DNA from: Bacillota bacterium
GTDB lineage: Bacteria > Bacillota > SHA-98 > Ch115 > JABLXJ01
Direction of reading: 5' to 3'
Assembly: GCA_012839815.1 (NCBI GenBank)
Contig: DUMQ01000137.1
Location: forward strand, 1 to 59,448
Length of the DNA stretch: 59,448 nt
The first letter of the stretch is position 1. Each line of letters starts with the position of its first letter. Both the position numbers and the translations under genes were made by a program. The notes beneath the pieces were generated by a model. It made no database searches, was not told the DNA's origin, and saw only the letters and a list, made by a program, of their open reading frames with translations. Shown here piece by piece: positions 1 through 59,448 of this stretch.

Positions 1-235
1 GCGCCTCCGTTGAAATTTGGCGCGAGGGCCATGCCAAATTTCAAAAGGCCCCGTCACGCAAGCACCGGCAACCCCGGGACGCGCTGGTAAACCGGCACAA
101 ATTAAGGAACCTACACTTAGTCGAGCAGTCCGCTCCGTAATCTCCGGCCGAGAGCTGTTGGGCCGGAGATCAAGGCCGCCTGGCGGGGAGATGCGAGACA
201 CCCCGGCCACTGTGCGGCACTGGTAGCGGTTACCT
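1..235. repeat. Dispersed palindromic repeat, copy A (partial)
   Basis: The window opens inside this element. Visible are the inner hairpin (TTGAAATTTGGC pairing with GCCAAATTTCAA, about 9-43), the right outer arm at about 56-75, a right flank running to the end motif CCTACACTTAG near 120, and an extension. The extension holds a 10-bp hairpin (140-149 with 161-170, 11-nt loop) and, at about 175-214, a segment that is the reverse complement of the sequence preceding copies C and D (GTCTCGCATCTC core). The left half lies outside the window. The element stops about 35 bases past the arsP stop codon. No convincing gene is present here. Confidence 0.85.
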
Positions 236-268
236 GAGAAAGGTCCGTGTATTTAGGCTACCCCGGGC

Positions 269-1444
269 CTAGCCGACTATCGCCCCAAAGATCATGCCAC
301 TGATTGTTGCCATGATAACTACCAGTGAAACATAGACAAATGTCTTTTTAAACCCCAGCACGCTATTTATAACAAGCATGCTTGGAAGGCTAAGCGCGGG
401 TCCGGCAAGAAGGAGCGCCAGCGCCGGCCCCTGGCCCATTCCCGAGCCTAGCAGGCCCTGGATGATAGGTATCTCAGTAAGGGTCGCGAAGTACATGAAC
501 GCGCCGACAATAGAGGCAATGAAATTCGCGAGAAGCGAGTTTCCCCCCACTACTGAAGCAATATAGCGCGAAGGTATAAGTCCTCCATCGATCCCCGGGC
601 GCCCCATCAACAGGCCCGCGACCATCACCCCCCCGAATAGAAGGGGTAGTATCTTCTTCGCAAAGTCCCACGTGGAATCCTTCCAGGCAACAAGCTCCCC
701 CGGCTTAAACCAGGCCCTGAGCATGTAAGCAAGAAAGCCAAGAAGCGCCACTACGAGATACCACTTTATCCCGAAGACGAAATTCCAGAGACCCACGGGC
801 TGGGATGGCTTACCCCACGCGGCAAACACCAGGATAAGTACCAGGGTCGCAAAGTACATGGTCGTCTGCCCAAGGCTGCGGCCATTCTCCTCAATCGCCT
901 GTGATGCGGTAGCAAATCCCCTCTGCCTCTCTGTCTCCTCTCCTCTGAAGATGAAAGCCATGAGGAGTCCTATAACTATAGAGAACAACACTGCTCCGAT
1001 AGCTCTCGCAAGCCCGATCCGCCACCCCAGGACCCGTGCTGTCAATATGATCGCTAAAACGTTAATGGCTGGCCCTGAGTATAGAAACGCCGTTGCCGGG
1101 CCGAGGCCTGCTCCTCTCTTGTATATACCCATAAAAAGCGGCAGCACGGTGCATGAGCAGACAGCAAGTATCGCGCCTGATACCGAAGCTACAGCGTATG
1201 CCAGCCATTGCTTTGCGCCCCGGCCCAGATACCTCATGACGGACTGCTGCGAGATGAAGTTCTGCATGGCCCCTGCTATGAAGAATGCAGGGACGAGGCA
1301 AAACAGCACGTGCTCCCTTGCGTACCCCTGAAGCATGCGAAACGCCTCGAGTATCGCCGTCTGGACTCGCGGGTGATTTAAAGGAGCGAAGTATGCGGCA
1401 AGAAATACCCCTAATATCAACGTAAATGTCCTCGGCTCTTTCAT
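269..1444 (-). CDS. arsP: ArsP/DUF318-type permease (probable organoarsenical or metal efflux)
   Basis: Integral membrane permease of the DUF318 (PF03773, ArsP_1) family, 391 residues with about eight to ten hydrophobic segments. The family signature CSCTVLPLF begins at C96/C98, followed by SGPAINVLA near residue 123. A charged cytoplasmic loop (FRGEETERQRG) lies near the middle. Family members export trivalent organoarsenicals or other soft metals; the paired cysteines fit thiol-linked substrates. It starts 6 nt after the arsR stop, and its GAGGAG ribosome site overlaps the arsR stop codon, so the two are translationally linked. Substrate choice is inferred from the arsR and arsC neighbours. 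Confidence 0.85.
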   Translation of the reverse strand: MKEPRTFTLILGVFLAAYFAPLNHPRVQTAILEAFRMLQGYAREHVLFCLVPAFFIAGAMQNFISQQSVMRYLGRGAKQWLAYAVASVSGAILAVCSCTVLPLFMGIYKRGAGLGPATAFLYSGPAINVLAIILTARVLGWRIGLARAIGAVLFSIVIGLLMAFIFRGEETERQRGFATASQAIEENGRSLGQTTMYFATLVLILVFAAWGKPSQPVGLWNFVFGIKWYLVVALLGFLAYMLRAWFKPGELVAWKDSTWDFAKKILPLLFGGVMVAGLLMGRPGIDGGLIPSRYIASVVGGNSLLANFIASIVGAFMYFATLTEIPIIQGLLGSGMGQGPALALLLAGPALSLPSMLVINSVLGFKKTFVYVSLVVIMATISGMIFGAIVG

Positions 1445-1450
1445 AAACCT

Positions 1451-1813
1451 TCACTCCTCATCGTTCACTGACTCCTCCCCCGGTCCAATGCCCGGTTCGC
1501 CGCCGGTGCAGACCAGCGCGCACTCTCTGTCTCCATTCATTCGTTCTACGCATTTCATGAACTGGTAAACACAGGGTGTCCGTAGCCTGTAGATCACGTT
1601 GAGCCCCTCTTTTCGCGAGCTCACGACGCCCGCCGCCTTGAGCAGGCTCAAGTGTTTCGAAATCGTAGATTGATCGAATCCCACGCGGCTGACGAGGTCG
1701 CAGACACACTTTTCGCCCTCTTCAGCGAGGATCTCAACCAGCCTGAGTCGAGTTTCATGAGCCAGGGCCTTAAAGACGGAAACCTGTCTTGACACTGTAT
1801 CCCCATGTCCCAA
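1451..1813 (-). CDS. arsR: ArsR-family metalloregulator
   Basis: Winged-helix repressor of the ArsR/SmtB family, about 120 residues. The metal-site motif CVCDL sits in the first third, followed by a recognition helix region (DQSTISKHLSLLKAAGVV). The C-terminal tail carries further cysteines (ECALVC). The start is chosen as the TTG at 1813 because GAGGTGA lies 5 nt upstream; a GTG three codons earlier overlaps that ribosome site. It very likely senses As(III) and releases DNA. An inverted repeat at 1828-1847 sits directly upstream and is the obvious operator. It is the first gene of the arsR-arsP pair, separated from arsC by a 157-bp gap. Confidence 0.9.
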   Translation of the reverse strand: MGHGDTVSRQVSVFKALAHETRLRLVEILAEEGEKCVCDLVSRVGFDQSTISKHLSLLKAAGVVSSRKEGLNVIYRLRTPCVYQFMKCVERMNGDRECALVCTGGEPGIGPGEESVNDEE

Positions 1814-1827
1814 TTGAATCACCTCAT

Positions 1828-1847
1828 GGCTATATTACCATATAGCC
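1828..1847 (-). promoter_or_regulatory. Candidate ArsR operator upstream of arsR
   Basis: A perfect inverted repeat, GGCTATAT-TACC-ATATAGCC, lies 14 bp before the arsR start. A second one, GTATAT-N6-ATATAC, is at 1861-1878. Their position and AT-rich dyad form fit autoregulation by ArsR. Binding itself is inferred. Confidence 0.65.
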
Positions 1848-1970
1848 AAACAGAACGCAAGTATATTTTGGGATATACATCATTATCTGGCCTATCATTA
1901 CCCCTTCCTGCAACAATGCGAGTATCGCTGCAAGAACCGGAGTTGAACATGGAGACGACTGGTTCCATGC

Positions 1971-2396
1971 CTATGACGACGGGTACTCTTCGAGTAATTC
2001 CTCAACTCGCCTTCTTATCTCATCCCTTACCCGGCGAAACTGCGCCATGATTTCTTCTTCTGTCCCCTTTGCCTTGGCGGGATCTGGTAGTGGCCAATGA
2101 ATGCGTCTCACATTGGGGGGTGTCACAGGACACCTCTCCTCTGCGTCACCACAAAGAGTCACAACTAGGTCCATCTTCTCGAGGAATTCAATGTCGATGT
2201 GATCTGAGGTCTGTCTTGAGATGTCAATCCCCGCCTCCCGCATAACCTCAATAGCCCTGGGATTGAGGCCGGCAGGCTCGATCCCTGCGCTATAAACCTC
2301 CCAGTTATTCCCGAACAATGCCCTGGCAAAACCCTCAGCCATCTGACTTCGACATGAGTTACCAGTACAAAGAAACATTACCCTTTTCTTGTCCAT
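1971..2396 (-). CDS. arsC: Arsenate reductase, thioredoxin-type (low-molecular-weight phosphatase fold)
   Basis: Cytoplasmic enzyme reducing As(V) to As(III). The P-loop CTGNSCRS (C10 to R16) is the low-molecular-weight tyrosine phosphatase signature. A second cysteine pair ([11 protein letters not shown], around residues 80-90) matches the redox cascade Cys82/Cys89 of the thioredoxin-coupled ArsC class. The [12 protein letters not shown] segment supplies the general-acid Asp. The start is set at ATG 2396, just after GAAGGG; an in-frame extension of 16 codons upstream has no family resemblance. Length of 141 residues is normal. It lies upstream of arsR-arsP on the same strand; the 157-bp gap suggests a separate promoter for arsR-arsP. 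Confidence 0.9.
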
Positions 2397-2593
2397 GATC
2401 CCTTCGCAGTCTCCTATCTCCCAGTGTATCCTTACCGGTCCCACCGCAATCCCTTCGAATTTACGAAAATCTATGCCCCGGATTCCAAGATCGATACCCG
2501 CAATTACCCGGTTACCTTATAGACTCAGGAGCAAACCTAATGGAAGGGAACCAGTGCCCTGCCGTGCCGTGCCGTGTCCGGTTTGCAATGGCC

Positions 2594-2647
2594 GTTATAC
2601 GTATACCCCGGGCGGGGAGAAGGCTCCGCCCGGGGTATACGTATAAC
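2594..2647. repeat. 22-bp perfect hairpin between hppA and arsC
   Basis: Arms 2594-2615 and 2626-2647 are exact reverse complements with a 10-nt loop. The outer half is AT-rich (GTTATACGTATAC) and the inner half is pure GC. No T-run follows on either strand, so it is not a standard intrinsic terminator, although it sits 68 bases past the hppA stop. The rest of the 318-bp gap 2397-2714 holds no gene I can support. Confidence 0.7.
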
Positions 2648-2714
2648 CGGTTTAGTTTGATCAGATCAGCTTCGGACATGATCAGCCTGGAGCATCACTT
2701 GTGTCACGCCCGGT

Positions 2715-4733
2715 CTATGCAAACAATCCAATGATCCAGTTGTGCAGGCTGATGATAAGCGGCGCGAGGACCAGTGATACCACCGTCATGAGCTTCAGGA
2801 GAATGTTCATAGCGGGACCCGCCGTGTCCTTAAACGGGTCGCCCACCGTGTCGCCTATGACGGCGGCCGCATGCACAGGGGTCCCTTTGCCACCCAGGTT
2901 ACCCGCCTCGATGAATTTCTTGGCGTTATCCCAGGCACCTCCAGCGTTGGCGAGCTGCAGGGCAAGCGGCACGCCCGTGGCGAGGGCACCCGCAAGGAGC
3001 CCGCCGAGAGCCTCCTTACCGAGGATCGCGCCCGCGGCAACGGGGATGATGACGGCCAGCAGGCCGGGCACCACCATTTCCTTAAGAGCGCCGCGCGTGG
3101 TTATATCTACGCACCTCGCATACTCCGCCCTGGCCTTGCCCTCCATTAAGCCCTTGATCTCCCTGAACTGGCGCCTGACCTCCTCGACCACGCCAAACGC
3201 GGCGCGCCCGACGGCCTCCATGGCGCCTGCTGCGAAGACGTAGGGCACCATGGCCCCTATAAAGAGCCCTGCCACAACCCTGGCATCGAGCAGGTCCATA
3301 ACAGTGAGCTGAGTAGCATGTATATAAGCGAAGAAGAGTGCGAGGGCCGTCAATGCCGCCGAGCCTATGGCAAAGCCCTTGGCGATTGCAGCGGTCGTGT
3401 TACCTGCGGCATCGAGGGAATCAGTGATCTTGCGGACATTCGCCGGGAGATGCGCCATCTCGGCAATGCCGCCGGCGTTATCCGAAATCGGACCGTAGGC
3501 ATCAACAGATACCGTCATACCAGCTATGGCCAGCATTCCTATGGCGGCTATCGCGATACCGTAAAAGCCAGCAAGGTGGAAGGCTATCAGGATCGATATC
3601 GCGATGAGGAGGAGCGGGATCACAACGCTCCGCATACTGAGGGCCATGCCGCTGATGATATTCGTCGCGGCACCTGTCTTACACGTGGTCGCAAGCGCCT
3701 CGACGCGCCTCCCCGACGTGTAGATTTCGGCGATGAGGCCTGTAACGACACCCGAGATGAGGCCTGACACCATGGCGTAGAACACGTTGAGGTTTCCATA
3801 GTAATATTTGCTGAGGATGAATCCACCTATCGCCATAAAAATCGCGCTGAAATAGGTACCCATCCTGAGGGCCCCGCCAGCATCGCCCTTGTCGCCGCTC
3901 CTGACGAAGAAGGTGCCGAGAAGCGACGCGATCACGCCGACGCCTGCGAGCAGGAGGGCGAATAATATGCCCTTGATCTTGGCCTCAGGGGTTGTAAATA
4001 CCGCAGCTGCGATGACCATGGCCGATACGATCGACCCGACATACGACTCATACAGGTCCGCGCCCATGCCTGCCACGTCACCCACATTGTCGCCGACTAG
4101 GTCCGCGATGACTGCGGGATTTCGCGGGTCATCCTCGGGGATGTTGGACTCGACCTTGCCGACCAGATCGGCGCCTACATCAGCCGCCTTGGTGTAGATA
4201 CCACCACCGACCCTTGCAAAGAGGGCTACAAAGCTGGCACCCATGCTGAAGCCGGCGATGATGTCCGTGGCTCTAACGGCGTCTGACACGCTCGAAAAGA
4301 TGATATAAAGAAGGGAAAGGGCGAATAACCCTATGCTTACCACCGACATGCCCATTACGGCCCCACCAGGGAATGCCACGGCCAGCGCCTGGCCAAAACC
4401 CTTCGTGGCAGCCTGGGCTGTGCGCGTGTTGGCCCGCGTAGAAATCTGCATGCCGATAAAGCCCGCCGAGATCGAACAAACAGCCCCGACTATGAATGCA
4501 ATAGCCGTGTAGACGCTAATACCAGCGGCGAGAATGATCGCCACTATAATGAGAATGGTACCTATAACACTATACTCGCGTCTTAGGAAGGCCATGGCCC
4601 CCTCATGTATCGCCTCTGAAATTTCTACCATTCTGGGGTTTCCGGGATCCTTCTTCAGCACGCTATTTGCAAGATATGCAACAAATAACAGGCCAATCGC
4701 GCCTGCAAGCGTTGACCACAAGGCAAGTGACAT
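2715..4733 (-). CDS. hppA: Membrane-bound ion-pumping pyrophosphatase
   Basis: Couples pyrophosphate hydrolysis to H+ or Na+ export across the cytoplasmic membrane; 672 residues and about 16 hydrophobic segments, typical for the family. Signature elements are [20 protein letters not shown], the acidic [12 protein letters not shown] and [13 protein letters not shown] substrate loops, and [16 protein letters not shown]. The GNTTAA segment has Ala where potassium-independent enzymes carry Lys, which points to the K+-dependent subfamily. Whether it pumps Na+ or H+ cannot be settled by eye. The start is ATG 4733, preceded by a GGGAG site; an upstream GTG five codons earlier overlaps that site. It follows secG on the same strand after a 157-bp gap. 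Confidence 0.95.
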
Positions 4734-4890
4734 GCTCCCACTCCCCACCTTTATTCTACTATTCTACATGGCCTTATTCTGTTTTTAACGTGTTTTAGAT
4801 ACGTACTCTGTTTCTTGGATACCTACTCTTGAATTTTAAATACTACTTTACATGCGGTTTTGTTCGTGGGGCCGGCCTAGGCCACCGCCG

Positions 4891-5115
4891 CTAGCCCAGG
4901 CTCACCACGCTCAGTACTATGGACGACAACAGGAAGAAAACCGCAGCGATGGTCGTGACCTTGTTGAGCAGGTCATCCCATCCCTTGTTCTTCGCAAAAA
5001 ACAGCTGAGCCCCGCCGCCTATAGATCCCAGTCCCTCGCCCTTGCTCGACTGGAGGACAACCGCGGCAATGAGCACGAACGATACCAGAAACTGAAAGAT
5101 TATAAGGGCCGTCCT
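4891..5115 (-). CDS. secG: Preprotein translocase subunit SecG
   Basis: Small membrane subunit of the SecYEG channel. Two hydrophobic helices (RTALIIFQFLVSFVLIAAVV and the C-terminal VTTIAAVFFLLSSIVLSVV) flank the conserved cytoplasmic loop QSSKGEGLGSIGG. The start is placed at GTG 5115 because GGAGG lies 9 nt upstream, which gives 74 residues, the usual length. It follows eno after 194 bp, the common eno-secG order of Firmicutes. Confidence 0.9.
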   Translation of the reverse strand, partial: RTALIIFQFLVSFVLIAAVVLQSSKGEGLGSIGGGAQLFFAKNKGWDDLLNKVTTIAAVFFLLSSIVLSVVSLG

Positions 5116-5309
5116 CACCAGCAGCACACCTCCCCCCGGATACAGATACCACGCCACCAACCTTCACCTCGGGCTCCTACTATTCCCGCTAGTTCGAGCC
5201 AACCAAGGTTGATTTTATCACATCCATAGGGGGCCCGCAAGTGCCCGACTCGATCCAGGCTCAATGGAGGGCGCCGGTGCCCGGATAGCGGCCCCCGACC
5301 CCATATCCT

Positions 5310-6650
<1,341 letters not shown>

Positions 6651-6670
6651 TCAAATTAACCTCGAGGCCC

Positions 6671-7444
6671 TCACTCGACCCCGCCCGCCGCGCCCTGGCA
6701 AATCTTATAGAACGTCTCGGCATCCAGGCTCGCGCCGCCTACAAGGGCCCCGTCGATCTCCGGCTGCTCGAGAAACTCTGCGACGTTTTGAGGCTTAACG
6801 CTCCCGCCGTACTGTATCCGTATCTCCTGGGCGATGCGCTCGTTAAAGACCTCTGCAAGCGTTTGGCGGATCAGCCTCGCGACCTTGTTGGCGTCCTCGC
6901 CCGTAGCGGCCCGGCCCGTGCCGATCGCCCAGATGGGCTCGTAGGCGACCACGATGTCTGCCGCGCCCGTCGTCTTGACCCCTTCCATGGCACCGACGAC
7001 CTGGCGCCGGATAAGCTCCTCGGTCTTGCCGGCCTCTCGCTCCTCTATGCTCTCACCGACGCACACGATGGGTATGAGGCCATTCACCATGGCCGATTTG
7101 ATCTTCCTGTTCACGTCCTTGTCGGTCTCCCCGAAATACTTGCGCCTCTCCGAATGCCCTATAATCACGTAGGAGCATCCAAGGCTCTTCAGCATGGTGG
7201 GTGAAACCTCGCCGGTAAACGCCCCCTCTTCCTCCCAGAAGAGGTTCTGGGCACCCAGCTCGATGTTGCTTCCCCTGAGGGCCTCCTTTACGGGGTAGAG
7301 CGCCGTGAATGGCGGACATACAAGGATATCTATGTCCCGCATCTCAGCGACAAGACCCTTCAATTCCTCAACCAGAGCCAGGGCTTCCGGAACGGTCTTA
7401 TACATCTTCCAGTTCCCGGCTATTATTCGCCTTCGCGCCACCAC
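6671..7444 (-). CDS. tpiA: Triosephosphate isomerase
   Basis: Interconverts dihydroxyacetone phosphate and glyceraldehyde 3-phosphate. Substrate residues N11 and K13 are in GNWKMYK, the catalytic His in VIIGHSERRKYFGE, the catalytic Glu in AYEPIWAIGTG, and the phosphate-binding loop in QYGGSVKPQN. Its 257 residues are close to the standard length. The start is GTG 7444 with AGGAGG 6 nt upstream. It begins 31 nt after the pgk stop, in one operon. Confidence 0.97.
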   Translation of the reverse strand: MVARRRIIAGNWKMYKTVPEALALVEELKGLVAEMRDIDILVCPPFTALYPVKEALRGSNIELGAQNLFWEEEGAFTGEVSPTMLKSLGCSYVIIGHSERRKYFGETDKDVNRKIKSAMVNGLIPIVCVGESIEEREAGKTEELIRRQVVGAMEGVKTTGAADIVVAYEPIWAIGTGRAATGEDANKVARLIRQTLAEVFNERIAQEIRIQYGGSVKPQNVAEFLEQPEIDGALVGGASLDAETFYKICQGAAGGVE

Positions 7445-7475
7445 ATGGCACCTCCTGATCCTTCGCTACCTGTCT

Positions 7476-8660
7476 TTACTTATCTTTTAAAACTGCCACG
7501 CCGGGGAGGACTTTGCCCTCCAGGAACTCCAGCGAAGCCCCGCCGCCCGTGGAAACGTGCGTCATCTTGTCGGCAAAGCCCATCTGCTCGATGGCCGCAG
7601 CCGAGTCGCCGCCGCCCACGATCGTTGTGGCTCCGGATTCCGCAAGAGCAGCCGCTATCCCACGCGTGCCCTTGGCGAACCTCTCCATTTCGAATACACC
7701 CATAGGGCCGTTCCAGACTATCGTGCGCGCACCTTTAATCGCGCCTTTGAATGCCTCAAGGGTCTTTGGCCCTATGTCAACGCCCTGCCAATCTGGTGGT
7801 ATTTCGTCCACCGATACGACCTTGGCCTCAGCATCTGGGGCGAAGCGGTCCGCCACAACCACGTCCACCGGCAGGAGGAAGGTCACGCCTCTGACCCTTG
7901 CCTTATCTATGAGCCCGCGGGCGAGATCGAGCTTGTCTGCCTCGAGCAGGGACTGGCCGATCTCCTTACCCTGCGCCTTCAGGAACGTATAGGCCATACC
8001 TCCGCCGACGATCAACGTATCAACCTTTGTCAGGAGGTTCTCGATCACGCCAATCTTATCTGAAACCTTGGCCCCGCCAAGTATGGCCACAAACGGCCGG
8101 TCGGGGTTTGCCAGGGCTTTACCCATGATCTCGATCTCCTTTTGCATAAGGAAGCCAGCGACCGCCGGCAGGAACTTGGCGACGCCCGCGGTGGAAGCAT
8201 GGGCCCTGTGCGCCGTGCCAAAGGCATCGTTTACATATATATCAGCGAGTTCGGCCAGGGACTTTGCAAAGCCCTCGTCGTTCGCCTCTTCCTGTTTATA
8301 GAACCTGACGTTCTCCAGCAGCACCACGTCGCCGGGCTTCATCTTTGAGATCGCGGCCTTTGGCAGTTCGCCTATGCAATCATCCACCTTGGTCACGGGC
8401 TTCCCCAGGAGCTGGGAGAGCCTCTCTGCCACGGGATCCATGCGAAACTCGTCGACCGGCTTGCCCTTCGGCCGGCCAAGATGGGAAACGAGGATCACCT
8501 TGGCACCCTGGTCGATAAGATACTTTATCGTCGGCAGGGTTGCAGCGATTCGCCTGTCGTCGGTGATCTCGCGTTTTTCATTCATCGGGACGTTGAAATC
8601 AACCCTCACCAGGACGCGCTTACCTGCAAGATCCACGTCCTTTATGGTCGCCTTAGCCAT
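7476..8660 (-). CDS. pgk: Phosphoglycerate kinase
   Basis: Transfers phosphate from 1,3-bisphosphoglycerate to ADP. At 394 residues it is a full monofunctional enzyme. Motifs are RVDFNVPMN near the N terminus, [10 protein letters not shown], the hinge and nucleotide region [16 protein letters not shown], and the C-terminal ISTGGG-type loop ([14 protein letters not shown]). A GGGAGGG site precedes the ATG. It lies between gap and tpiA in the standard order. Confidence 0.97.
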
Positions 8661-8780
8661 CGTTGTCCCTCCCGTTCTTAAGTTCCTAGTTTTAGCTATC
8701 TGCTTAAATTATCATGCCAATAAGCCGGGTGGGACGTTAACGGGGGACAGGAACCCACCCGGCCTGGGGATGATATCACA

Positions 8781-9803
<1,023 letters not shown>

Positions 9804-9862
9804 TTACCTTTAATTTCCGCATGAATTCCCCAGTCTGAGATTCTGGTATATGCTCCATTATC

Positions 9863-9889
9863 GGGTCCGGGATCATGGGATCCGGACCC
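9863..9889 (-). other. Stem-loop between cggR and gap
   Basis: GGGTCCGG at 9863-9870 pairs with CCGGACCC at 9882-9889; a further ATC/GAT pairing with one bulge extends the stem. There is no T-run. In Bacillus subtilis the cggR-gapA transcript is cleaved near this position and gapA mRNA is protected by a 5' stem-loop; the same role is inferred here. Confidence 0.5.
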
Positions 9890-9931
9890 TGTTGGGGACG
9901 TTTACCCGGGTTTACGGTCGCCTTGAAATCT

Positions 9932-10960
9932 CTACGCTTGTCTTAAAATCTCCAGGACCTTCCTGGCCGTTCCCTCATCGCAAACAAGGCCTTCCCGAGG
10001 CCGGTTGGCCATAACGGCGATAATTGCCTCTGCCTTGCTTGCACCTGCTGCCACGGCAATAACCTCCTTGCCAGCCATGTCCTCGGGCCTCAACCCCATG
10101 CTTGGCGTGAGATGGACGATCTCGCCAGACCTGTTGAAGTAGTAGCCAAAGGTTTCACCAACGGCGCGGCCGGATCGCAAGATCTCCATCTCCTCCCGGC
10201 TCAGGTTACGCCGGCGCGCCATTTCCTCTATTGTGCCAACGCCGTGCATTACGATCCTGGCCTTCTTGATCATATCCATGATCTCGCGGATTCGCGGATC
10301 ATCGGCGATCATGGACATGGTCTCGGCGGGCAGGTCGTCGGGGACGTTCAAGAGCCTATATACGCCCCCCATCCGCTTGGCCATGGTAGCAGCAATGGTA
10401 TCTGCCTGTTTCTCCACGTCCTCGCCAAGCCCGCCTCGAGCCGGCACGACCGTTACGTCATGTCTGGACCAGGATGCAGGCACGGCCTCGGCGACCGCGG
10501 CCATCGTCGTGCCGCCCCCGACCGCGATGATGTCGCCATCGCGCACGATATCCCGCAGGAGCCTGGCAGCAGCCCTGCCGACCTCCTTCTTTACAGTGGG
10601 ATCCTCATCCGCATCCCCTGGCACGACGATCACCCTTGCCAACCCGAGCGCCCGCGCAAGCTCACCCTCCAGATGAGCAAACCCCCGCAACAACCGGACA
10701 TAATCCCCAAGTTTCCAGAGGATATCCTCCCCTTCCCTGGTCACCTTTACGCCTGTGACGTCCACCGCCAGCAGGCCTCGATCCTTGAGGAAATCGATCT
10801 CATTGCGGATCATGCGCTCAGGAGCCCTCAACCGGCTGGCAAGCACTCGCCTCCCGACAGGCTGAGAAAAATAGACATGGCGCAAGATCGCATACCGCCG
10901 TTCGATTACCTCCCCAAACTCCGGAGCGATCTTTTGCTGCAGGGCGATTAAATTTTCCAC
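9932..10960 (-). CDS. cggR: Central glycolytic genes regulator CggR
   Basis: SorC/DeoR-type repressor of the glycolytic operon. The N-terminal winged helix covers about residues 20-85 (LASRLRAPERMIRNEIDFLKDRGLL). The sugar-phosphate-binding domain follows, with DGDIIAVGGGTTMAAVAEAVP, HGVGTIEEMARRR, and the C-terminal VIAVAAGASKAEAI. About 342 residues matches the family. The start is GTG 10960, with GGAGG 8 nt upstream; the TTG five codons earlier overlaps that site. In B. subtilis the effector is fructose 1,6-bisphosphate. A matching operator lies upstream at 11009-11047. Confidence 0.92.
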   Translation of the reverse strand: MENLIALQQKIAPEFGEVIERRYAILRHVYFSQPVGRRVLASRLRAPERMIRNEIDFLKDRGLLAVDVTGVKVTREGEDILWKLGDYVRLLRGFAHLEGELARALGLARVIVVPGDADEDPTVKKEVGRAAARLLRDIVRDGDIIAVGGGTTMAAVAEAVPASWSRHDVTVVPARGGLGEDVEKQADTIAATMAKRMGGVYRLLNVPDDLPAETMSMIADDPRIREIMDMIKKARIVMHGVGTIEEMARRRNLSREEMEILRSGRAVGETFGYYFNRSGEIVHLTPSMGLRPEDMAGKEVIAVAAGASKAEAIIAVMANRPREGLVCDEGTARKVLEILRQA

Positions 10961-11008
10961 CAGTAAGGCCTCCAAGTATTCACACCGGGTCTGGTAACAG
11001 CTGGATAT

Positions 11009-11047
11009 TGGGACGCACGACGTCCCAGAGCCTCTACCATCGTCCCA
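11009..11047 (-). promoter_or_regulatory. Probable CggR operator
   Basis: TGGGACG (11009-11015) and CGTCCCA (11021-11027) form a 7-bp dyad with a 5-bp spacer, and CGTCCCA recurs at 11041-11047, exactly 20 bp from the first copy. Repeated GGGAC half-sites two helical turns apart between the promoter and cggR are what is known for CggR in B. subtilis. A separate perfect 14-bp palindrome, GTATACATGTATAC, lies upstream at 11143-11156, near the likely promoter. Confidence 0.75.
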
Positions 11048-11211
11048 CTATGCGTGCAAGATAGTCTTCTATCATCGCCCATAGTGTATTCTCCGGAGAA
11101 CTAAAAAATCCTCCCCTTTCGTTAAAAATTATGTTCTATAATGTATACATGTATACGCTACGTATACGCGCTAATGCTTGATATACAATCGATTGTTTAA
11201 TACAGGCTGAC

Positions 11212-12636
11212 TCAGTAGCGTCGCCGCCTGGCTGAAGAGGGGATCATGAGTTCTTCCCGGTACTTCGCGACAGTCCGCCTTGAGATGATCACCCCTCGCT
11301 CCCTGAGCAAACTGGTAATTGCCTGGTCGCTCAAGGGTTTTCGCTGGTCCTCGTTCTTGATAATCTCCGCGATAAAGCGCTTGACGCTTTCCGAAGATGT
11401 CTCGCTCCCGCTGCTCGTCGAGACGCCGCTCGAGAAGAAAAAGCGAAATTCGACCGTCCCCTGTGGAGTCTGGACATACTTGCCCGCCGTTGCGCGGCTG
11501 ACGGTTGACTCGTGCACCCCGATAGCCTCGGCCACATCCTTTAATGTCAGGGGTTTTAGATACCTCGCGCCCTTGTCAAGAAAATCTCGCTGAAACCGGA
11601 CAATGCATTCAGTGATCTTGTAGAGTGTGATCCTGCGCTGCTCTATGCTCTTGATAAGCCATAGTGCCGCATTCAGCCTGGACTTGAGGAAATTGAGCGT
11701 GGAGGACTCGATATTCTCCGTCTCGCGCAGCATGCGCCGGTATTCCGGGTTTATTCTAAGACGCGGGGCGCCCGCGTCGTTTATGATTATCGCGTAGTTG
11801 ATCTCCCCGCTCTTCTCGTTCTTTCCAGTCCGCTCTATGATGACATCCGGGGTTATGTAGCCCGGGTCACCGCTGGACTTCCAAAACTGGCGACCGGGTT
11901 TCGGATCAAGGGTCCTTATTATGTCGCATAGCCGCTGGACATCCTCGACGCTTATGCCGAGGGTCACGGCGATCTTCGGGAGCTTGCCGCCAGCCACGTC
12001 CCCAAGATGATCTCTGATTATCGCCTTCGCGAGCTCGCGATCCGCGGGCGGGATATCAAGGGAGTCCAGCTGGACCGTAAGGCATTCTGTAAGGTCACGG
12101 GAACCAACCCCGGCAGGCTCAAAAGTCTGGATCAGTTTAAGGACCCTTTCTACGTCCTCAACCCCGCACCCGGCTATAGATGCAACCTCGCCCAGAGGCA
12201 TGCGCAGGTACCCGTCCTCATCTATACAGCCAATGATGATTTCGCCGATTTCCTCATCTCCCTGGCACGGGGAATTCAGGTGAAGTTGAAAGAGTAGTAC
12301 ATCGCGTAAGGATTGCTCCGTCCTGATATAGGCTTCATATGAAGCTGTCTCAGAGGCATCCAGGTAAGGTCCATCACGACGGGGGACGTAGCCGAGGTCG
12401 CTCCCATCGTCGAAGTATTCATACCACTCGGGGTCTGGCTCCCCCTCCCCGGCACCGGTGTCCGCATCCGCGTCTCCATCCCATAATTCGAGTAGAGGAT
12501 TGTCGCAAAGTTGTTCCTCGATATATTCCTGGAGTTCGAGGATGGGCAACTGCAGCACGGTAATAGCCTGCCTGAGCTCAGGCGTCATGACAAGCTTCTG
12601 GACCTGTCGCAAGCTCAGATCATATCCCATCTGCAT
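11212..12636 (-). CDS. rpoN: RNA polymerase sigma-54 factor
   Basis: Sigma factor for -24/-12 promoters, which need enhancer-binding ATPases. Region I shows LSLRQVQKLVMTPELRQAI and ILQLP-like repeats rich in Leu/Gln; an acidic linker (DGDADADTGAGEGEPDPEW) follows. The core-binding region leads to the helix-turn-helix ADVHEST-like segment (EAIGVHESTVSRATAGKYV), and the C-terminal RpoN box is ISRRTVAKYREELMIPSS. The start is ATG 12636, with GGGGAG 10 nt upstream. It sits between whiA and cggR, as in many clostridia. No activator gene is present in the window. Confidence 0.95.
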   Translation of the reverse strand: MQMGYDLSLRQVQKLVMTPELRQAITVLQLPILELQEYIEEQLCDNPLLELWDGDADADTGAGEGEPDPEWYEYFDDGSDLGYVPRRDGPYLDASETASYEAYIRTEQSLRDVLLFQLHLNSPCQGDEEIGEIIIGCIDEDGYLRMPLGEVASIAGCGVEDVERVLKLIQTFEPAGVGSRDLTECLTVQLDSLDIPPADRELAKAIIRDHLGDVAGGKLPKIAVTLGISVEDVQRLCDIIRTLDPKPGRQFWKSSGDPGYITPDVIIERTGKNEKSGEINYAIIINDAGAPRLRINPEYRRMLRETENIESSTLNFLKSRLNAALWLIKSIEQRRITLYKITECIVRFQRDFLDKGARYLKPLTLKDVAEAIGVHESTVSRATAGKYVQTPQGTVEFRFFFSSGVSTSSGSETSSESVKRFIAEIIKNEDQRKPLSDQAITSLLRERGVIISRRTVAKYREELMIPSSARRRRY

Positions 12637-12745
12637 ATCCGGATAACTCCCCGCACGCTCCCGCAATATCTACATCTCCAATGTATTACCCGGTGTATTA
12701 TATTCTATCCGGGGTCACTATTTCCTTTTCCTTCTCCCTTTCCCT

Positions 12746-13711
12746 TTATCCTTCTCCACGTATTCCTGCTCCCCCGGCCTCGCAAATGCCCCGAGCAAGC
12801 CTCATTATCCTCCGCATCCGATGGTTCACCGCTGACTTGCTTGCCGGGGGCTTGAGCAGCTTCCCCAGTTCCTGGAGGGTCAAATCAGGATTTGCCATCC
12901 GCACCTCCGCAATCGCTCTGAGCGCCGGAGGAAGGTTTGATATACCAATAGCCCGGTCGAGCAGGTCGATTGCTCTTACCTGCTCCATCGCCGTCTTGGC
13001 TGTCCTCGCCAGGTTGGCCGTCTCGAAATTTACAATGCGGTTGACCCTGTTTCGCAAACTCTTTACTATCCTGAGGTTTTCAAGGTCAAGCAGGGCCATG
13101 TTTGCCCCCATCACACGAAGCGCCTGGGCTACACCCTCCCCATCCCTGGAGTAAACCACATATTTACCCTTGTGCCTGGCGATCCTGGCATCAATCGAAA
13201 AGGAGGAGAAGAGCCGGCGGACGTCTTCCGCGAAGGTCAAGGTATCCACGGTCAGCTCCAGGGCGTATGCCTTTTCAGGATCGGAGACGTACCCGCGCAC
13301 GAGAAATAGAGCCCTCAGGTATGCCCGGGAGCAGCAGCCTGATTCCAGGATGCGTGATGGTATTCTATCTATCTTACGCCCATCACGGGTGATCAGCCCG
13401 CTCCCGACCGCGGCGTCGCGGATCGTCCTGGTAAGGGGGACCCTGAGAATGTAGATAGTATCCCTCTTGGGCCTGGGCCATCTCTGGACAATCACCTCCG
13501 CGCTCGCGCCGAGCACCCTCTTTAAAGTTGAAAAAACCCTCCGGGCTATCGCCGCGTCCCGGATGGAAAGTCGCAGGGCCGGCTCGCCCTCGCTGGCGGA
13601 TGTGACGCTCGCACCAGCTGCAATAAAGGCCATCAGCTCTGCCAGCTGGCAGCATTCCTTCGGATTCGCAGTTCGCGCAAGTTCGCTTGTGGTTCGCAGG
13701 AAGAAAAGCAC
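12746..13711 (-). CDS. whiA: DNA-binding protein WhiA
   Basis: WhiA combines a LAGLIDADG homing-endonuclease-like N-terminal domain with a C-terminal helix-turn-helix. It acts in cell division and sporulation in Gram-positive bacteria. Visible are TSELART, the CCSRAYLRALFLVRGYVSDPEKAYALEL core, the NRVNRIVNFETANLARTAKTA linker and the HTH with LKPPASKSAVNHRMRRI. The start is GTG 13711, with AAGGAGAGG 7 nt upstream, giving about 321 residues. It normally follows yvcK directly; here spore genes on the other strand lie between them. Confidence 0.93.
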   Translation of the reverse strand: MLFFLRTTSELARTANPKECCQLAELMAFIAAGASVTSASEGEPALRLSIRDAAIARRVFSTLKRVLGASAEVIVQRWPRPKRDTIYILRVPLTRTIRDAAVGSGLITRDGRKIDRIPSRILESGCCSRAYLRALFLVRGYVSDPEKAYALELTVDTLTFAEDVRRLFSSFSIDARIARHKGKYVVYSRDGEGVAQALRVMGANMALLDLENLRIVKSLRNRVNRIVNFETANLARTAKTAMEQVRAIDLLDRAIGISNLPPALRAIAEVRMANPDLTLQELGKLLKPPASKSAVNHRMRRIMRLARGICEAGGAGIRGEG

Positions 13712-13826
13712 GCGCCTACCTCTCCTTACCCTCATCTCACCCTATTTTCCCAGCATCTATCCGAGTACTACCTGAGCTATTCCTCACACCCCATTTTATC
13801 ATACTTAGTTCGAACGTGTAATAGCC

Positions 13827-14072
13827 TCATACCGCCAGGTCCTGGCTTGTGTGGTATTTCATAGCATAGCAACCCCACCTGAAAAATGGCAGCGTATCTT
13901 CAATCAGGACGACCCTCCTGTCGATTCCTTGCTCCTGAGGGAAGATATCCATTCTATGCAGCCCATATGCGTCCCTGACATTTGTTATAGCCTCCGATAT
14001 AATGGATGACAGCCATCGCAAAACGGTGGCAAGATAGGGCCGCCTTTTCCCCTTGACCAGCGTGCCTGTCAA
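13827..14072 (-). CDS. Small hypothetical protein (uncertain)
   Basis: An open frame of up to 81 codons lies upstream of whiA. Its second half looks protein-like (IFPQEQGIDRRVVLIEDTLPFF). No family is recognised. The TTG start lacks a clear ribosome site, and codon third positions are mixed, so it may be non-coding. The rest of the interval 13712-14173 holds a GC-rich palindrome (about 14080-14091) and a small GGGGTT/AACCCC stem (14103-14123) before the sleB-like gene. Confidence 0.3.
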   Translation of the reverse strand: MTGTLVKGKRRPYLATVLRWLSSIISEAITNVRDAYGLHRMDIFPQEQGIDRRVVLIEDTLPFFRWGCYAMKYHTSQDLAV

Positions 14073-14173
14073 GGCATCGCCCGGGCCCGGGATTTCGGAT
14101 CCGGGGTTTCAGATTGTAACCCCGAACGCTGGAACCCGGCCCGAGATAGAACCGAGGAAGGAGCGTTGGTAGT

Positions 14174-14680
14174 GTGTTTCGATCAAAAGGAACGGCCCAC
14201 ATTGCCATCATGCTGACCGTAATCATAATATCCGCGTTAGCAATTGTCGCGGAACCTGTCGCACCAGGCCAAAAGGCGTATGCAGCTCTTGAGGCAAGCC
14301 AATCGCGGGGCGGCGACCCGAATAGCGGGTGGGCCTATCTGTGGCTCATAGCCCAGCTGATTCACGCCGAAGCAGCTAATGAACCCTACGCCGGTAAGGT
14401 TGCCGTAGGGGCCGTGGTCCTTAACAGGGTTGCAAGCCCTAACTTTCCCAATACAGTGCCTGGTGTAATATACGAACCGTATGCGTTCACCCCCGTATAT
14501 GACGGCCGCATAAATCTCCCTCCTGATAGCGAATCCCTCCGCGCAGCGCAGGATGCCCTACGGGGCTGGGACCCATCCTACGGGGCACTTTACTTCTACA
14601 ATCCTGCGAAGTCTACGTCCTGGTGGGTATTCACCAGGCCGATTACAACGCAAATAGGGAACCACGTCTTCGCCAGGTGA
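14174..14680 (+). CDS. SleB-type spore cortex / cell wall hydrolase
   Basis: Secreted hydrolase with an N-terminal signal peptide (IAIMLTVIIISALAIVAEPVAPGQKAYA) and one Hydrolase_2 (SleB/CwlJ, PF07486) domain. The domain shows AQLIHAEAANEPYAGKVAVG with the putative catalytic Glu, VLNRVASPNFPNTVPGVIY, and the C-terminal GALYFYNPAKSTSWWVF. It acts on cortex or peptidoglycan during germination. There is no N-terminal PG_binding_1 domain, unlike classical SleB, so it is closer to short forms (CwlJ/YpeB-independent). The GTG start follows GAAGGAG by 10 nt. It is followed by an intrinsic terminator, then spmA. Confidence 0.88.
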   Translation: MFRSKGTAHIAIMLTVIIISALAIVAEPVAPGQKAYAALEASQSRGGDPNSGWAYLWLIAQLIHAEAANEPYAGKVAVGAVVLNRVASPNFPNTVPGVIYEPYAFTPVYDGRINLPPDSESLRAAQDALRGWDPSYGALYFYNPAKSTSWWVFTRPITTQIGNHVFAR

Positions 14681-14735
14681 GTTAGATCGCCTGTGCGCCT
14701 GTACAAGGTTGAAGAGGGGGAAAGGCGAGTCATCG

Positions 14736-14761
14736 GGGTCGCAATTGTGCGGCCCTTTTTT
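14736..14761 (+). terminator. Intrinsic terminator after the sleB-like gene
   Basis: An 8-bp stem (GGGTCGCA with TGCGGCCC, one G-U pair, loop ATTG) is followed directly by six T residues. A second 9-bp stem, GGCCTTCCC/GGGAAGGCC, at 14766-14796 follows without a T-run. Confidence 0.8.
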
Positions 14762-14860
14762 ATCAGGCCTTCCCTGTCATATCTTCCGGGAAGGCCCGAA
14801 TACACTTTATAAGGATAACCTGCGGGGCGGTGGCATTAAACACGCGGGGGGCATTAACAC

Positions 14861-15460
14861 ATGGTCAATCTAATATGGTTCTTGCTTATTGCAACCGGCG
14901 TTGTTACAGGCGCTCTATCGGGCAGGAACGAAGCAGTCACTCGCGCGGCCCTGTCGGGGGCCCAGGACGCGGTAGCCCTGGTTTTCGGCCTGATCGGCGT
15001 GATCACCATGTGGTCGGGCGTTATGAGGATCGCGGAGGAAGCGGGCCTCACGGAGATGATCGGCCGATTCGTGAAGCCTGTGGCGGCTCGCATCTTCCCG
15101 GGTGTCCCACAGGATCACCCCGCTATGACAGCTATAGTCATGAATATCATTGCCAACATCCTTGGCATGGGCAATGCTGCTACGCCCCTGGGGTTAAAGG
15201 CCATGGAGGAGATGCAGAAGCTCAATAAGAAAAAAGATGAGGCTTCGGATGCGATGTGTACCTTCCTTGCCCTCAATCTCTCCGTGGTAGTCCTGGTCCC
15301 GACGACCGTCATAGCCCTTAGGGCCCAGCACGGCTCGACTAACCCCTCCGAGACGGTAGGGCCGACTATCTTCCTTACGATGTGCTGTATGGTCTTGACC
15401 CTCGTCGCCGACAGGGTGATGCGGGGGCTATCTTCCTCCGGACGTCGGCGCCGGAGATGA
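14861..15460 (+). CDS. spmA: Spore maturation protein A
   Basis: Membrane protein of the nucleoside-recognition (Gate, PF07670) family, 199 residues, needed for spore core dehydration in Bacillus and Clostridium. Characteristic are LSGAQDAVALVFGLIGVITM, FPGVPQDHPAMTAIVMN and NILGMGNAATPLGLKAMEEM, followed by LNLSVVVLVPTTVIALR. It ends with a short basic tail. Its start follows GGGGGG by 9 nt. It lies 15 bp upstream of spmB. Confidence 0.93.
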   Translation: MVNLIWFLLIATGVVTGALSGRNEAVTRAALSGAQDAVALVFGLIGVITMWSGVMRIAEEAGLTEMIGRFVKPVAARIFPGVPQDHPAMTAIVMNIIANILGMGNAATPLGLKAMEEMQKLNKKKDEASDAMCTFLALNLSVVVLVPTTVIALRAQHGSTNPSETVGPTIFLTMCCMVLTLVADRVMRGLSSSGRRRRR

Positions 15461-15475
15461 GCGGGGTAAGAAGCC

Positions 15476-16018
15476 ATGCTTATGAGCGTCATAAAAATCC
15501 TCTCAAACGCTTCAATTCCTTTTATGATCCTGGTCATATGCCTCATCGGCTACGTGCGCGGGGTCAAGATATACGATGCCTTCATTGATGGTGCCAAGGA
15601 GGGACTCGCCACGGCCGTAAGGATCCTCCCGTTTCTGGTTGCCATGTTCGTAGCTATAGGAATATTCCGGGCATCGGGGGCGATGAGTCTCTTTACCGGC
15701 CTGCTTTCGCCAATAGCCCGGCTCCTGGGTATATCCAGGGATCTCCTCCCCCTCGCCATAATACGGCCCCTGTCGGGGACCGGTTCCCTGGAGGTCTTGT
15801 CGGACATTCTCAAGGTTCATGGGCCCGATTCACTTACGGGACGGATGGCATCAGTAATGCAAGCGAGCTGCGAGACGACCTTCTACGTCCTCACGGTGTA
15901 CTTCGGCGCCGTGGGCATAAAGAAGATCCGCCACACCCTCCTTATCGGGTTGATGGCGGATATCCTGGCATTCGCCGGCGCCGTCCTCATCTGCCGCGCG
16001 GTATTCGCCGCCCCCTAA
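15476..16018 (+). CDS. spmB: Spore maturation protein B
   Basis: Partner of SpmA and of the same Gate-domain family, 180 residues and four to five membrane segments. Conserved stretches are FIDGAKEGLATAVRILPFLVAM, the LPLAIIRPLSGTGSLEVLSDI loop and ASCETTFYVLTVYFGAVGIK. Its TAA stop overlaps the yvcK stop from the opposite strand by 2-3 bases, so there is no room for a terminator between the convergent genes. Confidence 0.93.
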   Translation: MLMSVIKILSNASIPFMILVICLIGYVRGVKIYDAFIDGAKEGLATAVRILPFLVAMFVAIGIFRASGAMSLFTGLLSPIARLLGISRDLLPLAIIRPLSGTGSLEVLSDILKVHGPDSLTGRMASVMQASCETTFYVLTVYFGAVGIKKIRHTLLIGLMADILAFAGAVLICRAVFAAP

Positions 16019-17286
16019 CCGTTCAATACCTTTATTATTGCCCGGGCGAGCTTTCCCGGATCGTGCCGGGCAAAATCCGTCTCACAGATAAAGTCCCCCT
16101 TTACCACCTTAAGCCCTAACCTTTCGATGTCTTCAATATCGGCCACAACCTGCTGCGCCCCTTCCTTCCGGTATCTCTCGAGCAGGTGCTCCGGCACGGA
16201 ACCGCAGTTGACGAGGACATAGTCGATTACGCCCCATCCGACGTGCCCCAGGATAGCCCTGACGTGATCGGCCGCGGTGAACCCGTCCGTCTCCCCAGGC
16301 TGGGTCATAACATTACACACATATACCTTAATTGCACGGGTCCTCCTGATCTCATCGGTGATCCCCTTCACAAGGAGGTTTGGCAGCACGCTCGTAAAGA
16401 GACTCCCGGGGCCCAGCACGATGATATCGGCGTTTCTTATCGCCTCGATCGCCTCGCCAACCGGCTCCACATGCTCGGGCTTGATGAATACGCGACGTAT
16501 CCTGGTCTTGCTCTTTGATATGTTACTCTCGCCATAAACCGTTGTCCCGTCTTCAAGCTCGGCGTGCAAGGATACATCCTCCAGCGTCGAAGGGAGCACC
16601 TGCCCCCTTACGGCAAGGATCTTGCTAGATTCCTTGATCGCCCGTTCAAAATCGCCGGCTATTTCCGACATCGTCGCGATAAACAGATTTCCAAAGCTGT
16701 GACCAACCAGCTCCGGGGGATCATCGCCCTTGAATCTATACTGAAAAAGCTTCTGCATCAAAGGTTCTGCGTCGGCAAGCGCCACAAGGCAGTTGCGAAT
16801 GTCGCCAGGCGGCAAAACGCCCATTTCGCGCCTGAGCTTTCCGGAGCTCCCCCCGTCATCCGCGACTGTGACGATAGCAGTGATATTACTGGTGAACCCC
16901 TTGATCCCCCTGAGCAATGTCGATAGGCCCGTGCCGCCGCCGATGGCCACGATTTTTGGGCCGCGCCTCAGCTGGCGCCTCTCATGAACTATGCTGACTA
17001 CCTTGCCATTATCATCGCCCTCGGGGAGCAACGCAGATGTCACGGATCTCATGACCTGGCGAAATCCGAAGGTAATAGCCGCAATGCCGGCCCCGATCGC
17101 AATGATGCTCCACGGCAAAGGATTGTCTACATTGCGGAGTTCCCGGCCCAGCGCGCCCAGGAATCCCTGGTTTACCCGGTTCATAAGCATGGAAAAGCCA
17201 AGGGCGACAAGAATCACCCCCGCAATAAATATCAAGAGCCATCGTTTAACCCTCATGCCGGGATATAGCCACTTTAAGGCATTCAC
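16015..17286 (-). CDS. yvcK: YvcK/CofD-fold protein (GlmR-type regulator of cell wall precursor synthesis)
   Basis: Two N-terminal membrane segments (about residues 15-33 and 55-75) precede a CofD-like Rossmann domain. The domain has [59 protein letters not shown] and [17 protein letters not shown]. subtilis YvcK binds UDP-GlcNAc and stimulates GlmS; it is needed on gluconeogenic carbon. The membrane-anchored long form (423 residues) is typical of many clostridia. The GTG start overlaps the rapZ TGA by 4 nt (GTGA), so translation is coupled. Confidence 0.92.
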
Positions 17287-18233
17287 ACCTGTCTCAGCTC
17301 CCCCCGGTCTTTCTCCGGATCCCTTTGAACCCTTTCATCGCCTTGAACCCTTTCCAGTCCACGATCCCTGTCTCTATGTTCAACAGAAACCCGAAATCCT
17401 CGACTCCTGAGGAATTCAGCCAGCTTATTGGCGATGGCAACCGACCGGTGCCTTCCCCCTGTGCACCCTATGCCGATAACGAGCTGGGCCTTCCCTTCCT
17501 TAATATAATAAGGGATCAGGAAGGAAATCATATCGAATAGCTTCTCCAGGAACCGTCGCGTCACGGGCCACCGTAATACATATTCCCTTACAGGTTCATC
17601 ATCGCCGGTCAGGGGGCGGAGTTCCTCGACATAATGGGGATTGGGCAAGAACCGGACGTCAAACATGAGATCGGCATCCAGGGGAACGCCATGCTTAAAT
17701 CCAAACGAGACGATGACTACATTCAGCTTGTTCCTGGCATTGGAATCGCCAAAGAGGTCCACGATCCTCTCGCGGAGCTGCCGTGCGGTCAGGTTGGATG
17801 TATCTATCACCCTCGTCGCCCGCGCCTTTAGCTCTTCCAGACGCCCCCGCTCGTTCATAATCCCGTCGAGGATGCTGCCTCCTGCTGACAGCGGGTGCCG
17901 CCGCCGGGTCTCCTTAAAACGTCTTACGAGGGCGTCGTTGGAGGCATCGAGGAAGAGAATCTCGTAGTCGATGCCCATGTTACCCAGATTTGCCAGGGCA
18001 TCGAAGACGCTATCAAAGAACTTCCCGCCCCTTATGTCTACCACCAATGCTATCTTATTGACCTTCCCCTCTGATTGTGCAACAAGGTCGGCAAACTTGG
18101 GTATGAGGGTCGGGGGCAGGTTATCGACGCAAAAGAAACCGAGATCCTCAAATGACCGGATCGCCTCGGTCTTCCCCGCTCCCGAGAGGCCTGTAATTAT
18201 GACAAACCTGGCATCCTTCCTCGTGTCCCCCAT
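17283..18233 (-). CDS. rapZ: RNase adapter / nucleotide-binding protein RapZ
   Basis: P-loop protein with Walker A at residues 15-22 (GLSGAGKT), then [14 protein letters not shown], a Walker-B-like stretch ([11 protein letters not shown]), [10 protein letters not shown], and the C-terminal sensor domain [37 protein letters not shown]. In E. coli the protein senses glucosamine 6-phosphate; in Firmicutes the role is less clear. Unusually it ends with about 25 extra, highly charged residues past the normal end (after VEHRDRD). It follows the PHP gene by 10 nt and overlaps yvcK by 4 nt. Confidence 0.93.
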
Positions 18234-18243
18234 TGAGAATAAC

Positions 18244-19002
18244 CTACCTTACATTCAGGATCATGTCCGGCCCGAGCCCCGCGCGCCTCGCGATCTCCAG
18301 GGCAGGTTCCAGTCTTCCCACATCCTCGGGGCGATGCGCATCGCTACTCAGAGCGAACTTCACCCCTTCACCTGCAGCAACCATGACAAAATCAAGGCTC
18401 TCCATGGCGTGCTTCACGTTGATCTCCAGGGCCGTGCCCGCCAGCGCGCAGGCGCGCGCCAGCTCCTTTGTATCGATCGAAACCATGAGACCGGGATGGG
18501 TCACTATGTCCACCCTGTGCGCCGTAACCGCCCTTACCAGGGCGTCGGTATTGGCAACGCGCGCCCTCCTGGCGAGGTCGGCACAGAGGTGCTGAAGGCG
18601 TCGCGGGCAAAGCCGGACGACGACGTTTCTTCCGACGATCCCCCAGGTATCCCTCGGGGTTTTCCCGCGCACAAGCAGGTGGTGCCCGGCAAGCACCTTG
18701 TCCAGTCCCTGCAAGATTGAGTCGGGCACATCCAGGCTCCCGTCCAGGCCAGTGATATTCGCCTCGACGCCCAAAAGCACCTTTATATTGGGGTACTTGG
18801 CGTTGCAGGCCTCCACATCCCTGCGTATATCCTCAAAGGCCTCGATGCCTTTCACGCCGATATTGAATATATTGCCAGGCCCGTGGTCCGTTATCGCGAC
18901 CTCCTCCAGCCCGGCCTTTATCGCGGCAACGACGTTATCCTCGACCGTGCCCGTCCCGTGGCTATATATGGTATGGGTATGGTAGTCAGCAAATGGTTTC
19001 AT
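18244..19002 (-). CDS. PHP-domain phosphoesterase (YcdX-like), first copy
   Basis: Polymerase-and-histidinol-phosphatase fold metal enzyme. Metal ligands are in the N-terminal [38 protein letters not shown] and [12 protein letters not shown] motifs, so a trinuclear metal site looks complete. The substrate is unknown, probably a phosphomonoester. The start is ATG 19002 (GGGGAAG 6 nt upstream); it overlaps the end of nagA by 17 nt. A stretch [20 protein letters not shown] in the middle looks less conserved than the rest. It is the likely paralogue of 20256-21002 on the other side of nagA. Confidence 0.85.
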
Positions 19003-20200
19003 CATAATCTTCCCCGGCATAGGTAACCCGGCCGCCGGTGATGGTCAGAAATACGTTCCCCTCCTCCCCGGTGACGATCAGGTCCGCATCCTTCCCGACT
19101 TCAAGGCTTCCTTTCCTGCTGTCGACCCCTATGACGCGTGCGGGGTTTATCGTCGCAAATCTCACGGCATCATATAGCGTTACCCCCAAGAACTCTACCA
19201 CATTTCTTACGGCCCTGTCCAGAGTCAGTGTGCTCCCGGCTAACACACCGTTTTCCAGGCGGGCTGTCCCTCCTGCCACTACAACCTTCTGGCCCCCGAG
19301 TTCATACTCGCCGTCGGGCATGCCTGCGGCCATCATGGAGTCTGTTATAAGGACCAAGCCGTCCAACCCCTTACACCTCAACAGGATTTTCAAGATTTCG
19401 GGGTGGAGGTGAAACCCATCGGTAATAGCCTCAGTCGTCAACTGGTCACAGGATAGTGCAGCTCCAACGACCCCCGGCTCCCTGTGATGAAGCGGGGGCA
19501 TGGTGTTAAAAACGTGCGTGCAGTGGGAAAGGCCGGCCCGGACAGCGCAGAGCATGGTTTCATACGACGCCGCTGAATGACCCGCCGATGCCGTGATCCC
19601 CCTGGCCCTGAGCGCGCGTATGATGTCCATGGACCCGGCGACCTCTGGTGCCAGGGTTACCAGCCTTATCGTGCCCATCGAGGCATCGACCCACCTGTCG
19701 AGCTCCCGTTGCGACGGCGTCCTTATCCACGCTTCATTTTGCGCGCCTTTCATCTTAGGGTTTATCCACGGACCCTCGCAGTGAAGGCCAAGGATGTTGG
19801 AGGGATAGCCCCCGTCGCGCGCCGCACGGCCCACCACGCTCGCGCATTCGATAAGGGCCTCCTCGGAGGCCGTCATCGCCGTCGGCAGGAACGAGGTGGT
19901 GCCATGGGCGGCGTGATGTGCGGCCATGCTCCAGAGGGCACCGGAAGCCGCCTCGAGCGTATCATGGCCACCCGCACCGTGAGTGTGTATGTCAATGTAG
20001 CCGGGGGCCACGACTCTACCGCCCGCATCTATGATGCGGCTATCTCCAGCGGCGTAGGTCCTGAATTCGCCGTATGACCCCACATGGGCTATCTTGCCGT
20101 TTTTGATAACTATGAACCCGTCTGTGATGATCCCCGATGGTGTAAATATATCGCCGCCCCTGATTATGAGGGACGGCTCCGCTCCGGTCTTCACAGCCAT
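18986..20200 (-). CDS. nagA: N-acetylglucosamine-6-phosphate deacetylase
   Basis: Converts GlcNAc-6-phosphate to glucosamine-6-phosphate and acetate; amidohydrolase fold, 404 residues. Motifs are the metal-binding DIHTHGAGGHDT, HCEGPWINPKMKGAQN, ASAGHSAASYE, THVFNTMPPLHHREPG and the catalytic Asp in LITDSMMAAGMPDGEY. A GGGAGG site precedes the ATG by 8 nt. Neighbours are two PHP phosphoesterases plus rapZ and yvcK downstream, which all touch amino-sugar metabolism. No nagB or GlcNAc transporter is seen in the window. Confidence 0.95.
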   Translation of the reverse strand: MAVKTGAEPSLIIRGGDIFTPSGIITDGFIVIKNGKIAHVGSYGEFRTYAAGDSRIIDAGGRVVAPGYIDIHTHGAGGHDTLEAASGALWSMAAHHAAHGTTSFLPTAMTASEEALIECASVVGRAARDGGYPSNILGLHCEGPWINPKMKGAQNEAWIRTPSQRELDRWVDASMGTIRLVTLAPEVAGSMDIIRALRARGITASAGHSAASYETMLCAVRAGLSHCTHVFNTMPPLHHREPGVVGAALSCDQLTTEAITDGFHLHPEILKILLRCKGLDGLVLITDSMMAAGMPDGEYELGGQKVVVAGGTARLENGVLAGSTLTLDRAVRNVVEFLGVTLYDAVRFATINPARVIGVDSRKGSLEVGKDADLIVTGEEGNVFLTITGGRVTYAGEDYDETIC

Positions 20201-20255
20201 TCTCCCATCCTCCCGCCCTTCCCCCGGTCTCTCGCGTCTCCATCGCCATCAGGCC

Positions 20256-21002
20256 TCAAACCCTGGGGGACAGCCTGCGTCCCTTGAGCTTGCCTCGTCG
20301 CCTCAGGAAATCGCGGACGCGATCCGCCGATGTGTTGATAATAAGGTCTTCAGTCAGTCCGGCTCTCTGCGCAAGCTCGAGGGCAGTATCAAACAGCCCT
20401 ACCCGCGTGGAAATGTGGGCATCGCTTCCTATCACGACCCTTACCCCGTGGCGCGCCGCAAGCCGGGCAAACTTGCAACAATTCTCCTCACTGTGCTTCC
20501 TTGTAATGGTGAGGGAGCTATTGTTTATTTCAAGCAACACTCCAAGATCCTTTGCAGCATTCACGACCTTCTCTATATCTACCTGGTACTCGGGATTGCC
20601 CGGGTGGGCGATGGCATCCACATACGGGTTTTGCATCGCGGCAATCATCGCGTGGGTGTTCTCCTCCACCGTGCCGCCGTCATAACCCGTCCTGATGTGA
20701 AACCCTGCCAGCACAAAATCGAGTGTCGAAAGGGTGCGATCAGGGAGGTCGAGCTCACCTTCGACACTTATTATATTGGCCTCCACGCCGTTCAGGATTT
20801 CAACGCCGAACATCGTTTCGGGGATGACTCTGAGGTTCCCGAAATAATACAGGTGCGGCCCACCGGGAAGATTGGGGCCATGTTCGGTAAAGGCTATCAT
20901 TTCGAGACCCTTCTCAGACGCGGCCCGAGCCGTCTCCTCAATAGTGCTGTACGCGTGTCCACTCGCGATGGTATGAACGTGCAGATCCGCTACGAGCTTC
21001 AT
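20256..21002 (-). CDS. PHP-domain phosphoesterase (YcdX-like), second copy
   Basis: A 248-residue metal-dependent phosphoesterase. Ligand motifs are ADLHVHTIASGHAYS, AFTEHGPNLPGG, GVEANIISVEG, LAGFH, IAHPGNPEY, LEINNSS and VIGSDAHIS, a complete PHP set close to E. coli YcdX. The substrate is not known. It is first in the run PHP-nagA-PHP-rapZ-yvcK. The ATG follows AGAAGG by 6 nt. Repeat copy B ends about 60 bases upstream of the start. Confidence 0.88.
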   Translation of the reverse strand: MKLVADLHVHTIASGHAYSTIEETARAASEKGLEMIAFTEHGPNLPGGPHLYYFGNLRVIPETMFGVEILNGVEANIISVEGELDLPDRTLSTLDFVLAGFHIRTGYDGGTVEENTHAMIAAMQNPYVDAIAHPGNPEYQVDIEKVVNAAKDLGVLLEINNSSLTITRKHSEENCCKFARLAARHGVRVVIGSDAHISTRVGLFDTALELAQRAGLTEDLIINTSADRVRDFLRRRGKLKGRRLSPRV

Positions 21003-21061
21003 CTACTACTACCTTCTCCCCTATTACATGTCTTATGTTATGTCTATATATCCACACTGAC

Positions 21062-21267
21062 TAACTTAGCGCTAAGTGTAACTTCGAGATTACCGCCGTT
21101 TTTCCAGGACTTACGGTGCTTGCGTGACGGGGCCTTTGAAATTTGGCAGGGCCCTCGCGCCAAATTTCAACGGAGGCGCGCCGCAAGCGCGCCGTCCGCG
21201 GAACGCAAGCACCGTAAGTCCTGGGACGTGCTGGTAAACTGGCACAAATTAAGGAACCTACACTTAG
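21062..21267. repeat. Dispersed palindromic repeat, copy B (interior inverted)
   Basis: The element has end motifs CTAAGTGTAACTTC (21072) and GAACCTACACTTAG (to 21267), one mismatch apart as terminal inverted repeats. Outer arms 21104-21125 and 21203-21224 are perfectly complementary over 22 bp. The 77-nt interior carries the TTGAAATTTGGC/GCCAAATTTCAA hairpin (11-nt class loop) and GGCGCGC/GCGCGCC hairpin. Relative to the flanks the interior is in the opposite orientation from copy D. It fills the whole gap between a PHP gene and a GH57 gene, directly touching the GH57 stop codon. Confidence 0.9.
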
Positions 21268-23043
21268 TCATGGACTTATATGACCCTGATGGCTTTTCTT
21301 CGACAAAGATTGAGGAGTTCCTCCTGGCTTCAGACCAAGAAACGCCATCGGGTCAATATCAGGGAACAGCACGTCCGTCTCGGGCCCCGGTCCCAATTCC
21401 CCCAATTCCGCCCCCAATTCGAACTCTCCTCCCAGTACCAGTCCTGATTCCACCATACCCGCCAGCTTCCAAAACCTCTCCCGGTGCTCTGTAAACCTCT
21501 TCGTGGCGTATTCCCTCGCACCCTGAGTTGTAATCAAGAACGGCCAGTCGCTGCTCTGGAGGAGTAAAGCCTCGCGGGCTGCCTGGCGCAATAGGTCCAT
21601 CCCCGCCGGCGCCACGGTGGGAGACACCTCAGCGAACATCCTGGCCAGATCCCTCATCTTCTCCTCAACCGCGTGTATGTCACGCCACATCCATTCCGTG
21701 TCCGAATTCGCCCAGATATAGTGCTTACCGCCCAACCCCCAGGAACTTTCGTGTAACTCTATGGTCTGGTCCGGCGGGTGAGTGCTCAGGTACCCCCCGG
21801 TAGTTGTCAGCTCTATGGCGGGATTCTGAGCCATCTTCTCGAGCACCCTTCCCAGCCACTCGACTCCCTCAAACCACCAGTGACCGAAAAGTTCAATATC
21901 ATACGGGGCAACAAGTATACCATGTCTTCCGGTCTCTTGATGAAACTCCGCCAACAACTGCTCAACAAGCCATGTGAAATGACTTGAATGCTCCTCTACC
22001 CTTCCCCGGGCACCCTCAACACTATAGAGCTCCTTACCATCCAGGTCAACGAGGTGGCTTGTCACCTTCCAGTACTGGAACCCCGACTCGGGATCCCGCC
22101 TGTGAAACTCCCTGTAATTTCCATCCCCCGGGTACCCCCATTCACTCGACCACACCTGCAGCCCCGTCCGCTCGTTACGTCCAAACGCAACAACCGTGCT
22201 CCCTTCGAGGTAATAAGGGAGAAACGTTGTCTTGCCCGTGCGTTCTCGCTCTTGTTGTGTCTCGTCGCCCATCCCCTCGGCAAGATCGACGGGCCCTACC
22301 TTCGTGTACTGGCTAAACGCCCTGCCACCCTCGATAGCATGGGAATCCACGAAGAAATATTCTATACCGAGCTCCTCCAGGAATGACTCGATCCCGCGTT
22401 TAAACTCCGGCCGGGGCTGTGACTCGAGGTTAGACTGCGACTGGGGCTGGGACCGGCGGGGGCGATAGGCGCATTCCGGAAGCCAGGCGCCCCTGGGCCG
22501 TCTCCCGAAGTGTCGCACATATGAGTCGATGCCTATCTTGAGCTGGGCATAAATGGACTCCTCGGTGGAGAGAAGGGGAAGATAGGCGTGGGTTGCGGCG
22601 CTTGTTATAATCTCGATCTCCCCTGAATCCTGCAGGTCTTTGAACGCTCCGACGATGTCCCGCCGGTACCTTTCCGTAAAGCTCCGCTTTATAACCGCGT
22701 AATAATCCCTGTAAAACCGGGCAAGCTCCTTCATCTTAAACTCGTTCAATTCGGCGAATCTCCCAATATCGCCCTCGGCCCTTTTAATCTTATCATCAAG
22801 GTATTGTTCAAACCGTCCCAGCATATAGGGATCGGCAAGTTGCTCTACCAGGACGGGCGTGAGGCCCACCGTGATCCTTACAGGCAGGCCTCTGGCCTTG
22901 AGGTCGTTTAGCACATTCAAGACCGGCAAATACGTTTCCGCCAGGGCCTCCATCACCCACTCCTCTCCGAAGGGCCAGACCCCGGCTTTTCGACAATATG
23001 GTAGGTGGCTGTGTAAAACAAAATTAAAGGAACCAATAGCCAT
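21268..23043 (-). CDS. GH57 family 1,4-alpha-glucan branching-type enzyme (DUF1957), first copy
   Basis: Cytoplasmic glycoside hydrolase family 57 enzyme with an N-terminal catalytic barrel and C-terminal DUF1957 helices, 591 residues. Start of fold: FNFVLHSHLPYCRK. The putative nucleophile is E190 in AWLPECAY and the acid/base D382 in APYDIELFGHWW, so both catalytic residues are present. The family makes alpha-1,6 branches in glycogen. Odd features are a Gln/Ser/Pro-rich insertion right after the nucleophile motif (residues about 196-213) and a Glu/Gly/Leu-rich stretch near the C terminus. The stop codon abuts repeat B. It is divergent from the DUF4912 gene. Confidence 0.85.
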   Translation of the reverse strand: MAIGSFNFVLHSHLPYCRKAGVWPFGEEWVMEALAETYLPVLNVLNDLKARGLPVRITVGLTPVLVEQLADPYMLGRFEQYLDDKIKRAEGDIGRFAELNEFKMKELARFYRDYYAVIKRSFTERYRRDIVGAFKDLQDSGEIEIITSAATHAYLPLLSTEESIYAQLKIGIDSYVRHFGRRPRGAWLPECAYRPRRSQPQSQSNLESQPRPEFKRGIESFLEELGIEYFFVDSHAIEGGRAFSQYTKVGPVDLAEGMGDETQQERERTGKTTFLPYYLEGSTVVAFGRNERTGLQVWSSEWGYPGDGNYREFHRRDPESGFQYWKVTSHLVDLDGKELYSVEGARGRVEEHSSHFTWLVEQLLAEFHQETGRHGILVAPYDIELFGHWWFEGVEWLGRVLEKMAQNPAIELTTTGGYLSTHPPDQTIELHESSWGLGGKHYIWANSDTEWMWRDIHAVEEKMRDLARMFAEVSPTVAPAGMDLLRQAAREALLLQSSDWPFLITTQGAREYATKRFTEHRERFWKLAGMVESGLVLGGEFELGAELGELGPGPETDVLFPDIDPMAFLGLKPGGTPQSLSKKSHQGHISP

Positions 23044-23240
23044 TACTTGATCCCCCTAATACGTTAGCGAACATAAATTTCACGCCTTCTACGTCTTACA
23101 GTATATATTTCCATTTTTATTCATCTCTAACCCCCTCCCCTCCAAATATGGAGCCAAACTCGAATCATAAAATAAACACCCCGGCGCAATACTATAAGGT
23201 AGCGTTGGGTGGATAGAGCAGGCAACAGGGGGTAACAGTC

Positions 23241-24221
23241 TTGACAGGCCGTTTGGATCGAGACCTGAAAAACCAGGAAAAACAGGAAAAAGAGCAAGAA
23301 AGGGAGGTTGAAGAAATCAGCCTCCCTGCCGAGGTTGCAGAGCTCGCTACGATTGAAACCCGGGAAATAAACCTCGCCCAGGATGCCCGGCGCGGCGAGA
23401 TATATCCCCGTTTCATGACGGAGACAGAATATGAGCTTCCCGCCGGTTACGGCGAGACTAAACTGGTTCTCCAGGTTAGAGATCCATACTGGATGCACGC
23501 CTACTGGGAGATATCTGAGGAGACTATACGGGATATTCAAAGAATGCTTGGCCCTTTAAATTGGAACGAGGCGCAGCGGGCCCTGAGAGTCCACGATATA
23601 ACGGGCATAGACTTCAACGGGGCAAATGCCCACTATTCCTTCGACATCCCTATTAACAACGTTGCGAACAACTGGTATATCAATGTAGAACGCCCCAACC
23701 GACGCTATTGTGTGGATTTGGGCGTCAAGAACGAAGCAGGGGATTTCATCCTGATTACGAGGTCAAACCCCGTCCACACGCCGAGGGATGGGATTTCAGA
23801 AATCGTGGATGAGGAATGGATGACGCTGGAGGCCATAGAGAAACTCTACCCCGCGCCATCGCCACGAGGACCAAGCTCTCCCGAATTCATGCGAAGCCAG
23901 GAGATCCAGGGGCGTCTCGAATATGAAGAAGTGGGTTCCGGCGCGGTGGGCGTCATAAGCAGCCCGGGCCCGGGCGTAGCCTACCCACGGAAAAAGGGTT
24001 TCTGGCTCACGGCTGACGTGGAGATCATAATCTACGGCGCCACCGAGCGCGACGCAGCGGTGACGATCCAGGGGATGCCTGTGAAGCTCCGGCCCGATGG
24101 GACTTTTACGGTTCGCTTTGCACTCCCCGATGGCGAGCAGGTTATTCCCGTGGAGGCCGTATCTGCCGGTGGCGAAGACCGGCGCCGGATCACAATGACC
24201 ATAACCCGGAAAACCACCTAA
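23241..24221 (+). CDS. DUF4912 domain protein
   Basis: A 326-residue protein. The N terminus is a charged, probably coiled-coil segment (KNQEKQEKEQEREVEE). The DUF4912 core follows (about 60-200) with LVLQVRDPYWMHAYWEIS, LRVHDITGIDF and NWYINVERPNRRYCVDLG. A C-terminal beta domain has FWLTADVEIIIYGATERDAAVTIQG, resembling an immunoglobulin-like fold. Function is unknown; family members recur beside GH57 branching enzymes and glycosyltransferases, and a glucan-binding role is plausible. The TTG start follows AGGGGGT by 7 nt. Its TAA stop is formed by the first bases of repeat C. Confidence 0.8.
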   Translation: MTGRLDRDLKNQEKQEKEQEREVEEISLPAEVAELATIETREINLAQDARRGEIYPRFMTETEYELPAGYGETKLVLQVRDPYWMHAYWEISEETIRDIQRMLGPLNWNEAQRALRVHDITGIDFNGANAHYSFDIPINNVANNWYINVERPNRRYCVDLGVKNEAGDFILITRSNPVHTPRDGISEIVDEEWMTLEAIEKLYPAPSPRGPSSPEFMRSQEIQGRLEYEEVGSGAVGVISSPGPGVAYPRKKGFWLTADVEIIIYGATERDAAVTIQGMPVKLRPDGTFTVRFALPDGEQVIPVEAVSAGGEDRRRITMTITRKTT

Positions 24222-24480
24222 GTTAGTGCGCAAAAATCTCTGCCCTTTTTGCACTCGCGTAGGGTGTCTCGCATCTCTCCGCCCGGCGGACGCGGCTAAG
24301 TGTAAGTTCGAAGATTACTGACGTTTTTCCGGGGGTTGCCGGTGCTTGCGTTCCGGGGACGGCGCGCTTGCGGCGCGCCTCCGTTGAAATTTGGCGCAAG
24401 GGCCTTGCCAAATTTCAAAGGCCCCGTGCGCAAGCACCGTAAGACCTGGAAAAGTGGCGGTAATCTTTGAACACTCACAT
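24221..24480. repeat. Dispersed palindromic repeat, copy C (hybrid arms)
   Basis: It begins CTAAGTTAGTGC, shared with copy D, then the GTCTCGCATCTC segment and the end motif CTAAGTGTAAGTTC (24296). Conserved arm cores GGTGCTTGCG (24341-24350) and CGCAAGCACC (24429-24438) pair, but the next bases do not: the left arm follows the D version (TTGCCGG side) while the right follows the B version (GTAAG side). The right flank is an inverted left-type flank (GGAAAA..GGCGGTAATCTTTG), not the GCTGGTAAAC type of A, B and D. It occupies the gap between the DUF4912 gene and the GH57 gene. Confidence 0.88.
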
Positions 24481-24535
24481 GAAAGTTTACTACTTGGAAG
24501 ACTACCCGAAGCCTATGATGCTGGGAGGGAAAATC

Positions 24536-26155
24536 GTGGAAAAAGGCTACCTGGCGCTCGTTCTCCATACACACCTTCCATATGTCCGTCACCCCGAACA
24601 TGATGAATTCCTCGAGGAAACCTGGCTCTACGAAGCTATCACGGAGAGCTACATCCCTCTCCTGAAGGTCCTTGAGCGGCTCGTAAGAGACGGGATTGTC
24701 TTCCGACTTACCATGTCGTTTACGCCGACACTGGTCTCAATGCTCAGCGATCCCCTGCTCCAGGAGAGATATGTTCGCCACCTTAATAAGCTAATCGAAT
24801 TGAGCGAAAAAGAGGTCGAAAGGACAAGGTGGCAGCCGGAATTCAATGAAAACGCCCGGATGTACAGGGACAGATTCTACGAGGCGAGATACATATTCGA
24901 GGAGAAGTACGGGCGGAACCTCCTCACAGGCTTCAAGATGCTGCAGGATGCGGGGCGCCTCGAGATCATCACATCGGCTGCGACCCACGGATACCTGCCT
25001 CTCATGGAGCTCTACAGGGATGCCGTGCGAGCCCAAATCAAGGTGGCGCTCCAGCTTCACGAGAAGGTTTTCGGGAGAAGACCCGTAGGATTCTGGCTTC
25101 CTGAGTGCGGCTACAACCCCGGCGACGACTTTATTCTCCAGGAGGAGGGGATCCGCTACTTCTTTACGGACGCTCACGGGATTCTCAACGCTTCCCCACG
25201 GCCCCGGTATGGGGTCTTCGCCCCCATATACTGCAGGTCGGGTGTGGCTGCATTCGGTCGGGATATGGAATCCTCCAAACAGGTCTGGAGCGCGAGGGAG
25301 GGCTACCCGGGGGATTACGACTACAGGGAATTTTACCGGGACATAGGCTACGACCTCGAGTATGACTACATACGCCCGTATATACATAAGAGCGGGATAC
25401 GGGTGAATACCGGGATCAAGTACTACCGCGTCACGGGTAAAACTCACGAAAAGAAACCCTATATCCGCCGCAACGCCGTGGAAAAGGCGGCCATCCATGC
25501 AGGGAACTTCATGTTCAACCGCGAGAGGCAGATCGAGTACTTATATAGTGTGATGGATAGGAAGCCGATAGTGGTTGCCCCATATGATACAGAGCTTTTC
25601 GGCCACTGGTGGTTCGAGGGACCGGAGTGGCTCGACTTCGTAATTCGAAAAATCACTTACGACCAAAACATAATCAAGCTTATAACCCCGGGTGATTACC
25701 TCAACATCTACAAACGAAACCAGGTATCGACGCCCTCCCTCTCCAGCTGGGGTTACAAGGGATATAACGAAGTCTGGCTCGAAGGGAGCAACGACTGGAT
25801 ATACCGGTACCTGCACAAAGCCGCTGAGCGGATGAGTGAACTGGCAAGGGCATATCCCAGTGCAGAGGGCCTGCAAAGACGCGCTCTGAATCAAGCCGCG
25901 CGGGAGCTGCTGCTAGCCCAGAGCAGTGACTGGGCATTCATAATGAAAACAGGGACGATGACCCAGTATGCCATCAAGCGCACTAAAGACCATATCGGGA
26001 GGTTTACGAGGCTCTATGAAGACATAAAACGGAACTCCATCGATGAGGCCTGGCTGAGGGATATAGAGTATAAAGACAACATCTTCCCCGACATCGACTA
26101 CCGGGTGTATGCCCCGGCGCCGTCCCCGGCACAGCCCCGGATGCAAGTGGTATGA
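24536..26155 (+). CDS. GH57 family 1,4-alpha-glucan branching enzyme, second copy
   Basis: GH57 enzyme of about 539 residues, close to the Thermus branching enzyme in length. It opens with LALVLHTHLPYVRHPE. The putative nucleophile is E190 (GFWLPECGY) and the acid/base D351 (APYDTELFGHWW). The C-terminal helical domain has LLLAQSSDWAFIMKTGTMTQYA, then KDNIFPDIDYRVYAP. The start is GTG 24536, with GGGAGG 7 nt upstream; longer in-frame starts run into repeat C and look spurious. It is a clear paralogue of 21268-23043 but lacks its insertion. It converges with the nucleotidyltransferase gene 21 bp away. Confidence 0.9.
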   Translation: MEKGYLALVLHTHLPYVRHPEHDEFLEETWLYEAITESYIPLLKVLERLVRDGIVFRLTMSFTPTLVSMLSDPLLQERYVRHLNKLIELSEKEVERTRWQPEFNENARMYRDRFYEARYIFEEKYGRNLLTGFKMLQDAGRLEIITSAATHGYLPLMELYRDAVRAQIKVALQLHEKVFGRRPVGFWLPECGYNPGDDFILQEEGIRYFFTDAHGILNASPRPRYGVFAPIYCRSGVAAFGRDMESSKQVWSAREGYPGDYDYREFYRDIGYDLEYDYIRPYIHKSGIRVNTGIKYYRVTGKTHEKKPYIRRNAVEKAAIHAGNFMFNRERQIEYLYSVMDRKPIVVAPYDTELFGHWWFEGPEWLDFVIRKITYDQNIIKLITPGDYLNIYKRNQVSTPSLSSWGYKGYNEVWLEGSNDWIYRYLHKAAERMSELARAYPSAEGLQRRALNQAARELLLAQSSDWAFIMKTGTMTQYAIKRTKDHIGRFTRLYEDIKRNSIDEAWLRDIEYKDNIFPDIDYRVYAPAPSPAQPRMQVV

Positions 26156-26176
26156 GCCGCGTGGCGCGACACGTAT

Positions 26177-28672
26177 TTAGTGCTGTCGGAGCTCATTTAT
26201 CTTAGCTGCATATATCTCACGAAGAGCTTCAGCATCCTGGGGCGTCGAGGCCTCGCTGTAGATGTGAAAGAGCGGTTCATCCGAATCCGGCAGGATCAAT
26301 GCCCACCCCGTCTGGTGGAAAACCTTGACACCATCTATGAGTTCCACCTCCTGGTGCTGGGTCTCCTCGATCAGGGTCCTCATAACCCTTCCCTTGGCCT
26401 CCCACGGGCAGTCAACTGAACACTTGCTTACATAGAACCGTGGCACCCTCCGGAGGATATCTGATAACTTGACCTTCTCGCGGGCCATAAACTCCAGGAT
26501 CTTCCCGAGTATGACAAGGGCATCCGCCACCGGTTGGAATTGCGGGAGACTCTTCTCTCCAATGAAGATCTTCTCCTCGATCACCTTTTCCATAACGGAC
26601 CGGGGGTTGGCCTTCGTCCATACGACCGTGCCGTTGTACTGCCTCGCTATATCGCTGATCACGCGCGGCGCGGTGACAGGCACGGCTACCTTGGAGGCGC
26701 TGCCCGAGGCGAGGGCCACAAGAGAAAAGAGCGCGAGAAAGGAATCATCCGAAATCGCATTGCCCTGCTCATCAACGAGCAGCAATTTCTCAGCGTTATT
26801 ATCAACAATTATCCCCATATCTGCTCCGTGAGCTACCACAAGCCTTGTCACGGATGAAAGCACATCCAGGACATCAAACCGCCCGCTGTAACCCGGCCCA
26901 TTCGATTCAGGGCGGCCTGCCGTGATCACATCGCACCCGAACCGGTCGAAAAGGGATGGCAGGATCAACGCCAGGTTTCCAGGGTCATAGCTCGCCACTA
27001 TTTTGAACCTCCTGGAGCTGATAGCCCCCACGTCGATGGATTTCAAGAGCCCTTCAAGATATTGCTCAACCACGCGCGGGAGGAACGCGACCTCGCCCAC
27101 GTCATCTCCGCAGGCGCGTTTAAAGTCCTCGCTAAAGAACGCGTTCTCTACCTTGCGCTCAAATCCCTTATCTATATTGATGCCCTTTTCATCAAGGAAT
27201 TCTATGAGGATGATATTGGGGTCGTATGGAGAGAGCCTCACGTGGAGGCCTCCCTTGACGCCCAGGGTAGCCACGGCATATCGGGTTACCGGGGTTGTCA
27301 GCCTTCCGAGATCGTATACGCTGACGCCCGAGGCAAGGATGCCTGAGATCAGGGCCCGCTTGATCATGCGCGATGCCCGGTGGACATCAGAGCTTATCAC
27401 AATTGCGGCCGGCCGCGTTCCCCCCCCGAGGCACGAGCCGTAGGCCGCCCCTAACTTGGCCGCGAATTCGGGGGTCACCTCAACATTAACAAGGCCCGAA
27501 ACGCCGTAGGTCCCGAAGAGCCTCCTGGACCAGCGCGCCCCCCAGACCAGGCTCGCGGATATGGTGGTACCTGCCTCAACGGTCTTGTCGGGCCAGACCT
27601 TTACATTCGGTTTGATTATTGACCGCTCGCCTATTGAACAGTCGGCGCCGATGACCGCCCCCTCGAAGATGGCGCTCTTGGATTTGATGCTCGACCGGCT
27701 GCATACGATGGCGCCGCGAAGCTCGATCCCTTTTCCGAGATAGGTGTTATCCCATATTATACTCTTCTTTATTGACGCCTCTTCATTGATGACATTTTGA
27801 TTCCCGATTACGGTAAAACCCTCTATCGTGGCATTCTTCTTAACCCGTGTGCCGCTTCCGATAACGAGCGGGGGCTCGATGCGGGCATTCGGGTGAATGT
27901 CCACGCCGTCCCCGGCAAATACCCCCTCCCTCACCTCCTCTCCCGGGATATCCACCCGGGCCTTGCCAGCGAGAATATCATAATGAGTCTGCAGGTATTG
28001 ATCCAGCGTCCCCACGTCACACCAGTAACCGCTGGCCACATAGCCGAAGAGTGGGTCGCCCCGTTTTAGGAGGACGGGGAAGAGATTTTTACTAAAGTCG
28101 AATTCCTGGCCTGCATCGAAATGTCCCAGGACATCCGGCTCAAGGATGTAGATGCCCGTATTGACCGTGTCGCTGAAAACCTCGCTCCAGCTTGGCTTCT
28201 CAAGGAACCTCCGTATACGGCCGTCATGGTCTGTAATCACGACCCCGTATTCCAGCGGTGTTGGAACACGGGTAAGGACGATGGTTGCGATCGCTCCCTT
28301 CTCCCTGTGGAATTCTATAGCCTCGCGGATATCTATATCGGTCAAGGCGTCACCGCTCATGACGAGAAACGTCCCGTCCAGGCGGCTCTGTCTATCGACA
28401 TTCTTGACGCTCCCTGCGGTCCCAAGCGGGACCTCCTCAATTACGTAGGATATATTGGCCCCCAAGCCGGCCCCATCCTCGAAATACGCCTGAATGATTT
28501 CGGGCAGGTAGCACAAGGTAACGATGATATCGTTGAAACCGTTGCTCACCAGGAGGCGGATGATGTGCTCCATGATCGGGCGGTTCACGATCGGCACCAT
28601 GGGTTTGGGCATATTGCACGTCAGGGGACGAAGACGGGTCCCCTTGCCCCCGGCCATTATCACGACTTTCAT
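26177..28672 (-). CDS. Sugar-1-phosphate nucleotidyltransferase fused to a degenerate phosphohexomutase
   Basis: An 831-residue fusion. Residues 1-230 form a nucleotidyltransferase (VIMAGGKGTRLRPLT, PKPMVPI, SGDALTDID). About 250-370 is a left-handed beta-helix of hexapeptide repeats (IGSGTRVKKNATIEGFTVIG). About 375-831 is a phosphomannomutase/phosphoglucomutase fold. The mutase active-site loop (usually TASHNP with a phosphoserine) reads HVRLSPYDPNI, so the mutase half is probably not catalytic as a classical mutase, a condition seen in related fusions. The nucleotide and sugar are not certain; GDP-mannose and ADP/UDP-glucose are all possible. Its ATG overlaps the GT4 stop (ATGA). Confidence 0.85.
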   Translation of the reverse strand: MKVVIMAGGKGTRLRPLTCNMPKPMVPIVNRPIMEHIIRLLVSNGFNDIIVTLCYLPEIIQAYFEDGAGLGANISYVIEEVPLGTAGSVKNVDRQSRLDGTFLVMSGDALTDIDIREAIEFHREKGAIATIVLTRVPTPLEYGVVITDHDGRIRRFLEKPSWSEVFSDTVNTGIYILEPDVLGHFDAGQEFDFSKNLFPVLLKRGDPLFGYVASGYWCDVGTLDQYLQTHYDILAGKARVDIPGEEVREGVFAGDGVDIHPNARIEPPLVIGSGTRVKKNATIEGFTVIGNQNVINEEASIKKSIIWDNTYLGKGIELRGAIVCSRSSIKSKSAIFEGAVIGADCSIGERSIIKPNVKVWPDKTVEAGTTISASLVWGARWSRRLFGTYGVSGLVNVEVTPEFAAKLGAAYGSCLGGGTRPAAIVISSDVHRASRMIKRALISGILASGVSVYDLGRLTTPVTRYAVATLGVKGGLHVRLSPYDPNIILIEFLDEKGINIDKGFERKVENAFFSEDFKRACGDDVGEVAFLPRVVEQYLEGLLKSIDVGAISSRRFKIVASYDPGNLALILPSLFDRFGCDVITAGRPESNGPGYSGRFDVLDVLSSVTRLVVAHGADMGIIVDNNAEKLLLVDEQGNAISDDSFLALFSLVALASGSASKVAVPVTAPRVISDIARQYNGTVVWTKANPRSVMEKVIEEKIFIGEKSLPQFQPVADALVILGKILEFMAREKVKLSDILRRVPRFYVSKCSVDCPWEAKGRVMRTLIEETQHQEVELIDGVKVFHQTGWALILPDSDEPLFHIYSEASTPQDAEALREIYAAKINELRQH

Positions 28673-29955
28673 AGCTTACACACCCACCTTTGGGCAGGGT
28701 CAAGACCGCGGCCGAATAGTCGCGGTGGCTCAGCGTAAACCTGGGGCCAGAGCCTCGACCTCGCCCACGGGCTTTCCTGGTAGCTCCTGGCGATCTCATC
28801 ATAGAGTCCGGTCGTGCCGTTGGCGATGCTGGACCAGCTATATCGCGTAGTTACCTCCCTGTAGGCGTTCTCTTTCAGTTTATATGCCAGATCAGGCCTG
28901 TAGATGAGGTGGAGGATCCCATCTGCAAGGGAGTTGGGGTTTCCGGCGTAGGACTTCCACCCGGTTATCCCGTGTCTCACTACCTCCCCGAGCCCGCCCA
29001 CGTCGGATACCACCACGGGCGTGCCCGCAGCCATTGCCTCGAGTGCCGTTATGCCAAAAGGTTCATACAGGCTTGGCACGACCGCGACATCGGCGCATTT
29101 GTATAACCTGTTACGGGTGTCATCGTCGATGTAGCCGGTGAAGTAGATACGATCATAAACGCCCAGGCTGCGCGCCCTGTCCTTCAAATAGGCATCAGCC
29201 GGTCCTTTGCCAGCGATGACGACCTTGCTCTTATTCCAGTAATGAAGAATCTTGGGAACGGCCTCAATGAGGATATGTACCCCTTTTTCGTGGACGAGCC
29301 GGCCGACGAAAAATATGAGCTTTTCGTCAGGGGCGGCGTAACTCCTCCTGAAACTTGCGAGATCATTATCAGGCTTAATTTGGAACTCCGCCGGGTCGAC
29401 GCCGTTAGGCAAAACCCGGATTTTGTCGCCCGGTAGCTGGAAGATGGTCTGGAGCTCGTGGCGCATGTATTCGCTGCAACAGATGACCCTCCACGCCTCG
29501 AAACAGAGCCACCATTCAACATTGCTTATATAGCGTTGAAGATCATTGTGCAACCCCCAGTTCCGGCCCCATTCCGTGGCGTGGATGGTTGCCACGAGCG
29601 GAGCTCTCTGGCTGTGCTTTAGGGCCTTGGCAGCATACGCGACCAGCCAGTCATGGGCATGCACTATATCATACGGCCCTCCGGCCACGATGTTTTCGTA
29701 GGCTTTCTCCAGCATGTTGAGGTTGAGTTGCATTACCCACGTCAAAAAATCAGGCGGTGCGGGGTTGTTCATGGCGATACGGTGGATGCGAACACCCCTA
29801 TCATCTTCCATGTCAGCCGCTCCGGGGGTCCCGCATGTCACGACCTCAACATCGAGGCCCGCCGTAACAAGCGCCCTCGAAAGCTGTTGCACGTGCCTGG
29901 CAAGCCCTCCCACAACGCGCGGCGGGTATTCCCAAGAGAGCATCAAGACTCGCAT
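28669..29955 (-). CDS. GT4-family glycosyltransferase (glycogen-synthase-like)
   Basis: GT-B fold retaining glycosyltransferase, 428 residues. N-terminal acceptor domain: RVLMLSWEYPPRVVGGLARH, then DIVHAHDWL. C-terminal donor domain: FVGRLVHEKGVHILIEA, GKGPADAYL and the E-x7-E motif in PSLYEPFGITALEAMAAGTPVV. The close match at the N terminus to GT4/GT5 glucan synthases suggests transfer of glucose from a nucleotide sugar. The upstream partner of the nucleotidyltransferase, overlapped by 4 nt, probably makes its donor. The start is ATG 29955. The last about 30 residues look poorly conserved. Confidence 0.88.
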   Translation of the reverse strand: MRVLMLSWEYPPRVVGGLARHVQQLSRALVTAGLDVEVVTCGTPGAADMEDDRGVRIHRIAMNNPAPPDFLTWVMQLNLNMLEKAYENIVAGGPYDIVHAHDWLVAYAAKALKHSQRAPLVATIHATEWGRNWGLHNDLQRYISNVEWWLCFEAWRVICCSEYMRHELQTIFQLPGDKIRVLPNGVDPAEFQIKPDNDLASFRRSYAAPDEKLIFFVGRLVHEKGVHILIEAVPKILHYWNKSKVVIAGKGPADAYLKDRARSLGVYDRIYFTGYIDDDTRNRLYKCADVAVVPSLYEPFGITALEAMAAGTPVVVSDVGGLGEVVRHGITGWKSYAGNPNSLADGILHLIYRPDLAYKLKENAYREVTTRYSWSSIANGTTGLYDEIARSYQESPWARSRLWPQVYAEPPRLFGRGLDPAQRWVCKL

Positions 29956-30028
29956 AATGCTAAACACCTCCCTCCAGCATCTAAGCCCGGCGAAGCTCTG
30001 GACGCAGACTTAAAACCGCCCGGCGATA

Positions 30029-30076
30029 AAATTATGATCTGCAAAAGTAGGTAAAATTATGCTATCATAAATTATG
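30029..30076. promoter_or_regulatory. Three AAATTATG repeats between the GT4 and CRP/FNR genes
   Basis: AAATTATG occurs at 30029-30036, 30054-30061 and 30069-30076 in an AT-rich stretch of the 158-bp divergent promoter region. They could be regulator sites or promoter -10-like elements. Function is inferred only. Confidence 0.35.
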
Positions 30077-30113
30077 CCCACAGATTAGCAGGTCAGGGGG
30101 AGGAGGACGTCCC

Positions 30114-30794
30114 TTGGGAGATCTTGCATGCATAAGGAGCCTTGATCTTTTTAGCGATCTTACAGATGCGCAGTTTGCACAGGTGATATCATGCATCGAG
30201 AACAGGTCGTACAGTAAGGAGGAGTTTCTCTTTCACGAGGGCGACCGGGCCAGCCGCATCTTTGTGTTGAAATCCGGGAGGATAAAGCTGTTTAAAAATT
30301 CATGGGATGGCAAGGAACTGATCCTGGCGTTCCTGACGCCCGACAGCATTTTCGGGGAGGATGCCGTCTTCAGCGGTGAGACATACTCTGCAAGCGCGAT
30401 GGCGGTGGAGGACTCCTGTGCGTTGGTCTTTACGCGTTCAAATATCGAGCGTATCCTTCTAGAGAACCCCGGCATTGCGGTTAAGGTCATAGAGAACCTG
30501 AGCAGGCGGCTTTATAAGTCGACCAACCAGGTAAGCGATATAGCCTTTCGCGATGCGCGCGGCCGGCTCGCCAGCGCCCTGCTCAGGCTCTCGTCGGAAT
30601 ACGGGAAACCCAGCCGCGAGGGGACGGTGATCGACCTGAACCTGACCCACCAGGATATCGCAAACATAGTGAGCCTTTCGCGCACTACCGTGACAAACCT
30701 CCTCCTGGATCTCAGGGATAATGAGCTCATTACGATAAAGAATCACAGGATCATCCTGAAAGACCAGGCCCGCCTCGCAGACTGGGTGCGCTAA
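30114..30794 (+). CDS. CRP/FNR-family transcription regulator
   Basis: A 226-residue regulator. The cyclic-nucleotide-binding fold covers about residues 8-120 (FLFHEGDRASRIFVLKSGRIKLFK, LTPDSIFGEDAVFSGETYSASA). A long dimer helix is followed by the HTH_Crp domain with LTHQDIANIVSLSRTTVTNLLLDL. There is no N-terminal cysteine cluster for an FNR iron-sulphur centre. The RGETYSA-type cAMP contacts are not all present, so the ligand is unknown. The TTG start follows GGAGGAGG by 7 nt. It is divergent from the GT4 operon and may control it; it converges with the DUF362 gene 5 bp away. Confidence 0.88.
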   Translation: MGDLACIRSLDLFSDLTDAQFAQVISCIENRSYSKEEFLFHEGDRASRIFVLKSGRIKLFKNSWDGKELILAFLTPDSIFGEDAVFSGETYSASAMAVEDSCALVFTRSNIERILLENPGIAVKVIENLSRRLYKSTNQVSDIAFRDARGRLASALLRLSSEYGKPSREGTVIDLNLTHQDIANIVSLSRTTVTNLLLDLRDNELITIKNHRIILKDQARLADWVR

Positions 30795-30799
30795 TTTGA

Positions 30800-31897
30800 C
30801 TATTCCACCTCAACCAGGTCGTAACTATCGTTCCCGAGCCCCTCATCCTTTAAGAGCGCGATCTGCACGAAGGGATCCTTTGCGTGGATCCTTTCAAAGA
30901 GGTGCTTGCCTTCCCCGAGGGTGCGCCCGGCCGGAAGACTGCCTTCTATGAATTTTTCCGCCTTGATCGCGTCCAGGCTCGCCTTTTCTATGGCCACTAT
31001 ATCGGGCGACGCCATTATCCCCACGTCCGGGACGAGCGGCCTCATCGAGAAGCCCCAGCAATCGCACAGGAGCGTTATGTTGGTAAGCATGTTGATAAAG
31101 AATATCCTGCCCGGCTCAAACGTATCGAGCACCTCTCTTGTGCAGATCGCCATACCCCTCTGGAAATCCTTGAATTTAGTCTTGTCTATGGTTATAGCTC
31201 CGGTCGGGCATGAATTCGCACAGTGCTGGCAGTAGGTGCAGTGGTGGAAGAAGATCTCATATTCCCCTTTTTCGTTGAATTTATTGGCACCATAGCGACA
31301 CGAACGTATACAGATCTCGCAATGCTCGCACTTGCTGGCATCCCATGTAAGGCCCCCCTCAAGGCTGTGGATATCCGACCTCGTCTTGGATGTAACACAG
31401 CCCATCGCGATATTCTTGCAGGCCCCGCCGTAAGCGCACGCCCCGTGGCCTTTCACGTGAGAAAAGCAGATAAGGGCGTCGGCATCGTGAATATGCCCTG
31501 CCACCTGTATCTCCTTCAAACTCTGGAAATCGACGGGCCTGGTATAGTAATACTTGTCAAAGATACCCGTGGCCGCAACTATGGGGGCACCTATGACCTC
31601 TTCGGTGTAGCCCCGGTCCTTGGCGCCGGCGATGGCGAAGAAGCTATCGGTGACAAAAACGTTACCACCGGCATCCTTCAGGGCCTTTACCAGGATGCGG
31701 ACGAACAGGGGGTGGATCGTTGTGTACCCCAGCTTGTTCCCGAGGTGCATCTTCAGCGCGACGTTCTTGTCCTTCACGATATCTTCTAGGGGCAGCCGCG
31801 CAAGGAGTCGTTCGAATTTGGCTGGCAAGGATGCTGTAACCTCAAGCCGATCGACATCGGCAGAAGCGAAATAGACAGTGGAATTCGCTGGACCCAT
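30800..31897 (-). CDS. DUF362 protein with two 4Fe-4S clusters
   Basis: The N-terminal DUF362 domain (about residues 10-190: VALKMHLGNKLGYTTIHP, DADALICFSHVKGHGACAYGGACKNIAMG) is followed by a two-cluster ferredoxin segment, CEHCEICIRSC and CTYCQHCANSCPTGAI. The rest resembles the DUF362 C-terminal half (PDVGIMASPDIVAIEKASLDAI). It is a cytoplasmic redox protein of unknown partner. The start is ATG 31897 with AAGGAGG 12 nt upstream; an upstream in-frame extension of 23 codons has no support. It is alone between convergent and unrelated genes. Confidence 0.85.
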   Translation of the reverse strand: MGPANSTVYFASADVDRLEVTASLPAKFERLLARLPLEDIVKDKNVALKMHLGNKLGYTTIHPLFVRILVKALKDAGGNVFVTDSFFAIAGAKDRGYTEEVIGAPIVAATGIFDKYYYTRPVDFQSLKEIQVAGHIHDADALICFSHVKGHGACAYGGACKNIAMGCVTSKTRSDIHSLEGGLTWDASKCEHCEICIRSCRYGANKFNEKGEYEIFFHHCTYCQHCANSCPTGAITIDKTKFKDFQRGMAICTREVLDTFEPGRIFFINMLTNITLLCDCWGFSMRPLVPDVGIMASPDIVAIEKASLDAIKAEKFIEGSLPAGRTLGEGKHLFERIHAKDPFVQIALLKDEGLGNDSYDLVEVE

Positions 31898-31990
31898 TGA
31901 TATATCCGGCCTCCTTATCCTTGGCTCCAGGCCTGGAAGCCTGGGTGAGTATACAAAAAAAATCATAACACGCGCGGGATGCTAGCACTG

Positions 31991-33115
31991 TTAACTGGAT
32001 AACATTTTGGGGGTGGGACACTCATGCGGGCCAGCTCTCTGCCGTGCCAGTATGAAAGAGGCTATTAGAGACGCGAGGGTCTGCTGCAGCAAGATGCTTA
32101 CCGCTGAGGGGAAGGCTACGAGCGGGGGGAAATACGCCAGCGCCACGGCTATTCCGGCCCCGTCGTTCCTCATGCCGTTCACGAAAAGCCCGGCGACTAC
32201 CTGTCCATCCCTGGCCTTGAGGCCGATCTTGAAGACAATGTAGGCAAGGGCATAAGCAATCAGCGCCTGCACCAGGACGGCGACGATAATGGAAACCGCG
32301 GTCGATTTCAGATTGCGTAGATAGGGAACGTTAGCCGCGGCATTGACGGCCATGACCGTAAAGATGCTGATCTTCACGGCTATCCCCAGGTGCGGGCGGG
32401 CTGGATCGAGGCGCGGCCCATAACGTTCGTTGAGGAATATCCCAAGCGCCGCCGGGATCGCGACCGCCTTCACGAGGGTGAGGATCAGACCTGCAGCATC
32501 AAAAGAGCCCAGCCTACCGGTAAAGAGGCTCAGTATAACCGGAAGCGCTCCAACACTCAGGAATGTCGTCATGGTCATTAACGCTACGCCCAGCGCAAGC
32601 TCACCATCACACAGGCCGATCCACACCCCCGAGGTTATAGCGCTCGGCAGTATAGCCAGGAGGATGTGCCCGACCCCGAGAAGGGGCTCGCCCGGGTAGA
32701 ATATCCGTCCCATGGCATAGCCTACACCCGGCATCACCAGGTAAAACAGGAGGGCTGTTGCAGCAAAGAATACGGGCCTCCTCAAAGCCTCCTTAAAGCT
32801 TGACAGGGTGCAATTCACGGCGCTCCCGAGCATCATTACGGCGAGGAAGAATGGCACAAACCCGACAACCTTAACGGCCCAAGCCCTGAATACCACCCCA
32901 ATAACGCCGCACACGATCATGATCCAGAAGATATTTGAAGATAGCCAGTCATTCAACCTCTTGCAAGCCTGGCCGCGCCGGGAAGCCCGGCCCTGACCGT
33001 GGCCGTAATCATGATCGTGACCGTGACCGGGCACAGGTTTACGCCCGCGCCCCCCCTCTGACCGGTCCGGTGGAAATTCTGATAGCTCCGGCAGATTCGA
33101 TGACTTCGGTTTCAT
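31991..33115 (-). CDS. BASS-family transporter with His-rich N terminus
   Basis: About ten membrane segments of the bile acid:sodium symporter/ArsB-like BASS superfamily, 374 residues. Family features are the first-half VMMLGSAVNCTLSSF and the second-half GLFVNGMRNDGAGIAVALAYFPP, which matches the SBF sodium-site region. The substrate is unknown. The first about 50 residues are hydrophilic with GHGHDHDYGHGQG, a possible metal-binding stretch not usual in this family. Start choice is uncertain; the next plausible start would remove much of that tail. Confidence 0.75.
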   Translation of the reverse strand: MKPKSSNLPELSEFPPDRSEGGRGRKPVPGHGHDHDYGHGQGRASRRGQACKRLNDWLSSNIFWIMIVCGVIGVVFRAWAVKVVGFVPFFLAVMMLGSAVNCTLSSFKEALRRPVFFAATALLFYLVMPGVGYAMGRIFYPGEPLLGVGHILLAILPSAITSGVWIGLCDGELALGVALMTMTTFLSVGALPVILSLFTGRLGSFDAAGLILTLVKAVAIPAALGIFLNERYGPRLDPARPHLGIAVKISIFTVMAVNAAANVPYLRNLKSTAVSIIVAVLVQALIAYALAYIVFKIGLKARDGQVVAGLFVNGMRNDGAGIAVALAYFPPLVAFPSAVSILLQQTLASLIASFILARQRAGPHECPTPKMLSS

Positions 33116-33329
33116 CTATATGAATATCAGCTCCAGCTCTGGTATGGTGTTTATGGTTATCATCATAGGTTATAGGTTGCCGGGAGTCAAGCCCTTTATG
33201 CGCTCAAGCGCTTAAGCTCCCGGATACCTCGGATATATCCGGCATGCCCCCTGGCCGCGTCCGCCCGGCGAAGAAATGCAAAGCGCCTTGTGCCAATGCC
33301 GGAAGGGGCAAAGATTTATGCACGCCAAC

Positions 33330-35072
33330 TCAGAGAAGGACCGAGCGATAAAAATGCTCCGAATCCACATGCATCCCATCCTTGATCCTGATCGAGAAAT
33401 CGTACCTCCCGGGCGTTATGGCCCGCCTGAAATGGCATGTGACGAGGAGCGGGCCCCATTCATCCCCATTCTCGAACTCCCATGTCACGAGACAAAAACC
33501 CGGGTCCAGCGCAGGTGGGTAGCCGTTTATATTCATCACGAGCGTCGTAGGATCAAGATACTTCGGCAGGCTCCTCGACTCGCGGTCGCTTTCCGAAAGA
33601 CCCGGGATCACGCGAAAACCAAGCTTGCGGGCCCTTATGATTAAATCGCGGAGCCTCTCCCCGCACCCTGCCCCCGGTTGAAGGAGTATGATCGGCCTCA
33701 GATTTCTCTTAAAATCCAGCCTGGCGTCCTGTATGTCACCGCCGGCCAGGAGCAGGGTGGAGAGAAACGCTTTTAAGGCGTAGTAAGCGCTCCGCGAAGC
33801 ATCCCCTCCTGCTATGCGGCCCAGCCGCCTCAGGGTGGAGGAAATGAACTCGTCGATCTTCGGCTTCACCCAGCATCTCCACAGGAGGTGACGCAGCCAC
33901 CTTACGCTCATAAGCCGGCCGAGAAGGCCCGTACCCTGTAGCAATAAAAGAGGGTCGCGTATTATTTCCAGGACCCGCCTTAAGGCCTCACCATCTTCAG
34001 CCTCTTCAGCCTCATAGCTCCCCGGCCTCCCGTGCCAGGTGGCGGCGAGAGAGCTCGCTATAGTATGAGCCACTTCAAAGAGAGGCGTGCCGGGTTGGGA
34101 AAGAGTATAACCGCCAATCGGGCCGATCGGGCTACACGGGTTGCGGGATACCCGGTTTTGCCGGGCAAGGGCCCCTATCTCATCGAAGTCCTTTCTAAAA
34201 AGGTGATCGACGACCCTATCAACGGCCCGGTCGATATATTCCCGATTTACGATAGATGAGATGTCGCGGCACAGCGAGGGGCACCTCACCCGGACAAGCT
34301 CAATCAGGATTCGCATCCCCGCGATGACCAGATTCATATCCCGTTCGAGGGTATCGATATCCTCGGGTGGAATCCGGGCCTGGCGGCCAAACTTTTCCGA
34401 GACCGCAGTCAGGAGGTTTGGATATGGCGGCCGCCGGGGCCCGAAGAGCTTGACCCGCACATTCTCGAGCACGCCTGTGGAATCCTCGGCGAGCATCAAT
34501 ATATCGACGAAGAATTCAAGCAGGCCGTGGTCTATAACGCCATATCTCTCCAGAAAAGGGACCGGATAATCGGCACCGAATATCCTGTGAGAATTTGAAT
34601 ACCCCGGGAAGGTGGTGATGCCATCCGCTCTTTCGTCTTCTCGCTCGCAGAGCCTCCCATCGCGGTCCACGCATGCATAATGCCAGTACCAGTCCGCGAT
34701 CTGATGCGAAACCCAGCCACATGCGATGGCGAAATCCCTGACGTAATCCTCCCTCGACAACCACCTCTCGCCGCCCCCCGCATTCGGCCGGCATTCATCG
34801 ACCAGGCTGTAACCGAAATTTGGCACGCCCGACACATCATCGGGGTTGTTGTTATGCGCATAATCATACGCCGAGAACTGGCGGTTTATAATATGATACG
34901 CGGATATCACGTCAGCGCTGTTACCGGCATAGATAAACAACCTCTCAACATCCCTGCTTGAGGTCAGCATCCCAAGCAGTTCCCTGTTAAGCCTCGCGTC
35001 ACCCTCCCGCGCGAGTTTTCTGGCGCGCCCGAGCGCCCGCATGTTTACATAGGGGTGCGTAAATGGTCCCAT
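33330..35072 (-). CDS. Zinc-dependent phospholipase C-like protein, large
   Basis: About 580 residues. The N-terminal 220 resemble the Zn_dep_PLPC fold (PF00882): FTHPYVN (H6), YAGNSADVISAYHI (D54), HNNNPDD (H73), CGWVSHQIADWYWH (H123, D127, H131) and VIDHGLLEFFVDILM, giving enough His/Asp for a metal site. Residues about 230-580 match nothing I recognise; they are alpha-helical then beta-rich at the end. There is no clear signal peptide, so it may act in the cytoplasm. The start is ATG 35072 after GGAGGGGGAGGG. It lies 47 bp after an MFS gene in the same direction. Activity is inferred from the fold only. Confidence 0.6.
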   Translation of the reverse strand: MGPFTHPYVNMRALGRARKLAREGDARLNRELLGMLTSSRDVERLFIYAGNSADVISAYHIINRQFSAYDYAHNNNPDDVSGVPNFGYSLVDECRPNAGGGERWLSREDYVRDFAIACGWVSHQIADWYWHYACVDRDGRLCEREDERADGITTFPGYSNSHRIFGADYPVPFLERYGVIDHGLLEFFVDILMLAEDSTGVLENVRVKLFGPRRPPYPNLLTAVSEKFGRQARIPPEDIDTLERDMNLVIAGMRILIELVRVRCPSLCRDISSIVNREYIDRAVDRVVDHLFRKDFDEIGALARQNRVSRNPCSPIGPIGGYTLSQPGTPLFEVAHTIASSLAATWHGRPGSYEAEEAEDGEALRRVLEIIRDPLLLLQGTGLLGRLMSVRWLRHLLWRCWVKPKIDEFISSTLRRLGRIAGGDASRSAYYALKAFLSTLLLAGGDIQDARLDFKRNLRPIILLQPGAGCGERLRDLIIRARKLGFRVIPGLSESDRESRSLPKYLDPTTLVMNINGYPPALDPGFCLVTWEFENGDEWGPLLVTCHFRRAITPGRYDFSIRIKDGMHVDSEHFYRSVLL

Positions 35073-35119
35073 AACCCTCCCCCTCCGGGGCCCAGCATAC
35101 CCAGCATACTGCAACTACA

Positions 35120-36382
35120 TTATATGCGTGGACCGGATGGGGCCGGACCGTCCTCGCTAACCTCCTCTGCAATCACATCCTCATGCACACGGAGCTCATC
35201 TCCACACTCACCGGGGCTCCTGGCCGCTATAATCGAGCAACCCGAAGCTACAAGTATACCAGCTATGCCAAGAAGCGCACCGCTCCCGTAAAACGAGCTT
35301 GCAAGGCCAAACCTCTCCCCGAGGAAGCCCCCTAAAAGCGGTCCTACCACAGCGCCCACAGCGGTCACGCTGTTTAAAACGCCATAGGCCCTGCCACGCG
35401 CATCCTTGGGGCTCGCGTAAGCCACGAGCACGTTGGCCGTCACAGAGATAGCCGCGTTGACGAATCCAAATAGGAACCTGATGAGTCCAAGAGTGAGGGC
35501 CGACCTGGTGAACGCCTGGAGAGCGGTGAGGATCCCAGCTATTATGAGAGCCCCTTCGAGGGTCGCTGGATATTTCGCGTGGGGAACGCGCGAAACCAGG
35601 GGAGCGCCTATGGCCGTAGATATGCCGACCAAGGAGAAGATAATCCCGGTTATCATCTCCACGTTGCTCCTCACCATCTCACTGATGAAAAGGGGCAATG
35701 TGGGCTGTATCGCGAGGGTCCCGGCTTGTACCAGAAAGAGAACCGCGTAAAGAACCCTCAATGCCGGGTTTTCCAGCGCCGATCTGACGTCAGTCATCAC
35801 GGTTGAGCGCATCATGGACGGGGTCACATTCTCTGAGGTCATAAAAAAGCCCAGAAACGATGCCACGGCCAGGAGTGCCGCGGCAAAGAAAAAAGTCCCC
35901 CTTATACCCGCGAGTTGGGCGACGGCTCCGCCGACCACGGGGCCACAGATCAGGCCTACAGCATTCGCCGTCTGCACCATCCCCAGGGCAAACCCCAAGT
36001 CATCTTCGGGCGTGGTAGTCGCGACAAGGGATATGGCGGCCGGGATATAGCCCGATACCAAGCCATTGGCGCCGCGAAGCACAAACAACTGGATATGGTT
36101 GCGGGCGACACCCATCAAGACATAAGTGGCCGCTATCCCCAGGCCCGAACGCATAAGCATGATCCGCTTACCGTACCGATCCGAGAGCGATCCCCAGATC
36201 GGGGCCATCACGCCGAATGTCAGAAAATTTATAGAAAACATGAGCCCCGACCATAGCGATATGTTCCGGGTCAGGCCGAGTTCTGAAAGGTACATCGGGA
36301 GAAATGGCATAGTAAGAGAGAAAGCTATCTGGGCGATCAGGGTCCCGGCCGAGAGCACCCAGACGTTGCGTCGCCAATGCAT
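35120..36382 (-). CDS. MFS transporter, DHA1 drug-efflux type
   Basis: Twelve-segment major facilitator, 420 residues. The N-terminal half has the motif A region GSLSDRYGKRIML between helices 2 and 3, and motif C-like GLICGPVVGGAVAQ in helix 5. The C-terminal repeat shows YGVLNSVTAVGAVVGPLLGGFLGERFG. The pattern fits a proton-coupled small-molecule exporter. Substrate unknown. It probably forms a pair with the phospholipase-like gene just downstream. Confidence 0.88.
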   Translation of the reverse strand: MHWRRNVWVLSAGTLIAQIAFSLTMPFLPMYLSELGLTRNISLWSGLMFSINFLTFGVMAPIWGSLSDRYGKRIMLMRSGLGIAATYVLMGVARNHIQLFVLRGANGLVSGYIPAAISLVATTTPEDDLGFALGMVQTANAVGLICGPVVGGAVAQLAGIRGTFFFAAALLAVASFLGFFMTSENVTPSMMRSTVMTDVRSALENPALRVLYAVLFLVQAGTLAIQPTLPLFISEMVRSNVEMITGIIFSLVGISTAIGAPLVSRVPHAKYPATLEGALIIAGILTALQAFTRSALTLGLIRFLFGFVNAAISVTANVLVAYASPKDARGRAYGVLNSVTAVGAVVGPLLGGFLGERFGLASSFYGSGALLGIAGILVASGCSIIAARSPGECGDELRVHEDVIAEEVSEDGPAPSGPRI

Positions 36383-36532
36383 TATCTACACCTCGTATGC
36401 TGCCGCGACCACGAAGATTACCCTGCCCTGGAAGCATCTAAGGCTATTATACAACCAGAAGGTGGTAAGCGCAAGCCGCCTCATCACCTCACCGCTTTAT
36501 CGAGCCTCCTCATTTTTCTCACCCTGCCCTCG

Positions 36533-37474
36533 CTATATGGCCCGGCGACGCCGCCACCATATGAATATGGCGAGTGCAGCCGCCACGGCAAGGGCCGCCG
36601 CGGCGCTTGCGACCCCCATGCCTCCGCTGACGGTGGACTCCGATACAGGGTGGATCGTGGCGAGGGTCCCTCGAGCAACATTATACGACCCGAGCATCGC
36701 CTCCTGGGAGTATCTTCCCCCTCCCGGCGCCAGCATGTCTATGACATTCGGGTCAAAGTCGAGATCGCTCCCGCCCCCGAAGACCCAGTTCCCGGGCTTC
36801 TCCATTACCTGGCGGTAATCATCAATTCCGAAGGCGTCCTGCGACCCGACAAGGACGTAGTAACGCCACCGTGGCGTCGGCTCGCCTAGAATTGCCCTCG
36901 GGACAGCCACCCTTATGGTCTTGCTTTGAGGGAGCACCTCCGCCCTAACCCCGTCGGAGATCCCCTTGCTTTCGGCTGTATCCCGCGCGGTAAATACCCT
37001 ACTGCCGCCCCATCCCAGCACTTTGACCTGAAAATCCCATGCATATCTCTTGTCAAAGACCACCTGGGCACCGGGCTTCAAGGTCTGGGTCTTACCCTCC
37101 CCGCTTATGCTATCAATGTAGATGTTGATCAGCTGGTGGCTAAAACCCTCGGGCGCATTCCAGGGGTTGGTGATCTCCTTAAAGGTCGAATCAAAATATA
37201 CATACTCCGAGTCGTAGCTGACAGTGAAATGAAGGAGATCAAATAAACCATCATGCTGAAAAGCCTTATGCAGCGGATATACATATGAACCCGGCCCGTG
37301 ATCATCGCCCTCGGGGTCATCCATATCCATCACGACTCTAGCCTGGCCCTGTGCCGCAGATAATCCCCCGAGGTAGGTTCCAAAGAGAATAAATAAAAAA
37401 AGTGCTAGTGCCAGCGTTAGAAGCACAATGATAAGCGACCGTGCAGGATCAAGCTGCAGTCGACCCCTCGACAT
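36533..37474 (-). CDS. Membrane-anchored protein with glucodextranase C-terminal-like domain
   Basis: A signal-anchor helix (about residues 14-36) leads to an extracellular domain matching the Glucodextran_C family (PF09985): DPEGDDHGPGSYVYPLHKAF, FDLLHFTVSYDSEYVYFDSTF, HQLINIYIDSISGEGKT and WRYYVLVGSQDAFG. A C-terminal membrane helix (about 285-306) ends in RRRRR-like basic residues. The domain is found at the C terminus of glucodextranases and pullulanases and may bind glucans or cell wall. Here it stands alone without a catalytic module, so it is likely a surface glucan-binding protein. Confidence 0.75.
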   Translation of the reverse strand: MSRGRLQLDPARSLIIVLLTLALALFLFILFGTYLGGLSAAQGQARVVMDMDDPEGDDHGPGSYVYPLHKAFQHDGLFDLLHFTVSYDSEYVYFDSTFKEITNPWNAPEGFSHQLINIYIDSISGEGKTQTLKPGAQVVFDKRYAWDFQVKVLGWGGSRVFTARDTAESKGISDGVRAEVLPQSKTIRVAVPRAILGEPTPRWRYYVLVGSQDAFGIDDYRQVMEKPGNWVFGGGSDLDFDPNVIDMLAPGGGRYSQEAMLGSYNVARGTLATIHPVSESTVSGGMGVASAAAALAVAAALAIFIWWRRRRAI

Positions 37475-37604
37475 CAGAAACCCCTCCCCGGCCTTACCTA
37501 TACGTGTTCGTCATGCGCTAACAACGCTAACACTAGATTATTCGTTTGCCCCTAAAGTATTCCTGGGGACCCGGGCCGGCAGGGGTGGCGAGCCACCCCC
37601 ATCA

Positions 37605-38570
37605 TCACGATGGCGCGAGTTTGAGCGCGAGCGCAGCTGCCCCCACGATCCCGGCATCCGACCCCAGGCGGGCAGGCACTATCTTTACAGACTCACGGGC
37701 CCCTTCCACAGCCCGCTCCCTGACCGTCGCGCGAACCGTATCAAACAGCATATCACCGATCTTCGAGACACCGCCACCTATTACCACTACCTCGGGATTC
37801 AGGATGTTCACAAGGTTGGTGACCCCGAGGCCGAGATAGGTTGCCGCCTCGTGAATAATAGCCAGCGCCACGTCGTCGCCGGCCCGGGCCGCTCCAGCCA
37901 CGACCTCCGCGTTGACCCTGCCCTCATCCCCACCAGCGAGCTCCATAATCAAGGTTTCCTGGCCAGCTGCTATGCGTTCCCGGGCCATACGGGCTATCGC
38001 CGTCCCGGAGGCCATGGCCTCGAGACAACCATGCTACCCGCACCCGCACCGGGGACCACCGGACTTTATTATCATATGTCCTACCTCGCCGGCCACAAAT
38101 GTGGACCCGCTGTAGACATCGCCGTTGATTATGATCCCGCCGCCGATACCGGTGCTTACGGTCATGTAGACCATATTCTTCGCGCCCTGGCCGGCGCCGA
38201 ACTTCAACTCCCCCAGGCCGGCAAGATTGGCATCATTTTCGAGATAGACTGGAATACCAAGCTCACCTTCGACCATGTCTTTAACTGGGACATTATGCCA
38301 CTTAAGGTTGGGCGCAAAAATAACAACCCCGGTGGCCGGATTCAGCGGTCCCGGGCTCCCGATGCCGATGCCTCTGACATCACTCGCCCTTATACCGCAC
38401 GAGTTCATAATCTCTCTGATTCCGCCGTAAATCCTGGACATGACGGGGCCGACTCCCTCGTCTGCCAAGGTAGGCCTGGTGAGCCGCGCAGCTATGGTGC
38501 CCTCAGCATCCATCACGCCGAAGGCGATCTTGGTACCCCCCAGGTCGACCCCGATAACCCATTGCTTCAT
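37605..38570 (-). pseudogene. ROK-family glucokinase interrupted by an in-frame TAG
   Basis: Both halves of a ROK sugar kinase are present in one reading frame (38570-38034 and on to 37605). The first half has GVDLGGTKIAFGV, ENDANLAGLGEL, STGIGGGI and GEVGHM; the second has GCLEAMASGTAIA and NPEVVVIGGGVS. A TAG at 38036-38034 sits inside the zinc motif, as CGCG-stop-HGCLE, where other members carry any residue. One base change (for example from CAG or AAG) would restore it. The reason may be a true nonsense mutation, a sequencing error or read-through. It is 75 bp downstream of the PGI/PMI gene; substrate glucose is inferred. Confidence 0.85.
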
Positions 38571-38645
38571 CTCAAGCCCTCATTTCCGTCTCTGTCCTGC
38601 ATCTCCATCTCCCTCTTCATCACGTGGCATCACGTGGCATCTCGC

Positions 38646-39722
38646 CTACTTCACCTTCGCCAGTTCGCCCTTGAGATAATCGATAGCGGCAACCGGCGTC
38701 GGGTCCACGCCATAAAGGAACGCCAGGTACGCGCTGGCGAAATCCCCTACGTATATGAGGGACAGCAACCGTGCCAGCTCCGACTTGCCCGTGCTCCACA
38801 CCTCATCAATACCCGAGGCGCTTGACATCAGGGATTTCGTTATCTCCATCCGCTTCTGGACCCTAGGGTGATCCCCTTTATCGCGCAGGAGCACAACATA
38901 GAGCTGCCCTGCTATATCCCCGGGCGCCCCCCAGCCCACCGTCTCATTATGGTTCATCTCAGGGAAAATATTGGAGACAGCGTAGGTCTTGCTGTTCTCG
39001 TTAATCTGGCACTTCCAGCGCAGGGCTGCCGTACCCGGCCACCCGGACGATCCATAAATAACTGGAATCTTGTTTAGCATCTTCGCCGCAAGCCTCTTGC
39101 TCTGGTTGACATGTTCCGGTGACTCAGGCCCGAGGACCCTCCTCAGCTCTGCAAGGACATCGACCGCCTCTGCGAGATCCCCCGCCTTATCCCTGATGAG
39201 GCCCAGTTTACCCAGGACAACTATCATCGGAATAAAGAGGTAACCCAGAGCCGCCCTAGGTACCAGCGTCCCCGGTATTTTTATCACCGGCACCCCATCA
39301 TCTGCAGCCAGCTCGGCGAGTTTTCCCCCTGACGTGATGCAAAGGATCTTCGCCCCTTTCGCTCTGGCCGCGAGGTATGAACTTATGGTCTCCTCTGTAT
39401 TCCCCGAATAGCTCGATGCAACTACCAGGGAATCCCTGTCGACAAATCCCGGCAGTTCGTAGTCCCGGCTCACAACAACCGGGATGTTGAGTTCGGATGC
39501 GACCAGGGTCCTCAGGAGATCGCCACCAATAGCCGACCCCCCCAGTCCTGCTACAACGATATTCCGGGCGGCTGCAAAACCGCCGGGGACGTCCACCCGG
39601 GATGCTATCTCCCATGCCTCCTGGCATTGCTCCGGCAGGCCCTGTATAAACCCTAACATGCCACGCGGGTCAGCCTTCTTCATAGCCTCGACATCGTCTA
39701 GGTTTATGTGTGCTTGTATCAT
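38646..39722 (-). CDS. Bifunctional phosphoglucose/phosphomannose isomerase
   Basis: SIS-fold isomerase for fructose 6-phosphate, glucose 6-phosphate and mannose 6-phosphate. The first SIS domain has IVVAGLGGSAIGGDL and ASSYSGNTEETISS; the second contains PVIYGSSGWPGTAALRWKCQINENSK with the catalytic Glu region, then FPEMNHNETVGW. About 358 residues after starting at ATG 39722, the normal size. The upstream 20-codon extension to a TTG has no ribosome site. It sits with the ROK kinase, so the two would feed sugars into glycolysis and the glucan locus. Confidence 0.9.
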   Translation of the reverse strand: MIQAHINLDDVEAMKKADPRGMLGFIQGLPEQCQEAWEIASRVDVPGGFAAARNIVVAGLGGSAIGGDLLRTLVASELNIPVVVSRDYELPGFVDRDSLVVASSYSGNTEETISSYLAARAKGAKILCITSGGKLAELAADDGVPVIKIPGTLVPRAALGYLFIPMIVVLGKLGLIRDKAGDLAEAVDVLAELRRVLGPESPEHVNQSKRLAAKMLNKIPVIYGSSGWPGTAALRWKCQINENSKTYAVSNIFPEMNHNETVGWGAPGDIAGQLYVVLLRDKGDHPRVQKRMEITKSLMSSASGIDEVWSTGKSELARLLSLIYVGDFASAYLAFLYGVDPTPVAAIDYLKGELAKVK

Positions 39723-39798
39723 ATCGCCCGATAACCCCCTGTCTTCGTGGTAACTTAGGTGGGGCGCATCAGCGTACCGCAAGAAGATGCACTATAAA

Positions 39799-39831
39799 GG
39801 GATAGTCAGGAATATAATTCCCAACTATCCC
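39799..39831 (-). terminator. Hairpin after the UgpC-type ATPase gene
   Basis: GGGATAGT (39799-39806) pairs with ACTATCCC (39824-39831), and an inner GGAAT/ATTCC stem extends the hairpin. A short TTTATA run follows on the minus strand. It lies between the ATPase stop and the isomerase start and may separate the two units. Confidence 0.55.
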
Positions 39832-39914
39832 TTCAATAAACGCACCAGCCCTGCCCTCTAAGCTACCAGATTATGACTTTTAATCAATAAGTCTTTCCGC
39901 CTTTTACCTGACTT

Positions 39915-41015
39915 TTACCTGATAGCCTTCTCTGTCTTCTTGTCAAACAGGTGAGCCTGGTCAGTATTGAAGACGACCTGGATCTCGGCCCCATCAGTGG
40001 CGCGCGTCTTGGCATCCACCCTTGCAACGAAGGATTGCGGCCCATTCGACAGATACAGGTAAGCCTCCGATCCCATGGGCTCCATGACGTCTACGGTAGC
40101 AGTAACGACCCTGTCGGCAGGGGGATTGGGCACGAGTTCCTTGTCATCGATATGCTCGGGCCGGATCCCAAATATTACCTCCTTGCCGATGTACTCCCCA
40201 ACTCGTTCGAACCTGTTTGCGGGGAGCTTCACCTTGAAGCTCTCACAATCGACGTAATAATCGTCACCTTCCTTAACGACCCTGGCATCCAGGAAGTTCA
40301 TGGCGGGGCTGCCGATGAACCCGGCCACGAAGACGTTATCTGGGTGAGAGTATATCTCAAGCGGCGCTCCAACCTGCTGTATGAAGCCATCCTTCATGAC
40401 CACGATCCGGTCGCCCATCGTCATGGCCTCGGTCTGGTCGTGGGTCACGTAGATGATGGTCGTCTGGAGCCTGTTATGCAGCTTACTAAGCTCAGATCTC
40501 ATCTGAACCCTGAGCTTTGCATCGAGGTTCGAAAGCGGCTCATCCATCAAGAATACCTTCGGTTCACGGACTATAGCGCGCCCAAGGGCAACCCTCTGCC
40601 TCTGGCCGCCTGACAGCTCCTTTGGCTTACGGTTGAGCAGGTTTTCGATGCCCAGGGTCCGGGCCGCCTCCTTAACCCGCTTGTCGATCTCGGCTTTGGG
40701 GAACCTGCGCAGTTTGAGACCGAATGCCATGTTATTATATACATCCATGTGGGGATACAAGGCATAGTTCTGGAAAACCATTGCGATATCCCGGTCCTTG
40801 GGGGGCACATCATTCACAAGAGTATCCCCGATGTAGATGTTTCCGTTCGTGACCTCCTCAAGGCCGGCGACCATACGCAAGGTCGTAGACTTGCCGCACC
40901 CCGACGGTCCTACCAGTACGAGAAATTCTTTATCCTTTATCTCCAAGGTAGCGTCATTAACCGCAATGACGTTACCGAATGTTTTAGTAACATGGTCGAG
41001 AAATACTCTCGCCAT
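39915..41015 (-). CDS. ABC sugar importer ATPase, UgpC/MalK/MsmX type
   Basis: ATP-binding subunit for carbohydrate uptake (CUT1) transporters, about 366 residues. Walker A GPSGCGKST, Q-loop MVFQNYALYPHM, signature LSGGQRQRVALGRAI, Walker B VFLMDEPLSNLDAKL, and switch THDQTEAM. The C-terminal TOBE region (FGIRPEHI, MEPMGSEAYLYL) binds regulators or sugars. No permease or binding protein gene is nearby, so it likely serves several distant importers, as MsmX does. The start is ATG 41015 because GGAGG lies 7 nt upstream; the ATG two codons earlier is too close to it. Confidence 0.93.
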   Translation of the reverse strand: MARVFLDHVTKTFGNVIAVNDATLEIKDKEFLVLVGPSGCGKSTTLRMVAGLEEVTNGNIYIGDTLVNDVPPKDRDIAMVFQNYALYPHMDVYNNMAFGLKLRRFPKAEIDKRVKEAARTLGIENLLNRKPKELSGGQRQRVALGRAIVREPKVFLMDEPLSNLDAKLRVQMRSELSKLHNRLQTTIIYVTHDQTEAMTMGDRIVVMKDGFIQQVGAPLEIYSHPDNVFVAGFIGSPAMNFLDARVVKEGDDYYVDCESFKVKLPANRFERVGEYIGKEVIFGIRPEHIDDKELVPNPPADRVVTATVDVMEPMGSEAYLYLSNGPQSFVARVDAKTRATDGAEIQVVFNTDQAHLFDKKTEKAIR

Positions 41016-41021
41016 CCTCAT

Positions 41022-41676
41022 GCCTCCTTAAATCGACGTTAAGATAAGCGTAACGTCTACGCGTAGTTTAAATTCAAACTATCAAGTCCTATCGAGTTGA
41101 GAATTTATCAAGAAATCGAACCCTGCCGCCGGCCATATGAGACCCGCTCAACTTCTCGCGCAAACTAAGAATCTGTGGCACCGTGGTGCGTCAATCTTCG
41201 ATCCGGGTCTCCCCGCCGGGGCATCTAAATGGATGCCCTATTAGCACCCCTATTAATCCTGTTTTGGAAACGAGATCTTCCCCCTCCAGTCCCCCTTTCC
41301 TAAATGTATATCCCACGCAATTCATGTCAAACCGAGATATCTTTAGGTCTCTCTGCAGGTTCAGGGGGTGAATCAAATGTGTAAAACATCTGACAACCCC
41401 CGCTAACGGCCCTGTCCCCCATTAAGGCCATTTCTAATATTACTTATTCAACAAAAGTTTCACATATCCTCCTTAGATTTGAGGATTTTTTGTGTTCTAA
41501 GGGCTAATTCCAGGCTAAATCTCCTTCGATAATAATTATATCATATATGAAAACCCCCGAGGCATCAACCCCGGGGGTTCGTGTGCATGGAGGGTATCTC
41601 CTGCAAGAAGGGAGGAGGTTTTTATGTTGTATGCTACGTTATATACTGCGTTATATGCTACGTATCTTTGGTATGA
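41022..41676. other. 655-bp intergenic region
   Basis: Between the ATPase and the beta-barrel gene. It holds the barrel gene's terminator (41552-41579), a weak plus-strand stem with a T-run (ATCCTC/GAGGAT, 41466-41491), and a minus-strand frame of 61 codons (41376-41191). That frame's second half (FRKGGLEGEDLVSKTGLIGV) looks somewhat protein-like, but it has no ribosome site and no family match. Otherwise I see nothing definite; the promoter of the ATPase gene must lie here. Confidence 0.4.
41552..41579 (-). terminator. Terminator after the beta-barrel gene
   Basis: AACCCCCG (41552-41559) pairs with CGGGGGTT (41572-41579), 8 bp, about 100 bases past the stop codon. On the minus strand the stem ends with TTTTCATAT, a moderate U-tract. 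Confidence 0.65.
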
Positions 41677-43185
41677 TTAGAACTCGACCTTGAGGCTGGC
41701 GGTGGCCGAGAGGCCATCCACTAGCTCGTCGTCGTAGCCCTTATCGTAGTTCACCGCGAACTTGATGCCATTGGGCGCGGTGTAGCCCACGCTGCCGAGG
41801 TAGCTGCGGTTGTCGCCCTGCAACTTCGCCTTGCCCGTCAACTCAACAGCGTTGAGTATGGGCACAGGGACCGTTGTGGTAGCCTCGATATCATGCTCGG
41901 CCAGGGCATTGCTCTTCATGGTCAGGTCATATTTCGCATCGATGTTAAGTGGCCCGACCGGGAGACTCCTCTCTGCTCCAAACGTGATGGTAGTGAGCTC
42001 GTCAGGATCGCCCTGATGTATTGCCCCCTGAGCCAGTTCATAACCGCCCTTGAGTTTGAAGCCCTCGAGCATGGTTTCAGCCTTTACGGCGTAGATCGTC
42101 TTATCGCCTGCAGGCCGCTCATATATCGGGTCCACCTGGGCCTGCTCGTACTTGTCGACGCTCCCGGTGAGGGTCACGCCATGGATATCCATAGTAGCCT
42201 CGGCCTTTACACCCTTCTGGCCAATGTTGGAACCGACTGGGTTGATGGCTACACCCTCGTCGTCGACGGACCTATCACGGTAGATGGGGTTGAACGCCGC
42301 ATCGAAGTTCCTGTATCCGACCTTGACACCAAGACCGGGTATCATGGAACTGGCATCGAGTGCAGCCTCGACCTTGGTCGCAGATGCATTGGACGCCTCA
42401 TCGTGGGCGTATATGCCGCTGAGGCTGATTGTCTGGACCGGCGAGAACGCCAGGCTACCTACATAGGCCAGCTTATCATTGGCGTTTACCATGGCGCCCT
42501 TGACATCGAAGCCCTCGATGTTGGCAGCAACGGATGCGCCGCTGGCTACGAACCTGGCGCCGGGCACCACAGGACCAACCTCATGCTTGAGGTCCTCGAC
42601 CTTTGTGTCCGCCGGGTTGATCGGATCGCGCGTGCCGGGGTCCCAGCCGTAGAATACGTTCACGGTAGCGGGACCGAGCTTGATCCCGTCAACCGACGCG
42701 CCCTCTATAACGGCGTCAGTCGCGCTCGCCGCGAGGATATAGGGTGAGTAGTCGAGGGTGAGGTCGCCAAACCTGGTGGTGACCTCCTGGCCGCCGGGCA
42801 GGTAAGGACCTACCGCCTGGACATATGCCTTTTCGATGGTGAGCCCGTTAGGCCCGAGGACCGTTACAGGAGTCAGGCTCCCAAAGGTGCCCGCTGCTGG
42901 CTCATCACCAGACTGAAGCGGGGCCCCCTGCTGTCCGCTTTCGGGCTTCCAGAACGGCGCCCACTCGACCGGCTTGAAACCGATGAAGGCCTTGATCCGG
43001 TCGCCCTCATCAAACGAGATTCCCAGGTTTAGCCTGAGATCCCCAGTCCCCTTGAAGCTCTCCTGATCGCTCAGGGTGAGCTTGCTCTCAAGGGACCCGT
43101 TCACCTGTACCTTAGGTGCTGCCATGACTGGAAGCGCCATTGCGACGACTAGGGCTGCAACCAGTGCTACAGTTAGTTTTCTCAT
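41677..43185 (-). CDS. Secreted beta-barrel (porin-like) surface protein
   Basis: A classical signal peptide (MRKLTVALVAALVVAMALPV, cleaved at AMA-like VMAA) opens about 502 residues. The mature part is a run of amphipathic beta strands with short turns: VQVNGSLESKLTLSD, GDLRLNLGISFDEGDRIKAF, and so on to GIKFAVNYDKGYDD and a final strand SATASLKVEF ending in Phe. Alternating strands and a terminal aromatic are marks of outer-membrane porins. No SLH domain, LPXTG or membrane anchor is seen. The start is ATG 43185, with AGGGGG 9 nt upstream. A diderm porin is the best guess; a loosely bound S-layer protein is the alternative. Confidence 0.65.
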   Translation of the reverse strand: MRKLTVALVAALVVAMALPVMAAPKVQVNGSLESKLTLSDQESFKGTGDLRLNLGISFDEGDRIKAFIGFKPVEWAPFWKPESGQQGAPLQSGDEPAAGTFGSLTPVTVLGPNGLTIEKAYVQAVGPYLPGGQEVTTRFGDLTLDYSPYILAASATDAVIEGASVDGIKLGPATVNVFYGWDPGTRDPINPADTKVEDLKHEVGPVVPGARFVASGASVAANIEGFDVKGAMVNANDKLAYVGSLAFSPVQTISLSGIYAHDEASNASATKVEAALDASSMIPGLGVKVGYRNFDAAFNPIYRDRSVDDEGVAINPVGSNIGQKGVKAEATMDIHGVTLTGSVDKYEQAQVDPIYERPAGDKTIYAVKAETMLEGFKLKGGYELAQGAIHQGDPDELTTITFGAERSLPVGPLNIDAKYDLTMKSNALAEHDIEATTTVPVPILNAVELTGKAKLQGDNRSYLGSVGYTAPNGIKFAVNYDKGYDDELVDGLSATASLKVEF

Positions 43186-43540
43186 GTTTCGAATCCCCCT
43201 TGGTTGATTGCTGCGATTTAGTGCTATGACCGTGTCTTCGATTATATCCTTGCTGCATCTTGTGCTGCGATGGGTGAACATCAGATAGAGTATCCTTGTT
43301 TCCTCTTCATCCGTTCCCGCGGGTGCGTAGTGTGCTGCGTCTCTATCAACCCCCCGGTCTTCGCGCTAACCTCGGGGGTCACCTCCTTTCGTGCTGCGTT
43401 ACCGGAGGGATGATATTCATTAAATCTGACCCTTATTGGCTTCTGAACAAGATATTCTCCGTCATTCTCTTTATTCCTGCTTCTTAATCGCTATTGCTAC
43501 TATGAAAGTAATGGAACGTGCGCCGTAATATGCCTGGTCT
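43186..43540 (-). promoter_or_regulatory. Leader of the beta-barrel gene with CGCAGCAC repeats
   Basis: The 431-bp gap between lysC and the barrel gene holds, read on the minus strand, CGCAGCAC three times (plus-strand positions 43262-43269, 43332-43339, 43391-43398) and shorter GCAGCA copies at about 43209-43215 and 43251-43256. A GC stem (CCCCCG.. with CGGGGG, about 43355-43380) and a strong but geneless AAAGGAGGTGA site (about 43380-43390) also lie there. A structured, regulated leader is inferred. Confidence 0.5.
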
Positions 43541-43557
43541 TCCTCTCTAAATGAAAA

Positions 43558-43583
43558 GGAGGAAGGTATTTCTACCTTCCTCC
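43558..43583 (-). terminator. Intrinsic terminator after lysC
   Basis: A perfect 11-bp stem (43558-43568 with 43573-43583) with a GAAA tetraloop on the minus strand is followed by TTTTCATTT, 34 bases past the lysC stop. It ends the arginine-lysC run. Confidence 0.9.
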
Positions 43584-43616
43584 CCTAACACGACGGCCCG
43601 GCGGGCGAATGTGAAA

Positions 43617-44822
43617 TCACGAGAGGCCGAATTCATTGAAGAGCGCCCGCACCGCCCGTGGAGCATCATCCTCTTTCACCAGGCACGAGATGGTAATCTC
43701 CGAGTCCACCGTCTGCATTATAGAAATGCCCTCGCGGTAAAGCGCCTCCACGACTCGAGCCACTATGCCGGGCACTTCCTGCATCCCTGCTCCTACCACC
43801 GACACCTTGGCGCAACCCCGCAGGCACTCGCACCGGAAATCTTCCCGCGCCAGGGCTTCGAGGGCCTTATCGGCAAGCTGGTCCTTAACCGTAAAAATGA
43901 TGCTATCGGAGCTCATGTTGACAAAGTCGATACTGATCCCCGCCTCGCTCATAGCCTTGAACACGCGGACCTTCGCCGCAGCATCGTCCTCGCTCCGCGG
44001 GACAGATACGGTGATCCTGGCCAGGCCCCCGCTATGGGTCACGCCCGTGATGACCCGCGCAGGCTTCCCTCCTGTGATCAATGTCCCTTTCGAATCCGAG
44101 AAGGTGTTCCTAACGCGGACGGGGATACCTGCATCTCTTGCTATCTCTACAGCCCGGGGATGGACGACCTTCGCCCCGTTATGCGCGAGCTCACATATCT
44201 CATCATACGTCATGGTCTCGAGGACCCGGGCCCCGCCGGCGACCCTTGGATCGACGCTCATAACCCCATCAACATCCGTATAGATCTCAACCAGCTCGAC
44301 CTTTAGCGCGGCTCCGAGTGCCGTAGCAGTTGTGTCACTCCCGCCCCTCCCCAGGGTGGTTATGTCACCGGCCAGGGTCATCCCTTGAAAGCCTGCTATT
44401 ATGGGTATGAGACCGTCCCTCACATATCCTAGAATCCGGTCCGGCCCGATACCCAGTATGCGGGCCTCCTGGAAGTTATCATCCGTCACGATTCCGGCCT
44501 GCCCTCCGGTCATGGCCACGGCATCGAGACCAAATTTCCTCAGCGTTTGAACCATTACCACCGTGGAAATGATCTCGCCGCAGGAGACAAGGAGATCGAA
44601 CTCACGCGGCCTGATCTCGGGATAGACATTCCTGGCAAGGTCAATAAGGGTATCGGTGGCGTAAGGGTCTCCCCTCCTGCCCATGGCCGACACGACAACC
44701 ACGGGCGCATACCCCTCAGCCTTCGCCTGCATGATTTTAGCCGCGGCCTGTTCGCGGGCATGCGCCGTGGCGACTGATGTCCCTCCGAACTTCTGGACGA
44801 TTATCTTCAAGTTCTGCCCCAT
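43617..44822 (-). CDS. lysC: Aspartate kinase
   Basis: Makes aspartyl phosphate for lysine, threonine, methionine and diaminopimelate. The kinase domain has VQKFGGTSVA, VVVSAMGRRGDPYATD, GFQGMTLAGDITTLGRGGSD and YTDVDGVMSVDPR. Two ACT domains at the C terminus (ARITVSVPRSEDDAAAK, KVSVVGAGMQEVPGIVARVV) mark it as feedback-regulated. At 401 residues it is the standard single-function class. It is the last gene of the minus-strand run, 127 bp after argH, and has its own terminator. Confidence 0.95.
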   Translation of the reverse strand: MGQNLKIIVQKFGGTSVATAHAREQAAAKIMQAKAEGYAPVVVVSAMGRRGDPYATDTLIDLARNVYPEIRPREFDLLVSCGEIISTVVMVQTLRKFGLDAVAMTGGQAGIVTDDNFQEARILGIGPDRILGYVRDGLIPIIAGFQGMTLAGDITTLGRGGSDTTATALGAALKVELVEIYTDVDGVMSVDPRVAGGARVLETMTYDEICELAHNGAKVVHPRAVEIARDAGIPVRVRNTFSDSKGTLITGGKPARVITGVTHSGGLARITVSVPRSEDDAAAKVRVFKAMSEAGISIDFVNMSSDSIIFTVKDQLADKALEALAREDFRCECLRGCAKVSVVGAGMQEVPGIVARVVEALYREGISIMQTVDSEITISCLVKEDDAPRAVRALFNEFGLS

Positions 44823-44949
44823 TGTATCTCTCCCACTCCACGCTGTTGTTTATCGTGCTCTCGTTCAGCCTGCTTTCTTTTCCCTCGTTCCTCATATAAA
44901 ACAGGCTCGATACATGAAAACAGTCCGATCAATAAATCCTCCCGATGGC

Positions 44950-46329
44950 TCATCGTGCCTCGGAAAGGGCCTGCCTCGCCCGGGCTATAGCCTCCACCAC
45001 CCTCTCGCGCGCCGTCCCGCCTGGCACAGACCTGGCAGCCACCGACGCCTCAACGGAGACCACACCCTTTATATCTTCGTCAAATAACCCGGAGAATGAC
45101 TTCCACTCCTCCATAGATAGCTCCTCCAGGGTCTTCCCCTCTTTCGTGCAGTAAAGCACTATCCTGCCCACGATCTCATGGGCGCTCCTAAATGGAACGC
45201 CCTTGCGGGCAAGATAATCGGCTACATCAGTAGCCGTCATAAAACCGGCCCTGGTAGCCTGCATGAGCCTCTCCTTATTGATCTTCACGGACCGGAGCAT
45301 AGGTTGAACTATCGACAGGCAGGCCTTGAGCGTATCGATCCCGTCGAAAAGGGCCTCCTTATCCTCCTGCATATCCTTGTTGTAGGCGAGCGGCAATCCC
45401 TTCATTACGACGAGGATCGATACCAGGTCGCCGTAAACCCTCCCGGTCTTGCCCCTTATCAACTCCGCAATATCGGGATTTTTCTTCTGCGGCATTATGC
45501 TGCTCCCCGTGGCGTAGGCGTCATCCAGCTCTATATATGCAAATTCCGAACTCGACCAGAGCACTATCTCCTCAGAGAGCCGGCTCAAGTGCATCATGGT
45601 GATGGAACAAGCCGAAAGGACCTCGATGACGAAATCCCTATCGGATACTGCATCAATGCTATTTCGTGTAATATCATTAAAACCGAGCATGGATGCGAGG
45701 AGTTTCCTGTCGACCGGGAAAGTCGTGCCCGCGAGGGCTCCTGAGCCCAACGGCAGGATGTTTGCACGTCTGGAGCAGTCCCGGAACCTCCCCACATCCC
45801 GCTCGAGCATCTCAAAATACGCCATTAGATGGTGGGACAAAAGCACGGGTTGAGCCCGTTGCAGGTGCGTGTAGCCGGGCATTATGCAATCCAGGTTTTT
45901 CTCGGCGATGTCCACAAGCGTCCACTGGAGGGACCTGATCAAGCCGGTGATCGAGGCGATCTCCCTACGCACATAGAGCCGGGTGTCGGTAGCCACCTGG
46001 TCGTTCCGGCTGCGGCCCGTATGAAGCTTTCTCGCGACCTCGCCGACCCTAGCCTCCAGGAGGCGCTCGATGTTAGTGTGGATATCCTCCGCATCCAGCG
46101 AGAGATCAACGACGCCGGCCTCTATATCCCCGAGAACAGCTTTCAAGCCCTCGATGAGCTTATCGGACTCATCCCGCCGTATCACGCCGCACTCTCCCAG
46201 CATCCTGGCGTAGGCGATACTTCCCTCGATATCCTCACGATAGAGGCGTTTATCGAAAGGGATCGACGCCGAGAACTCATCGACTATACCCTCTGTTGGC
46301 TTTGTGAACCTCCCTGACCATAGCTTCAA
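44950..46329 (-). CDS. argH: Argininosuccinate lyase
   Basis: Splits argininosuccinate to arginine and fumarate. [20 protein letters not shown] is the family N terminus; [17 protein letters not shown] carries the substrate loop, [11 protein letters not shown]-type sequence ([16 protein letters not shown]) the catalytic His, and [12 protein letters not shown] the signature. About 459 residues from TTG 46329, which has AGGGAG 9 nt upstream; the longer in-frame extension overlaps argG and has no family match. It starts 22 nt past argG. Confidence 0.95.
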
Positions 46330-46351
46330 ACGCCATCTCTCCCTGTTGACC

Positions 46352-47569
46352 TCAGACTTTGGAGCCGCTCTTGACCTTGGCTGCAACCTTTGTAGGGAGC
46401 CCCCAGATGTCAATAAAGCCCTTGGCCGCCCTGTGATCAAACATGTCACCCTTATCGTAGGTGGCAAGCGAGTAGCTGTAGAGGGAGTAAGGCGACTTCC
46501 TGCCCACCACGGTGGCGCTGCCCTTGAAGAGCTTCACCCTCACAGTGCCGGTGACATTCTCCTGGGTCTTGTCGATAAATGCATCCAGGGCCTCACGGAG
46601 CGGCGAGAACCAGAGGCCGAAATAGGCCATCTCAGCGTACTTCTGGTCTATGATGGATTTGAAATGATACGTCTCGCGCGGCAAAGTCAGGCTCTCGAGG
46701 TCTTTGTGCGCCTGGATCAACACGACGGCGGCCGGCGCCTCATAGATCTCGCGTGACTTTATCCCAACGAGGCGGTTTTCGACCTGGTCGATCCTGCCTA
46801 CCCCGTTCGCGCCCGCGATCTCATGCAGTCTCGTAACAAGGTCTACGGGATCAAGCTCCTTGCCATCCAGAGCCACCGGGACGCCCTTTTCAAAGGAGAT
46901 CTCTATATAAGTCGGAGAATCCGGCGCCAGCTCAGGAGACTTCGTCCACCCGAACGCATCCTCCGGCGGCTCCACCCATGGATCCTCGAGGACGCCGCAT
47001 TCTATGCTGCGGCCCCAGAGGTTGTCATCGAGGCTGTACGGGCTATCCACTGTTACGGGAATAGGGATACCATTGGCCTTGGCGTACTCTATCTCCTCCT
47101 CGCGCGACATGGGCCATTCGCGCACCGGCGCAATCACCTTGAGGTCCGGGTTCAGAGCGGCAATGGATACGTCGAATCGCACCTGGTCGTTCCCCTTGCC
47201 TGTGCACCCGTGAGCCACGGCATCGGCCCCCTCCTTCCTGGCTATATCAACCAGGATCTTGCATATCAGGGGCCTCGACAGGGCGGCGCTGAGCGGGTAT
47301 TTCCCTTCATAAAGGGCGTTCGCTCGCAAGCTCGCGAAGGCGTATTCCCTCAAAAATTCGTCGCGCGCATCCACCACATAACTCTTGGATGCCCCGACCT
47401 TGAGGGCTTTCTCCCTGATGAAATCCAGGTCCTTCTTGGCTCCGACGTCTACAGCGACAGCGATCACCTCGGCCCCGTACTTCTCCTGGAGCCATTTGAT
47501 GGCGACTGATGTATCGAGACCGCCGGAATATGCAAGGACTATCTTCTTTATCCCTTCCATATGATCCAT
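46352..47569 (-). CDS. argG: Argininosuccinate synthase
   Basis: Joins citrulline and aspartate using ATP. The PP-loop is [16 protein letters not shown]; further motifs are [15 protein letters not shown], the [15 protein letters not shown] segment, and the synthase loops near [11 protein letters not shown]. About 405 residues is standard. Two ATGs three codons apart (47569, 47560) are possible starts; GAGAGG favours the first. Order argF-argG-argH is kept. Confidence 0.95.
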
Positions 47570-47692
47570 TCTCTCCTCTCTCGTATCGTCATCTTCCATC
47601 ATCTTTCACATCATCCATCTTTCACATCATCGTCCTCAGTTATCCATCATTGGCCGCCTGCCGGCCAGTCGCCGGGAAGAAAGAGGCTCGCC

Positions 47693-48667
47693 TCAGGACA
47701 GCAGCAGGGCCAGTATGGCCTTCTGCACGTGCAGCCTGTTCTCCGCCTCGTCAAAGACTATCGAATGAGGCCCCTCGATAACCCCATCAGTGATTTCCTC
47801 GCCCCGGTGAGCCGGCAGGCAATGCATTACGAGCACATCCGCCTTCGCCGCGCCCACCAGGTGTTCATTCACCTGATAACCTTGAAACGCCCTGACGCGG
47901 ACGTCATGCTCAGCCTCCTGCCCCATACTGGCCCAGACATCCGTATAGATTACATCTGCCTCCTTAACGGCGGCAAACGGGTCATGGGAGATCTCGATCT
48001 CACACCCCGTCGCCGCGGCGTCCGTCCTGGCCAGCTTTACCACGTCCTCGGCCGGTCCGTAACCCTCGGGCGTAGCAATAGAGATATTCACGCCAGTCTT
48101 GGCCGCGCCAAAGAGGAGCGAGTGGGCCATATTATTCCCATCTCCCACATATGCCAGCTTAAGCCCGCGGAGCCGGCCCTTCTTCTCCAGGATCGTATAA
48201 TAATCCGCCAGCGCCTGGCAGGGGTGCAAAAGGTCCGTAAGGCCGTTTATAACCGGGACGGTGGCATACCGGGCCAACTCGAGGACATCGTCATGAGCAA
48301 AGGTGCGGATCATGATCCCGTCAACGTATCGCGAAAGCACCCGGGCCGTATCCGAGATGGTCTCCCCGCGCCTCAGCTGCAGGTCCTGCGCGCTCAGGTA
48401 GAGCGCGTGGCCGCCAAGCTGCCACATTCCGACCTCAAACGAAACGCGCGTCCGGGTCGAAGCCTTGGTAAAGATCATCGCTAAGGTCTTGCCCTCGAGT
48501 ATCCTGCGCGCCTCGCCTGCAGGGACTTGCGCCTTTAGAAGGCGCGTGACCTCGAAAATCTTCTCCACCTGGCCGGCCTCGAGGTCATGAATCGAAATGA
48601 GATCCTTGCCCCGCAGGCTGCGAGCCGTGTCGTCATCCAAAAAGCCGAACGTTGCCGTCGCAGCCAC
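47693..48667 (-). CDS. argF: Ornithine carbamoyltransferase
   Basis: Makes citrulline from ornithine and carbamoyl phosphate. Carbamoyl-phosphate site STRTRVSFE, then HPCQALADYYTI, and the ornithine motif in HCLPAHRGEEITD. Its 324 residues are normal. The GTG start follows GGGGGTGA. It lies in the arginine run between argD and argG. Confidence 0.95.
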   Translation of the reverse strand: MAATATFGFLDDDTARSLRGKDLISIHDLEAGQVEKIFEVTRLLKAQVPAGEARRILEGKTLAMIFTKASTRTRVSFEVGMWQLGGHALYLSAQDLQLRRGETISDTARVLSRYVDGIMIRTFAHDDVLELARYATVPVINGLTDLLHPCQALADYYTILEKKGRLRGLKLAYVGDGNNMAHSLLFGAAKTGVNISIATPEGYGPAEDVVKLARTDAAATGCEIEISHDPFAAVKEADVIYTDVWASMGQEAEHDVRVRAFQGYQVNEHLVGAAKADVLVMHCLPAHRGEEITDGVIEGPHSIVFDEAENRLHVQKAILALLLS

Positions 48668-48794
48668 GCCGTCACCCCCACATCTACCTACTAATATCGC
48701 AATATCGCACCGTTACATCGACTTACGATCACAAGTCAATGTTCAGGAATTCACCGCCAAGGTACCCGGAGACCGTAAAGCGGCTCCGGGGGCC

Positions 48795-50108
48795 TCAGCT
48801 CGAAAACACATTCCTCAATGCGAGCGTCAAGATGGACAGGCATTCATCTATGTCCCGCCGGGTTACGATGAGGGGCGGGACGAGGCGCAGCGTATTATCG
48901 CCGCACGCCGTGGTCAGCAGGCCGTTTTTCATGGCCTCTGTGACCACATCTCGAGCGCGGCCCACAAGCCCGACCCCGATCATGAGGCCCACGCCGCGCA
49001 CCTCTGTGATCTCCGGCACACCCATAGCCAGCTTTCGCAGCCCTTCCTGGAGGTATTCGCCCATCACCCGGGCGTTTTCGATCACATGCTCATCCCTCAA
49101 GGTCTCAAGCACCGCAATGGCAGCCGCTGTGGCCAGGGGGTTGCCGCCGAAGGTCGAGGCATGGCTCCCGGGCCCAAACGCCTCTGCGACCTCGTCCCGG
49201 GCCAGGACGGCGCCAATCGGAACACCTCCCGCGAGCGACTTCGCGAGCGTCACGATGTCAGGCTCGATCCCATAATGCTCAAAAGCGAACATCTTACCCG
49301 TCCGGCCGAGCCCTGTCTGCACCTCATCTATTATGAGGAGGCTCCCGGCTCTTTTACAGATCTCCCAGGCACCTTTCAGATACTCGGGAGTTGCCGGGTG
49401 CACCCCGCTCTCGCCCTGGATCGCCTCGAGTATGACCGCGCACGTCTTGTCGGTGCAGGCGGCTTCGAGCGCCGCAAGGTCATTAAACGGGACATGCTCA
49501 AAGCCCGGCACGAGCGGCTCAAAGCCCTTCTGGTATTTGGGCTGGCCCGTTGCGCTAATCGCCGCGAGGGTCCGGCCGTGGAAGGAATCATGGGCCGAGA
49601 TGATCTTGAACCTCCCCTCGCCGAACTTCATGTTGGTGTATCTGCGCGCAAGCTTGATTGCCGCCTCGTTGGCCTCTGCGCCGCTATTGCAGAAGAAGGC
49701 CTTGCCGAAGTGCGTCCCGCTGACCAGCAACCTCGCCAGGTGGGCCTGCGGCTCTATATAATAGAGATTGGAACAGTGAATGAGGGTCTCGGCCTGCTGC
49801 TTTATAGCCGCGACAACCCGCGGGTGGCAATGTCCCAGGGAATTTACGGCTATCCCCGCGACGAAGTCCAGGTACTCCCGTCCCTCGGAGTCCACGACCC
49901 TCACACCGCTCCCTTTTACCAGCGCTATTGGGAAGCGGGAGTAAGTGTTCATCACGTATTCCCTTGTGAGGTCCATGATGAGATTGGTCCTGCTTCCCGG
50001 TGACGCAGCAGCGCTTACCTCTCGCGAGATATCCCCGTCCCGGATATCACTGCTGCAGGTATCACAGGTATTAGATGTATTAGAGACATTAGAGGTATTA
50101 CAAGTCAC
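48795..50108 (-). CDS. argD: Acetylornithine aminotransferase with N-terminal tandem-repeat extension
   Basis: PLP-dependent class III aminotransferase; the core starts at about residue 45 (YVMNTYSRFPIALVKGSGVRVVD). Key parts are NSGAEANEAAIKLARRY, SFHGRTLAA, the LLIIDEVQTGLGRTG Asp, the PLP-lysine in TLAKSLAGGVPIGAV, and STFGGNPLA. An upstream extension of 44 codons, rich in Asn/Thr/Ser/Cys repeats (NTSNVSNTSNTCDTC), begins at GTG 50108 with GGTGA 6 nt upstream. An ATG at 49976 would give the family length but has only a weak ribosome site. Both starts remain possible. Confidence 0.9.
   Translation of the reverse strand: MTCNTSNVSNTSNTCDTCSSDIRDGDISREVSAAASPGSRTNLIMDLTREYVMNTYSRFPIALVKGSGVRVVDSEGREYLDFVAGIAVNSLGHCHPRVVAAIKQQAETLIHCSNLYYIEPQAHLARLLVSGTHFGKAFFCNSGAEANEAAIKLARRYTNMKFGEGRFKIISAHDSFHGRTLAAISATGQPKYQKGFEPLVPGFEHVPFNDLAALEAACTDKTCAVILEAIQGESGVHPATPEYLKGAWEICKRAGSLLIIDEVQTGLGRTGKMFAFEHYGIEPDIVTLAKSLAGGVPIGAVLARDEVAEAFGPGSHASTFGGNPLATAAAIAVLETLRDEHVIENARVMGEYLQEGLRKLAMGVPEITEVRGVGLMIGVGLVGRARDVVTEAMKNGLLTTACGDNTLRLVPPLIVTRRDIDECLSILTLALRNVFSS
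50054..50104. repeat. Degenerate 9-bp tandem repeat at the 5' end of argD
   Basis: About five to six units of a 9-bp motif (AGGTATTAG-like) lie at the start of argD. A multiple of three keeps the frame, and the repeat encodes the Asn-Thr-Ser stretch if the GTG start is used. Confidence 0.6.
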
Positions 50109-50161
50109 AGAATATCACCGATCCTTTCAGCCGCAGAGGCCCCTGCCCGCAGGCACGGGGT

Positions 50162-51022
50162 CTATAGCTGTCCCTTCACGACCATAGTGCCGATTCCCTC
50201 ATTTGTAAATATCTCGAGGAGAAGCGAGTGAACCACCCTCCCATCGATTATGTGCGCCCGGCTCACACCTCCCTCGAGCGCGCTCACACATGCTTCCAGT
50301 TTTGGGATCATTCCGCCCGAGACAGAGCCGTCGTGAATTATGTCCCGGATATCCTCGGCGCTTATCAATGAGAGGAGCGTAGTCTTATCGTCAGGGTCTG
50401 CGAAGACCCCCTCAACATCTGTAAGCAGGATAAGCTTATCTGCCTTAAGCGCAGCCGCTATATGTCCAGCCACGTGATCGGCATTGATATTGTACGGCCG
50501 TCCTTCCTCATCGCTCGCGATCGGGGCTATTATGGGAATAAAACCCTCCCGGCTCAGGACGTGAAGGATATCGGGGTTCACAGCCTTAATGTCCCCGACA
50601 AAACCCAACTCGGAATTGCGCTGTCTTGCTACGATGAGATTCCCGTCCCGCCCCGAAAGGCCGACCCCCTTCCCCCCGCTCTTGTTTATCAGGGCAACTA
50701 TCTCCTTGTTTATACGCCCGGCGAGGACCATTTCTACAATCTCCATTGTCTCCTGGTCGGTAACCCTGAGGCCGTTTATGAAACGGGGTTTCTTCCCGAG
50801 CCTATCCATCATATGGGAAACCTCAGGCCCACCACCATGGACGACGACGGTATTTATGCCGATGTATTTCAAAAGCACTATATCCTTGGTGACCGCCTCT
50901 TTGAGGCCTGGGTCAATCATTGCGCTCCCGCCGTATTTAATGACCACCGTCTTGCCGTAAAACATCCGGATATATGGCAGCGCCTCAATCAGGACCCTGG
51001 CCTTCTCAGCTACCTCTTCCAC
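50162..51022 (-). CDS. argB: Acetylglutamate kinase
   Basis: Phosphorylates N-acetylglutamate. N-terminal FYGKTVVIKYGGSAM, the substrate loop VVHGGGPEVSHMMDRLG, RVTDQETMEIVEMVLAG, and ADHVAGHIAAALKADKLILLTDVEGV. The 286-residue length and a probable N-terminal helix (EEVAEKARVLIEALPYI) fit arginine-inhibited hexameric forms. The GTG start follows GGAGGG. Confidence 0.95.
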   Translation of the reverse strand: MEEVAEKARVLIEALPYIRMFYGKTVVIKYGGSAMIDPGLKEAVTKDIVLLKYIGINTVVVHGGGPEVSHMMDRLGKKPRFINGLRVTDQETMEIVEMVLAGRINKEIVALINKSGGKGVGLSGRDGNLIVARQRNSELGFVGDIKAVNPDILHVLSREGFIPIIAPIASDEEGRPYNINADHVAGHIAAALKADKLILLTDVEGVFADPDDKTTLLSLISAEDIRDIIHDGSVSGGMIPKLEACVSALEGGVSRAHIIDGRVVHSLLLEIFTNEGIGTMVVKGQL

Positions 51023-51070
51023 GGAACCCTCCCCCTCCCGTCCCTTTCAGCTCTCGTCCCTTCCAGGCGA

Positions 51071-52267
51071 CTAGCTCCTGTAGCTTGCATTGATCTTTAC
51101 ATAATCATATGTCAAATCGCACGTCCAGGCTGTAGCGGTTTGATCGCCGCTCTTGAGATCGATTGTCAAAACAATATCGTGTTTACGCAGCTCATTCCTG
51201 GCTTCCTCTTCATTAAAGGGAACGGCCGCGCCTCCCTCAGCCGTCTTGACGTTGCCTATGAAAATATCGACTTTCTCCCAGTCAAACTCCGCACCCGAGT
51301 AGCCGGCAGCCGCAATGATCCTCCCCCAGTTTGGGTCCTCCCCAAATACAGCCGTCTTGACTAGGTTCGAGGAGGCGATGGCCCTCGCCGCCAGCCTCGC
51401 ATCTGCGGCCGTAGGTGCGCCCAAAACCCTGACCTCCACAAACTTGGTAGCCCCCTCGCCATCGCCGGCGATCATCCTGGCAAGCTGCACGGTAACCTCG
51501 TCCAGCGCTTCCTGGAACTCCATGAAATCCCGGCCCGGGCCGGTTATCCGAGGATTGCCTGCGAGACCGTTGGCAAGGATGACCACCATATCATTGGTGC
51601 TGGTATCCCCGTCCACGGTCACCATGTTAAATGATTTCTCGACAGAGGCCCGGAGCGCCTCTTGCAGGATGCCCGGGTCAATCGCAGCATCCGTAGTGAG
51701 GAAGGAAAGCATGGTTGCCATATTGGGATGGATCATGCCTGAACCCTTGGCCATGCCGCCGATTCTTACCCTGGACGAACCAAGTTTCAGATCTACTACA
51801 ACCTCCTTGGTCCTCGTATCAGTAGTCAATATCGCCTCGGCGGCGTCCCTCGAGCCGTCGCGGCTAAGCAAACCGACAGCCCTCCGAATTCCGGCCTCGA
51901 TCTCGCCAATAGGAAGTCTGACACCTATGACCCCCGTAGACGCAACCACCACCATGCCGGGGGCGAGCTTTAGCTCAGCAGCAGCGACCTCGGCCATGCG
52001 CAAGGCGTCCCGCATACCCACCTCACCGGTGCAGGCGTTGGCGTTGCCGCTATTCGCCACGATGGCCTGGGCCCTCCCTCCGGCGATGTTTTTCAGCGTC
52101 AGGAGGACCGGCGCGGCCTTTACCTTATTGCGCGTAAAGACGCCCGCGGCGCTCGCCTCAACCTCCGAGTATATAAGGGCAAGATCCTTTTTGCCTTGCT
52201 TCTTTACCCCGCAGTGGACACCCGCAGCCTTGTATCCCATGGGGGCTGTAACACCGTTTTGACTCAT
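51071..52267 (-). CDS. argJ: Bifunctional glutamate N-acetyltransferase / amino-acid N-acetyltransferase
   Basis: Recycles the acetyl group between N-acetylornithine and glutamate. The self-cleavage motif is KGSGMIHPNMATML, where the Thr becomes the nucleophile. Other motifs are ANSGNANACTG, VDGDTSTNDM and FGEDPNWGRIIAAAG. 398 residues; a GGGAGG site lies 7 nt upstream of ATG. The presence of argJ implies the acetyl-recycling route. Confidence 0.95.
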   Translation of the reverse strand: MSQNGVTAPMGYKAAGVHCGVKKQGKKDLALIYSEVEASAAGVFTRNKVKAAPVLLTLKNIAGGRAQAIVANSGNANACTGEVGMRDALRMAEVAAAELKLAPGMVVVASTGVIGVRLPIGEIEAGIRRAVGLLSRDGSRDAAEAILTTDTRTKEVVVDLKLGSSRVRIGGMAKGSGMIHPNMATMLSFLTTDAAIDPGILQEALRASVEKSFNMVTVDGDTSTNDMVVILANGLAGNPRITGPGRDFMEFQEALDEVTVQLARMIAGDGEGATKFVEVRVLGAPTAADARLAARAIASSNLVKTAVFGEDPNWGRIIAAAGYSGAEFDWEKVDIFIGNVKTAEGGAAVPFNEEEARNELRKHDIVLTIDLKSGDQTATAWTCDLTYDYVKINASYRS

Positions 52268-52324
52268 CCCCGATCCTCCCTGTCTAACTCTTGCATATGG
52301 CCGTATACGGGCCGTACACGCCGA

Positions 52325-53440
52325 TTATGGGAAAACGGGTGGACGGTCAAGGCCACAGTCCTCCTCGATACCAAACATTATGTTCATGTTCTGGACCGCC
52401 TGGCCAGCCGCCCCCTTGACAAGATTATCGATTGCAGCCATGACGACGACCCTTCCCACCCTTTCATCGAAACGGACCCCTATATCACAAAAGTTTGATC
52501 CCCAGACGGCCTTGGTCTGGGGCAGGCGCCCGTCATCCAGGATGCGGATGAACCGTTCACCCCGGTAGAAATCCTTATAGAGTTGGATGAGGGAATCCGT
52601 GCTGACCCTGCCGGCCCCGGAGTCCGAAGCTGAAGCCGGGTCGAGGGTCGCGTAAGCCGTGGTTAGGATTCCCCTGGTGATGGGGACCAGATGGGGTGAG
52701 AATGAAACCCTTATCTCCGTCCTGCTCAAGAGGGAAAGTTCCTGCTCAATCTCGGGCGTATGACGGTGGCCCGGGATACCATAGGGCCTTGCATTCTCGT
52801 TGCATTCCGGGAAATGATATCCCTGTGACGGGGTGCGGCCCGCTCCCGATACCCCTGACATCGAATTGATGACGATGCTGGAAGGGTCAACCATACCTGA
52901 TTTTATAAGGGGCGCCAGCGCCAGGATCGCGCTCGTAGGATAGCAGCCCGGGTTCCCGACGATGCGGGCTTTTTCTATGAGTGCCCGGTGCAGTTCGGGA
53001 AGCCCGTAGACAGCCTCCGCGAGGAGCCTGGGGGCTTCATGCTTCTTTTTGTACCAGGCCTCATACACGCCCGCGTCGCGAAACCGGAAATCAGCACCGA
53101 GGTCGATCAATTTAACGTCAATGATGCCCATGATGCTCCTTGCTATTTCCATCGCAACCCCGTGCGGGACAGCCGTAAATATTACGTCGCAGCGTTCCGC
53201 TACCTCAATGGGCGCCAGGTCTTCACATACAAGCTCCTCGCCACGGGGGCCGGATAGCCCGAACAAATTGGGAAAGACCTGGCCAAGTGACTGGCCGGCG
53301 TAAGTGCGCGAAGAGACACACGTTATCTCTACTCTCGGGTGTCCAAGGAGGATCCTTGCTAGCTCCCCGCCTGTGTAGCCCGAGGCGCCTATTATCCCAA
53401 CCCTTATCCCTTTTTTATCTCTCCTTTGGTCCATATCCAT
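52325..53440 (-). CDS. argC: N-acetyl-gamma-glutamyl-phosphate reductase
   Basis: NADPH reduction of N-acetylglutamyl phosphate. N-terminal GIIGASGYTGGELARIL binds NADP; the catalytic Cys is in VGNPGCYPTSAILAL; further motifs are SGVSGAGRTPSQGYHF and SFSPHLVPITRGIL. The start is taken at ATG 53440; 371 residues. First gene of argCJBDFGH, with a long inverted repeat upstream. Confidence 0.95.
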   Translation of the reverse strand: MDMDQRRDKKGIRVGIIGASGYTGGELARILLGHPRVEITCVSSRTYAGQSLGQVFPNLFGLSGPRGEELVCEDLAPIEVAERCDVIFTAVPHGVAMEIARSIMGIIDVKLIDLGADFRFRDAGVYEAWYKKKHEAPRLLAEAVYGLPELHRALIEKARIVGNPGCYPTSAILALAPLIKSGMVDPSSIVINSMSGVSGAGRTPSQGYHFPECNENARPYGIPGHRHTPEIEQELSLLSRTEIRVSFSPHLVPITRGILTTAYATLDPASASDSGAGRVSTDSLIQLYKDFYRGERFIRILDDGRLPQTKAVWGSNFCDIGVRFDERVGRVVVMAAIDNLVKGAAGQAVQNMNIMFGIEEDCGLDRPPVFP

Positions 53441-53508
53441 GATACATGCACTCTCTCCATCCCCCGCCTTAAAACCGTTACCCTCGGGAAACGCGCGGGG
53501 CATATGCT

Positions 53509-53537
53509 ATATTTATGCAGTATATTCGCATAAATAT
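53509..53537 (-). promoter_or_regulatory. Inverted repeat upstream of argC, candidate arginine operator
   Basis: ATATTTATGC and GCATAAATAT are perfect 10-bp arms with a 9-bp AT-rich spacer. AT-rich dyads with TGC/GCA half-sites in front of argC recall ARG boxes bound by ArgR/AhrC, although the consensus fit (TGAAT..ATTCA) is only partial. It lies about 69 bp before the argC start. Confidence 0.55.
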
Positions 53538-53664
53538 CCATCCAGCAGAGGAGCCCATAAAACTAAAAAACCCACCACCCCTCCTCCCCCGGATGATACA
53601 GGTCCGTAAACCGTGCGACATATACAGAGGCATATACAGGAAACAGCAAGGGAACAGCCCTTGC

Positions 53665-54156
53665 CTATAGATTAAACGTGCCGTATTTCTTGAAATGTTC
53701 GACAAGCCCGCCGTCAGACAGAATCTTGAGCATAACAGGCGGTAGCGGTTTCGCGGAGATCTCTATCCCTTTGGTTAGATCCCGCACGACCCCTCTTCCG
53801 AGATCCACCTCAAGCTCGTCGCCATCATCGATCTGACTCGTATCACACTCGACTACCGGGAGTCCTTTATTAATGGCATTCCTGTAGAAAATCCGTGCAA
53901 ACGACCGGGCTATGACCGCACCAATACGTGCATGCTTTATCGCAAGCGGCGCCTGCTCTCGCGATGACCCGCAACCGAAATTCCTTCCAGCGACTATGAA
54001 GTCCCCTTCCCTGACCTTATTGTAGAATTCAGGGTCAAGGTCCTCCATTACGTGCTTCGCAAGCTCATTCATGTCAAGAGTCTTAAATTTGTACTTTCCG
54101 GATATTATATAATCCGTGTTAACATTGTCGCCAAATCTATGAGCCCTTCCAGTCAA
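53665..54156 (-). CDS. Aconitase-family small subunit (LeuD/homoaconitase type)
   Basis: Swivel-domain subunit that pairs with the LeuC-like protein, 163 residues. [15 protein letters not shown] is the N-terminal region, with the substrate loop [21 protein letters not shown] is the conserved phosphate/active-site stretch. The loop does not clearly match the isopropylmalate type, so substrates such as homoaconitate or aconitate are equally possible. The TTG start follows GGAGGAG. It is 174 bp after leuC-like, with a large hairpin between. Confidence 0.85.
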
Positions 54157-54264
54157 CCTAGCTCCTCCCCCCCGTAGATCGTTCGCAGATACCCACTCAG
54201 CTAATGAGATATCCGCTCCGTTAATGCCTTGACACCGCTCCCCTTCAACTTAACCCAGCTTAAC

Positions 54265-54322
54265 CCGGGCCCTTCTATCGATCCGGGCCCCGGCTTGGGC
54301 CCGGATCGATAGAAGGGCCCGG
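54265..54322. repeat. 26-bp perfect hairpin between the two hydratase subunit genes
   Basis: Arms 54265-54290 and 54297-54322 are exact reverse complements with a 6-nt loop. It begins 9 bp past the large-subunit stop. Both arms mix GC-rich ends with a TCTATCGAT centre. No T-run follows. It would strongly fold in mRNA between two genes whose products must pair. Confidence 0.75.
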
Positions 54323-54330
54323 AGAGAAGG

Positions 54331-55593
54331 TTATACGAACTCGCGTGGATCGGCGATCTCACCACACAAGCTCGATGCCGCTACCGTCGCCGGGGAGGCA
54401 AGGTATATCTGGGCCTTGTTGTTCCCCATCCTGCCCTTGAAATTCCGGTTGGCCGTAGATATGACCGTCTCCCCGTCGGCCGGCACCCCATTATGAGTGC
54501 CAACGCACGGTCCGCACCCGGGCGTCACAACTGCGGCGCCCGCCTCGATCAGATCCTGCAATATCCCCTCCCGGATCGCCTCGAGATACACCCGTTTTGA
54601 GGCCGGGGCCACAATGAGCCTGACCCTGGGGTGAATCTTCCTGCCCCTGAGAATCCCCGCAGCAACGCGCAGGTCTTCAAGCCTCCCGTTGGTGCAAGTG
54701 CCGATTACGGCCTGGTCGATCTTGATGCCGGCCACCTCAGTTATGGGGGCGACATTATCAACGCTATGGGGCCTGGAAACCTGGGGCAGGAGGTCAGACA
54801 CATCATATTCGAGAACCCGCGCATAGTTCGCATCCTCATCAGCGCAAACTGGTTTGGGTTCTCTATTGGAGTGAGTCCTGACCCACCTTATGACCTTCTC
54901 GTCCACATTCATGAGGCCCGCCTTGGCGCCCATCTCGATGGCCATGTTTGAGATCGTGAACCTGCTCTCAACGCTCAACTCGGAAATAGCCTCGCCCGTA
55001 TATTCTGCGGCCATGTAGGTGGCACCATCGGCCGTAACCTGGCCGATCAGGTAGAGTATCAAATCCTTGGAATATACCCCTTTAGGAAGACGGCCATGAC
55101 AGATAAACTTTATCGTCTCAGGCACCTTAAACCAGAGATGACCGGATATCATGGCGGCTGCCAGGTCCGTCGAGCCCACCCCTGTTGAGAATGCCCCGAG
55201 CGCCCCGTAAGTGCAGGTGTGAGAGTCAGCGCCTACCACAAGGTCACCCGGAACCACGTGACCACGCTCGGGCATGAGCTGGTGGCAAACGCCCTCGCCT
55301 ATATCATAAAGCTTGACGTTGTGCAGCGAGGCGAACTCCCGCATCATCCGGTGGAGATTGGATACCCCCTCGTTGGGGCTTGGGGCAGAATGGTCGATTA
55401 CAAGGGCAATCTTGCTATCATCGAACACACGCTGCCCGTTCATCTCATTAAACGCCTTTATGGCCAGGGGCGAGGTCCCATCCTGACCCATCACGAAGTC
55501 AACCCTGGCCACAACGAGGTCATTTGCGTAAGCATCCTGGCCGGAGTGGCTGCTGAGAATCTTCTCTGCGATCGTTTTGCCCGTTTTGCCCAA
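54331..55593 (-). CDS. Aconitase-family large subunit (LeuC/homoaconitase type)
   Basis: 4Fe-4S hydratase large subunit, about 420 residues. Cluster ligands are in IGTCTNGRLEDLRVA (first Cys) and the pair in TPGCGPCVGTHNGV; VGADSHTCTYGALGAFSTGVGSTD is typical. This is the two-subunit archaeal/HACN-IPMI class. The start is set at TTG 55593, which has GGAGGGG 6 nt upstream and gives the usual KTIAEKIL start; the ATG five codons earlier lacks a ribosome site. It follows the NifV-like synthase immediately. Confidence 0.88.
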   Translation of the reverse strand: MGKTGKTIAEKILSSHSGQDAYANDLVVARVDFVMGQDGTSPLAIKAFNEMNGQRVFDDSKIALVIDHSAPSPNEGVSNLHRMMREFASLHNVKLYDIGEGVCHQLMPERGHVVPGDLVVGADSHTCTYGALGAFSTGVGSTDLAAAMISGHLWFKVPETIKFICHGRLPKGVYSKDLILYLIGQVTADGATYMAAEYTGEAISELSVESRFTISNMAIEMGAKAGLMNVDEKVIRWVRTHSNREPKPVCADEDANYARVLEYDVSDLLPQVSRPHSVDNVAPITEVAGIKIDQAVIGTCTNGRLEDLRVAAGILRGRKIHPRVRLIVAPASKRVYLEAIREGILQDLIEAGAAVVTPGCGPCVGTHNGVPADGETVISTANRNFKGRMGNNKAQIYLASPATVAASSLCGEIADPREFV

Positions 55594-55611
55594 ATAAGTC
55601 CCCTCCATAAC

Positions 55612-56805
55612 CTAGGCTTGCGTCCGATTCTTTTCCCGGACATAGTCATCATAAATATAAACTAGCTCCTTGTCAAACAGGCACCTCTTCAGATTAACAG
55701 CAGCTGCACGCACCCTGGCGAGGATTTCGTTAGCCTCTTTATTATCGAGAGTTATTCCGTATTCCTTAAACTTCGCGATGATGGCCCTGGTGCCCGAGTG
55801 CTTCCCGATCACGATCTGGCGCTGCAGCCCGACCTCTTCGGGTGCAAATACCTCATAGGTTGATGTATGCTTCAGCACACCGTCGGCGTGTATTCCGGCC
55901 TCATGGGCAAACATATTACTGCCGACGATCGGCTTCCATGCTGGCAGCTCTCTGGCCGACGCCCTCGCCACATATTCGGACAACTCCCTGAACCTCTCGG
56001 TCTTGATGCCAAGATCAATGCCGTGCAGGTGCTTCAGGGCCATCACAACCTCTTCGAGGGCCGCGTTGCCCGCCCGCTCGCCGAGACCGTTAACCGTGAC
56101 GCCGACATACCCTGCCCCTGCACGAAGCCCGGCCAGGGCGTTGGCAGTGGCCATTCCAAAATCATTGTGGGTATGCATTTCAACGTCAATGCCGACGGTG
56201 TCTATGATGGTCTTGATGCGTTCATATATCGTAAATGGGTCCATGACCCCGACGGTATCGCAATATCGCAGCCTATCAGCCCCGGCATTTTTTGCCTCGG
56301 TGGCAAATTTAATAAGGAACTCCATATCCGACCTCGAGGCATCCTCAGCATTGACCGAGACGTACAGGCCGTGTTTTTTCGCGTATTCCGTCGCCCTCAC
56401 CATGCTGTCAAGCACCCACTGCCTATCGGCCTTGAGCTTATACTGGATATGTATATCCGATGTCGAGATGGAGATCGCCACGGCATCGACCCCGCATTCT
56501 ATGGAAGCGTCTATATCGGCGATAACCGCACGGTTCCACCCCATTATGCTCGCGTTTAGCCCGGCATTGACTATTGACTTTATTGCTTCTCTCTCGTCGC
56601 CGCCCATGACAGGGATCCCGGCCTCGATCTGGTGAACTCCGATTTCATCAAGGATCTTTGCGATCCGAAACTTCTCGGCATTGGCAAACACCACCCCCGC
56701 CGTTTGTTCCCCGTCGCGAAGCGTTGTATCGACGAGCTTTATGTCCTTGCGCAGCCCTGCGCTATTCAAAGAAGGCGCAGCGGCATTCCATGTTGTCGCT
56801 CCCAT
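55612..56805 (-). CDS. Homocitrate/citrate/isopropylmalate synthase family (NifV-like)
   Basis: Acetyl-CoA-dependent claisen enzyme of the DRE-TIM family, 397 residues. Metal and catalytic loop LVDTTLRDGEQTAGVVF is the NifV/homocitrate-synthase form; HTHNDFGMATANALAG holds the metal His pair; GERAGNAALEEVVMAL and HEAGIHADGVLK follow. The long leucine-regulatory C-terminal domain of LeuA is absent. Candidates are homocitrate synthase or Re-citrate synthase, which is related in sequence. The adjacent hydratase pair would act on the product. No nif or leuB gene is in the window. Confidence 0.85.
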   Translation of the reverse strand: MGATTWNAAAPSLNSAGLRKDIKLVDTTLRDGEQTAGVVFANAEKFRIAKILDEIGVHQIEAGIPVMGGDEREAIKSIVNAGLNASIMGWNRAVIADIDASIECGVDAVAISISTSDIHIQYKLKADRQWVLDSMVRATEYAKKHGLYVSVNAEDASRSDMEFLIKFATEAKNAGADRLRYCDTVGVMDPFTIYERIKTIIDTVGIDVEMHTHNDFGMATANALAGLRAGAGYVGVTVNGLGERAGNAALEEVVMALKHLHGIDLGIKTERFRELSEYVARASARELPAWKPIVGSNMFAHEAGIHADGVLKHTSTYEVFAPEEVGLQRQIVIGKHSGTRAIIAKFKEYGITLDNKEANEILARVRAAAVNLKRCLFDKELVYIYDDYVREKNRTQA

Positions 56806-57013
56806 CCTGCTCCTCTCCTTTCGGGGCCCCGGGCCCGGATACAGCTTTCATAACTCTTCCCACGTTGCCATTACTATATACCAGGAGAGCTAATCTTGTC
56901 AAGAGCAATTTTGTATATTTATTCACCACCGTGACCAAAGCCTGCCTTGACATAAAACCCGTCTGGCCGGATAATATATATAACGCCCGGGGGGAAGGAG
57001 GAGGGACCGGCAG

Positions 57014-58072
57014 GTGGAAACGGCCGGCCGCGCGCGCAACATAGCAAAAAACGTCGCAGGTGCTGTTCTCCTGAGCTTGATCAGCCTCGTAATTATACTC
57101 CACCTCACCAGGGGTTCCTTTTTCCTGCCCGATCTTTTCCGGATCGATCCTCTCTTCCTGGGCGCAGCTGCCGCCCTCGTCCTGGTGGGTTGGCTGCTCG
57201 ACGCCGTGAGACTCATCATCCTGCTGAGAGCCCTCGGGGGCAGGATCGGCTTCCTGAGATCCCTCGCCATCACCCTTACGGGGGCCTTCGTCGCAGGCAT
57301 TACCCCTTTCGATACCGGTGGGGAGCCCCTCCAGATATATCTCCTTCATCAAGATGGGATAACCCTGGGGGAATCCACTGCAGTTATAGCTATGAAGGTC
57401 CTCTTGAGCTCTCTGGCGAGGCTGTTTTTGGGCAGCATAATCCCGGTCTGGCTCTTCTTCAGCAAGAAAACATGGGATATCCCGCCCGGTATGAGCGTGG
57501 CGATCAGCACGGGGTTATTGCTCTACGCCCTTGCCTTTGGTATCGGCATACTCTTCATTATCCGCCCGGAATTCGCAAACTCGTTGCTGCCGCTCATCCT
57601 TCGCAACCGGATCGTATCTCGCCTGATCCCTCCCTCCACGACCGGGGCTATTATCGAGAGGGTCCGCACCGGGGTCCTGGAATTCAGGGGAGCCATAGTA
57701 CGATTTATGCAGGAGGGGCGCTGGGCCCTGGCCATCGCCATAGTTACAAGCCTCCTGGGATGGGCCGTACTTTTCTCCATACCTGTACTCCTGCTACGCG
57801 GACTCGGCATAGATCCGCCATACGCAGAGGTTTTCGGTATAATAAGCATCTTCTATCTGGCCGCAGCCTACGCACCCACCCCTGGCTCAAGCGGGGCAAT
57901 GGAGGTTGGATTCGCAATCCTGCTGGGCAGGTTTGTCCCCTTTCAGCTGATCGGCGTATTCGTCGCCGTGTGGCGCTTCATAACCTATTATTTAATGCTC
58001 CTTATCGGGGGTACCCTATTCGCCATTGGCATAGGGCGCGGCTGGAAGCGAAAACGGGGGCCGGGCGACTGA
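57014..58072 (+). CDS. Flippase-like membrane protein (LPG_synthase_TM)
   Basis: Eight to nine membrane segments of the lysylphosphatidylglycerol-synthase transmembrane family (PF03706), 352 residues without a catalytic aminoacyl domain. Typical are SLAITLTGAFVAGITPFDTGGEP and the C-terminal YAPTPGSSGAMEVGFAILL motif. Such stand-alone proteins are thought to move lipids or lipid-linked sugars. The GTG start follows GGAGGAGG. It is divergent from the NifV-like operon across a 208-bp promoter region. Confidence 0.85.
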   Translation: METAGRARNIAKNVAGAVLLSLISLVIILHLTRGSFFLPDLFRIDPLFLGAAAALVLVGWLLDAVRLIILLRALGGRIGFLRSLAITLTGAFVAGITPFDTGGEPLQIYLLHQDGITLGESTAVIAMKVLLSSLARLFLGSIIPVWLFFSKKTWDIPPGMSVAISTGLLLYALAFGIGILFIIRPEFANSLLPLILRNRIVSRLIPPSTTGAIIERVRTGVLEFRGAIVRFMQEGRWALAIAIVTSLLGWAVLFSIPVLLLRGLGIDPPYAEVFGIISIFYLAAAYAPTPGSSGAMEVGFAILLGRFVPFQLIGVFVAVWRFITYYLMLLIGGTLFAIGIGRGWKRKRGPGD

Positions 58073-58149
58073 CAACCGGACGACTGACAGGTGATCCAAA
58101 GACACCAGGAGAGCCCGGAGACCGAACGGTTCTGGTGGTCCAGCCCCGA

Positions 58150-59160
58150 TCAATCTATGAGATGGATCTTGACCCCGCAGTTATCGCACTTCCCATCCTC
58201 GATGTGATAGCCGACAACCTCAAACCCCTGGCGCTCGATAACCTTCTGGCCGCAGTTGTAGCAGTAGGTATCGTTTCCGTCCCCACCTGGCACGTTGCCG
58301 ATGTAAACGTACTTCAGCTTCTTTCGAGCGATCTCCCTCGCGCGCCTGAGCGTTGAGACTGGCGTGGGAGGGATGTCCAGCTTATACTGGGGGAAATAGC
58401 GTGAGAAGTGAAGCGGTATCTCTGTCCCGACCGATGCAACCCAGTCTACGAGGTTGCTTATCTCTCCGGTGGAATCGTTAAGGGTCGGTATTATAAGGTT
58501 TGTCAGCTCTATGTGACATTTCCCGTGCGCCCTCTCCACCGTTCTCAGGACCGGCTCAAGCTCACCGCCGCAAGTCTTCTGGTAAAACTCATCTGTAAAC
58601 CCCTTCACGTCGATATTCATTGCATCAATATACGGTAAAAGCTCGGCAAGGGGCTCCTCATTTATCTCCCCATTTGTCACGACAACATTCTTCATACCGG
58701 CCTGGCGGGCGAGCCTGGCTGTATCGAACACGAACTCGTACCATACCAGGGGCTCCGAATAAGTATACGCAATTCCAATACATCCCATGCTACCCGCGTA
58801 CCTCCTGGCCATATCCACCAGGGTGCCGGGCTCAATGTGTCGCGTAGGGGGATCCCCTTGGCTTATCTCCCAGTTCTGGCAAAACCGGCACAACAGGTTG
58901 CAACCCCGCGTCCCAACTGAGAGAACCATCGACCCGGGGAAAAAGTGATAAAGGGGCTTCTTCTCAATAGGATCTAGAGCAAGAGAAGTATATTCACCAT
59001 AGCCTATTGCATAGAGGGTCCCATCCACGTTTTTCCTCGTCCGGCAGACCCCGACCGCCCCCGGCTTGATCCTGCATCGCCTGGGACAGAGCAAACAGCG
59101 GATAGCATCGTCGAGCCTCTCATAAAAACGCGCTTCTATCAAGCTTACAACCTGGTTCAA
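58150..59160 (-). CDS. amrS: AmrS-type radical SAM enzyme (PflA-like)
   Basis: An N-terminal Cys cluster (C22, C25, C29, C39) precedes the radical SAM motif C87-x3-C91-x2-C94 (GCNLLCRFCQNWEISQ), then TYSEPLVWYEF and HIELTNLIIPTLND, all typical of the AmmeMemoRadiSam radical SAM member. A C-terminal zinc ribbon (CYNCGQ..CDNCGV) completes it. Its Amme and Memo partner genes are not in the window, and the contig ends upstream. The TTG start at 59160 has no clear ribosome site and may be a few codons off. Confidence 0.85.
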   Translation of the reverse strand: MNQVVSLIEARFYERLDDAIRCLLCPRRCRIKPGAVGVCRTRKNVDGTLYAIGYGEYTSLALDPIEKKPLYHFFPGSMVLSVGTRGCNLLCRFCQNWEISQGDPPTRHIEPGTLVDMARRYAGSMGCIGIAYTYSEPLVWYEFVFDTARLARQAGMKNVVVTNGEINEEPLAELLPYIDAMNIDVKGFTDEFYQKTCGGELEPVLRTVERAHGKCHIELTNLIIPTLNDSTGEISNLVDWVASVGTEIPLHFSRYFPQYKLDIPPTPVSTLRRAREIARKKLKYVYIGNVPGGDGNDTYCYNCGQKVIERQGFEVVGYHIEDGKCDNCGVKIHLID

Positions 59161-59183
59161 AAAGGCTCACAATACATAACAAT

Positions 59184-59448
59184 TACTAAGTTAGTGCACA
59201 AAGATTTCTGCCTTTCTGGCACTCGCATAGGGAGTCTCGCATCTCACCGCCAGGCGGACGCGGCTAAGTGTAAGTTCGAAGATTACTGACGTTTTGCCAG
59301 GGGTTGCCGGTGCTTGCGTTCCGGGGACGGCGCGCTTGCGGCGCGCCTCCGTTGAAATTTGGCGCGAGGGCCTTGCCAAATTTCAAAAGGCCCCGTCACG
59401 CAAGCACCGGCAACCCCTGTGACGTGCTGGTAAACTGGCACAAATCAA
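59184..59448. repeat. Dispersed palindromic repeat, copy D (runs to window end)
   Basis: It begins CTAAGTTAGTGC, with the GTCTCGCATCTC segment, then end motif CTAAGTGTAAGTTC (59264-59277). Outer arms 59298-59319 and 59398-59419 are perfect 22-bp complements. The 78-nt interior has hairpins GGCGCGC-TTGCG-GCGCGCC and TTGAAATTTGGC-N11-GCCAAATTTCAA, closed by CGGGG/CCCCG, giving a three-way-junction fold. The right flank (GACGTGCTGGTAAACTGGC) matches A and B. The copy starts 23 bases upstream of amrS and is cut by the window end. Confidence 0.88.

Follow-up and report, generated by a model that had tools for sequence, protein, structure and literature searches.

A short palindromic repeat of an uncultured Bacillota bacterium, here called MITE-1, was found with its interior in either of two orientations between outer flanks that keep their direction. 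The inversions have recurred, the two arms that enclose the interior co-vary, both arms have changed in a coordinated manner at an orthologous site in a congener, and an unrelated MITE behaves in the same way. We consider it probable (at roughly 60%) that template switching or exchange mediated by the arms during replication inverts the interior, and that no dedicated enzyme is needed.

The window, that is, the whole analyzed stretch of 59,448 nt, is one contig (C127) of a 2.8-Mb metagenome-assembled genome in 163 contigs (G000). The top-scoring matches to its RapZ protein come from uncultured Bacillota and share 68% identity. This genome was sampled as stretches around the copies, and the interior motif of MITE-1, the 17-mer CCGTTGAAATTTGGCGC, was counted over the whole 2.8 Mb. 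The motif occurs in 118 places, compared with 0 for the reversed control, indicating that the repeat is not due to chance. It occurs in 27 places in a well-assembled congener (G001), where copies of MITE-1 lie inside contigs of 49-435 kb. Among 148 relatives searched, this congener was the only one in which the motif is repeated; in the others it was never present in more than one place each, and such single matches were at the level of the control. The exact interior 22-mer of MITE-1 had no match in genome_contigs or viral_contigs.

Structure of the repeat and its copies in the window

MITE-1 is about 190 bp long, which is too short for a transposase gene. Its layout is C-TA-AGTGTAAGTTCGAAGATTACTGACGTTTTT (left or L flank), a 22-nt arm, the interior, a second 22-nt arm and GACGTGCTGGTAAACTGGCACAAATTAAGGAACCTACACT-TA-G (right or R flank), with terminal inverted repeats (TIRs) AGTGTA[AG]GTTC.. 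and ..GGAACCTACACT. The interior of 77-78 nt consists of a GC hairpin and a Y hairpin. We refer to the orientation with the GC hairpin towards the L flank as D, and to that with the GC hairpin towards the R flank as B. As DNA, arms and interior are predicted to fold together into a T shape, at -58 kcal/mol (z -11.6) for B and -60.7 kcal/mol (z -10.3) for D.

Copy B occupies positions 21072-21267 of the forward strand as C-TA-[21075-21264]-TA-G. The TA duplications (21073-21074 and 21265-21266) lie outside the MITE proper (21075-21264), and the TIRs read AGTGTA.. and ..TACACT. The left arm (21104-21125, forward strand, 22 nt) is a perfect complement of the right arm (21203-21224, forward strand, 22 nt), and the 77-nt invertible interior between them (21126-21202, forward strand) contains the Y hairpin (TTGAAATTTGGC/GCCAAATTTCAA) followed by the GC hairpin (GGCGCGC). 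Copy D, also on the forward strand (59186-59448), begins with the left end of a second element, MITE-2 (at 59186), continues with a nested MITE-1 from 59264, and runs into the contig end. Its 78-nt interior (59320-59397, flanked by 22-nt arms at 59298-59319 and 59398-59419, all on the forward strand) passes from the GC hairpin to the Y hairpin, and is reversed relative to that of B.

Positions 21129-21214 of B and 59308-59393 of D are 95% complementary, and the flanks CTAAGTGTAA.TTC and GACGTGCTGGTAAACTGGC run in the same direction in both copies. The complementarity and the perfect arms of B bear out the preliminary description, which had noted 22-bp arms around an interior of 77-78 nt that is turned between B and D while the flanks are not. 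The order of D had also been assigned to copies A and C. This holds for copy A (1-122, forward strand), which is cut by the contig start and has the D-like order of GC hairpin, Y hairpin and R flank; the second half of MITE-2 comes next. In copy C (24218-24466, forward strand), a MITE-2 left end with a nested MITE-1, it holds beside the left flank but not on the other side, where a second, reversed L flank takes the place of the R flank (24441-24466 being an L-type end), so that the copy is an L-L hybrid.

The window also contains two further perfect palindromes, at 54265-54322 and 2594-2647, with arms of 26 and 22 bp, respectively, both unrelated to the MITEs. In some short copies of MITE-1, at L174 (C61), L175 (C116) and L176 (C125), and at L275 and L276 in G001, the Y hairpin is missing and what is left of the GC hairpin connects the two arms. 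These copies resemble hairpin deletions.

Relation to IS630-type elements and nesting in MITE-2

MITE-2 is 232 bp long when alone, again too short for a transposase gene, has the TIR AGTTAGTGCGCAAAAAT and its own 22-bp arms (GGGTGTCTCGCATCTCTCCGCC), and is unrelated to MITE-1 in both interior and arms. It often carries MITE-1 at one fixed CTAG site. The composite has been copied many times, and was seen in G000 at, for example, C2:4472-5020, C95:7394-7823, C16:15496-15878 and window positions 59186-59448. Two MITE-2 copies (L174, L284) have the empty site GGCTAGTCGAGCAGG, and filled copies read GGCTA[AGTG...CACT]TAGTCGAGCAGG. This comparison of empty and filled sites indicates that MITE-1 inserted at CTAG with duplication of TA. 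An empty MITE-1 site between the two species was unreadable at copy C, where the spacer has diverged, and the MITE-2 site was used instead.

Duplication of a TA target is a hallmark of IS630/Tc1-mariner elements (PMC2170065), and a preference of IS630 for CTAG has been reported, going by the title of Tenzen and Ohtsubo 1991 as cited in PMC2170065. Judged by its sequence, MITE-1 is a non-autonomous element of the IS630/Tc1-mariner type. The preliminary description had left room for a relation to MITE or to REP/RAYT families. The former can now be specified as IS630-type, with the TA duplication at CTAG established by the empty site. The latter is unlikely, since a Y1 (RAYT/IS200-like) transposase (PF01797) was found in neither G000 nor G001 in searches with positive controls.

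G001 carries an IS630-family transposon (C2, about 149738-150879; L301:883-2024), the transposase of which is split over two ORFs (DDE_3 at 111 bits, and NCBIfam IS630, NF033545, at 155 bits on the second ORF). Its ends (CTAAGTTAGTG.. / CTAAGTTAATGCACAAAAG) are similar to the end of MITE-2, making it a candidate mobiliser. In G000, no match to DDE_3 was obtained, and the transposon of the G001 type was not found. An autonomous partner with ends matching those of MITE-1 was found in neither G000 nor G001.

Recurrent inversion and coordinated change of the arms

Copies were collected from the genome and its relatives, with arms, flanks and interiors compared separately, as the preliminary description had proposed, and both orientations were present in G000 and in G001. 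Full copies of MITE-1 in G000 comprise 32 in orientation B, 13 in orientation D, 1 L-L hybrid and 2 R-R hybrids; those in G001 comprise 15 B and 4 D. The suspicion that B might be the sole flipped copy, and an artefact, is thus dispelled: B is the commoner state. Moreover, the B copy of the window has an ortholog in G001 (L166) which is also in orientation B, clearly indicating that the orientation is not due to one assembly. At this one full ortholog pair the orientation has been kept, and no flip was caught at any orthologous locus. The hybrids, which have two L or two R flanks, lie at window positions 24296-24466 (L-L, C127:24379), and at C7:12353-12657 and C126:10922-11122 (R-R). They arose either through recombination between copies or as errors of assembly.

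The inversion is recurrent, as orientation is distributed over a tree of the flanks in a manner as scattered as shuffled labels. In this tree (L and R flanks, 78 columns, 51 copies), there are 11 changes of orientation, compared with a shuffled mean of 11.7, and at least 3 are forced by well-supported forks; because the flanks are short, the exact number of changes is uncertain. Both states are also found among copies that descend from a single MITE-1 insertion into MITE-2. With nesting on the L side, there are 10 full copies in D and 11 in B; with nesting on both sides, there are 7 in D and 3 in B. Full copies of G000 without a nest signature on either side are 19 B versus 1 D.

Arm sequences indicate which part of the element moves. 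A deletion of 1 nt in the inner arm (CGGTG-TTGCG) is located on the side of the GC hairpin in both orientations. In G001, 14 of the 15 B copies have it in the R arm and all 4 D copies have it in the L arm, and never the other way around; in G000, it occurs in the L arm of 6 of 13 D copies versus 1 of 32 B copies. This association with the GC hairpin shows that the inner arms travel with the interior and that the exchange points lie in the outer arm. Within a copy, the left and right arms agree fully over their outer 10 nt in 23 of 45 cases in G000, compared with a shuffled mean of 7.7 (maximum 18); the corresponding count in G001 is 9 of 19, compared with 1.8 (maximum 7). Comparison of the orthologous B site between the two species reveals 0 differences in either flank (L, 32 nt; R, 43 nt), yet both outer arms differ at 5 of 11-12 positions, with the changes in one arm matching those in the other. 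Since the flanks are untouched and the arms have changed together, either the arm-interior-arm block was swapped or both arms were rewritten.

The interior of MITE-2 with MITE-1 inside it is also found inverted (C7, C8, C56, C112, C131). Counted by junctions across the sampled copies of MITE-2, the common order is represented 62 times (p-a 39, q-c 23) and the inverted order 34 times (q-a 27, p-c 7); junctions that share a copy are linked to each other, and groups of related copies contribute repeatedly to these numbers. The clearest case is the pair L277 and L279, in which the outer flanks are the same and the interiors are opposite.

Arm and flank comparisons (Mantel tests) were made on L and R flanks trimmed of unique sequence. 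Divergence per site of the interior was 0.028 within G000, 0.046 within G001 and 0.046 between the species, compared with 0.10-0.25 for the flanks. Homogenization within species alone would raise the divergence between them, and so the interior may be constrained, e.g., by a function in protein binding or as RNA. A search of Rfam identified no known RNA in the window, and no match to a sigma-70-like promoter was detected at 20950-21350, the region of copy B. The low divergence of the interior is not fully explained by template switching or exchange.

Mechanism, alternatives and known counterparts

According to the mechanism we propose, MITE-1 would spread by cut and paste, inserting at CTAG and duplicating TA, both alone and nested in MITE-2. 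The central palindrome would be extruded as a T-shaped hairpin with a 22-bp stem and two side hairpins. During replication of the palindrome, the growing strand could switch between the near-identical, oppositely facing arms, copy the interior off the opposite strand and then switch back, which would leave the interior reversed and the arms homogenized. A like exchange with another dispersed copy would swap the whole arm-interior-arm block, which could go in either way round. The arms may come close despite the 77-78 nt between them, because the spacer folds into two hairpins. Template switching at the arms of inverted repeats in yeast is known to produce arm homogenization and spacer inversion (PMC8604942), and it is favored here because both signatures are seen. 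Switching within a copy would not be sufficient by itself, as the coordinated swap to an arm haplotype seen elsewhere needs exchange between copies. From these patterns, we infer that the arms act through template switching or through ectopic exchange, as opposed to another arm-dependent route; template switching, gene conversion and short-homology recombination are not distinguishable on the basis of these sequences. The data thus favor the class of mechanism suggested in the preliminary description, in which the arms recombine or the interior flips while it is copied by way of a hairpin. The idea of a free-standing mobile arm-interior-arm module was rejected, since L and/or R flanks accompany nearly every copy, and those few in G001 that have no clear flanks look degenerate.

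Homologous recombination of the RecA type between the arms would have related consequences, with intramolecular crossovers inverting the interior and crossovers between copies generating L-L and R-R hybrids as well as chromosomal inversions. It is in line with the hybrids on C127, C7 and C126, the perfect 22-mers that form the arms of B, and the flipping of MITE-2. However, the inner-arm marker moves with the interior, confining crossovers to the outer ~12-14 nt in marked copies, and such a length is short for RecA-type pairing. Furthermore, full L-L or R-R copies are absent from the better-assembled G001, and the three hybrids may be misassemblies. We regard this alternative as rather unlikely. 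Misassembly could in principle also account for the two orientations, if palindromes were collapsed and joined in the wrong direction in a short-read assembly, and many contigs of G000 do end inside the repeat; hybrids may be chimeric joins. Yet both orientations occur inside the long contigs of G001, and the orthologous B site has the identical orientation in two separately assembled genomes, which leaves an artefact hardly credible. A small number of old inversions, followed by amplification of two fixed subfamilies through transposition and with no flipping ongoing, would explain part of the counts, as the 19 to 1 excess of B among non-nested G000 copies points to amplification. This scenario is nevertheless improbable: orientation does not cluster on the flank tree, supported forks force at least three changes in spite of only 78 columns, and both states occur within one nested insertion, in both species and in MITE-2.

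Site-specific inversion by a serine or tyrosine recombinase of the host or of a mobile element that recognizes the arms, possibly with a regulatory role, would resemble invertons and invertible promoters, which likewise have a small segment between short inverted repeats in both orientations. The strong conservation of the interior speaks for such a switch. On the other hand, the outer arms vary freely provided they pair, unlike a fixed recombinase site, MITE-1 has no sigma-70-like promoter match in copy B, and two families with unrelated arms flip alike. It is the behavior of the unrelated MITE-2 that speaks most strongly against an element-specific recombinase. We find this explanation quite improbable as well, and there is no support for a dedicated invertase or a promoter switch. 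Transposition chemistry was rejected as the cause of the flip, given that Tc1/mariner cleavage proceeds without a hairpin intermediate (PMC2170065).

The inverted terminal repeat (ITR) of AAV, with its flip and flop states, offers the closest design outside bacteria, by analogy of geometry only. As in MITE-1, two small palindromes lie within a larger stem palindrome and occur in two orientations (PMC1131931), and the length of 125 nt (PMC1131931) is close to the 121-122 nt of arm, interior and arm in MITE-1. The palindrome of MITE-1, in contrast, is internal to a double-stranded chromosomal element with flanks on both sides, and is not a genome end. It is very doubtful that the flip is intrinsic to multiplication, with the T-shaped palindrome priming or resolving its own copying like a parvovirus terminal repeat and orientation randomized in each round; if this were true, it would represent a hairpin-replicating route for IS630-type MITEs.

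One genus provides well over 100 natural replicates of hairpin spacer inversion in two unrelated repeat families, and markers within the arms reveal the position of exchange, making template switching at bacterial palindromes directly measurable. The orientation of the interior is an unreliable subfamily character in MITEs, and short-read assemblies break at palindromic repeats of this kind.

Among bacterial MITEs of the IS630/Tc1-mariner type, RUP of Streptococcus pneumoniae, for which mobilization by IS630-Spn1 has been proposed (PMC2229807), is similar to MITE-1 in being shorter than 250 bp, without a gene, and in having short TIRs and a TA duplication. MITE-1 differs from such elements in its core, a T-shaped palindrome with a 22-bp stem in two orientations, and in the nested copy hosted by a second MITE. 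A search of the literature yielded no description of interior inversion in IS630-type MITEs. The view that the design is unlike any described bacterial element is weakened, as the unrelated MITE-2 of the same genome flips alike and spacer inversion is known from other systems (PMC8604942, PMC6444266). The template-switch cases in yeast share arm co-variation and an inverted spacer with MITE-1 (PMC8604942), but their spacers measure a few bases, compared with a self-folding spacer of 77-78 nt here, in more than 100 dispersed copies between which exchange is needed. In chloroplasts, the loop of a stem-loop is inverted between relatives, mostly in non-coding DNA, at unique loci with loops of 2-6 bp and no mobile repeat family (PMC6444266). 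The far greater length of the spacers here, which is greater still in MITE-2 with a nested MITE-1, counts against the mechanism we propose, as does the lack of a flip at any orthologous locus. Spacer inversion itself being known, what is new here is a large collection of natural replicates of it in an IS630-type MITE with a palindromic core.
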